Origin: Chloroflexota bacterium
Lineage (GTDB): Bacteria > Chloroflexota > Dehalococcoidia > Dehalococcoidales > RBG-16-60-22
Direction: 5' to 3'
DNA length: 34,672 nt
Assembly (NCBI GenBank): GCA_018829775.1
Contig: JAHJTL010000076.1
Location: 1 to 34,672 of the forward strand
Under the pieces are notes generated by a model that was given only the letters and a program-made list of their open reading frames with translations, made no database searches and was not told the origin of the DNA. Shown here one piece after another: positions 1-34,672 of this stretch; within the stretch, counting starts at the first letter, position 1; every line of letters starts with the position of its first letter. The translations under genes and the position numbers were made by a program.

Positions 1-162
1 GAATCCCTGAAAGAGCAGGATAATAACGATGATTAAAACCACAAAGAGAAAAATGGCGATATTCAGGTCCCATCTGGCGGTGCGAGCTCTATCTTTCGCC
101 CTCTGAATGGCAAGCCGTTCCCTTTCTTTATTTTTACGCTCGGAAGGCTTATCCGCTTCCAA
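1..162 (-). CDS. Small membrane protein, 3' end missing (runs off window)
   Basis: This frame is open to the left edge, so only the N-terminal part is visible. It begins with a lysine/arginine/glutamate-rich stretch of about 35 residues, followed by a strongly hydrophobic segment rich in Ile, Val, Leu and Phe that should span the membrane. I favour the TTG start at 162 because a strong GGAGGTGA Shine-Dalgarno lies 7 bases before it. An in-frame ATG at 234 would add 24 residues but has no good ribosome binding site. It lies 168 bases beyond the zinc-ribbon gene on the same strand and may be the tail of the uvrC-led operon. No family recognised. Confidence 0.55.
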   Translation of the reverse strand, partial: MEADKPSERKNKERERLAIQRAKDRARTARWDLNIAIFLFVVLIIVIILLFQGF

Positions 163-329
163 CTTATCACCTCCGCCGTGCGCCACACCAGAAGACTCGG
201 GGTTTTCCTGTGAATCCGCTTTCCCGATTTCCATATAGGTTATTTTCCATCAAAGTTCCGCCTCTGTCAAGACGAACTATGTTCCTGTTGAAGCATCTCT
301 TGTTACAGAGTTATTACAGAGTTGATAAA

Positions 330-554
330 TTATTCTCTCCAGAAGGTGAACAGGCGCTTCCACCAGGGACTTCTGGCCTCTAGTCCCTTGATGACAAATA
401 TATGTTCGCATTTACCACATCGCCAGGTCCTGAACTGCTCGTTGTAGTATGTTTTTGAGCTGCCACAGCGTGGACATGTGGTGCGCATTCTGGCCTCAGT
501 ATCCTTATCCAGATTGCGCCAGTATCGGTCATACCAGCCCGGACGTGTTGGCAT
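330..554 (-). CDS. Small zinc-ribbon protein
   Basis: A 74-residue protein with two CxxC knuckles, CPRC near residue 27 and CGKC near residue 46, separated by an aromatic, charged stretch. This is the layout of a TFIIB/transposase-type zinc ribbon that would bind one Zn2+. The flanks are basic and tryptophan-rich (WYDRYW at the N-terminus, WWKRLF near the C-terminus), which could mean nucleic-acid or membrane contact; that is inference. A GGGAGA ribosome binding site precedes the ATG. It follows the flavodoxin gene by 21 bases and is probably cotranscribed with it. The function is unknown. Confidence 0.75.
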   Translation of the reverse strand: MPTRPGWYDRYWRNLDKDTEARMRTTCPRCGSSKTYYNEQFRTWRCGKCEHIFVIKGLEARSPWWKRLFTFWRE

Positions 555-575
555 ACTTATCTCCCGTAAACAATA

Positions 576-1037
576 TTACGCTTTCAGTTGATTCCCGATT
601 CTGACTCCAAAATCCTGACACTTGGGAAGCTCGTCTTCCGTGATTGGTCCTTTCATCCCGTCAACCTTGATGGATAACCCGGGAGCAGCCAGCAAGAGCG
701 ACGGTGCCTTCTCGCTAATCTGCTTTTCCATCTTCTTCACAGCTTTCTCAAAGTCCTTGCCCATATAGGTGTCGAAAACCGCCGTCAGCTTCCCTTCCAA
801 GTTGATTTTACCAAGTTCATCGATAAATTTCCTGATGCTTCTGGTGGCGTTGCCTATGTGATTCGGTGAGCCGATTATAACGGCATCAAATTCAGCAAGC
901 CCTCCCGGGTCAACTTCCCCGAGTTCACGAACAGCAGGCTCAACGGCGGAAACCTGTCTTATACCCTCGGCAATTGCGTCGGCAACGAGCTTGGTGTTGC
1001 CGTACTTGGACTCATAGATAATTATCGCCCTGACCAT
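576..1037 (-). CDS. Flavodoxin / FMN-binding protein
   Basis: A 153-residue flavodoxin-fold protein. The N-terminal beta strand is followed by the phosphate-binding loop YESKYGNT (about residues 8-15), which cradles the FMN phosphate. The segment IIGSPNHIGN near residue 55 corresponds to the loop that stacks on the isoalloxazine ring. Length is typical of short-chain flavodoxins. Such proteins carry one or two electrons between oxidoreductases in the cytoplasm; the partner cannot be told from sequence. It lies between the TGS GTPase (53 bases upstream) and the zinc-ribbon gene on the same strand. It could also be a flavodoxin-like domain of the type found with A-type flavoproteins, but no second domain is present. 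Confidence 0.88.
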   Translation of the reverse strand: MVRAIIIYESKYGNTKLVADAIAEGIRQVSAVEPAVRELGEVDPGGLAEFDAVIIGSPNHIGNATRSIRKFIDELGKINLEGKLTAVFDTYMGKDFEKAVKKMEKQISEKAPSLLLAAPGLSIKVDGMKGPITEDELPKCQDFGVRIGNQLKA

Positions 1038-1090
1038 TTTACCTTCTTTAAATTATGATAGTTATTAAAACCAGATATATGTGTGACGGA

Positions 1091-2062
1091 CTACATATGC
1101 AGCTCGATTATATCGCCGTCCTGCAGTATATGGTCGTGCTTGACCATGATGCCATCATGCTTCCCGGACCCCCACAGCCGGGCGAATTTGAGCTTGGCGC
1201 GGAAGTCCTTGTGCACCGCCTCGGCCGCATCTGCCAGCGTGCTTCCCCTTAGCAGAATGATAGGGTCATTCATATCCGGCTTCTGGCCCGGTGTTTTGGT
1301 GTACACGCGGATAATCCCAAGCACCTGGTAGACCTTCCGCTTCATCTCTTCCAGACCGACCCCACTCCTTGCCGAGATATAAGCAAGGGGAAGTTTTTCA
1401 CCATATCCGGTCTCTATAGCAGCAAAGCCGGCGTCGGTGCCGGGAATGTCCGCCTTGTTGCCGGCAACCAGAACCCTTTGCCAACTCAGGATTCCCTCAT
1501 CAGCTTCGTACGGACCGATGCTGATTCTCATCTGCCGTAACTGCTCGATTATCGATTCCATCTGCTCCACTGGCGCTTCATTCAGGTCAACCACCATCAG
1601 CAGGGCGTCTGCCCGTCGCAGCATGGGCGGCAGCCACCATTCAATCATCTGGGGCACGAGGGGCGGGGTATCGATGAGCTGAATCTGTATATTCTCATAG
1701 GGCATCATGCCGGGGCTGGCAGCGTAGGTGGTGAAAGGGTAGTCGGCCACGGCCGGCATGGCGTTGGTTACGCTGGCCACAAGCTGCGATTTGCCCGCAT
1801 TGGGCAGCCCGACTACAGCCACCTGGGCAGCGCCTTCCTTCTCAATCGCCATGGACATGCGCTGGGCACCGCTCTTCTTCCCTGCCAGCTGCGTCAGCTT
1901 GGCGATTCGGCTTCTTAGCTCGGCGCGGAGGTGGTCCGTGCCCTTGTGCTTGGGCATAATCGCCAGCATCTCTTCCAGCGCCGCGATTTTTTCGGCCGGG
2001 GTCTTCGCCGCCCGGAAATTTTTCTCAGCCTCGAAATACTGCGGTGGCAAGTTGGCCGGCAT
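1091..2062 (-). CDS. DRG/Obg-like GTPase with C-terminal TGS domain
   Basis: A 323-residue P-loop GTPase. It has a helical N-terminal region (residues 1-75), a G domain with G1 GLPNAGKS (85-92), switch I around YPFTT (108-112), G3 DTPP (131-134), G4 NKAD (202-205) and G5 SA (230-231), then a TGS domain from about residue 250 to the end. The order matches DRG-type GTPases, which act around ribosomes; the TGS fold is shared with threonyl-tRNA synthetase and SpoT. The usual G3 glycine (DxxG) is replaced by proline, which may alter switch II. The start codon lies one base past the uvrC stop, so translation is probably coupled. The bacterial role is not established. Confidence 0.85.
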   Translation of the reverse strand: MPANLPPQYFEAEKNFRAAKTPAEKIAALEEMLAIMPKHKGTDHLRAELRSRIAKLTQLAGKKSGAQRMSMAIEKEGAAQVAVVGLPNAGKSQLVASVTNAMPAVADYPFTTYAASPGMMPYENIQIQLIDTPPLVPQMIEWWLPPMLRRADALLMVVDLNEAPVEQMESIIEQLRQMRISIGPYEADEGILSWQRVLVAGNKADIPGTDAGFAAIETGYGEKLPLAYISARSGVGLEEMKRKVYQVLGIIRVYTKTPGQKPDMNDPIILLRGSTLADAAEAVHKDFRAKLKFARLWGSGKHDGIMVKHDHILQDGDIIELHM

Positions 2063-2063
2063 A

Positions 2064-3890
2064 TTACAGCGACTCCTTTACCTTTCTGGCTAATTTTTCC
2101 GTCATACCACTGGCGGCCGCCATTTCTTCCAGCGATGCTTCCCTGATGGCCTGAACCGAGCCGAACTTCTTCAGCAGGGCACGCTTGCGCTTGGGGCCGA
2201 TGCCGGGTATGCCATCAAATGCCGAGGTGAATGATTCCCGGCGGTGCACCTTATGATAATACCCCAGGGCAAACCGATGTGCCTCATCACGAAGTCGCTG
2301 CAGCAGTCTGAGTCCCGGGGAACTGCGCGGGAGCACAATCGGCTTGAACCTCTTTGGTACATATATCTCTTCATTTTCCTTGGCCAGGCTGGCCACCGGC
2401 ACTGACGTCACTCCAAGTTCACCCATCGCCGATAGGGCGGCATTGAGCTGGCCCTTGCCGCCATCTATCAGGACGAGGTCGGGAACGATTGCCCATGCAT
2501 CGGGTAGAGAAGTTTCCGCACCAATGTGTTTGAACCTGCGTCGGAGAACCTCCTGAAGCATAGCGTAATCATCGGCACCCGACACCGTTTTTATCCGGAA
2601 GCGCCGGTAGTGGGCTGGCTTCGATTTCCCTTTCTCAAAGACCACCATGCTCCCCACCGCCGCTTTCCCCTGAATATCGGAGATGTCATAAGCTTCCATG
2701 CGCAGCGGCGGGTTGGGCAGTTTCAGTTCCTTTTCTATTTCGTCAATGGCCGCCTCAAGCTCCTTTGGTGTGGCTATCTGCCTGATTTTAAGCTGTTCCA
2801 GTCCCTGCCTGGCATTCTCGGCAACGATGTCCACCATGTGTTTCCGGCTGCCCCGGCACGGCACCTGGATGTCAACCCTTCCACCACGTTTGCCCTGCAG
2901 CCACTCCTTGAGCACCGCCATATCTTCAACCGGATATTGAAGCAGCAATCTGGGCGGTATATTCGGGCTGGAACTGTAAAACTGCTTTATGAAGCCGGTC
3001 ATGACCTGTGGCGGCTCTTCATGCTGGGTGCCCTGCATCACAAAGCTCTCTCGACCGGTCAGCTTGTCATTGCGGATGAAGAAGACCTGAACGTACGCCT
3101 GGTCTCCGTCCTGGGAAAAAGCGATGACGTCCTGCTCGCCGCTGACCGCGGCGGCGATTCTCTGCCCCTCCACCACCCTGTCTATTGCCTGAATCTGGTC
3201 ACGATACAGTGTCGCTTTCTCAAACTCCAGCGCTTCCGCCGCCCGGTCCATCTTGTCCTTAAGGTTCCTGACAACCCTGTCCTGCTTCCCTTCCAGGAAC
3301 ATAACGACCTCTTTAATGACCTCGGCGTATTCCTCCCGTCTCACCACGCCGATACATGGCGCGAGACATCGTCCCATATGGTATTCCAGGCACGCCCGCG
3401 AATCGGTACCGGTGATCGTCCTGGTGCAGTAACGGAAGGGAAAGATACCCTTGATAACTTTCAGCGTCTGGCGCACTGACTTGGCACTGGTAAAAGGCCC
3501 GAAATAGCGCGAGCCGTCCGGCTCCAGCCGTCGGGTAATATGTACCCTGGGCCATTCCTCTCCGAGATTTATCTTGAGGTAGGGAAATGTCTTATCATCC
3601 TTCAGCCTGACGTTGTAGCGGGGGTGATGACGTTTGATGAGGTTGAGCTCCAGAATCAACGCCTCCTGCTCGGAGGATGTCACGTAGAAGTCAATGTCGG
3701 CCACCCGGGAGACCATTTTCAACAGCTTGGGGGACAGTTTCTGGCCGGCACCGAAATATGACCTTACCCGGTGACGTAGATTGGCCGCCTTGCCGACATA
3801 AAGGATTACCCCTTCCGCGTCCCGCAGCAGATACACGCCGGGGCTGTCCGGCAACCGGTTCAATTGTTCCTCAATCAGTACGCTCGCCAA
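2064..3890 (-). CDS. uvrC: UvrABC excinuclease subunit C
   Basis: A 608-residue protein of normal UvrC length, making the dual incisions around bulky DNA lesions in nucleotide excision repair. Domains in order: GIY-YIG nuclease at residues 14-90 (GVY and YVG strands, then LRHRVRSYF) for the 3' cut; a Cys-containing linker; the UvrB-binding UVR motif around 205-240; the RNase H-like endonuclease domain (with VLIDGGKGQLNAA) for the 5' cut; and tandem helix-hairpin-helix motifs near the C-terminus (GIPGIGPKRKRALLKKFG). The start is TTG, chosen because GGAGAAG lies just upstream and the family's N-terminus begins here. It leads a minus-strand operon and is divergent from the recombinase gene. Confidence 0.97.
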   Translation of the reverse strand: MASVLIEEQLNRLPDSPGVYLLRDAEGVILYVGKAANLRHRVRSYFGAGQKLSPKLLKMVSRVADIDFYVTSSEQEALILELNLIKRHHPRYNVRLKDDKTFPYLKINLGEEWPRVHITRRLEPDGSRYFGPFTSAKSVRQTLKVIKGIFPFRYCTRTITGTDSRACLEYHMGRCLAPCIGVVRREEYAEVIKEVVMFLEGKQDRVVRNLKDKMDRAAEALEFEKATLYRDQIQAIDRVVEGQRIAAAVSGEQDVIAFSQDGDQAYVQVFFIRNDKLTGRESFVMQGTQHEEPPQVMTGFIKQFYSSSPNIPPRLLLQYPVEDMAVLKEWLQGKRGGRVDIQVPCRGSRKHMVDIVAENARQGLEQLKIRQIATPKELEAAIDEIEKELKLPNPPLRMEAYDISDIQGKAAVGSMVVFEKGKSKPAHYRRFRIKTVSGADDYAMLQEVLRRRFKHIGAETSLPDAWAIVPDLVLIDGGKGQLNAALSAMGELGVTSVPVASLAKENEEIYVPKRFKPIVLPRSSPGLRLLQRLRDEAHRFALGYYHKVHRRESFTSAFDGIPGIGPKRKRALLKKFGSVQAIREASLEEMAAASGMTEKLARKVKESL

Positions 3891-3909
3891 ATCCGCTTCT
3901 CCACTGAAT

Positions 3910-3937
3910 ATTTTAACACAGCCACTATACAGGACAA
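3910..3937 (-). promoter_or_regulatory. Putative uvrC promoter (extended -10)
   Basis: On the minus strand, TTGTCC (3937-3932) is followed after 16 bases by TAAAAT (3915-3910). TGT directly precedes the -10, giving an extended -10 element. It ends about 20 bases before the TTG start of uvrC. The -10 lies inside a copy of the 11-base motif TGTTAAAATAT that also occurs twice on the recombinase side. Confidence 0.5.
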
Positions 3938-3980
3938 AGCAAGACTATTAATGGTAAAGGAATATTTATATCCCTTTGAT

Positions 3981-4008
3981 TTGACATATTATTTTTTTAT
4001 GTTAAAAT
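3981..4008 (+). promoter_or_regulatory. Putative xerC/D promoter
   Basis: A perfect TTGACA (3981-3986) is separated by 16 bases from TAAAAT (4003-4008). The transcript would begin about 45 bases before the recombinase start. The surrounding 60 bases are very AT-rich. The -10 overlaps the first of two direct repeats. Confidence 0.65.
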
Positions 4009-4030
4009 ATTTAACGTTATGTTAAAATAT
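3997..4030 (+). repeat. Pair of 14-bp direct repeats in the uvrC/xerC intergenic region
   Basis: TTATGTTAAAATAT occurs at 3997-4010 and again, identically, at 4017-4030. The centres are exactly 20 bases apart, about two helical turns. The core TGTTAAAATAT also occurs on the opposite strand at 3908-3918, in the uvrC promoter. This may be a shared operator, or simply repeated -10-like elements. Confidence 0.8.
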
Positions 4031-4061
4031 ATATATACGACACCGGTTCAGAGGAGGCGTG

Positions 4062-4970
4062 GTGAAAGAAGAAATCAACAGCTTTCTTAATTATCTGACC
4101 GTGGAGAAAGGATTTTCCGGCAATACTATCGATGCTTACCGGAACGACCTGCAGCAATTGGCCAGCTTCGCTGGAGAAGAGGCGGCAAAGGAAGGGAGCA
4201 TCCCCTCATGGGAGAACTTCAACCGCCAGGTAATGCTGGCCTACATGCTCAATCTAAAGGAGAGGAATTATGCGGCAACCACCATTGCCCGCAAGGTGGC
4301 GGCAACACGGTCTTTCTTCAGCTTTTTAAAGTCCGAGGGCATCATCAAGATTGACCCGACCGAGAACATGAGCTCGCCAAGCGTGGGGAAGTCGTTGCCG
4401 AAGCCAATTACCATCAGCCAGGTGCGCCAGCTGCTGGAACAGCCGGCCAAGTCGAACACGCTGGAAGCCAGGAGAGACAAAGCAATGCTGGAACTGCTTT
4501 ACGCCTCTGGTATGCGGATAAGCGAACTGGTGAACCTGAACCTGGGCGATGTCAATACCGACGAGGGATATGTAAGATGTTTCGGCAAGGGGAATAAGGA
4601 ACGTATCGTCCCGATTTACGAACAGGCTGCCCGATTAGTCAAGGAGTACACTGAGGAAACGCGCCCCAAGCTGGCGCATAAAAAGGATGCGGTGGCCCTT
4701 TTTCTCAATCCCCGCGGTGACCGCCTGACCAGGCAGGGTTTCTGGCAGAAGCTGAAAGAGTACGCCAAGTCGGCGGGTCTGGATGCCCGGATAAGCCCGC
4801 ATACGCTGAGGCACAGCTTTGCCACCCACATGCTGAGCGGTGGTGCCGACCTGCGCGCCGTTCAGGAGCTGCTGGGACATGCCAATATCTCCACCACACA
4901 GGTTTACACCCACCTCACCAGCGAGCACGTCCGGCGCACCTATGAGAGGTCGCACCCGAGGGCAAAGTAA
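4062..4970 (+). CDS. Tyrosine recombinase XerC/XerD family
   Basis: A roughly 300-residue site-specific recombinase that would resolve chromosome dimers at dif. It has an N-terminal SAM-like core-binding domain (residues 1-90) and a C-terminal catalytic domain. Catalytic elements visible: Arg in GMRISEL, Lys in the beta hairpin GKGNKER, HTLRHSFATH (His-x-x-Arg), LGHANIS and the nucleophile Tyr in QVYTH. The set is complete, so the enzyme should be active. Two adjacent GTG codons are possible starts, at 4059 and 4062; the second sits better behind GAGGAGG (4051-4057). XerC and XerD cannot be separated from one sequence. It starts a plus-strand run, divergent from uvrC. Confidence 0.93.
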   Translation: MKEEINSFLNYLTVEKGFSGNTIDAYRNDLQQLASFAGEEAAKEGSIPSWENFNRQVMLAYMLNLKERNYAATTIARKVAATRSFFSFLKSEGIIKIDPTENMSSPSVGKSLPKPITISQVRQLLEQPAKSNTLEARRDKAMLELLYASGMRISELVNLNLGDVNTDEGYVRCFGKGNKERIVPIYEQAARLVKEYTEETRPKLAHKKDAVALFLNPRGDRLTRQGFWQKLKEYAKSAGLDARISPHTLRHSFATHMLSGGADLRAVQELLGHANISTTQVYTHLTSEHVRRTYERSHPRAK

Positions 4971-5009
4971 CTGAATAACGTAACCTGAACCTGATAGAGG
5001 AGTGACCAT

Positions 5010-5270
5010 ATGCCAAAGAAAGTAAGACGCGGCAAAGCGTTTCAGCATAAGAAAAAAAGAATGAGACAACCGGCAATTTCCACATCTACGGCATCGCCGG
5101 TTACTGCTCCAGTACAAACCCCTGCTCCGGCTCCGGTATCCCGCGCCGCCGCTACGAAAACAAAAACTCCCGCCATGAAATACCCTTTTGTTACCGCGGA
5201 GCTGCGCCGAATCGGTATGTTTGCTGGGGCGATACTGGTCATTCTTATTGTGCTGGCACTGGTTTTGTAA
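5010..5270 (+). CDS. Small basic single-pass membrane protein
   Basis: An 86-residue protein not recognised as a known family. The N-terminal 20 residues are strongly basic (KKVRRGK, HKKKRMR). A proline/alanine/threonine-rich linker follows, and a C-terminal hydrophobic helix (about residues 67-86, GMFAGAILVILIVLALVL) probably anchors it as a tail-anchored protein with a cytoplasmic basic domain. GAGGAG lies 8 bases before the ATG. It is 39 bases after the recombinase and 21 bases before pcm on the same strand. The basic tail could touch nucleic acid or the ribosome, but this is conjecture. Confidence 0.75.
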   Translation: MPKKVRRGKAFQHKKKRMRQPAISTSTASPVTAPVQTPAPAPVSRAAATKTKTPAMKYPFVTAELRRIGMFAGAILVILIVLALVL

Positions 5271-5291
5271 TATGTTTGCCTGGCGGTAGAG

Positions 5292-5930
5292 ATGGACTTG
5301 GCAACTGAAAAAGCCAGGTTAATGGAGCACCTTAGCAGGGAAATAAAGGACAGGCGAGTCCTTGAGGCTATGGCCCACATACCCCGGGAGAGATTCGTGC
5401 CGGAGGAAAGTCGCCACCTCGCCTACGAAGATATTCCACTGCCCATCGGCCTGGAACAGACCATCTCGCAGCCCTTTATTATTGCCCTGATGACCGAGGC
5501 GCTGGAACTGACCGGCGCGGAAAAGGTGCTGGAAATCGGGACGGGCAGCGGCTACCAGGCGGCGATTCTCGCGGAACTGGCCCGCTATGTGGTTACCGTG
5601 GAGCGCTTGCCGAAGCTGGCGGAGAAAGCCAGCAAGATAATCGATAGCCTGGGCTATCGCAATATTGAAATCCACCTTTCCGAGGAAGCTCTGGGCTGGC
5701 CAGAAGAAGCCCCATATGAAGCGATACTGGTTACCGCCGGCGCGCCCAGAGTGCCTGCCGAGCTAATATCGCAACTGGCCATTGGCGGACGGATGGTCAT
5801 TCCGGTCGGCTCACGTTATCTTCAGGAGCTGGTGAAAATAACCCGCCAAAAGAAGAAGAACCGTGTTGAGAACTTGGGCGGCTGCCGCTTCGTCTCACTT
5901 ATCGGCAAGGGCGCCTGGGGAGACGAATAG
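5292..5930 (+). CDS. pcm: Protein-L-isoaspartate O-methyltransferase
   Basis: A 212-residue SAM-dependent methyltransferase that methylates the abnormal isoaspartyl residues of aged proteins and so starts their repair. It has the family's N-terminal block (VLEAMAHIPRERFVPEE) and the active-site region YEDIPLPIGLEQTISQPFI, where the Ser/Gln loop contacts substrate. SAM motif I is LEIGTGSGYQAAILAEL (about residues 79-95), with the acidic strand VTVERL after it and the post-motif AILVTAGAPRVP. Length matches bacterial Pcm. It lies between the small membrane protein and the nitroreductase gene (22-base gap), likely in one transcript. Confidence 0.95.
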   Translation: MDLATEKARLMEHLSREIKDRRVLEAMAHIPRERFVPEESRHLAYEDIPLPIGLEQTISQPFIIALMTEALELTGAEKVLEIGTGSGYQAAILAELARYVVTVERLPKLAEKASKIIDSLGYRNIEIHLSEEALGWPEEAPYEAILVTAGAPRVPAELISQLAIGGRMVIPVGSRYLQELVKITRQKKKNRVENLGGCRFVSLIGKGAWGDE

Positions 5931-5952
5931 AAATTATCGAGAAGGAGGATTG

Positions 5953-6501
5953 ATGGAAGTCCTAGAAGCAATTCGCACCCGCAGAAGTATTCGTAAATAC
6001 AAATCTGACCCGGTGGATGATAAAACGCTGGAGACAGTGCTCGAAGCGGCACGTCAGGCACCATCATGGGCCAATACACAGTGCTGGCGCTTTGTGGTGG
6101 TGCGGAATGCGGAAACCAGAGGCAAACTCTCCGATACATTGAGCGAGACCAACTCGGCCAGGGATGCAGTAAGTAACGCACCTATCGTTATTGTTGCCTG
6201 CGCCGAAATGGAAAAAGCCGGCTACAAGGGTGGTCAGGTGACAACGGACAAGGGCGATTGGTTCATGTTCGACGTCGCCCTGGCCATGCATAACCTGGTG
6301 CTGGCAGCCCACGACGTCGGACTGGGGACGGTTTACGTTGGGCTATTTGACGCGAAGAAAGCTGCCGGTATCCTGTCGGTACCCGAGGGATACTGCGTGG
6401 TGGCGATAACACCTTTAGGTTACCCCGATGAAATAAAGGAGCCCCGACCGAGAAAAGAACTTGGCGAGATAGTCCATTACGACAAATGGAATGACAAATA
6501 G
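5953..6501 (+). CDS. Nitroreductase-family FMN oxidoreductase
   Basis: A 182-residue nitroreductase-fold protein that would use FMN and NAD(P)H to reduce nitro, quinone or related substrates. The N-terminal RTRRSIRKYKSDPV is the classic FMN-phosphate-binding arginine cluster, PSWANTQCWRF is the second FMN block, and GLGTVYVG with VAITPLGYPDE form the C-terminal signature. The frame is open upstream, overlapping pcm, but the ATG at 5953 directly follows GAAGGAGGAT and matches the family N-terminus, so the longer version is rejected. The substrate cannot be inferred. The enzymes usually form dimers with the active site at the interface. Confidence 0.93.
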   Translation: MEVLEAIRTRRSIRKYKSDPVDDKTLETVLEAARQAPSWANTQCWRFVVVRNAETRGKLSDTLSETNSARDAVSNAPIVIVACAEMEKAGYKGGQVTTDKGDWFMFDVALAMHNLVLAAHDVGLGTVYVGLFDAKKAAGILSVPEGYCVVAITPLGYPDEIKEPRPRKELGEIVHYDKWNDK

Positions 6502-6513
6502 GACACAGGTCAG

Positions 6514-7062
6514 ATGAGCTACCGGGGATGGATTCTGGTTGCCGTGGGGTTGTTTGCCATCGGTATGGCGTTGGGTCTGGCGATGCCCGCTGACGCTGCT
6601 GATGTCTTTGCCGAGGACCTGGTGGCTCTTGAGGAGCTGGCTAAAATCCTCGGCCCATTCGAATTCTCCACGGCCGCTTTCATCTTTCTGAAAAACGTGT
6701 CGGCTCTGCTTTTCAGCTTCATCTTCAGCCCGCTTCTCTGCCTGGTACCCGCCATCGCGCTGATAGCCAACGGCGGGCTTCTCTCTTTCGTCTCCGTTAT
6801 CGTGATAGAACAGGAATCGGTCGGCCTGCTTTTAGCGGGCCTGCTGCCGCACGGTATATTTGAGCTACCGGCGCTGATTATCGGCGAGGCGGCTGCGCTC
6901 AGCTTCGGCTCGATGGCAATCATCGCTCTTATTTCCAAGAAGCGAAGAGGCCAGCTATCCCCCAACCTTAAACAAAATGTGAAATATATGGCACTGGCCT
7001 TTGCCCTGCTGCTGCCGGCGGCCATAATTGAAACCTACATCACACCACTATTACTTGGCTAA
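6514..7062 (+). CDS. SpoIIM-like (stage II sporulation protein M family) membrane protein
   Basis: A 182-residue polytopic membrane protein with about five hydrophobic segments. The segment LLPHGIFELPALIIGEAAALSFG (about residues 110-132) is the hallmark of the SpoIIM/DUF95 family. In Bacillus, SpoIIM works with SpoIID and SpoIIP in engulfment, but the family is common in non-sporulating bacteria and archaea, where its role is unknown. No SpoIID or SpoIIP is near. It is followed after 14 bases by a DUF350-like gene and then by a transglutaminase-like gene that overlaps it, so the three form one module. The weak AGGTCAG before the ATG suggests translation is coupled to upstream genes. Confidence 0.87.
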   Translation: MSYRGWILVAVGLFAIGMALGLAMPADAADVFAEDLVALEELAKILGPFEFSTAAFIFLKNVSALLFSFIFSPLLCLVPAIALIANGGLLSFVSVIVIEQESVGLLLAGLLPHGIFELPALIIGEAAALSFGSMAIIALISKKRRGQLSPNLKQNVKYMALAFALLLPAAIIETYITPLLLG

Positions 7063-7076
7063 GGAGGTATATGATT

Positions 7077-7562
7077 ATGAACGAACTGGGTCTGGCACTG
7101 CCTTTCTGGATTCTGGCGCTCATCTGGATGGCGAAAACCATCTGGCTGGTCATCATCTGTATCCTGCTCGCCTGGCTGGGTATCCGCGCCTTTGACGCGC
7201 TTACCCCCCACATCCCACACCGCCAGCGCATTGGCGAAAGCCCAATATCCATCGGATTGTTTATCGCCGGTTTTTTCATCTTGACCGGCCTGGTAATTCA
7301 CGGGGCACTGACGGCACCGACGGTAATCGGCGGGCCGCTCCTCACCTACTTCTTCGACTTCAGGAGGCTGGGGCTGCTGGCACTGAGCTTTGTGGTGAGC
7401 CTGCTTGTCGGCGTGGCCCTTTTCTACCTCGTGGATAAGCTGACCCCGAAAATTCCCTTCGCCGCTATTGAACCCGAGCCAGTGGCCGTGGGCATCAATG
7501 TTTTCGGCTACCTGGTCTTCTTTGGCCTGATACTCCACGCTGCACTGACGATACCGCTATGA
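7077..7562 (+). CDS. DUF350-like duplicated membrane protein
   Basis: An integral membrane protein of about 161 residues built from two similar halves. Each half has a loop with LTPxIP (DALTPHIP and DKLTPKIP) followed by a hydrophobic helix ending in LVIHGALT or LILHAALT. The duplication and the conserved loop fit the DUF350 family, whose function is unknown. ATG codons occur at 7071 and 7077; AGGAGG (7062-7067) is 9 bases from the second and only 3 from the first, so 7077 is preferred. The stop overlaps the next start in ATGA, giving tight coupling to the transglutaminase-like protein. Confidence 0.75.
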   Translation: MNELGLALPFWILALIWMAKTIWLVIICILLAWLGIRAFDALTPHIPHRQRIGESPISIGLFIAGFFILTGLVIHGALTAPTVIGGPLLTYFFDFRRLGLLALSFVVSLLVGVALFYLVDKLTPKIPFAAIEPEPVAVGINVFGYLVFFGLILHAALTIPL

Positions 7563-8383
7563 AAAAACTGGCGCCGTTTCTCATTCTGCTTATGGTACTG
7601 GTCGCCGGTCTGACCGCCAGTGGTTACGCCTGGGCGACCTGCTCCGAAGGATTCCATACCGTCGGCAACGATGTCTTTGATGACTGGGAAATAAGCCGCA
7701 CCCGGGCCGCTGGCTCCGATGGTTTCTATCAGATAAGTGAAAAAGGGTTCCGTCCGGTCATTGTCTACGAAAGCCTGGGCGAAGAAGCTGACATAGCGTA
7801 CCACCTGGGCGAACAGATGGCAGAAAAATATCCCGACCTGGAGCAGAGAGCGGAAAAGATATTTTACTATGTGCGTGACCGTGTCCGGTACACTCCGGAT
7901 AAAGACCAGTTTAAGCATGACGAGTTTGCTCAGAATGCCGACGAACTGGCGGATAAAATAGCGCAAAATGGTGTTGGTCACGGTGACTGCGAGGACAGCG
8001 CCATCCTGCTGGCCGTGATGTACAAAGGTGCTGGCTATCGTTCAGCGATTGCTGTTGCCCCCGGCCATACCGCCGCCATGGTTTATCTCCCGGAATACAA
8101 GAGAGGAAGCATCTTCAAAATGAACGGCGAAGAGGGGTGGGTCTGGGCAGAAGCCACCGGCCGCAATAATCCGCTGGGGTGGGTAGACAAGGATTTAATC
8201 GCTGAAGACCTTTTTGCTTATGAAATAAAGGATGAGCGCGTTACCCGCGTGGCGCCCACCGAAGCCCCGGCGACCATTGTTACCAGCGGGGGCGGCGGCA
8301 GTGCCTCATTTCCCGTCCCGTTCTTCAGCATCATCATACTCCTGTGGTTTATCACCCGGCTCTTCCGGCGGCGCGCTCGTTAA
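7559..8383 (+). CDS. Exported, membrane-anchored transglutaminase-like cysteine protease/peptidase
   Basis: A 274-residue protein with a signal peptide (residues 1-26, cleavage likely after GYAWA). A transglutaminase-like core has the catalytic Cys in GHGDCEDSAILL (C144), His in APGHTAAMV (H170) and an acidic partner in WAEATG (E198). This order, Cys-His-acid, fits bacterial transglutaminase-like peptidases and amidases acting outside the membrane. The C-terminus is unusual: a Gly/Ser stretch (SGGGGSAS, 243-250), one hydrophobic helix (251-268) and a basic end (RRRAR). This resembles tripartite sorting tails such as GlyGly-CTERM. It overlaps the upstream DUF350-like gene by 4 bases. The natural substrate is unknown. 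Confidence 0.85.
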   Translation: MKKLAPFLILLMVLVAGLTASGYAWATCSEGFHTVGNDVFDDWEISRTRAAGSDGFYQISEKGFRPVIVYESLGEEADIAYHLGEQMAEKYPDLEQRAEKIFYYVRDRVRYTPDKDQFKHDEFAQNADELADKIAQNGVGHGDCEDSAILLAVMYKGAGYRSAIAVAPGHTAAMVYLPEYKRGSIFKMNGEEGWVWAEATGRNNPLGWVDKDLIAEDLFAYEIKDERVTRVAPTEAPATIVTSGGGGSASFPVPFFSIIILLWFITRLFRRRAR

Positions 8384-8395
8384 CAGCCTGCCAGC

Positions 8396-8425
8396 TTGCC
8401 GTGAATACGTAACAACAGGTATAAT
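8396..8425 (+). promoter_or_regulatory. Putative promoter of the EF-G paralogue
   Basis: TTGCCG (8396-8401), an 18-base spacer and a consensus TATAAT (8420-8425) lie just after the transglutaminase-like stop and about 35 bases before the EF-G start. GGGAGG and AGGTGAT follow in the leader. Confidence 0.6.
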
Positions 8426-8460
8426 AGTTTCGAACGTTTTTTGGGAGGACAGGTGATTCC

Positions 8461-10521
8461 ATGCAGCAGTTTGGTCTGGAAAACATCAGAAATATCGCCC
8501 TGCTGTCGCACGCGGGCGCGGGAAAAACATCGGCTGCAGAAGCGATGCTCTTCACCGCCAAGGCAATCAATCGACTGGGCAAAGTTGACGACGGGTCAAG
8601 CACCTCGGACTATGACCCCGATGAAATAAAGCGCAAGATAAGTATCAACCTGAGCCTGCTCCCCTGCCCGTGGCGAGATGCCAAAGTCAACCTCATTGAT
8701 ACTCCCGGCTACAGCGACTTTATCGGTGAGGTGAAGGCGGGAATCCGGGTCAGCGAAGGCGCCGTCATCGTCATCTGCGCCGCCTCAGGCGTGGAAGTGG
8801 GCACCGAGCAGGTCTGGGGATACTGTCAGGAAACCAATCTACCTCGCCTGATTTTCGTGAACAAGATGGAGCGGGAGAACGCCGACTTCTTCAAGACGGT
8901 GAATGACATTCAGGCCAGGTTTGGCCCGACGTGCCTGCCGATACAGATACCCATCGGTGCTCAGAACGATTTTCAGGGCATCGTCGACCTGCTGACGCTG
9001 AAAGCTTATACCGGCTCCCCGCCGAAGGAAGGCGAGATTCCATCCTCGCTGGAAGGTCAGGTGAATACCCTCCGGGAGAAGCTGATTGAGTCGGCGGCGG
9101 AAACGGAAGACGCGCTCATCGAAAAATATCTGGGCGGTGAGGAGCTTACCCAGGAGGAACTTACCGATGGGCTCCGGAAAGCCGTGGTGAACGGCAGCGT
9201 TTTCCCCATCCTGGCCGGCTCAGCACTGCAGAACGTGGGCATCAATTCGCTTCTGGACGCGATGGTAGATTATCTGCCATCCCCGGCGGAGCGTGAGGTG
9301 GCTGCGGTAACCGATGCCAAGGAGGAGAAAATCGAGGTCAGTGATGACGGGCCTCTGGCGGCGCTCGTGTTCAAGACGACCGCCGACCCATACGTCGGCA
9401 AGCTCACCTACTTCCGGGTATACAGCGGCGCCATCGACAGCAACTCTCAGGTCTGGAACGCCACCAGAGGCAGTGCCGAGCGGATTGGCCAGCTCTTCCT
9501 GTTGCGAGGTAAGAATCAGGAGCCGGTAGCCAAAATAGGTGCCGGAGACATCGGGGCGGTGGCCAAGTTGAACGTTACCAACACCGGTGATACGCTTTCC
9601 GTTCAGAACAAACCGGTAAAGCTTGCTTCCATTGTTTTCCCAAAGCCTGTCTTTGATGAGGCGATTTCCCCAAAGACCAAGGCCGACCTCGATAAACTGG
9701 GGACAGCGCTATCTCGCATCACTGAGGAAGACCAGACTCTCCGTGTCCACCGTGAACCCGACACCGGTGAGACCCTGCTTTCGGGCATGGGTGATACCCA
9801 GCTTGACGTAGCAGCGGAAAAGATGCAGCGCAAGTTTGGCGTCGGCGTGAACCTTTCGACGCCCAAGGTGCCCTACAAGGAGACCATTACCGCATCGGTA
9901 CCGAGCGCCGAATACAAGCACAGGAAGCAGTCCGGAGGTCACGGCCAGTACGGCCATGTCATCATGCAACTGGAGCCCCTGCCCCACGGCACCGGTAACG
10001 AGTTCGCCTCGAGAGTTGTCGGCGGCACGGTGCCCAAGAACTATATCCCGGCGGTGGAAAAAGGCTTCCAGGAGGCGATTCAGGACGGTGTGCTGGCGCA
10101 CCACCCGGTGGTGGATGTCAAGGCGACGCTGTACGACGGCAGCTTCCATCCGGTGGACTCCTCTGAAATCTGCTTCAAAATCGCCGGCGCACAGGCTATG
10201 AAGAAGGGGCTCTCCCAGGGGCAGCCAATCCTCCTAGAGCCCATCGTGAATATCCAGATAACCATCCCCAATGACCTCACCGGCGACATTATCGGCGACC
10301 TCAACACCAAGCGCGCCCGGGTACAGGGGATGAACCCGTCGGGCGATATGAACATAATCGAGGCCCAGGTACCGCTGGCAGAGGTGCTGCGCTATGCCAT
10401 TGACCTGAAATCAATGACACAGGGCAGGGGCACCTACACCATGGAATTCAGCCATTACGAAGAAGTGCCGGCGCAAATCAGCCAGAGGATTATCGCCCAG
10501 AAGGCAGAGGAAAAAGCCTGA
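8461..10521 (+). CDS. fusA2: Elongation factor G-like GTPase (EF-G paralogue)
   Basis: A 686-residue translational GTPase with the full EF-G layout: G domain, domain II, domain III, domain IV (RKQSGGHGQYGHV) and a C-terminal domain V. It belongs to the EF-G-like/EF-G-2 branch, not the main EF-G: G1 is SHAGAGKT (16-23), switch I reads DYDPDEIKRKIS, and G3 is DTPGYSDF (80-87), where the usual catalytic His is Tyr84. G4 is NKME (134-137) rather than NKMD. Paralogues of this type act in special translation conditions or ribosome recycling, but the precise role here is unknown. It is monocistronic, convergent with the ABC operon. No rpsL, rpsG or tuf is adjacent. Confidence 0.92.
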   Translation: MQQFGLENIRNIALLSHAGAGKTSAAEAMLFTAKAINRLGKVDDGSSTSDYDPDEIKRKISINLSLLPCPWRDAKVNLIDTPGYSDFIGEVKAGIRVSEGAVIVICAASGVEVGTEQVWGYCQETNLPRLIFVNKMERENADFFKTVNDIQARFGPTCLPIQIPIGAQNDFQGIVDLLTLKAYTGSPPKEGEIPSSLEGQVNTLREKLIESAAETEDALIEKYLGGEELTQEELTDGLRKAVVNGSVFPILAGSALQNVGINSLLDAMVDYLPSPAEREVAAVTDAKEEKIEVSDDGPLAALVFKTTADPYVGKLTYFRVYSGAIDSNSQVWNATRGSAERIGQLFLLRGKNQEPVAKIGAGDIGAVAKLNVTNTGDTLSVQNKPVKLASIVFPKPVFDEAISPKTKADLDKLGTALSRITEEDQTLRVHREPDTGETLLSGMGDTQLDVAAEKMQRKFGVGVNLSTPKVPYKETITASVPSAEYKHRKQSGGHGQYGHVIMQLEPLPHGTGNEFASRVVGGTVPKNYIPAVEKGFQEAIQDGVLAHHPVVDVKATLYDGSFHPVDSSEICFKIAGAQAMKKGLSQGQPILLEPIVNIQITIPNDLTGDIIGDLNTKRARVQGMNPSGDMNIIEAQVPLAEVLRYAIDLKSMTQGRGTYTMEFSHYEEVPAQISQRIIAQKAEEKA

Positions 10522-10541
10522 CGACGCCAGAGCGTACCTGA

Positions 10542-11471
10542 TTACGTAGCTCTTATTTCCTGCCGCATAAACAGGATATAGCTCGCGGCAAAGCAGACCG
10601 CGCTGAGGCTTATCAGGCCGGTGATGTGGGGCCAGATGATGAGAATGCTCTGACCGAGGCCGAGGGGATTATGCAACCAGTAAGGTTGAATACTTGAAGA
10701 TACAACCCCCAGAGTTCGTACCAGTGGTACTAATATGACATTGGTAGCTTCCTGAAATAGAAAAACTGGTGAAGATCGTAACACTATTTGCTGCACTTCA
10801 AAATTACGAATAAATTCCGCTTCCGTGCCACCAGTAGTCGGGGCAAGCGCACTGGCGATTCCAGGAGCAATAAGCATAATGAATATCCAGAAAAACAGCC
10901 AGAGCGCCAGCGAGAACAGCAACGAGGCAGCCACGCGACGAAAGGTTACCGAAAAAAGTATCGATAGTCCCATCCAGAATGCCCCGTAGACAATGGTCAG
11001 GAAGAAATAGAAAAAGAGCCTGATAATTTCCTCCGCTGTCGGCGGCACCCCTATCATGCTCAACCCGTAGCCGGCTACCAGCAGCAGCATCGTTCCCACC
11101 ATAATGGAAAGGATGACCACACCGGCCAGAAATTTCCCATTGATGACGCTGTCGCGGAAAACCGGCTGGGCAAGGACGCGGCTGAGGGTACCACCAGCCC
11201 GCTCGCTGTTTATGGCATCAAAGCCCAGGGTAATACCGATAATGGGAACGAGCAGGGAGACAAGGTAGGTCAGCGATGGAATTGGAATTGTGGTTCCAGC
11301 GGTGGTAAATAGTCCCAGGAAGACAATTCCTTCTGGCAGGTTCGCTGCCCGAATACCCTGTGAGGCGGCCACCAGCCCGGTAACAGTAACTACGATTATC
11401 AGAAAGAAAGAAGCGACAAACCGGATGCTGGTAACATAATCGGCTAGCTCTTTACGTATAATGGCAAACAT
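10542..11471 (-). CDS. ABC-2 type transporter permease
   Basis: A 309-residue integral membrane protein with about six hydrophobic spans. It opens with MFAIIRKELADYVTSIRF, the cytoplasmic start typical of ABC-2 permeases, and contains the signature region INSERAGGTLSRVLAQPV of NatB-like permeases. A large extracytoplasmic loop lies near residues 208-250. Its gene begins 8 bases after the ATPase gene, so the two form one exporter. The cargo is unknown. The NEW3 protein at the head of the operon suggests work on a cell-surface component. It is convergent with the EF-G paralogue, with 20 bases between the stops. Confidence 0.88.
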   Translation of the reverse strand: MFAIIRKELADYVTSIRFVASFFLIIVVTVTGLVAASQGIRAANLPEGIVFLGLFTTAGTTIPIPSLTYLVSLLVPIIGITLGFDAINSERAGGTLSRVLAQPVFRDSVINGKFLAGVVILSIMVGTMLLLVAGYGLSMIGVPPTAEEIIRLFFYFFLTIVYGAFWMGLSILFSVTFRRVAASLLFSLALWLFFWIFIMLIAPGIASALAPTTGGTEAEFIRNFEVQQIVLRSSPVFLFQEATNVILVPLVRTLGVVSSSIQPYWLHNPLGLGQSILIIWPHITGLISLSAVCFAASYILFMRQEIRAT

Positions 11472-11479
11472 GGATAGCT

Positions 11480-12448
11480 CTATTCCTCGTGAAAATACTT
11501 CATATAAACATCATCCAGTGAGAATTCCTGGACCTTCATCTGAATCAGCGGGTAATTGTTCTGTACGATGGCCTTGGAGACCTCCCGTCGTAAATCGGCA
11601 TCGGTCGTGATGCTGAGCACATTCTCCTTGACCTCAATATTGACCACACCTTTGATGCCCCTGAGCACCTTAACGAGCTTCTCACCTGGCTCCTCGGTTT
11701 CCACCTCAATCTGAAAGCGGCCCCCGGCCAGCGCTTCACGGCCCAGCGTATCAATGGCCCCCTGGATTACCATTTTCCCCTTGGCCAGGATACCGATGTT
11801 GTGGCACACGCGCTGCACCTGATATAACTGGTGTGACGAAAGCACCACGGTAGTCCCCATCCCGGGCAGACCGTCTATGAGGTCGAGGAGCTGGTTAATA
11901 CCCTTGGGGTCCAGGCCGGCGGTTGGCTCATCAAGGAAAATCAGTTTCGGCCTTTTAATCAAGACTTCCGCAATGCCAAGCCTTTGCTTCATGCCCCGGG
12001 AAAACTTGCCGACCGTTTTTTCTATATTCCGATTCGGCCCTGTCTTCTCCATTATCTCGCTATCGGTAAGACCCACCATTTCCAGCACCTCGTCAGCGCG
12101 CTGGCTTGCTTCGGAATAGCTGATGCCGTTCAGGTCGGCGATGAACCGCAGGTTTTCGCGCGCGGTGATGTTCTCGTAGAAACCCACCTTTTCCGGAAGA
12201 TAGCCAACCTGACGCTTGACCTGAAGCGGCTCGCGGGTGGGGTTGAAGCCAAGCACACTGACCGACCCTGAAGCCGGCTCGGTCAAACCCAGCATCATGA
12301 GGATGGTCGTTGTCTTGCCGGCGCCGTTCGGGCCAAGCAATCCGAACACCTCGTTCTCCTTCACCTGAAGGTTGAGGTGGTCAACGACGGTCACCCCATC
12401 GTAGCGCTTGGTCAGTTCCTGCGTTTCTATGGCTAAAGTATCACTCAT
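11480..12448 (-). CDS. ABC transporter ATP-binding protein
   Basis: A 322-residue ABC ATPase of the CcmA/NatA type. Walker A is GPNGAGKT (about residues 39-46), the Q-loop lies in QVGYLPE, the signature is FSRGMKQRL (not LSGGQ, but usual in this subgroup), Walker B is LIFLDEPTAGLDP and the H-loop is LSSHQL. A roughly 90-residue C-terminal domain follows the nucleotide-binding domain. It energises the permease encoded next. The start codon is 3 bases past the NEW3 protein stop, and the ribosome binding site AGGCGA lies inside the upstream gene, so all three proteins should be made together. Confidence 0.93.
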   Translation of the reverse strand: MSDTLAIETQELTKRYDGVTVVDHLNLQVKENEVFGLLGPNGAGKTTTILMMLGLTEPASGSVSVLGFNPTREPLQVKRQVGYLPEKVGFYENITARENLRFIADLNGISYSEASQRADEVLEMVGLTDSEIMEKTGPNRNIEKTVGKFSRGMKQRLGIAEVLIKRPKLIFLDEPTAGLDPKGINQLLDLIDGLPGMGTTVVLSSHQLYQVQRVCHNIGILAKGKMVIQGAIDTLGREALAGGRFQIEVETEEPGEKLVKVLRGIKGVVNIEVKENVLSITTDADLRREVSKAIVQNNYPLIQMKVQEFSLDDVYMKYFHEE

Positions 12449-12451
12449 AGA

Positions 12452-13699
12452 CTATCGCCTGCTAAACCGCATGAAGATAACCACCAGCCCCACAACGACA
12501 ATGGCGATGATGATGACGCCAACCCACCCCCAGACGGTGGGCGTCTCCACGGTAACCCTGATATTCATCTTCTCGGAAGTCCTCTGAACTCCAGAAGCCC
12601 GGACGCTGATCATGTAATCGCCGGAAATCGTTTCCGGCGGCGCTTTGATATTTATGTCCACGGTCTGCGTACCCAGTGCTTCAAGCGAATCCACCTGGTC
12701 CGGTGAGAACTCAACCGACCATCCTGCCGGTTTTTCGGATGTAAAGGTGATTTTATCGATGGGCGCCGTGCCCAGATTGCCCACATTAAGGGAGAAATAA
12801 TTGTCCCGGCCGGCCTTGGCTTTGGTATCGTAACGCTCGCCCGCCGGAGCCAGGAGCAGATTATATGCAGCGGTGATAACTGCCGTAATCTCGAGGGTGC
12901 CTTTCAGCTCTTCCGATTCTTCCGAGACCACGTCCAGGATTATTTTGTACTTACCCGGCTCGGGCAGTGGCCAGAACGGTGCCCGGGCGACCATCCTTGT
13001 CTTATCGGAATAGGCAACGCTGCCGGGTTTGAGGTCAATGGCGGAGATATGCTTGTCTTTCTCAAACTGGGGAGTGAAATAGACCTCCCACCCCTGGGGC
13101 GCGGTGTGAACAAGGTCAAAGGCCTTGGATTCACCCAGCATCTGGCCGACATACTTGAATTCCACCTCAAAGACGAAATCGCTGCCGGCAATCGCCTCGA
13201 CACTGGGGTGAATGGCCCGCACCTCAATCGATTCCGCTGTCTCTTGTCTCCTCACGGTAACCCTGATTTCGATTTTCTCCGTAGAAGCCTGGTCTCCTTC
13301 TGCCCAGAGAGTTACGAAGTAATCTCCGGTCACGGTATCCTCAGGCGCCAGTACACTGGCATAAATTCGCTTGCTGTCAAAAGCGGCTAATGTTGGCATT
13401 CGGGGAGGGTCAAACGTGACCGTCCATCCGTCCGGCAATTCACCATTGAAGGCGATTTTGGTAACGGCTTCATCGCCAATGTTTTCCAGGTCCACCCGGA
13501 TGTCCTTTGCCCGGCCAGCCAACATGATGGTGCTGTACAAACCATCAGCGGGAGTGAGCGATAGGGCGTACTGCGGCTCTTCTTCCATGATAAGGACGGG
13601 AGTAGGGGGCTCTTCCTCCTCCTGGGCAAATACGGCACCGACCGGAGAAATCGCCAGCAGACTCACCAGCACCAGGCAGATAATTCTCAGTTTTTGCAT
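12452..13699 (-). CDS. Exported NEW3-domain protein with C-terminal membrane anchor
   Basis: A 415-residue surface protein. It has a signal peptide (KLRIICLVLVSLLAISPVGAVFAQ), then three similar beta-sandwich repeats of about 110 residues, and a C-terminal transmembrane helix followed by RFSRR. The repeats share patterns such as DLENIGDEAV/NVGNLGTAPI and GWTVTFDPP/GWSVEFSPD, with a closing SGDYMISVRASG, which are marks of NEW3 domains (COG1470). The ATG at 13699 is chosen because GAGGTGG lies 7 bases upstream; a TTG 36 bases further upstream has no such support. It leads an operon with an ABC exporter. It may act as an extracytoplasmic partner of the exporter, which is inference. Confidence 0.87.
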   Translation of the reverse strand: MQKLRIICLVLVSLLAISPVGAVFAQEEEEPPTPVLIMEEEPQYALSLTPADGLYSTIMLAGRAKDIRVDLENIGDEAVTKIAFNGELPDGWTVTFDPPRMPTLAAFDSKRIYASVLAPEDTVTGDYFVTLWAEGDQASTEKIEIRVTVRRQETAESIEVRAIHPSVEAIAGSDFVFEVEFKYVGQMLGESKAFDLVHTAPQGWEVYFTPQFEKDKHISAIDLKPGSVAYSDKTRMVARAPFWPLPEPGKYKIILDVVSEESEELKGTLEITAVITAAYNLLLAPAGERYDTKAKAGRDNYFSLNVGNLGTAPIDKITFTSEKPAGWSVEFSPDQVDSLEALGTQTVDINIKAPPETISGDYMISVRASGVQRTSEKMNIRVTVETPTVWGWVGVIIIAIVVVGLVVIFMRFSRR

Positions 13700-13766
13700 G
13701 CTATGCCACCTCACTAAGTATATTGGAAATCTCAAGTATCCAGAATGTCGAGTATTCTAATATTCC

Positions 13767-13796
13767 ATAATACTACAAATGCAATCAGAAATTCAA
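13767..13796 (-). promoter_or_regulatory. Putative promoter of the NEW3-ABC operon
   Basis: On the minus strand, TTGAAT (13796-13791) is followed after 18 bases by TATTAT (13772-13767). It lies in the AT-rich gap between etfA and the NEW3 gene. Other hexamer pairs are possible in this gap. Confidence 0.4.
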
Positions 13797-13817
13797 CACC
13801 CGGCTACATAAAGGCCA

Positions 13818-14816
13818 TTATTCAGCTATTAATTCCCTGACCTTTTCGGTGAAGGCTGGCAGCACTTTCTTCCAGTCCCCCACCACACCGAAGCGCGCCT
13901 GGCGAAAGATATTGGCCTCAGGGTCTTTATTGATGGCTACGATGTTCTTGCACCCGGAGCAGCCCGCCATGTGCTGGCTGGAACCGGATATGGCAACGGC
14001 AATATAAAGGTCGGGAGCAACTATTTTGCCGGTGAGCCCTACCTGGACCACATCGGGCACCCAGCCATTATCGCAGGCGGGTCGGCTGGCGCCCACCGCC
14101 CCTTTCAGCATCCCCGCCAGTTCTTCCAGCTGCTTGAAACCTTCGACACTGCCAATGCCCCTCCCACCGCTTATCACCACATCGGCCGCCTCAAGGCTTA
14201 TGCCTTCTACTTCCTGCTTCACCTTATCCAGGACTCTGGTCCTGATTTTCGATGGGTCCAGACCGGCCTCAATGGTCACCACCTCTCCCTTCCTTGATGT
14301 ATCCGGCCCCAGCGGCGCCATGGCTTTGGTTCTCACCGTGGCTATCTGCGGGTTAAGCTCACTGGTGAAAGTGGCCCGGGCATTGCCGCCGTAAACCGGT
14401 TTGGTGCGCAGCAGGAGTTTTGAGCCTGGGTCAATGGCCAGCTCGATACAGTCCATGGTGGCAGTCGTCTCCAGCCGGAAAGCCAGCCTCGGCGCCAAGT
14501 CACGGCCGATAGCCGTCTGCCCGACAAGCAAAATGCGGGGCATGGCCTGCCTGACCACCTTCTCCATCACCGGAACATAGGCATCGGTCTGGTAATCCCG
14601 CAGTAACGAATCATCAATGAGATATACTTTATCGGCCCCAGAGGCGAAAGCTTCCCGGGCCAGGTCACTTACCTTGCTGCCAATGATGACGGCGCTTAAT
14701 TCCTCACCGAGGTCATCGGCCAGTTTCCGGCCGCAACCCAGGAGTTCGGTGGCAATAGCCGCCAGCTTTCCTTCCACAACCTCGGCGTGAACCATAACGC
14801 CCTTGTATTCCGCCAT
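13818..14816 (-). CDS. etfA: Electron transfer flavoprotein alpha subunit
   Basis: A 332-residue EtfA that binds FAD and, with EtfB, passes electrons from acyl-CoA or similar dehydrogenases towards the quinone pool. The N-terminal adenine-nucleotide-hydrolase-like fold is followed by the FAD domain: [49 protein letters not shown] and [10 protein letters not shown] are the conserved FAD contacts. The usual AGM region reads AGCSGC here, placing two cysteines near the flavin. The ATG at 14816 is preferred over a GTG 6 bases upstream because GGAGGT sits 8 bases away. It follows etfB after 38 bases. No dehydrogenase or ETF-quinone oxidoreductase is in the window. Confidence 0.95.
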
Positions 14817-14854
14817 ATTCACTTACCTCCAGACATCCTGATAGGAGCCATCCG

Positions 14855-15661
14855 TTATAATAACTTTGCTTCCCGGAGTTTAAGCGCGAGGTTGACTCCC
14901 GCTTCCTCTGTGCTCTCTCCTTCAATGAATTCGCATTTGCCTTCCTGAACCGGCTGGTACAGTTTTTCCAGTTTTACTTTCCGGCCAGCCAATCCAACCT
15001 TTGCCGTCTCGATGCCGATGTCCGCTGGTTTCCAGACGGTCGGCTCTACCTTCTTCGCCGCCATAATGCCTTTTATGGTCGGATAACGGGCTTCACCGAG
15101 CTCATTGCTGACCGTAATCAGCGCTGGCAGCGATACCTCAATGACATCATAGCCATCAGCCGTCACCCGCTCCACCCGCGCTTTGTCATCGCTAACGTCT
15201 ACCTTCCTGGCCAGGGTCACGCTGGGCAGTCCCAGTATCTCGGCGATACCCGAACCCGTCTGGCCGTCATCCCAGTCGGCCGCCTGCCGTCCGCAGAAAA
15301 TGAGGTCGTACTCGCCTATTTTCTCGATGGCCATCGCCAGCGCATGGGCGTTTGACCAGCTATCGCCATCGGCGAAAGCCTCATCCTCAAGCAGGACAAG
15401 CTCATCAGCACCCATGGAGAGCGGTTTTTTTACCACCTCGCGCAGCAGGTTGACGCCCATGCTGAGGACGGTGATTTTGCCCCCCTGAGCATCCTTGATT
15501 CTCAACGCTGCCTCCACGGCATTCTCATCGAAGGGGCTGATTACCGGGGGCACCCCCGACGGCGCTACCACTTTTCTACCGGCTTCATCGATTTTAAAGC
15601 TGGAGGGCGGCGCCTCAGGGTCGATTACCTGCTTTACACAGACGATGATATTCACGGTCAC
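14855..15661 (-). CDS. etfB: Electron transfer flavoprotein beta subunit
   Basis: A 268-residue EtfB, the partner of EtfA. Recognisable blocks are NIIVCVKQVIDPE at the N-terminus, ISPFDENAVEAALRIKD, the nucleotide-binding segment FCGRQAADWDDGQTGSGIAEILG (about residues 120-142) and LPALITVSNELGEARYPTIKGIMAAKK, the recognition loop that docks on dehydrogenases. The start is GTG, with GAGGTAAGC directly upstream. Whether the pair is bifurcating cannot be decided from what I can see. It is the first gene of the etfBA pair; the upstream neighbour prmC ends 60 bases before it. Confidence 0.95.
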   Translation of the reverse strand: MTVNIIVCVKQVIDPEAPPSSFKIDEAGRKVVAPSGVPPVISPFDENAVEAALRIKDAQGGKITVLSMGVNLLREVVKKPLSMGADELVLLEDEAFADGDSWSNAHALAMAIEKIGEYDLIFCGRQAADWDDGQTGSGIAEILGLPSVTLARKVDVSDDKARVERVTADGYDVIEVSLPALITVSNELGEARYPTIKGIMAAKKVEPTVWKPADIGIETAKVGLAGRKVKLEKLYQPVQEGKCEFIEGESTEEAGVNLALKLREAKLL

Positions 15662-15721
15662 GCTTACCTCTTTTTCCTGTAATGTTAACGCCAGAATTCA
15701 AAGAATTAATTTAACATCGGG

Positions 15722-16567
15722 CTAATTCGGTGTCAAGCACAGGCTGACAATACGCTCGATGCCCTGCAGGTCCGGTATTACCTCAACCGATGCCGATGGA
15801 AAACAACGCTGTATCAGGCTGGTCACCGCCCGACTCTGCCCCTGCCCGATTTCCAGCAGCATACAGCCTCGATGGTTCAATTTATCTGTAACCTGCTGGT
15901 ATAGTAGCCTTATCTTATCAAGTCCATCGGCACCGCCGTCCAGGGCTATGCGCGGTTCGAAATCACCAAGCCCTGACCGTGAGATTTCCTCTTTGGTTAC
16001 GTAGGGCAGATTGGCCGTGATAAGGTCGACCGGTCCCGGCAGCGGTCCCAGCATATCGCCATGCAGCAATTGTATGCGGTCGACCACCCCGTGCTTCTGG
16101 CAATTGATACGGGCCACTTCCAGTGCATCTGCGGATACATCTGAGGCATATATTTTTATCCGGGGAAGGTTCAGAGCGAGGCTGATGGCAATGGCGCCAC
16201 AGCCGGTGCCAATGTCGGCGATGGCAGCAATGGTACGGGTCTGTGCCAGTTTGAGCGCTGTTTCCACCAGCAGTTCCGTCTCCGGCCGGGGAATCAAAAC
16301 ACGGCGGTCGATATAAAAATCGAAGCCGTAGAATTCCCGGTGCCCGATAATATAGGCCGTAGGTTCTCCACTCAGACGACGTTGAATCAGATGCCAGAAC
16401 CCTTCTTCCTGTTCCGCGCTGAGCTCGCGGTCGCGTTCGGAATAAAGCCTCACCCGGTCTACCCTGAGCGCGTGCCGGAGCAGGATTTCACCTTCCAGCG
16501 ACGCATCTTCAATGCTGTTTGTTGCCAGAACTTCTCGTGCTCGATGAAGAACCTGCTTCAGGGTCAC
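15722..16567 (-). CDS. prmC: Peptide chain release factor N5-glutamine methyltransferase
   Basis: A 281-residue PrmC (HemK) that methylates the Gln of the GGQ loop of release factors using SAM, raising termination efficiency. A helical N-terminal release-factor-binding domain (residues 1-85) with [15 protein letters not shown] leads into the Rossmann methyltransferase domain. SAM motif I is [14 protein letters not shown] (118-131), and the active-site tetrapeptide is NLPY (186-189) in place of the usual NPPY. The GTG start overlaps the prfA stop in GTGA, so enzyme and substrate are translated together, as in many bacteria. Confidence 0.95.
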
Positions 16568-17634
16568 GCTATCTGTTCCTCAAGCTGTCTTGCATGAGAA
16601 CTGGTGGCCAGAGCGTCAACCAGCTCGTCAAGCTCTCCCTCAAGAATCCTGGGGAGGTTACGTACCGTGAGGTTGATGCGGTGGTCGGAAACACGGTCCT
16701 GGGGGAAATTGTAGGTCCGTATCTTTTCGGCACGGTCGCCCGTTCCCACCTGCGAGCGGCGCTCCGAGGTGATTTTCTCCTCCTGCTTGCGTCTTTCGAT
16801 ATCGAGGAGCCTGGAGCGCAGTACCGACATCGCCCGTATCTTATTCTGGAGCTGCGAGCGCTCGTCCTGACAGACAACGACCATGCCCGTGGGGAGATGG
16901 GTCATTCGGACGGCAGTGGCCACCTTGTTCACGTTCTGCCCGCCGGCACCGCCGCTGTGGAAAATATCCACCTTCAGGTCATCAGTGCCAACCTCTATGT
17001 CCACCTCCTCCGCCTTGGGCAGAACCGCCACCGTTGCCGTCGAGGTGTGAATTCTACCCGACGACTCGGTCAGCGGAACACGCTGTACCCGGTGCACACC
17101 GCTTTCATATTTCAACCGGCTGTAAGCACCTTTTCCCTTTACCTCAAAGATGATTTCCTTGATGCCGCCGATGCCGCTTTCGTTCACGCTGATGACGTCT
17201 ATCCCCCAGCCTTTCGTCTGGACGTACCGACTGTACATGCGGAAAAGGTCGGCAGCAAACAGCCCGGCCTCTTCGCCTCCGGCACCGGCCCGTATCTCCA
17301 CTATGATGTCCTTTTCATCGTTGGGGTCCTTGGGGAGGAGGGCGAGTTTCAATTCCCCAAGCAGCCTCTCCTGCTGTGACTCAAGGCTGGCTACTTCCTG
17401 TTTGACCAGCTCCGTCATCTCCTCATCGAGGCCGTCATCCAGCATCACCCTGGTCTCCGCCAGCGATTTTGAGGCGGCTTTGTACTTCCGGTACTTGACG
17501 ACCACCTCCCCAAGGCCGGACCTCTCCTGCGCCAGCTCCTGCAGCTGCTTCAGGTCAGAGGCAATTTCAGGCCTGGACATCTGCCGGTCTATCTCCAGAT
17601 ATCTCTGTTCTATCCTCTCCAGCCTGTCTAACAT
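16564..17634 (-). CDS. prfA: Peptide chain release factor 1
   Basis: A 356-residue RF1, the usual length, which reads UAA and UAG stop codons and triggers peptide release. The GGQ motif is in [13 protein letters not shown] (Gln233), and this Gln is the target of PrmC encoded just downstream. The codon-reading tripeptide of RF1 (PxT) is PLT at 187-189, within [14 protein letters not shown], where Escherichia coli has PAT. A clear extended -10 promoter lies upstream, and GAGGTTG precedes the ATG. It is divergent from comM. RF2 is not in the window. Confidence 0.96.
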
Positions 17635-17655
17635 GGTACGAACAACCTCATTCGT

Positions 17656-17664
17656 ATTATATCA
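17656..17664 (-). promoter_or_regulatory. Extended -10 promoter element of prfA-prmC
   Basis: On the minus strand TGATATAAT reads as TGn plus a perfect TATAAT (17661-17656), about 20 bases before the prfA ATG. The -35 candidate is weak (TTAAGC at 17 bases), as is common for extended -10 promoters. Confidence 0.6.
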
Positions 17665-17668
17665 CAGC

Positions 17669-17701
17669 CACGTCTCACGCTTAAAGATAACGTTAGACGT
17701 G
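17669..17701. repeat. Inverted repeat between prfA and comM
   Basis: CACGTCTCACG (17669-17679) and CGTTAGACGTG (17691-17701) form an inverted repeat with 11-base arms, one mismatch and an 11-base spacer. It overlaps the -35 region of the prfA promoter and lies upstream of the comM -10, a position that fits an operator acting on divergent promoters. Confidence 0.6.
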
Positions 17702-17742
17702 ACATCGGCTGTCGGATTGCAACAGGCAGCGCTGTACTGTAG

Positions 17743-17748
17743 TATAAT
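17743..17748 (+). promoter_or_regulatory. Possible -10 element for comM
   Basis: A perfect TATAAT lies 27 bases before the comM ATG. TTGCAA is present but 20 bases away, longer than usual, so the -35 is uncertain. Confidence 0.35.
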
Positions 17749-17775
17749 TACGGGATTACTACGTAGCATCAAGCC

Positions 17776-19302
17776 ATGTTAGCAAAAGTCAAAACCGCTG
17801 CCGTCGTCGGTCTGGAAGGGCATCCGGTGGATGTGGAGGTGGACATTTCCAGTGGCCTGCCGGCCATGACCATTGTCGGGCTGCCCGATGCCGCTGTCCA
17901 GGAAGCGAGAGAACGCGTCCGCGCCGCCATCCGCAATTCCGGCTTCAACTTCCCGATGAAGCGCATAGTGGTGAATCTGGCCCCGGCCGACCTTAAAAAA
18001 GCTGGCCCTTCGTATGACCTGCCCATTGCCGTGGGCATTCTGCTCAGCTCAGAGCAGGTGAGCGCCGATAGTTCCCGGTCCATCTTCCTTGGTGAGCTCT
18101 CCCTCGATGGCAGCCTGCGACATACCCGCGGCATCCTGCCTATGGTCGCCCTGGCCAGAGAGGGAAATATTGACGCTACCATCGTGCCCGAGGTTGATGC
18201 CAGAGAGGCTTCTATGATTGAAGGGACGAGAATCATACCCGTTGCTTCGCTGGCGCAGCTGGTCGGTTATCTTCAGGGCGAAATCAACATCCCCGAATAT
18301 AAGCCTGACGAAGCCGACCTTGCGCTTAATCAGCCAGCGGCGCCCATCACCGATATGGCAGAGATAAAGGGGCAGGAGCATGTCAAACGGGCTCTGGAAG
18401 TGGCGGCCGCTGGCGGTCATAACGTTATAATGAACGGCCCGCCGGGCAGCGGAAAAACGTTGCTGGCGCGCGCCCTCTCCTCAATACTTCCTCCGATGAC
18501 CGGCGAGGAAGCTTTAGAGGTTACCAAAATCTACAGCGTGAGCGGACTGCTCCCGCCCGATACTCCCATGATTCGGCGCAGGCCCTTCCGCTCCCCGCAC
18601 TACACCATCTCCAATGCCGGCCTGGTTGGCGGCGGGCACTGGCCCAGACCGGGTGAAATCAGCCTCAGCCACCGCGGGGTGCTATTTCTTGATGAGCTGC
18701 CCGAATTCGGTCATTCTCTGCTCGAGGTGCTGCGCCAGCCGCTTGAAGACAAGGTGGTGACCATCAGCCGGGCGCAGGGTACTGTGACCTTCCCGTCCAG
18801 TTTCATGCTGGTCGGTGCCATGAACCCCTGTCCGTGCGGTTATTTCGGCGACCCGTTCCACAAGTGCACCTGCTCTCCAGGCCTGGTATCACGATACCAG
18901 CGGCGCATCAGCGGCCCCTTCATAGACCGGGTGGACATCTTCATCGAGGTGCCGCACATCGATTACGAGAAACTGACCGATGAGCGCCTGGGAGAACCAT
19001 CGACAACCGTGCAGTCCAGAGTCTCGGCTGCCCGTTCCCTTCAGCTGGAACGGTTCCGGGGAACGCTTCTGACCTGCAACGCCGATATGACGCCATCTGA
19101 AATCAGGGGTTTCTGCCAGGTGGAAGAAGCGGCCCAGGGTCTGTTAAAAGTGGCCATGAAGCAGCTTTATCTTTCGGCGCGGGCGTTTCATCGCGTCCTC
19201 AAGCTGGCCCGGACTATCGCCGACCTGGAGAATTCTGATATAATTAAAGCCCACCATGTGGCGGAGGCCATTCAGTACCGACCGAGAAGGACGGAAATAT
19301 AA
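17776..19302 (+). CDS. comM: ComM/YifB family AAA+ ATPase (Mg-chelatase-like)
   Basis: A 508-residue protein with the three-part ComM layout: an N-terminal Lon-protease-like domain (residues 1-170, with VDVEVDISSGLPAMTIVGLPD), a central Mg-chelatase-type AAA+ domain with Walker A GPPGSGKT (221-228) and Walker B VLFLDELPEF, and a C-terminal Mg-chelatase-associated domain. A cysteine cluster (CPCGYFGDPFHKCTC) in the insert probably binds zinc. In naturally competent bacteria ComM is a hexameric helicase that drives branch migration during integration of transformed DNA. The frame has no defects. It shares its upstream region with prfA and is followed by a lipoprotein gene. Confidence 0.93.
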   Translation: MLAKVKTAAVVGLEGHPVDVEVDISSGLPAMTIVGLPDAAVQEARERVRAAIRNSGFNFPMKRIVVNLAPADLKKAGPSYDLPIAVGILLSSEQVSADSSRSIFLGELSLDGSLRHTRGILPMVALAREGNIDATIVPEVDAREASMIEGTRIIPVASLAQLVGYLQGEINIPEYKPDEADLALNQPAAPITDMAEIKGQEHVKRALEVAAAGGHNVIMNGPPGSGKTLLARALSSILPPMTGEEALEVTKIYSVSGLLPPDTPMIRRRPFRSPHYTISNAGLVGGGHWPRPGEISLSHRGVLFLDELPEFGHSLLEVLRQPLEDKVVTISRAQGTVTFPSSFMLVGAMNPCPCGYFGDPFHKCTCSPGLVSRYQRRISGPFIDRVDIFIEVPHIDYEKLTDERLGEPSTTVQSRVSAARSLQLERFRGTLLTCNADMTPSEIRGFCQVEEAAQGLLKVAMKQLYLSARAFHRVLKLARTIADLENSDIIKAHHVAEAIQYRPRRTEI

Positions 19303-19324
19303 GTTACTCAATGGGGAGGAGAAA

Positions 19325-19813
19325 ATGATGCGCTGGACTGGGAGACATTTTATAAAATTTGTTGCAATCATCGTGCTTTTAGCTGTGGCAATAATAGTCT
19401 CTGGCTGTGAAGATTTCGGCACCTTTCCTGCCCCTGAACCGCCGGCACAGGAACCGAAAAAGCCGGTGTCGACCACCTTCATCAACACTGAGGACAGGGC
19501 GGTCCTCGCCGTCTACGAGCATTTGCTGAGCCTGGCGGAGAGCCACGAAGCAAAATCCTACCTTGCCGAGTTCTCCGCCGTCAGTGACAACTGGAGTGCC
19601 GAATCAGAGCTTTTCAAGGATGGCAGCAGCATCTGGTACGCCAAAGTTGATATGAGCGGGGTAGAGAACTGGAAAGAGAAGCCTTACTGGCAGCAGGCAA
19701 GCTGGTTCGTCTATCAGGACGGCCGGGTGATACCGTCGAATCGACTTCAGGCCAATGCGCTGCTGATTGAGGCTGACCTCCAGGAGCTCAGCCTGCCCCC
19801 GCCCACTGAATAA
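19325..19813 (+). CDS. Lipoprotein of unknown function
   Basis: A 162-residue exported protein. A basic N-terminus and a long hydrophobic segment lead to the lipobox IVSGC (residues 27-31), so Cys31 should be lipidated and the protein anchored in the membrane. The mature part starts with a proline/glutamate-rich linker, followed by a compact domain rich in Trp, Ala and Ser (DNWSAE, GSSIWYAKVDMSG, YWQQASWFVYQDG). The ATG at 19325 is chosen because GGGGAGGAG precedes it; a longer frame overlapping comM would place a charged tail before the signal peptide. I do not recognise the domain. It lies 22 bases after comM and may be cotranscribed with it. Confidence 0.82.
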   Translation: MMRWTGRHFIKFVAIIVLLAVAIIVSGCEDFGTFPAPEPPAQEPKKPVSTTFINTEDRAVLAVYEHLLSLAESHEAKSYLAEFSAVSDNWSAESELFKDGSSIWYAKVDMSGVENWKEKPYWQQASWFVYQDGRVIPSNRLQANALLIEADLQELSLPPPTE

Positions 19814-19832
19814 AACATCATTTCGGGGACAG

Positions 19833-20096
19833 CTATAAGGCTAAAAGGCAAAAGACTCCGCCCGCTACCAACAACACCCCACCGAGAGCGATGGCGATAA
19901 CGCCGCCTATTTTCAAGGCGCCGGGCTGTGGGCGTGGCGGCCAGTGTTCCATAAATTCGCGGGTATCTCCGGGGCGCTTCGCCACTTCCCTATAGTAGCT
20001 ATCTTCTTCCCGCTTGCCCCAGGTATACATCAGTATGCCGATTACTAAAAACAGGCCACCGACGCCAATCAGTATTAAACAATCCCGTATTAGCAT
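19833..20096 (-). CDS. Small two-span membrane protein
   Basis: An 87-residue protein with one hydrophobic helix at residues 5-27 and another at 62-86, joined by a charged loop with REEDSYYREVAKRPGDTREF and a proline patch (PPRPQPG). The layout implies both ends on one side and the loop on the other. GGAGGGTGG before the ATG lies partly within a small hairpin (20108-20122, CTCCG/CGGAG), which might dampen initiation. It is downstream of rplL on the same strand, 89 bases away, and convergent with the lipoprotein gene. No family recognised. Confidence 0.68.
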   Translation of the reverse strand: MLIRDCLILIGVGGLFLVIGILMYTWGKREEDSYYREVAKRPGDTREFMEHWPPRPQPGALKIGGVIAIALGGVLLVAGGVFCLLAL

Positions 20097-20185
20097 GCCC
20101 CACCACCCTCCGTAAACCGGAGTTTTGTTAGTGGTAACTATAGGCTATTCTGGCCTCTTTTTCAACCAGGTCAGTGAGGCTGGGA

Positions 20186-20875
20186 TTACTTTATATCCGC
20201 TTTGGCGCCAGCGGCTTCAATTTTTTCCTTGATGGTAGCCGCCTCTTCCTTGTTTACGCCCTCTCGCACTGGCTTGGGTGCACTCTCCACCAGGTCCTTG
20301 GATTCCTTCAGACCAAGTGTGGTTACCTCGCGCACTGCCTTGATGACGGCAATCTTGTTGGCGCCTACGTCGGTGAGAATGACACTGAACTCGGTCTGCT
20401 CTTCAGCTGCTTCGGCAGTCTCTGCCGGCGCTCCCGCCGCCGATGCCGCGGCTACCACAGGCGCCGCCGCCGTAACGCCAAACTCGGCTTCCAGCGCTTT
20501 GACCATGTCTGCCAGCTCAATCACGGTCATTTTCTTGATGGCATTCATTATCTCCTGAATGGCCGGAGATACCTTGACCTTCTCTTTGGCTGGTGGGGCC
20601 GGCGCTTCCGCAGCCTCCTTCTTCGCCGCCTTTGGCTTCTCCTCTGCTTTGGGCTTTTCTTCCGCTTTTTCGGCTGGCGGCTCTTCTTTTGCCTCAGCAG
20701 CTTCCTCAGCTTTAACCTCAGTTACCTCCGCCTCTTTTTCCACCGGAGCTTCGGCTGCCTCTTCAGTCACTTCTGGAGCGGCTTCCGCTTCCTTCTCCGC
20801 AGCGGGTTGCTCCTCCGCTTGTGCTTCAGCTTCAGTTACTTCCTGTGTCGCTTCCGCTTCTTTCTCTTCTGCCAT
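20186..20875 (-). CDS. rplL: Ribosomal protein L7/L12 with long charged N-terminal extension
   Basis: A 229-residue protein whose last 127 residues (103-229) are a normal L7/L12: the dimerising N-domain ([24 protein letters not shown]), an Ala-rich hinge ([18 protein letters not shown]) and the C-domain that binds translational GTPases ([35 protein letters not shown]). The first 102 residues are an extra segment made almost wholly of Glu, Ala, Lys, Pro and Val, acidic at first and Lys/Pro-richer towards the junction. Typical L7/L12 is 120-130 residues. The ATG is one base past the rplJ stop, with GGGAGG overlapping the end of rplJ. An in-frame extension further upstream would run into rplJ and is rejected. 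Confidence 0.93.
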
Positions 20876-20876
20876 T

Positions 20877-21401
20877 TTATCCTCCCTCAAGTTGTTGTGC
20901 TCTCGCTTGCAGTACCCCCACAAGTCCCCTCATGGGGTTGGCTAGACAATTAACCAAACGGTAAATAGGACTCTGCATCCCGGCCAAAATTTTGCCCAGC
21001 AGTACTTCCGTGGACGGCAACGAGGCCAGGTTTTCGATATCCGCCGGAGTAAAAATCCTATCACCGGCAAAGCCTCCTTTAATAGTCAGTTCCATTTTCT
21101 GTGTCCGAATGTAATCGGCCAGAACCTTGGCCGGCGACACGATGTCGCCATAGCCGAAGGCAATCGCCACCGGCCCCTCAAAAAAGCTGACCAACTCGTC
21201 TTTACCCGCTTTCTTGGCGGCAAACCGTGCCAGCGTGTTTTTCACCACACGGTACCTGACTTCTGAATTCCTGAGGCTGCGTCGAAGGTTAGTCATCTCG
21301 ACAGTAGTCAGCCCCCGATAGTCGGTCAGGATACCGATACTGCACTCAGAAAGCACCTGGCTAAGTTCATCAACGACCTGCACTTTCTCTTCTCGCGGCA
21401 T
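20877..21401 (-). CDS. rplJ: Ribosomal protein L10
   Basis: A 174-residue L10, the base of the ribosomal stalk, which binds 23S rRNA with its N-domain and carries L7/L12 dimers on its C-terminal helix. Conserved parts include [37 protein letters not shown] and [13 protein letters not shown]. The ATG at 21401 is used because AGGAGG sits 8 bases upstream; a TTG 6 bases further upstream is too close to it. The gene has its own promoter and a leader RNA with an attenuator, which fits autoregulation by the L10-L12 complex. rplL follows with one base between. Confidence 0.96.
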
Positions 21402-21434
21402 TTTCAATACCTCCTGAACATCCCGATCAAATCA

Positions 21435-21463
21435 TAAAAAATCCCTGCGCCTTCCGCACAGGG
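21435..21463 (-). terminator. Attenuator (intrinsic terminator) in the rplJ leader
   Basis: On the minus strand CCCTGTGC and GCGCAGGG pair around a GGAAG loop (8 bp, one G-U), followed by ATTTTTT. It lies about 34 bases before the rplJ ATG. The single wobble pairs only in the minus-strand transcript, which supports the direction. Confidence 0.8.
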
Positions 21464-21565
21464 ACATTGAAATCCAGTTTACCCAGATTCTCTATCATCC
21501 TCGGCAGGCACAAAATTAAGCCGTTTCCGGCACCCACTGTCTCAGGACACGCTATTCAATTATCG
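21435..21565 (-). ncRNA. Ribosomal protein L10 leader (rplJL autoregulatory RNA)
   Basis: The 5' untranslated region between the internal promoter and the attenuator contains a GCCG-GAAA-CGGC tetraloop hairpin (21520-21531) and a conserved-looking GTGCCTGCCGAGGA segment (21498-21511), which resembles the L10-binding part of known L10 leaders. CCTGC in this segment could pair with GCAGG of the attenuator stem, giving an anti-terminator. In Bacillus subtilis the L10-L12 complex controls rplJL by attenuation of this kind. Assignment to the family is by appearance only. Confidence 0.65.
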
Positions 21566-21570
21566 TATCT

Positions 21571-21599
21571 ATTATAGCCGGTTTAACCGGAAAAGTAAA
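21571..21599 (-). promoter_or_regulatory. Internal promoter of rplJ-rplL, with palindrome in the spacer
   Basis: TTTACT (21599-21594), a 17-base spacer and a perfect TATAAT (21576-21571) lie just past the rplA stop. The spacer contains the palindrome CCGGTTTAACCGG (21578-21590), placed where a repressor or a DNA-distorting activator could act. Confidence 0.72.
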
Positions 21600-21605
21600 T
21601 CATCC

Positions 21606-22319
21606 TTAACTGCTGGTGAGCGCCAGGGTCGGTTTGAGGTCAAGCTGTATTCCCGGCCCCATGGTCGTCGTCAGAACGGCCGTCCGGACATACTGTCCCT
21701 TGGCACCACTGGGTTTGGCCTTAACCACCGCTTCGACGAGGGCCGTCAGGTTGCCCATCAACTGCTCATTATCAAAGCTGGCCTTGCCCAGCGGTACATG
21801 GATGATGGCGGTGCGGTCCAGCTTGAATTCAACGCGACCTTTTCTTGAATCTTCGATAACGCGGGGGAGGTCCTCAGCAGGGACAACGGTTCCTGATTTG
21901 GGATTAGGCATCAGCCCTTTCCGCCCCAGAATCTTGCCCAACTTGCCGACCTTGCCCATCATTTCCGGTGTAGAAATGGCGGTATCAAATTCCAGCCAGC
22001 CATCCTCTATTTTCTTGACCAGTTCATCCCCACCGACGTAGTCGGCTCCGGCGGTCTCGGCCGCTTTGACTGCTTCGCCCTGGGCGAAGACGAGGACCTT
22101 TACCTGTTTGCCCAGCCCGTGAGGAAGAAGCGCCACACCGCGAACCTGCTGTGAGGCATTGCGCGGGTCAACGCCCATGCGAAGGTGCAGTTCCACGGTT
22201 TCGTCAAATTTGGCGTGCGCCGTTTTTCTCGCAAGTTCCACCGCCTCCTCGGGGGCATACGTTTTCGTCCTTTCGATTACCTGGACTGCTTCGTTGTATT
22301 TCTTACCGTGTTTAACCAT
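21606..22319 (-). CDS. rplA: Ribosomal protein L1
   Basis: A 237-residue L1 that binds 23S rRNA at the L1 stalk and helps release deacylated tRNA from the E site. Family blocks include [23 protein letters not shown] near residue 40, [17 protein letters not shown], and [16 protein letters not shown] near residue 133, the L1 signature. It starts inside the end of rplK with an 8-base overlap, so the two are translationally coupled. In other bacteria L1 represses the L11 operon by binding its mRNA; I did not find a clear L1 site here. Confidence 0.96.
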
Positions 22320-22746
22320 CTTCCTGTTCCACCTTGATTCCCATACTTCTGGCGGTACCGGCGATGATTTTTTCCGCCTCTTCTATGCTGCTGGCGCTCA
22401 GGTCCTTGGCCTTAACCTGGGCGATTTCGCGCAACTGGTCACGGGAAAGGGTGCCCACTTCTTCATGACCGGTGCTGCCGCTCCCCTTCTCCACACCGAG
22501 CGCCTTCTTCAGCAGGTCTGTGGCCGGGGATGTCTTGGTAATGAAGATGAAGGACCTGTCCTCAAAGACGGTAATCTCCACCGGAACGATGGAACCGGAC
22601 TGCGATGATGTGCGGTCGTTGTATTCTTTGCAGAACTGCATGATGTTTATTCCATGCTGACCCAGTGCCGGACCGACCGGCGGTGCCGGATTCGCCTGTC
22701 CGGCAGGAATCTGCAACTTGATTATCGCCCTGACCTTCTTCGCCAT
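22312..22746 (-). CDS. rplK: Ribosomal protein L11
   Basis: A 144-residue L11, part of the GTPase-associated centre and target of thiostrepton-type antibiotics. The N-domain contains [36 protein letters not shown], with the proline-rich switch region, and the C-terminal RNA-binding domain has the conserved [32 protein letters not shown]. Length is normal. GAGGAGATAAT precedes the ATG, and the gene lies 18 bases after nusG. Confidence 0.97.
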
Positions 22747-22764
22747 ATTATCTCCTCAAACGAT

Positions 22765-23298
22765 TTAAAGTTTTTCCACCTGTAAAAAGTCGAGTTCTAC
22801 CGGTGTTTCCTGGCCAAAAAGGGACAGCAGTACCTTGACTTTGCCCTTCTCGGTATTGATTTCATCCACCAGGCCAACAAAATCGATAAACGGGCCATCG
22901 GTGACCCTGACGCTCTGCCCGCGGCGGAAGCCAACCTTCACCTTGGGCGCCTTGGCTTCCATCTGCCTCAAAATCTGGCTGACCTCATCCTCCTGGAGTG
23001 GCGTTGGCTTGTTGCCGCTCCCCACAAAGCCGGTAACACCGGGCGTATTCCGCACCACACCCCAGCTCTGGTCGGTCATTTTCATCTGCACCAGGACGTA
23101 GCCGGGCAGTATTTTCTTAGTCACGGTACGTCTCTGGCCGTTTTTTACCTCAATTTCATCTTCGGTGGGTATCACCACCTGAAGGATTTCGCTGCCAGAG
23201 TCCATGAATTTGATGCGCTGCTCAAGGTTCTTCTTTACCCTTTCCTCATACCCCGAGTAGGTATGGATGACGTACCAGCTTGCTCCGTTATCCGACAC
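22765..23298 (-). CDS. nusG: Transcription termination/antitermination factor NusG
   Basis: A 177-residue NusG that binds RNA polymerase at the clamp and modulates pausing, Rho termination and coupling to ribosomes. The NGN domain opens with SWYVIHTYSGYEERVKKNLEQR and includes PGYVLVQMKMTDQSWGVVRNTPGVTGFVG. The C-terminal KOW domain is VRVTDGPFIDFVGLVDEINTEKGKVKVLLSLFGQETPVELDF. The start is GTG with GAGGTAATTT upstream. It is preceded by secE, the usual bacterial pairing, with a 74-base gap in which I see nothing. Confidence 0.97.
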   Translation of the reverse strand: MSDNGASWYVIHTYSGYEERVKKNLEQRIKFMDSGSEILQVVIPTEDEIEVKNGQRRTVTKKILPGYVLVQMKMTDQSWGVVRNTPGVTGFVGSGNKPTPLQEDEVSQILRQMEAKAPKVKVGFRRGQSVRVTDGPFIDFVGLVDEINTEKGKVKVLLSLFGQETPVELDFLQVEKL

Positions 23299-23372
23299 AA
23301 ATTACCTCACCGGTTATTTTTTGGCTTATGCATGATGCGGTCCTATCTGCGGTCATTGACGTAAATAAGCGT

Positions 23373-23594
23373 TCAGCGGCCCACAAGAACATTTTCGACG
23401 AGGGCGGAAAAACCGAAGTCTATTGCCCCCAGAACCAGCCCGGCAGCTACCGAGATTATCAGCACCAGAGTTGATAGATAAAGAACCTCACGCCTGGAGA
23501 GCCAGACCACTTTCTTCAACTCGGTGATAATCTCGCCGATGAATCTTAACCGTGAACGCTTGGTTGTCGCCGAATGATGTGCCGTCGCAGGCAT
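23373..23594 (-). CDS. secE: Protein translocase subunit SecE
   Basis: A 73-residue single-span SecE, the short form found in most bacteria, which clamps SecY in the SecYEG protein channel. The amphipathic helix RFIGEIITELKKVVWLSRREV is the conserved SecE signature, and one transmembrane helix follows (LYLSTLVLIISVAAGLVLGAI). The N-terminal 14 residues are a polar tail. GGAGGGGTAGAA precedes the ATG. It lies between rpmG (23 bases) and nusG. Confidence 0.93.
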   Translation of the reverse strand: MPATAHHSATTKRSRLRFIGEIITELKKVVWLSRREVLYLSTLVLIISVAAGLVLGAIDFGFSALVENVLVGR

Positions 23595-23617
23595 TTCTAC
23601 CCCTCCAACATGCCGTA

Positions 23618-23785
23618 CTACTTAACCTCTCGATGAAGTCGCACCGTACGACAACGAGGGCAGTACTTGTTCAATTCCAGTCTCTGAGAGTCATTCCTAC
23701 GGTTTTTAGTCGTGGTATATGTTCTCTCCTTGCACTCAGTACAGGCGAGATGGATTATACCTCTTGCTTCACTTTTCTTCGCCAT
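23618..23785 (-). CDS. rpmG: Ribosomal protein L33 (zinc-binding form)
   Basis: A 55-residue protein translated from the ATG at 23785. It has two CxxC pairs, CTEC and CPRC, the C+ zinc-binding form of L33, with the conserved block [23 protein letters not shown] and the basic end [10 protein letters not shown]. It begins 4 bases after the tuf stop and precedes secE, the standard rpmG-secE-nusG order. L33 sits near the exit site of the large subunit. No zinc-free copy is in the window. Confidence 0.95.
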
Positions 23786-23789
23786 AAAC

Positions 23790-24995
23790 CTACTCTATGA
23801 TTTTGCTGATGGCACCAGACCCTACCGTCCTTCCTCCTTCTCGGATGGCAAAGCGCAGACCTTTCTCCATAGCCACGGGATAGATGAGCTTTAACTTTAT
23901 GGTGACGTTGTCACCGGGCATAATCATCTCCACTCCCTCCGGGAGTTCGACGGAGCCGGTAACGTCGGTGGTCTGCATGTAGAACTGTGGCTTGTAACCA
24001 TTGAAGAACGGCGTATGCCGGCCGCCTTCTTCCTTTTTCAGAACGTAGACCTCGGCTTCGGCATACGTATGCGGTTTAATCGAGCCGGGTGCCGCCAGCA
24101 CCTGACCGCGCTCGATATCTTCTCGCTCAATGCCTCGGAGAAGGATGCCTACCGCATCACCAGCCTCGGCATAGTCCAGCGTCTTGTGGAACATCTCCAG
24201 GCTGGTGGCCACCACTTTCTTTGGCTCATGGTGCAGGCCGACGATTTCAACCTCATCTCCGGCTTTAATCTTGCCACGCTCAACCCTGCCGGTGGGCACC
24301 GTGCCGCGTCCCTTGATGCTGAAGACGTCTTCCACCGCCATCAGGAACGGCTGGTCCTGGAGTCTGTCTGGCACCGGGATATAGTCATCAACGGCTTCCA
24401 TCAATTTCAGTATCGGGCCACACCACTGGCATTCACTCTTGCCGCAGCCGCACTCCAGCGCTTTCAGGGCGCTGACGCGTACCACCGGTACTTTGTCTCC
24501 CGGGAACTCGTAGTTGCTGAGCAGCTCCCTTACCTCCATCTCCACCAGCTCCAGCAGTTCCTCATCCTCCATGGCGTCTACTTTATTTAAGGCCACCACG
24601 ATTCGTGGCACCATCACCTGACGCGCCAGGAGAACATGCTCTCTTGTCTGCGGCATCGGGCCGTCGGGAGCACTGACTACCAGAATGGCACCATCCATCT
24701 GGGCGGCACCGGTTATCATGTTCTTGATGTAGTCGGCATGACCCGGGCAGTCGATGTGGGCGTAATGCCGCTTATCCGTCTCATATTCAATATGGGCGAT
24801 GGCAATGGTCAGACCGCGCGCCTTTTCCTCAGGAGCATTGTCAATCGAATCAAAGGCACGGAACTGGGTGGCGCCGTAGGCCTTGCCCAATACCAGTGTG
24901 ATCGCTGAGGTCAGCGTTGTTTTACCGTGGTCAACATGACCGATGGTCCCCACGTTTACATGTGGCTTGGTTCTTTCGAATTTCTGTTTTGCCAT
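23790..24995 (-). CDS. tuf: Elongation factor Tu
   Basis: A 401-residue EF-Tu that brings aminoacyl-tRNA to the ribosome as a GTP complex. G1 is GHVDHGKT (19-26), switch I ends in [16 protein letters not shown]3 is DCPGHADY (82-89), with the catalytic His, and G4 is NKVD (137-140). Domains II and III follow ([18 protein letters not shown], and a C-terminus ending [15 protein letters not shown]). Domain I carries a cysteine-rich insert C182-G-C184-x4-C189-x2-C192 that could bind a metal. GGAGGTTGAA precedes the ATG. It is downstream of tRNA-Thr(GGT), in a layout like tufB of enteric bacteria. Confidence 0.97.
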
Positions 24996-25016
24996 TTCAA
25001 CCTCCGTTTTCTACCG

Positions 25017-25089
25017 AGCCCACAACCAGATTCGAACTGGTGACCCCGTTCTTACCAAGAACGTGCTCTACCGACTGAGCTATGTGGGC
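25017..25089 (-). tRNA. tRNA-Thr (anticodon GGT)
   Basis: A 73-base cloverleaf on the minus strand. The acceptor stem is GCCCACA/TGTGGGC, the anticodon loop TTGGTAA on a CGTTC/GAACG stem gives GGT (reads ACC and ACU), and the T-arm is normal with TTCGAAT. No CCA is encoded. It lies 21 bases before tuf and is probably part of the same transcript. Confidence 0.95.
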
Positions 25090-25104
25090 ATAATTACGTA
25101 GCTA

Positions 25105-25133
25105 ATTTTAGGGTATTGAAAATGAAAAGTCAA
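25105..25133 (-). promoter_or_regulatory. Promoter of tRNA-Thr(GGT)-tuf
   Basis: TTGACT (25133-25128), a 17-base spacer and TAAAAT (25110-25105) lie 16 bases before the tRNA. It could serve the whole tuf-rpmG-secE-nusG-rplKA block. Confidence 0.78.
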
Positions 25134-25191
25134 CAACCGACCCGTTCTCACCGTGAGGGCGGATGCCGCTTCCCGGATACAGTTTCTATGG

Positions 25192-25275
25192 TGGAGGGGA
25201 CAGGATTCGAACCTGTGTAGCCCTTAGGGCGGCAGTTTTACAGACTGCTCCGATTAACCACTCCGGCACCCCTCC
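25192..25275 (-). tRNA. tRNA-Tyr (anticodon GTA)
   Basis: An 84-base class II tRNA on the minus strand with acceptor GGAGGGG/CCCCTCC, anticodon loop CTGTAAA giving GTA on a GCAGT/ACTGC stem, and a long variable arm with CGCCCTAAGGGCT. The discriminator is A and CCA is not encoded. Confidence 0.95.
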
Positions 25276-25292
25276 ACAACCTCGATTCCCGG

Positions 25293-25366
25293 AGCCTGAG
25301 GGGGGATTCGAACCCACGACCTGCTGTTTACAAGACAGCTGCTCTAACCAACTGAGCTACTCAGGC
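25293..25366 (-). tRNA. tRNA-Thr (anticodon TGT)
   Basis: A 74-base cloverleaf on the minus strand with acceptor GCCTGAG/CTCAGGC and anticodon loop CTTGTAA on GCTGT/ACAGC, giving TGT, which reads ACA. It is the first of the tRNA trio, followed after 17 bases by tRNA-Tyr. Confidence 0.95.
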
Positions 25367-25401
25367 GATGGCCTGGCCGATTTTGAACCAACCAGCTAGC
25401 T

Positions 25402-25431
25402 ATTATAAAGAACGGCGAAGGTAAAAGTCAA
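25402..25431 (-). promoter_or_regulatory. Promoter of the tRNA-Thr(TGT)/tRNA-Tyr cluster
   Basis: TTGACT (25431-25426), an 18-base spacer and a perfect TATAAT (25407-25402) lie 35 bases before tRNA-Thr(TGT). The same TTGACT hexamer is used at the tuf promoter and the tRNA-Asn promoter. Confidence 0.75.
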
Positions 25432-25499
25432 GCTGCATAGTTTATGTAAAGTTTTATACGTTCAAACAGGGCACGAATTACCTGCCCTTTTCTACCAGG

Positions 25500-25508
25500 T
25501 GCTATAAT
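25500..25508 (+). promoter_or_regulatory. Possible extended -10 promoter of the methyltransferase gene
   Basis: TGC followed by a perfect TATAAT (25503-25508), 32 bases before the methyltransferase start. No good -35 is seen. Just upstream, AGGGCA and TGCCCT form a small hairpin followed by TTTT (about 25468-25491). Confidence 0.45.
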
Positions 25509-25540
25509 ATCCAGCAAGAAGCCTCAGAGCGGAGAGGAGC

Positions 25541-26134
25541 ATGTTCATGGCTGAAAATCTTTTTATCGTACTTTACCTGGCCGGCATGGTCCTGGGGTCG
25601 ACCATCAGGGCCTGGTACGGAAGAAAGTTCCGACAGGACAGAAAAGCGATTTATCGGCAGGAAGGCCTGCTTGTTTTATTATTGGCGTCCCTGTGGGGAA
25701 TCGCCATACTGCTGCCCTTCTTTAACCTGTTCACCGACTGGCTGGATTTCGCCGCGTATCCGCTTCCGGGCTGGGCGGGGTGGCCGGGCGTGGCCATCTT
25801 CAGCGTTGCCCTGTGGCTGCTCTGGAGGTCGCATGCCGATTTAGGTCGCAACTGGTCGGTGGCCGCGGAAGTCAGGGAAAGGCAGACGTTGGTCACCAGC
25901 GGCGTATTCAAATATATGAGGCATCCAATGTACTCGGCACACTGGCTGTGGGGAATCGCCCAGGCGCTGCTGGTACACAACTGGATTTCCGGCCTGGCCA
26001 GCCTCGTTATTTTCATTTCTGTGTATCTGCTGCGTGTTCCGCGCGAGGAACGGGTAATGCTCAACGAGTTCGGGGACGAGTATCGTAAGTATATGAAAAG
26101 AACCGGACGGGTTCTGCCACGCCTGTGGGAATAA
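25541..26134 (+). CDS. Isoprenylcysteine carboxyl methyltransferase-like membrane protein
   Basis: A 197-residue polytopic protein of the ICMT/PEMT-like superfamily. Four to five hydrophobic segments are followed by the conserved C-terminal block: VTSGVFKYMRHPMYSAHW (about residues 118-135, RHPMY being the SAM-binding signature) and the closing EERVMLNEFGDEYRKYMKRTGR. Bacterial members methylate isoprenoid, lipid or small-molecule substrates; the substrate here is unknown, since bacteria lack prenylated CaaX proteins. A second ATG at 25547 has better spacing from AGGAG (25535-25539) and may be the true start. Single gene, convergent with the rhomboid gene. Confidence 0.87.
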   Translation: MFMAENLFIVLYLAGMVLGSTIRAWYGRKFRQDRKAIYRQEGLLVLLLASLWGIAILLPFFNLFTDWLDFAAYPLPGWAGWPGVAIFSVALWLLWRSHADLGRNWSVAAEVRERQTLVTSGVFKYMRHPMYSAHWLWGIAQALLVHNWISGLASLVIFISVYLLRVPREERVMLNEFGDEYRKYMKRTGRVLPRLWE

Positions 26135-26152
26135 CCTGCCTGTAGTTACAAC

Positions 26153-26767
26153 TTAAAACAGGAGGTATCGTTCTCTTCTGCGGATAATGAAGCCGGCAAT
26201 CAGCCCCACAACGAGCCCGCCGAGGTGTGCCTGCCAGGCGACGGATGGCAAAAAGGAGAGAATGACGAACCCGCCGAGCACGGCCACGAAGAGGGGCATC
26301 GGAATAGGGATGGGGAAAATGATTACTGGCAGCCGTGGCTGCATCATCACAAGCGCTCCCGCCAGAGCGAAGACAGCCCCCGAGGCGCCTAGGGCTACCG
26401 AGTACGGTGCTAATCCCGATAGGAGCAATAGAAAAATATTGGCAATGATACCACCAACGAAATAGACTATCAAAAAGCGCCTTTCGCCAACTAGGCGATT
26501 GAAATATGTACCGAAGAAGTAAAGAGTTATCATATTACCAAATATGTGCCAGAACCTGGTATGCAGAAATATACTTGTTAGTATTGTCCAAGGCTGTGTC
26601 CAAAACTGTGCTGGCATTGGTAGCGCTAGACTCAGAAATATCTTCTGAGCAATTAGCGGCGATATTATAACTAATATAAAGACAATCACATAGACAAATA
26701 AGTTGGCGATTATAATTATCAATACGGGACTGAGCCCATCAGTTTGGTAACCGAACCTAACTCTCAT
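26153..26767 (-). CDS. Rhomboid-family intramembrane serine protease
   Basis: A 204-residue protein with about six membrane segments. The catalytic pair is visible: Ser129 in GASGAVFALAG and His181 in AHLGGLVVG. Also present is the oxyanion-region motif in WHIFGNM (residues 73-79, His74 and Asn78). All key residues are there, so it should be an active protease cutting transmembrane substrates. It is the size of the basic six-helix bacterial rhomboid without extra domains. The upstream region holds an inverted repeat (26816-26847). The substrate is unknown. Confidence 0.93.
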   Translation of the reverse strand: MRVRFGYQTDGLSPVLIIIIANLFVYVIVFILVIISPLIAQKIFLSLALPMPAQFWTQPWTILTSIFLHTRFWHIFGNMITLYFFGTYFNRLVGERRFLIVYFVGGIIANIFLLLLSGLAPYSVALGASGAVFALAGALVMMQPRLPVIIFPIPIPMPLFVAVLGGFVILSFLPSVAWQAHLGGLVVGLIAGFIIRRRERYLLF

Positions 26768-26815
26768 GTATTAAGCAATTTCCTTTAGGGAAGTTATATA
26801 TTTCATATTACCGTA

Positions 26816-26856
26816 TTTAACGTCCCTAAACAACGACGGACGTGAAATGCTAAAAT
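26816..26856. promoter_or_regulatory. Inverted repeat next to an extended -10 upstream of the ABC exporter
   Basis: TTTAACGTCC (26816-26825) and GGACGTGAAA (26838-26847) are inverted repeats with 10-base arms and one mismatch. The right arm abuts TGC-TAAAAT (26848-26856), an extended -10-like element reading towards the ABC genes about 75 bases downstream. No convincing -35 is visible. Confidence 0.4.
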
Positions 26857-26929
26857 AACATCGGGCCTGTTTAAAAGGGATACTCCGTCCCTACACATGA
26901 TTAGTTTATCTTTTGATTTATGGTGAGGT

Positions 26930-27913
26930 ATGAGTGAATATATCATTGAAGTAGAGAGTCTGGTTAAAAAGTTCGGCGACCTGGTGGCGGTTAACGACAT
27001 CAGCTTCAACGTGACGTCGGGGGGAATCTTCGGTTTTCTGGGCCCTAATGGGGCGGGCAAGACCACTACCATCAATATTCTATGCACATTGACCCGGCCG
27101 ACTTCAGGTCGGGCCTGCATTGCTGGTCTGGACGTGGTGCGCCAGCAGAGCCAGGTACGCCAGATGATAGGCCTTGTCTTTCAGGACCCCAGCCTTGATG
27201 AAAGGCTCAGCGGTCTGCAGAACATGCGTTTTCATGCCCTCGTTTACGGTGTACCCACTTCAGTCCGCGAGCAGCGCATCGAGCAGTTGCTTCGCATGGT
27301 GGAGCTCTGGGACAAGCGCCACAACAAGGTTCAGACCTTTTCCGGAGGGATGAAACGGCGACTTGAGCTGGCGAGAGGGCTACTGCACCACCCCAGGGTG
27401 CTCTTCCTCGATGAGCCGACGCTCGGGCTTGACCCGCAGACGAGGAACCGCATGTGGGAATATATCCTCGAGCTGCAGCGGCAGGAAGGGACGACCGTTT
27501 TCCTCACCACACACTACATGGATGAAGCGGATAAAGCCGACCGCATTGCCGTTATCGACTATGGAAAGCTCATCGCCATGGACACGCCAGCAAAGCTGAA
27601 AAAAATGGTGGGCAAGGACATTGTGTCGCTGAAGACCAATGATAATGATAAGGCAGCGGAGGAAATCAGGCTGCGCTATCAGATTGAAGCCAGACATGAT
27701 GGCGATGGACTTTGCTTTGAGGTCGCCAACGGTGAAGAATTTCTTCCCGTTTTACTGCGTGAATTCAACATCCGTATAATCGGCGTGAGCATGCGCCGCC
27801 CGAGCCTCGATGACGTGTTCCTCAAGCTCACAGGACATGAGATACGGGAGGAAGATGTCAGCGATACATTCAAGACAATGGTTCGCCAGCATGGCCGCCG
27901 TTTGCGGCGCTAG
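26930..27913 (+). CDS. ABC transporter ATP-binding protein (DrrA-like)
   Basis: A 327-residue ABC ATPase of the drug- and polysaccharide-export type. Walker A is GPNGAGKT (38-45), the Q-loop lies in GLVFQDPSLDE, the signature is FSGGMKRRLELARG, Walker B is VLFLDEPTLGLDPQ and the H-loop is LTTHYMDEA. A C-terminal regulatory region of about 100 residues ends in a DDVFLKLTG block, typical of DrrA-like proteins. The permease follows 9 bases later with a good GGAGG, so the two form one exporter. Cargo unknown. Confidence 0.94.
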   Translation: MSEYIIEVESLVKKFGDLVAVNDISFNVTSGGIFGFLGPNGAGKTTTINILCTLTRPTSGRACIAGLDVVRQQSQVRQMIGLVFQDPSLDERLSGLQNMRFHALVYGVPTSVREQRIEQLLRMVELWDKRHNKVQTFSGGMKRRLELARGLLHHPRVLFLDEPTLGLDPQTRNRMWEYILELQRQEGTTVFLTTHYMDEADKADRIAVIDYGKLIAMDTPAKLKKMVGKDIVSLKTNDNDKAAEEIRLRYQIEARHDGDGLCFEVANGEEFLPVLLREFNIRIIGVSMRRPSLDDVFLKLTGHEIREEDVSDTFKTMVRQHGRRLRR

Positions 27914-27922
27914 GAGGATAAC

Positions 27923-28711
27923 ATGAATCAATTGCGTGGTATCTATATTATCTGGTATCGTGATATATTGCGCTTCTGGCACGACAAGATGCGTTTGATA
28001 GGGTCACTTACCTTTCCGCTCCTGTTCCTCTTCGTCTTCGGCAACGGGCTCAGCGCCAGAATGGGCGTCCTGGGCGGGGGCTTCGACTTCACCCAGTTCA
28101 TCTATCCCGGCATCATTGGCATGACGGTGCTGATGACTTCTTTCATGTCCGGGATTTCCGTGGTCTGGGACCGTGAGTTTGGCTTCCTCAAGGAAGTGCT
28201 GGTGGCACCGATAAGTCGTGCCGCCGTTGCTATCGGTAAGACATTGGGGTCCGCCACCATTGCCTCGTTTCAGGGAGTGCTGATACTCGCGTTTGCCCCA
28301 CTCATCGGCGTTTCCCTTTCCATCGGGACGGTGCTGGCGCTCCTGCCGCTCATGTTCCTGCTGGCCACCGCTTTGGGCTCATTCGGCGTCCTGCTGGCCA
28401 CCCGAATCCGTTCCATGGAGGCATTTCAGGCCACGATGCAGATGCTGATGTTCCCCATGGTATTTCTTTCCGGGGCGTTCTTCCCGTTGCAGGACCTGCC
28501 GCAATGGATGAACGTGCTGGTGAAGGTCAACCCGGCCACCTACGGCATTGCTCCCATCCGCCAGGTGGTGCTCGGCTCGGCCCCGGACGCAACCTACGGT
28601 ATCAGCCTTTTCGGGCACACGCTGACGCTCTGGAATGAAGTCGCCATTCTGGCTGCCTTCGGGGCGGCGATGATTCTACTGGCCATATGGTCGTTCGGCA
28701 ATCAGGAGTAA
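27923..28711 (+). CDS. ABC-2 type permease (DrrB-like)
   Basis: A 262-residue inner-membrane permease with six predicted spans. It has the ABC-2 landmarks: an N-terminal cytoplasmic WYRDILRFWHDKMRL, then VWDREFGFLKEVLVAPISRAAVAIGKTLG, the coupling-helix region, and MFPMVFLSGAFFPLQDLPQWMNVLVKVNPATYGIAPIRQ near the C-terminus. This family exports antibiotics, lipids or surface polymers together with its ATPase partner. The gene is separated from tRNA-Asn by 55 bases. Confidence 0.93.
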   Translation: MNQLRGIYIIWYRDILRFWHDKMRLIGSLTFPLLFLFVFGNGLSARMGVLGGGFDFTQFIYPGIIGMTVLMTSFMSGISVVWDREFGFLKEVLVAPISRAAVAIGKTLGSATIASFQGVLILAFAPLIGVSLSIGTVLALLPLMFLLATALGSFGVLLATRIRSMEAFQATMQMLMFPMVFLSGAFFPLQDLPQWMNVLVKVNPATYGIAPIRQVVLGSAPDATYGISLFGHTLTLWNEVAILAAFGAAMILLAIWSFGNQE

Positions 28712-28716
28712 TCAGC

Positions 28717-28745
28717 TTGACTTTGTTTGCCTGAATAACGATAAT
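28717..28745 (+). promoter_or_regulatory. Promoter of tRNA-Asn
   Basis: TTGACT (28717-28722), a 17-base spacer and GATAAT (28740-28745) lie 21 bases before the tRNA. Confidence 0.65.
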
Positions 28746-28766
28746 GAAGGTGGCCTTTCCGGTCGT

Positions 28767-28841
28767 TCCCCGATAGCTCAATGGTAGAGCGGGCGGCTGT
28801 TAACCGCTAGGTTCTAGGTTCGAGTCCTAGTCGGGGAGCCA
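28767..28841 (+). tRNA. tRNA-Asn (anticodon GTT)
   Basis: A cloverleaf with acceptor TCCCCGA/TCGGGGA, anticodon loop CTGTTAA giving GTT and a T-arm with GTTCGAGTC. The discriminator is G and the terminal CCA is present in the DNA (28839-28841), unlike the other three tRNAs in the window. Confidence 0.95.
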
Positions 28842-28850
28842 TCGATCCCA

Positions 28851-28909
28851 CTAGCCCCACGCCTTGAAACGGAACTCGCCGGAATCCAAAAGGGGGCCAC
28901 ACGCCTCAT
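28851..28909. repeat. Diverged intergenic repeat, copy A
   Basis: Contains AGCCCCACGCC and, after a short gap, ACTCGCCGGAATCC and ACGCCTCAT. It resembles copies near 30045, 30579 and 31019, with the same blocks in the same order. The gap between tRNA-Asn and the DMT gene shows nothing else clear. Confidence 0.45.
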
Positions 28910-28987
28910 CAACTAAGCACATGAGTATTTCCTAATTCGAAAGAGTGCCACGCTGAGAATCTAGGTTAATCGCGTTAGATTGCGGTG

Positions 28988-29893
28988 TCAGGATAAGTAG
29001 ATAATGGAGATGCCGCCGACAATCATGGCTGTGGCTATAAATCTAAAGACTAACATTGTCTTGCTGGTAGTTGACTTTACCAGAAAATGGGGTAAGGAGT
29101 AGTTGAGAATAAGTGCATATATCGTAACAAAAATGGGGCGACTGCTGATAATAGTGGAGACCAGTGAGACAGGTCCTCTCGACAGTGCCCAGAATGACCC
29201 GGTTAGCGCTATTGGCGTTAAAGTCTCATTAAACGCCATCAATCCAAGCGAACGGTTCCTGTGATTCATATCCCTCAGCTGCCGTATGACGTGAGGCCGC
29301 ATGGAGAAGACGAAGAATATACCGAAGATACAGAACGCATTGACAGAGAACATATTCCAGAAAGAGAAGTAGGCAAGGGCATACTTGCTGGTGATGTCCG
29401 CCATAGCTAATAACAGACTGGAACCAACCAGAGCCAAGAATGGCTTACCCGGCCATACAGCATTGCCGAACGGGTTCTGTTTAAATGATACGATGACGGC
29501 TCCCGCAACAACAATAACTATCGACAGCCACTGTAAAGGGCTGATGGACTCTCCCAGCAACGGCACAGCTATAAGCGCGACAAAGATCGGGTAGGTATAG
29601 ACCACGGGCACAACCCGCGAAATCTCCTCCTTCTTCAATAAATATATCATGATGGTTGCCCCGGCAATGCGGATTATACTGGAGCCGAATGCCACCGTTA
29701 ACGGCCACAAGCCGATATTTTCAGGAAATGGAAACAGGTAAAAGAAGAGCGACCCATAAAACAGGTGAATAACGCTGATCGGCAGCAGAAATGCTCTGAG
29801 GCCAGGCATACGCTTGGAGATGAGGTGGCTGTCAATCGTAGTAATTATGCCATAGATAGCCGCGCTCAATATGGCGATACTGGCCCAACTCAT
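28988..29893 (-). CDS. DMT-superfamily (EamA-like) transporter
   Basis: A 301-residue membrane protein with about ten hydrophobic helices in two halves of five, the EamA/DMT layout. The half repeats include VVYTYPIFVALIAVPLLGESISPLQW, matching the conserved end of an EamA repeat with its PLLGE motif. Members export amino acids, metabolites or sugars-phosphates by facilitation or proton exchange; the substrate is not predictable. It stands alone, in a looser region between tRNA-Asn and the CMD gene. The ATG at 29893 has only a weak upstream GATACTCC. Confidence 0.82.
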   Translation of the reverse strand: MSWASIAILSAAIYGIITTIDSHLISKRMPGLRAFLLPISVIHLFYGSLFFYLFPFPENIGLWPLTVAFGSSIIRIAGATIMIYLLKKEEISRVVPVVYTYPIFVALIAVPLLGESISPLQWLSIVIVVAGAVIVSFKQNPFGNAVWPGKPFLALVGSSLLLAMADITSKYALAYFSFWNMFSVNAFCIFGIFFVFSMRPHVIRQLRDMNHRNRSLGLMAFNETLTPIALTGSFWALSRGPVSLVSTIISSRPIFVTIYALILNYSLPHFLVKSTTSKTMLVFRFIATAMIVGGISIIYLS

Positions 29894-30190
29894 GGAGTAT
29901 CAATACTCGCTTCCACGAAAGCAATCACATACCAGCTTACACTATCCAAAAGAAAAGGGGAAACCGTCCCCATGTAACACGCCACTCTATATTAAGTTCA
30001 TTTCATAGCTTCACCATTGCTATTCCTTTGACATCCTCATATAAGGCGCGGAGCGAGGCTCGCCGGGAGCCAAAGGAGTAGCGTACGCCTCATGTATGGG
30101 CCTCCGTACCTTTCCCTACTCGGCGGAGCGCTTTGTAATTCGAGGAAAGATACTTTACACTAAAAAGACTAAATAGAGGAGGGTGTTACG
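29894..30190. other. Intergenic region with diverged repeat copy B
   Basis: A 297-base gap between divergent genes with no supported open frame. Around 30045-30093 it contains GGCTCGCCGGGAGCC (a small hairpin) followed by ACGCCTCAT, resembling the blocks of copy A. The right end holds the promoter and ribosome binding site of the CMD gene. Confidence 0.5.
30133..30161 (+). promoter_or_regulatory. Possible promoter of the CMD-family gene
   Basis: TTGTAA (30133-30138), a 17-base spacer and TACACT (30156-30161) lie 29 bases before the CMD start, with AGAGGAGGG in between. Confidence 0.4.
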
Positions 30191-30541
30191 ATGGAAACTG
30201 AGGAAAAGCAATTGGAGCTTTACAACAGTCTAATGAAGTATAGAGATAAGCGGTCGCAGGTATTGCCAGATGTAGCGGCTGCAGGAAATGCGTTAGGGGA
30301 AGCGGTTTATAGTGATGGGGCACTTAATCGTAAGGTTAAGCGCCTAATAGCTATGGCCGTGGCACTTGGTATCGGGTGCATGCCCTGCATAATAGCTCAA
30401 ACTAAACAGGCAGTTGAAGCTGGAGCCACGAAAGAGGAGGTTCTGGAAGCTGCCTCAGTGCTTCTAGCCATACATGGTACTAGCGGTTATTCTGAATCTT
30501 GGAGGGTGGTTAAAGTACTGGAAGAGTTGGGAATGATGTAG
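30191..30541 (+). CDS. Carboxymuconolactone decarboxylase (CMD/AhpD-like) family protein
   Basis: A 116-residue all-helical protein of the CMD family. It has the redox motif CMPC at residues 63-66, within IGCMPCIIAQTKQAVEAGATKEEVLEAASV. In AhpD the second Cys is followed after three residues by a catalytic His (CxxCxxxH); here that position is Gln70. The protein could act as a peroxidase or disulfide reductase, or bind another substrate without the proton-relay His. GAGGAGGG precedes the ATG. It is monocistronic and no peroxiredoxin partner is nearby. Confidence 0.85.
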   Translation: METEEKQLELYNSLMKYRDKRSQVLPDVAAAGNALGEAVYSDGALNRKVKRLIAMAVALGIGCMPCIIAQTKQAVEAGATKEEVLEAASVLLAIHGTSGYSESWRVVKVLEELGMM

Positions 30542-30578
30542 ATAACCAAGCTATATTGAAGGCGGTTACTATGACCTA

Positions 30579-30625
30579 CCCCCACGAGCCCCACGCCGCG
30601 AAACGGGGCTCACCGGGGGCACACA
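30579..30625. repeat. Intergenic palindromic repeat, copy C
   Basis: GAGCCCC (30586-30592) and GGGGCTC (30605-30611) form a perfect 7-bp hairpin around a 12-base loop, followed by ACCGGGGGC. The block CCCACGAGCCCCACGCCG (30581-30598) recurs exactly at 31021-31038. It is the best-preserved member of the repeat group. Confidence 0.65.
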
Positions 30626-30648
30626 TCCTGGCTTATCGTGCAATCACG

Positions 30649-30678
30649 TTGACTGTACTCTTCCCCCAACACTATAAT
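30649..30678 (+). promoter_or_regulatory. Promoter of the small membrane protein at 30726
   Basis: TTGACT (30649-30654), an 18-base spacer and a perfect TATAAT (30673-30678). The start codon follows 47 bases later with AGAGGAGG before it. Confidence 0.7.
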
Positions 30679-30725
30679 ATAGCTTCGATAGCGATTAAGT
30701 TTAGAAAACTAGAGGAGGTGCAGCT

Positions 30726-30944
30726 ATGAAGCTATGGGGTTTTGGAGAGCGATCAGCAGAGCATATATTCATTCGTCTTCTGGGAATAGCCATACTAATT
30801 GTCGGTATTGTTACTGGAGCTTTAAATGTAACATTTGGCGGTTTCACCCCTATCCTGTGGTTTTTATTGGCTATTGTTGTATTCATGATCGCGATTTGTA
30901 CCGAGGTATTAAGAATAGCAGATTTCTTGGAGAGCAAAAAATAG
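30726..30944 (+). CDS. Small two-span membrane protein
   Basis: A 72-residue protein with a polar N-terminus (MKLWGFGERSAEH), two hydrophobic helices (about residues 16-36 and 42-62) separated by a short Gly/Thr loop, and a charged end (ADFLESKK). It has a good promoter and AGGAGGTG ribosome binding site, so it is likely to be real. I do not recognise the family and there is no conserved neighbour to suggest a role. Confidence 0.7.
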   Translation: MKLWGFGERSAEHIFIRLLGIAILIVGIVTGALNVTFGGFTPILWFLLAIVVFMIAICTEVLRIADFLESKK

Positions 30945-31254
30945 AAGTAGGAAATCTGTATGGTTAGTGAAACGGTACCTGCTGCTGATTAATCACAAAG
31001 CTTCTCAGGTCTGGTCTTACCCCACGAGCCCCACGCCGTGGAACTGAGTCTGCAATCACCAGGAAGAAATCATTGCGCCCATCCCCACAATACCAGCACC
31101 AACTCGCTATGGGAATATTATTTATGCCACAAAACAGAGAATAAGAAAATCGCCGACGCAATTATGTGATAAAAGTCGCTGATGTTTATCTAAAAAAGAA
31201 GCACCATTAAATATGTAGTCGCATTGAGCTAGATTGGAAAAGAGGTGCTATTTT
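30945..31254. other. Intergenic region with diverged repeat copy D
   Basis: A 310-base gap without a supported gene. It carries the fragment CCCACGAGCCCCACGCCG (31021-31038), identical to part of copy C but without its right arm. A weak AT-rich inverted repeat GATAAA/TTTATC lies at 31168-31190. I see no convincing promoter for the downstream gene. Confidence 0.5.
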
Positions 31255-31956
31255 ATGAAACCTAAACTGTATATCATAATACCTTTCACAGTGGTCCTTC
31301 TTTCTGCATTTACCGCGGGAATTTACTTCGCCATTGATAAAGCGGGATTTATCAGCGACGTCAAAACTGAGGAGCTGCAGACCGTAGAGATTCGGGAATA
31401 TGAGGGGAAAAATCTGTCCTCGGTCAATGACTTCCGCGAGAACTCCATCAAGGGGCCTCAGTACGTTGATACCGCCACGTACCAGCTTGAAGTCACCGGG
31501 CTCGTGGAAAAGCCTCTGAACTTCACCCACGAAGAGGTGATTGACAGCTACAAACACTACGAGAAAATGGTGAGGCTGGACTGCGTAGAGGGGTGGAGCG
31601 TCAACATCCTCTGGGAAGGCATGCTGGTGAGGGATATACTGAACGACGCCGGAGTATTGCCGGAGACCAAGAAGGTCATCTTTCACGCCTATGATGAGTA
31701 CACCACCTCCTTTCCCCTAGACTACATCATGGGCAATGACATCATCATGGCCTACAAAATGAACGGGATTATCATGCCGCCGGAACGGGGCTATCCTTTC
31801 CAGCTCGTCTCCGAGAGCAAGTGGGGCTATAAATGGATAAAATGGATAACCAAAATTGAGCTCTCGGATGACGAATACCACCGCGGCTACTGGGAAAGCC
31901 GTGGCTACTCCAACCATGCAGACCTGGACGAAAGTTTCTTTGAGTACATGCCTTGA
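31255..31956 (+). CDS. Molybdopterin-dependent oxidoreductase, sulfite oxidase/MsrP-like
   Basis: A 233-residue protein with an N-terminal membrane anchor or signal (residues 5-27) and a sulfite-oxidase-type molybdopterin domain. The likely molybdenum ligand is Cys110 in VRLDCVEGWSVNILWEG. Other family marks are YQLEVTGLVEKPLNFTHEEV, TTSFPLDYIMGNDIIMAYKMNG, and LPPERGYPFQLV-like and WGYKWIKWITKIEL at the end. It is shorter than eukaryotic sulfite oxidase and lacks heme and dimerisation domains, like MsrP. The ATG at 31255 follows AAGAGGTGC; a TTG 21 bases upstream is not supported. It is convergent with the cytochrome bc operon, which may supply or take its electrons. Confidence 0.88.
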   Translation: MKPKLYIIIPFTVVLLSAFTAGIYFAIDKAGFISDVKTEELQTVEIREYEGKNLSSVNDFRENSIKGPQYVDTATYQLEVTGLVEKPLNFTHEEVIDSYKHYEKMVRLDCVEGWSVNILWEGMLVRDILNDAGVLPETKKVIFHAYDEYTTSFPLDYIMGNDIIMAYKMNGIIMPPERGYPFQLVSESKWGYKWIKWITKIELSDDEYHRGYWESRGYSNHADLDESFFEYMP

Positions 31957-32047
31957 ACCTAGTGTCCGTCCACACTCGTTATTAAGTATTCGATGGTTTC
32001 CAGCCTACACTTTTGGTCGGTGAAGCTCATTTGCTACATTTGATAGA

Positions 32048-32074
32048 GGGATGACACCATGAAGGCACCATCCC
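32048..32074 (-). terminator. Hairpin after the cytochrome bc operon
   Basis: On the minus strand GGGATGGTGCC and GGTGTCATCCC pair through 11 bp, three of them G-U, around a TTCAT loop, about 22 bases beyond the cytochrome stop. The wobble pairs work only in the minus-strand transcript. No U-run follows, so it may be an mRNA-end stabiliser rather than a terminator. Confidence 0.4.
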
Positions 32075-32095
32075 GGTGATATAGGGATAAACGTA

Positions 32096-33301
32096 TTACT
32101 CATTATCGTGGCAGCTTAAGCACGTCTCATTAGTTCGCCCGCTATGATCTTCAGGGATTTTGGGTGCTTCAGCAATTCCGGCTTCGTGGCAGGCTAAACA
32201 GGCGGAGCGTCCCTCTATAGTATGCGGGACTGGAGGAGGAGTACTCGGCTCTGGAGGAGCTGGCGATACTTCCTCAGTGGTTTGTGGCTCTGATGGCGGG
32301 GGTGGTGGAGGAGAAGGTGCTTCGCCTTTCAAACTGGAAAGATAGGCTGCAATGTCTCTAATTTGTTCTGGAGTAAGAACATCACGGAAGGTTGGCATGG
32401 TAGCACCAGGCAGAACTGACTGAGGATCATTGGTAAAGGCCTCTAGAAAACTCATGGTGCGGCGCTCTCCGATTGTTGAAAGTTCAGGACCGAGTGCGCT
32501 ACCCTTATCGTTTATCATGTGACAACTTAAACAGTGCTCCTCAACTAGCATCGGTGCCTCTGGACTGAAGCTGACCGGTGCTCCTACGGTTTGCAGGTAG
32601 GAGGTCAGCGACTCCAATTCTTCATCAGTGAACAGAAGCTTGGGGTGCAGTGTAGTCGGAGTCATGGCATGGGGGTCCCGTAAGTAGGTGGAAAGTGTCT
32701 CTCGGTCAAGTTGACTGCCAACGCTAGATAGATCAGGCCCTATGTTACCACCTACTCCACCAATGCTATGACAGTAGGCACAATTTATCTCTTGGTAAAT
32801 ATCTCGCCCAGCCTGCACCAATGGGCTTTCTTCACCAGCTGGTGTGGCTGGGGCTGACATAGCTCCAGCCGCTTCCAAGAGGGCAAATATTATTACTACC
32901 AAAACTCCGCTGCCAATGACGCGTTTTCTCTGTATCCAGCCTCTTCCCAGACCACGGTCTATGAAAGGCACCAGAATGAGTATCAATAATGCAATCATAG
33001 GTATAACGACTGCCGCCACTGGTTCCAGCCAGCCGGGGAAGAGCTTAAGGAATTGGAAAAAGAACAAAAAATACCACTCCGGTCGGGGATTATAGGTGGT
33101 GCTGGTTGGATCGGCGGGAGGTTCGCTTGTAACCGGGAAGAGAATTGCTAGGACAATAATAGCCGTTACCACCAGCAAAGCTATCAAGGCATCACGAGCT
33201 AAAGTTTGGGGGAAAAATATTTCACCGCCTTTCTTGCTGGCCTCATAATTCTCTTGGTAACTTTCCCTTTTACTTTTACCTCGAGATAGTGACGGTTTCA
33301 T
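32096..33301 (-). CDS. Fused cytochrome b subunit IV and tetraheme cytochrome c
   Basis: A 401-residue fusion. Residues 1-150 are subunit IV of a b6f-type complex: three hydrophobic spans with the Qo-site motif PEWY (74-77). Then come two cytochrome c domains with CAYCH (174-178) and CLSCH (257-261), the second with a likely Met ligand in ATMPTF (Met302). A Pro/Ser/Glu linker (329-360) leads to a 40-residue tail with CLACH (368-372) and CLSCH (394-398). In all there are four heme-attachment sites. The complex would thus carry its own electron acceptor on the outer face. It is the last gene of a Rieske-b6-IV/c operon. Confidence 0.93.
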   Translation of the reverse strand: MKPSLSRGKSKRESYQENYEASKKGGEIFFPQTLARDALIALLVVTAIIVLAILFPVTSEPPADPTSTTYNPRPEWYFLFFFQFLKLFPGWLEPVAAVVIPMIALLILILVPFIDRGLGRGWIQRKRVIGSGVLVVIIFALLEAAGAMSAPATPAGEESPLVQAGRDIYQEINCAYCHSIGGVGGNIGPDLSSVGSQLDRETLSTYLRDPHAMTPTTLHPKLLFTDEELESLTSYLQTVGAPVSFSPEAPMLVEEHCLSCHMINDKGSALGPELSTIGERRTMSFLEAFTNDPQSVLPGATMPTFRDVLTPEQIRDIAAYLSSLKGEAPSPPPPPPSEPQTTEEVSPAPPEPSTPPPVPHTIEGRSACLACHEAGIAEAPKIPEDHSGRTNETCLSCHDNE

Positions 33302-33332
33302 CTATGCTCCTACCAACCAATAATAACCAGAG

Positions 33333-33986
33333 CTACTTTTCCGGTGGGGCTGAAATCCCCTGCTTTATCACCAGAAAGATGTGAGTTACGATGAGCAGAA
33401 TAATTAGTGGCGGAATAACACCAATATGAAAGGTGTAAAACCGAGTGAGAGTCAGAGCGCCTATACTGCTACCACCAACAAGAACTTTCTGGATCCAAGG
33501 TCCTACCACTGGTGCTTGACTGGCAATACCAGTACCTACATTAGTTGCCCAGTAGGCTTTCTGATCCCAGGGAAGGAGATAACCCGTGAAAGAAGCTCCC
33601 ATAACCAGAATGAGCAGTAAAACACCTACAACCCAGGTCAGCTCTCGGGGGTATTTATAGGCAGCCATGAAAAAGGTACGCAAAAGATGCAAACCAATCA
33701 GAACTACCATGGCACCGGCTGACCAGGAATGTATGCTGCGAATAAAACCCCCGAAGGGCACCTCATGGGTAATATATTGTACGCTTTCATAGGCATGGTC
33801 TGGTGATGGGGAATAGTTCATCATTAAAAAAAGCCCGGTGAATGAAAGTAGAAGAAAAGTAACTAGGGTGGCACTACCCAGTGTATACCACCAGCCAACG
33901 CCCCGGGACACTTTCCGGTAAAGAAACCAATTAATGTTCTTCCTTATCTCTAGCCTTTCTTCAAACCATCCGCTTATGTTTGCCAT
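33333..33986 (-). CDS. Cytochrome b6-type cytochrome b, N-terminal half
   Basis: A 217-residue four-helix cytochrome b that binds two b hemes across the membrane. The four His ligands are at 86, 100, 187 and 202, the same spacing as chloroplast b6, with 14 residues between the last pair. Other marks are the quinone-site region GYLLPWDQKAYWA and a glycine-rich first helix. Position 35, where b6 has the Cys that attaches heme cn, is Thr here, so that heme is unlikely to be covalently held. The C-terminal helices are on the next gene. The ATG lies 2 bases after the Rieske stop. Confidence 0.95.
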   Translation of the reverse strand: MANISGWFEERLEIRKNINWFLYRKVSRGVGWWYTLGSATLVTFLLLSFTGLFLMMNYSPSPDHAYESVQYITHEVPFGGFIRSIHSWSAGAMVVLIGLHLLRTFFMAAYKYPRELTWVVGVLLLILVMGASFTGYLLPWDQKAYWATNVGTGIASQAPVVGPWIQKVLVGGSSIGALTLTRFYTFHIGVIPPLIILLIVTHIFLVIKQGISAPPEK

Positions 33987-33988
33987 GG

Positions 33989-34519
33989 TTACTGCTTCCT
34001 TTCCTTTGTAATCTGGCCACTTGCCAGGATATTCCCCCCTTCGATTGTGATTTCTAACCTGTCCAATGGGCGGGGTGGAGGTCCCTGGAGGACATTACCT
34101 TCAATATCAAACTCCCCATCATGACAAGGACATTTAAATATCTGTTTATCTTCATCCCAATAATAAGGACAATTCAGATGAGTACAGCGAGGGTCAAAAA
34201 CAATGAATTCCTCCTTATCTCTATTGACTATCCAGGCTCCTTTACTCCGTGTGGTGATATACCAGCCGTCACGCATTCTCTGCTCATAAGTTACGAATGT
34301 GGGTTGACCTGCTGGTATATCAGTGGTGCGAGCAATAGACGTAAGTAAGGGGGTACTCTTTTTCCAAATCGGCGAAAGAAAGTAGCCTATTAATGGAGAC
34401 GCTACGGCAACTGCGATGGCGCCGCTAATACCCCCGATAAGATAGCTGAGGAATTTTCTTCTGGAAACAGGTTCAGTCCCCGGTTTGGGTTCAGGTTGAT
34501 TTTTCCACTCGAAACTCAC
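33989..34519 (-). CDS. Rieske iron-sulfur protein
   Basis: A 176-residue Rieske protein of the bc complex, which takes electrons from quinol at the Qo site. A twin-arginine SRRKFLSYLIGG at residues 19-30 and one hydrophobic helix form the anchor and export signal. The [2Fe-2S] cluster ligands are Cys112 and His114 in CTHLNC and Cys130 and His133 in CPCHDGEF; Cys117 and Cys132 should form the stabilising disulfide. The start is GTG, with GAGG 8 bases upstream. It heads the operon as far as can be seen. Confidence 0.95.
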   Translation of the reverse strand: MSFEWKNQPEPKPGTEPVSRRKFLSYLIGGISGAIAVAVASPLIGYFLSPIWKKSTPLLTSIARTTDIPAGQPTFVTYEQRMRDGWYITTRSKGAWIVNRDKEEFIVFDPRCTHLNCPYYWDEDKQIFKCPCHDGEFDIEGNVLQGPPPRPLDRLEITIEGGNILASGQITKERKQ

Positions 34520-34585
34520 CGTGACTACCTCACTGTTGTCAATCAGCGAAATGGGACACTTTTTGAACCGAACACTTTGGCATAA

Positions 34586-34672
34586 TCAGGCGGCATTAAT
34601 AAGCTCCCTGAGGTTCTGGTTGTAGTCTCTGCGACGATTAATTGTTAGGATTTGCACCTCCTTTCGGCGCTC
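34586..34672 (-). CDS. 3' end of an unidentified frame, possibly an insertion-sequence remnant
   Basis: A frame open from the right edge encodes 28 residues ending in YNQNLRELINAA, then TGA. Just downstream (34545-34575) lies AT-rich sequence with AGTGTTCGGTTC and AAGTGTCCCATTTC, two TGT-rich blocks that look like the multiple terminal repeats of some insertion sequences. The true start and length are outside the window. It could also be non-coding. Low confidence. Confidence 0.25.
   Translation of the reverse strand, partial: ERRKEVQILTINRRRDYNQNLRELINAA

Follow-up and report, generated by a model that had tools for sequence, protein, structure and literature searches.

We describe a fusion protein from a Chloroflexota bacterium (Dehalococcoidia, Dehalococcoidales, family RBG-16-60-22) in which subunit IV of a bc complex is joined to two cytochrome c domains, a proline-rich linker and a C-terminal diheme tail. 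In our reading, to which we give a probability of about 60%, the protein is the c-type output subunit of a b6f-like complex, and its tail would act as a tethered NapB-like diheme shuttle leading to a surface multiheme exit. Quinol oxidation and Rieske transfer are family-typical steps. The window, i.e. the whole stretch of DNA analysed, comprises 34,672 nucleotides and is an entire contig (C76 of the genome here called G000; GenBank JAHJTL010000076.1, assembly GCA_018829775.1). The genome is a draft of 118 contigs with 95.57% completeness.

The fusion ORF reads from 33301 to 32096 on the minus strand, stop codon counted in, and an AGGAG lies about 8 bases 5' of its ATG. It is the third gene of an operon ordered Rieske, b6, fusion gene, with intergenic gaps of 2 and 31 bases (Table 1). 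A separate b6 protein, a subunit IV with PEWY and a Rieske protein are encoded in this single operon, as in split b6f-like systems. The contig ends 153 bases past the start of the Rieske gene, and the region upstream is missing. Up to this end the operon contains no cytochrome f as output subunit; class-I c domains are found in the subunit IV chain instead.

Table 1. Features of the bc operon and of the adjacent gene (positions of the window; residues of the encoded protein).
Feature	Position	Strand	Size, basis and remarks
Fusion gene	32096..33301	-	401 aa; subunit IV, two cytochrome c domains, linker and diheme tail
Subunit IV part, residues 1-150	32852..33301	-	PF00032 at 62-150; hydropathy; three transmembrane helices; PEWY 74-77
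First cytochrome c domain, residues 158-240	32582..32830	-	PF13442; CAYCH 174-178; His219 where Met is usual
Second cytochrome c domain, residues 245-328	32318..32569	-	PF00034 at 252-325; CLSCH 257-261; Met302
Pro-rich linker, residues 325-358	32228..32329	-	Pro count; variable in relatives
NapB-like diheme tail, residues 354-401	32099..32242	-	His360, CLACH 368-372, His386, CLSCH 394-398
Cytochrome b6-type subunit	33333..33986	-	217 aa; PF00033, 168 bits; no Cys
Rieske iron-sulfur subunit	33989..34519	-	176 aa; PF00355, 42.1 bits; Tat-type RR start; CTHLNC and CPCHDG
Convergent membrane-anchored molybdopterin enzyme, sulfite-oxidase fold	31234..31956	+	PF00174, 125.7 bits; probably no partner

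The earlier note on this DNA had proposed such a fusion at these coordinates, and its architecture is borne out by Pfam, hydropathy and motifs. Cytochrom_B_C matches with 37.7 bits (cut-off 20.7), and Cytochrome_CBB3 (162-236) and Cytochrom_C both exceed their family cut-offs. Three hydrophobic stretches are centred at residues of about 48, 105 and 137; presuming that the topology of subunit IV applies, the C-terminal half of the protein would lie outside the membrane. PEWY is invariant in all 53 rows of an alignment made of the window and 52 of the 72 loci (from 80) with a usable frame; manual thinning removed the remaining 20, chiefly near-duplicates but also a few short sequences and L056, which has four c domains. 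The linker contains 15 prolines in 34 residues, or 15 in 30 over residues 329-358. CxxCH motifs start at residues 174, 257, 368 and 394, while the Cys and His content lets one expect 0.0035. The "tetraheme cytochrome c" of the earlier note is thus right as to the number of motifs, but a 2 + 2 arrangement describes it better, with two class-I domains of one heme each and a diheme module set apart from them. The tandem class-I domains correspond to a diheme QcrC-type output, and the protein scores 51.6 bits with the NCBIfam model of diheme QcrC-type proteins (NF050122), below the cut-off of 200. Foldseek matched a model of the full protein to Kustd1711, to cytochrome c chains of mycobacterial bcc complexes and to b6f subunit IV. 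The pLDDT of this model is mostly above 83 in the first c domain and mostly below 50 in the tail.

The core of the protein belongs to a known type. Split b6f-like complexes with a subunit IV-diheme c protein, known from Elusimicrobiota, Myxococcota and others, share with the window the Rieske protein, the four-helix cytochrome b and the PEWY subunit IV, and, counted from PEWY, the CxxCH motifs of their two c domains lie at +100 and about +183, as here. These proteins end after the second c domain, whereas the window protein adds the linker and the diheme tail; it also has His for Met in its first c domain. Among the best 80 of 407 confirmed matches in a contig scan, subunit IV with two c domains is found in Elusimicrobiota, Myxococcota, Acidobacteriota and others, and these two-domain forms mostly stop about 250-278 residues past PEWY. 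The view of the earlier note that the core is known and the tail less usual therefore holds, since the subunit IV-diheme core is common in other phyla and the tail is rare. A b6 protein and a subunit IV wired to multiheme cytochromes c also occur in the Rieske/b complexes with hexa-/octaheme c of the anammox bacterium Kuenenia; there, according to the part of the source covered, the multiheme cytochrome is a separate subunit that replaces cytochrome f and not a tail of subunit IV (PMC12954380).

The tail is real and not a sequencing artefact. Order-wide, 3 of 156 genomes match across the subunit IV core (G000, G017 and G044), and the tail is intact in the bc operons of all three. Among 61 relatives searched, G017, of another genus of the same family, encodes a full-length relative (63% identity over residues 8-399), and G044, of a different family, a shorter one. 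In each of these two further assemblies the tail is in frame and 30 of its 48 residues are identical to the window. The second c domain of the window and G017 agrees in 43 of 84 residues, so that the tail is constrained at least as strongly as the adjoining domain. The linker sequence varies. Further tails were found neither in a class sample (19 of 393 genomes matching at 1e-25) nor in a phylum sample (57 of 400), in both of which frames were read for the loci returned and not for each match. As the contig scan covered the best 80 of 407 matches, other tail-bearing genomes may exist.

What kind of module is the tail? Its pattern, PPxVPHTxEGRxxCLxCH...PxxHxGRTxxxCLxCH, is represented by 33 distinct modules in the loci examined. 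All 33 share His360, the two GR arginines and the two CxxCH of the window version, an invariance partly built in because the set was collected by a motif requiring most of these residues. The second distal His stands in the same column in 24 modules; the other nine are chained repeats with Leu. In L023, L010, L009 and L032 chains of modules give rise to cytochromes of up to 15 hemes.

When PDB sequences were searched with a profile of the tail, the best match had an E of 0.0027, and NapB, the diheme subunit of periplasmic nitrate reductase, came up through chain 1jni (E 0.0033, domain E 1.4). This is weak alone, and for this reason a direct comparison with NapB was run. In hhalign the module aligns with a NapB profile with a score of 63.9, a probability of 97.6 and an E-value of 3.7e-12 over 46 columns, which span both distal His and both CxxCH; the profile combines the NapB of E. 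coli K-12 with those of six plasmid records, seven proteins in all, and 215 places in 199 records were available. The fused copies alone score 48.6 and the lipoprotein copies alone 50.4. As controls, the two c domains of the fusion protein itself score 21.7 and 20.0, NrfH-like proteins 21.0, the nonaheme 30.4, the hexa/octaheme 24.7 and NapC 25.9. In 200 column shuffles with CxxCH preserved, the highest scores are 35.4 (n=40) and 38.8 (n=160). NapB itself scores 40.6-42.0 with NrfH-like proteins, NapC and a multiheme c, hence the NapB signal is in part one that c-type multihemes have in common; the module nevertheless stands above this background.

Shared between the tail and NapB is the order PPxVPH(T/S)xEG, CxxCH, AP.I...H, R, CxxCH. 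In contrast to NapB the tail is shorter, is tethered to a bc subunit and stays below the Pfam NapB cut-off (PF03892, 13.7 versus 25.1 bits). The Pfam paired-CXXCH family (PF09699, cut-off 20.6) gives 19.5 bits with the whole protein and 25.0 with the tail scanned alone. Modelled alone, the tail reaches a pLDDT of 71.5 and a pTM of 0.44; Foldseek returned three matches to this model (E 3.2 to 8.7), none of them NapB, and the models accordingly neither favour nor contradict a NapB fold. NapA as partner of the tail was rejected: four of the five PF00384 places of G000, all but C26, score 242.7, 220.7, 104.3 and 60.9 with the NapA model TIGR01706, below its cut-off of 930.55, the C8 protein being scanned over part of its frame. 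As the PF03892 cut-off is not reached and no NapA is among the scanned proteins, we call the tail NapB-like and not NapB; by profile and motif it is best read as a minimal diheme module and a homologue of NapB. A NapB-like module on a bc subunit did not come up in a search of open-licence papers.

The same module is found elsewhere in the genome. G000 has it in exactly three places, the fusion tail, a diheme lipoprotein and the end of a hexaheme cytochrome c. The lipoprotein (L005:7372-7659; 95 aa) has an Ala/Pro-rich linker. This free Pro-rich diheme lipoprotein of the order resembles the fusion in module and kind of linker, with 52% identity within G000, but is anchored by a lipobox and not by a bc subunit. 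Its gene follows those of an NrfH-like pentaheme protein and of a nonaheme lipoprotein whose stalk resembles collagen, and it precedes CcmE/CcmF. A large multiheme lipoprotein of this kind is present in 9 of 61 relatives, with nine hemes in seven and five hemes in two. It is adjoined by the diheme lipoprotein in eight of the nine genomes (exception G024) and preceded by a pentaheme NrfH-like frame in seven (cut at the contig end in G017, none in G033). Genomes lacking the bc operon have this cluster as well, and in G000 it is located on another contig (C15) than the bc operon, i.e. there is no operon link. The gene set of G000 (L005:1861-10282) also includes a multiheme c with a C-terminal helix and a cytochrome b of the formate dehydrogenase gamma type, besides the NrfH-like pentaheme, the nonaheme lipoprotein (GPAGPP stalk, PKD domain), the diheme lipoprotein, CcmE and CcmF. 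This conserved set looks like an uncharacterised electron exit.

Because the module is shared and because of the neighbourhood of its lipoprotein form, the multiheme lipoproteins are candidate partners of the tail. Menaquinol would be oxidised at the site marked by the PEWY motif, and the electrons would pass from the Rieske protein to the first c domain, the second c domain and the diheme tail. The tail could swing on its Pro-rich arm, reaching a partner at a distance of tens of ångströms, and would dock on an extramembrane multiheme cytochrome, most likely the nona-/pentaheme lipoprotein; from there we infer flow to a final, possibly extracellular, acceptor. In this form the external acceptor suggested by the earlier note can be maintained, as a deduction from the module occurring in a lipoprotein beside a multiheme lipoprotein (eight of nine genomes) and from the missing oxidase of G000. 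COX1 (PF00115) was found neither in G000 nor in G017, with one partial match in G044, and bd oxidase (PF01654) in none of the three. The missing oxidase is weak evidence, since the genome is a draft.

The second partner to be considered is the NrfD cluster. In G000 the genes next after the hexaheme cytochrome that ends in the module (L004:4502-5128) encode a TtrB/DsrO-like 4Fe-4S protein and NrfD. This cytochrome may be an additional or alternative docking target of the tail. It could also be the proper partner, in that two quinone complexes form a supercomplex and electrons move among the quinone pool, iron-sulfur proteins and the bc complex and not to the outside, which we regard as possible though rather doubtful. 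The arrangement in G044 fits this idea, where the tail-bearing bc operon directly precedes the genes of an octaheme c, in which three module matches overlap, of a 4Fe-4S protein and of NrfD, so that two contiguous gene sets both end in the module; likewise G000 has an NrfD cluster with the module, and G017 a multiheme c of the type found in the NrfD cluster. Yet bc and NrfD genes are adjacent in only one of the three tail-bearing genomes, and the lipoprotein has the module too. On the opposite strand of the contiguous G044 locus (L034:248-13501, contig C11), reading of the sequence suggests proteins that we take to be a formate dehydrogenase-like molybdoenzyme and HdrA- and HdrB-like proteins. 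Clusters of menaquinone:cytochrome c oxidoreductases in Methanoperedenaceae likewise place bc or NrfD complexes beside multiheme cytochromes, and the NrfD subunits of their group 1 fall together with the family RBG-16-60-22, to which the window belongs; the part of this source covered describes no fusion of subunit IV with a NapB-like module (PMC7327174).

Extra cytochrome domains are also found on other subunit IV-c proteins. Two Chloroflexi loci, L037 and L038, bear a different domain in the same place, a third monoheme one that is joined by a Pro-rich linker (L037:5977-7332 and L038:2514-3830, CNTCH/CLPCH). L047 has a third c domain and L056 a third and a fourth. The end of subunit IV-c is a site of attachment for extra cytochrome domains, because these four loci bear c domains other than the diheme module there. 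L056 (L056:5335-7479), from a Hainich groundwater bacterium, with four consecutive c domains on subunit IV, represents another route to a long output arm. In a tree of the 53 proteins the window and L036 group with L037 and L038 (100/99), and L094, the G044 protein, is placed elsewhere (97/88). An AU test rejected holding the window, L036 and L094 together (p-AU 0.021), for a group that was chosen after the first tree had been seen and that includes the long branch L094. The wider group with L037 and L038 was not rejected (p 0.102). This suggests that the tail was fused twice independently.

That sister lineages differ in their tails, with monoheme domains in L037 and L038, is compatible with a tail that has no dedicated partner and serves as a generic electron buffer, and promiscuity has been reported for beta-type NapB, as far as the source was covered (PMC8782879). 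We consider this unlikely, as the tail is equally conserved in both relatives (30/48 identical) and its lipoprotein form has a recurring neighbourhood.

The putative heme ligands bear on the direction of electron flow. Column 219 of the first c domain has Met in 47, His in four and Arg in two of the 53 rows. All four His rows are Chloroflexi, and each has Met213 alongside. Met213 is a possible substitute ligand, and a bis-His heme 1 is accordingly uncertain. Met302 of the second c domain is present in 48 of 53 rows, with a gap in five. The hemes of the tail should be bis-His, by homology to NapB. The replacement of Met by His in the first c domain and the NapB-like hemes together suggest unusually low potentials. 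For the bis-His hemes of NapB potentials of about -10 to -200 mV are given in the part of the source covered (PMC8782879). A low-potential tail is awkward as Q-cycle output, because NapB-like potentials lie at or below the menaquinone pool. Given such an energetically odd output, either the tail has raised potentials or the flow is reversible.

An external donor might reduce the multiheme wire, with the tail feeding a bc complex that runs backwards. The low potentials suggested by Met to His in 4 of 53 rows and by the NapB-like hemes (PMC8782879, as covered) would fit such reverse flow, and no terminal oxidase was found. However, heme 2 retains Met302, no donor enzyme was found, and reduction could be the task of CISM proteins, DmsA-like ones among them. 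We think reverse flow quite improbable and prefer a tail that delivers electrons to the multiheme lipoproteins.

The b subunit of the window, with 0 Cys in 217 aa, has no site for a covalent heme cn. It has Thr at the position of a Cys in the b subunit of G044, which we take to be the covalent heme cn Cys. A motif scan found a b subunit in 30 of 81 sources (the window and L036-L115), 4 with and 26 without Cys. The same tail is carried with two kinds of b subunit, a Thr type in the window and a Cys type in G044/L094.

The convergently encoded molybdopterin enzyme, a partner considered in the earlier note, lies 139 bases away, tail to tail, and both proteins face outward by sequence, but the link finds no support and is largely refuted by co-occurrence and neighbourhood, because homologues (E<=1e-20), present in 21 of 61 genomes searched, are lacking in the two other tail-bearing genomes G017 and G044 and the 80%-identical homologue of G005 has different neighbours, which makes this partner highly improbable.

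A wider picture can be drawn, at present a tentative and speculative one. The module may be an exchangeable NapB-like diheme plug on three membrane redox systems of one genome, the bc complex, the NrfD-type multiheme c and the lipoprotein beside the NrfH-like/nonaheme pair, all with one shared surface multiheme exit. Two or more fusions of the module to subunit IV would have taken place, and the bc complex, perhaps reversible, would operate at a potential close to that of menaquinone or lower.

Dehalococcoidales are better known for dehalorespiration. Beyond a few model bacteria, little is known of how surface multiheme cytochromes receive electrons from quinol-oxidising complexes, and in uncultured Chloroflexi the shared tethered diheme module would provide a specific part for docking. 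If the hemes of the tail are bis-His and of low potential, the complex would put to the test the rule that the Rieske/c branch of the Q-cycle lies well above the quinone pool.
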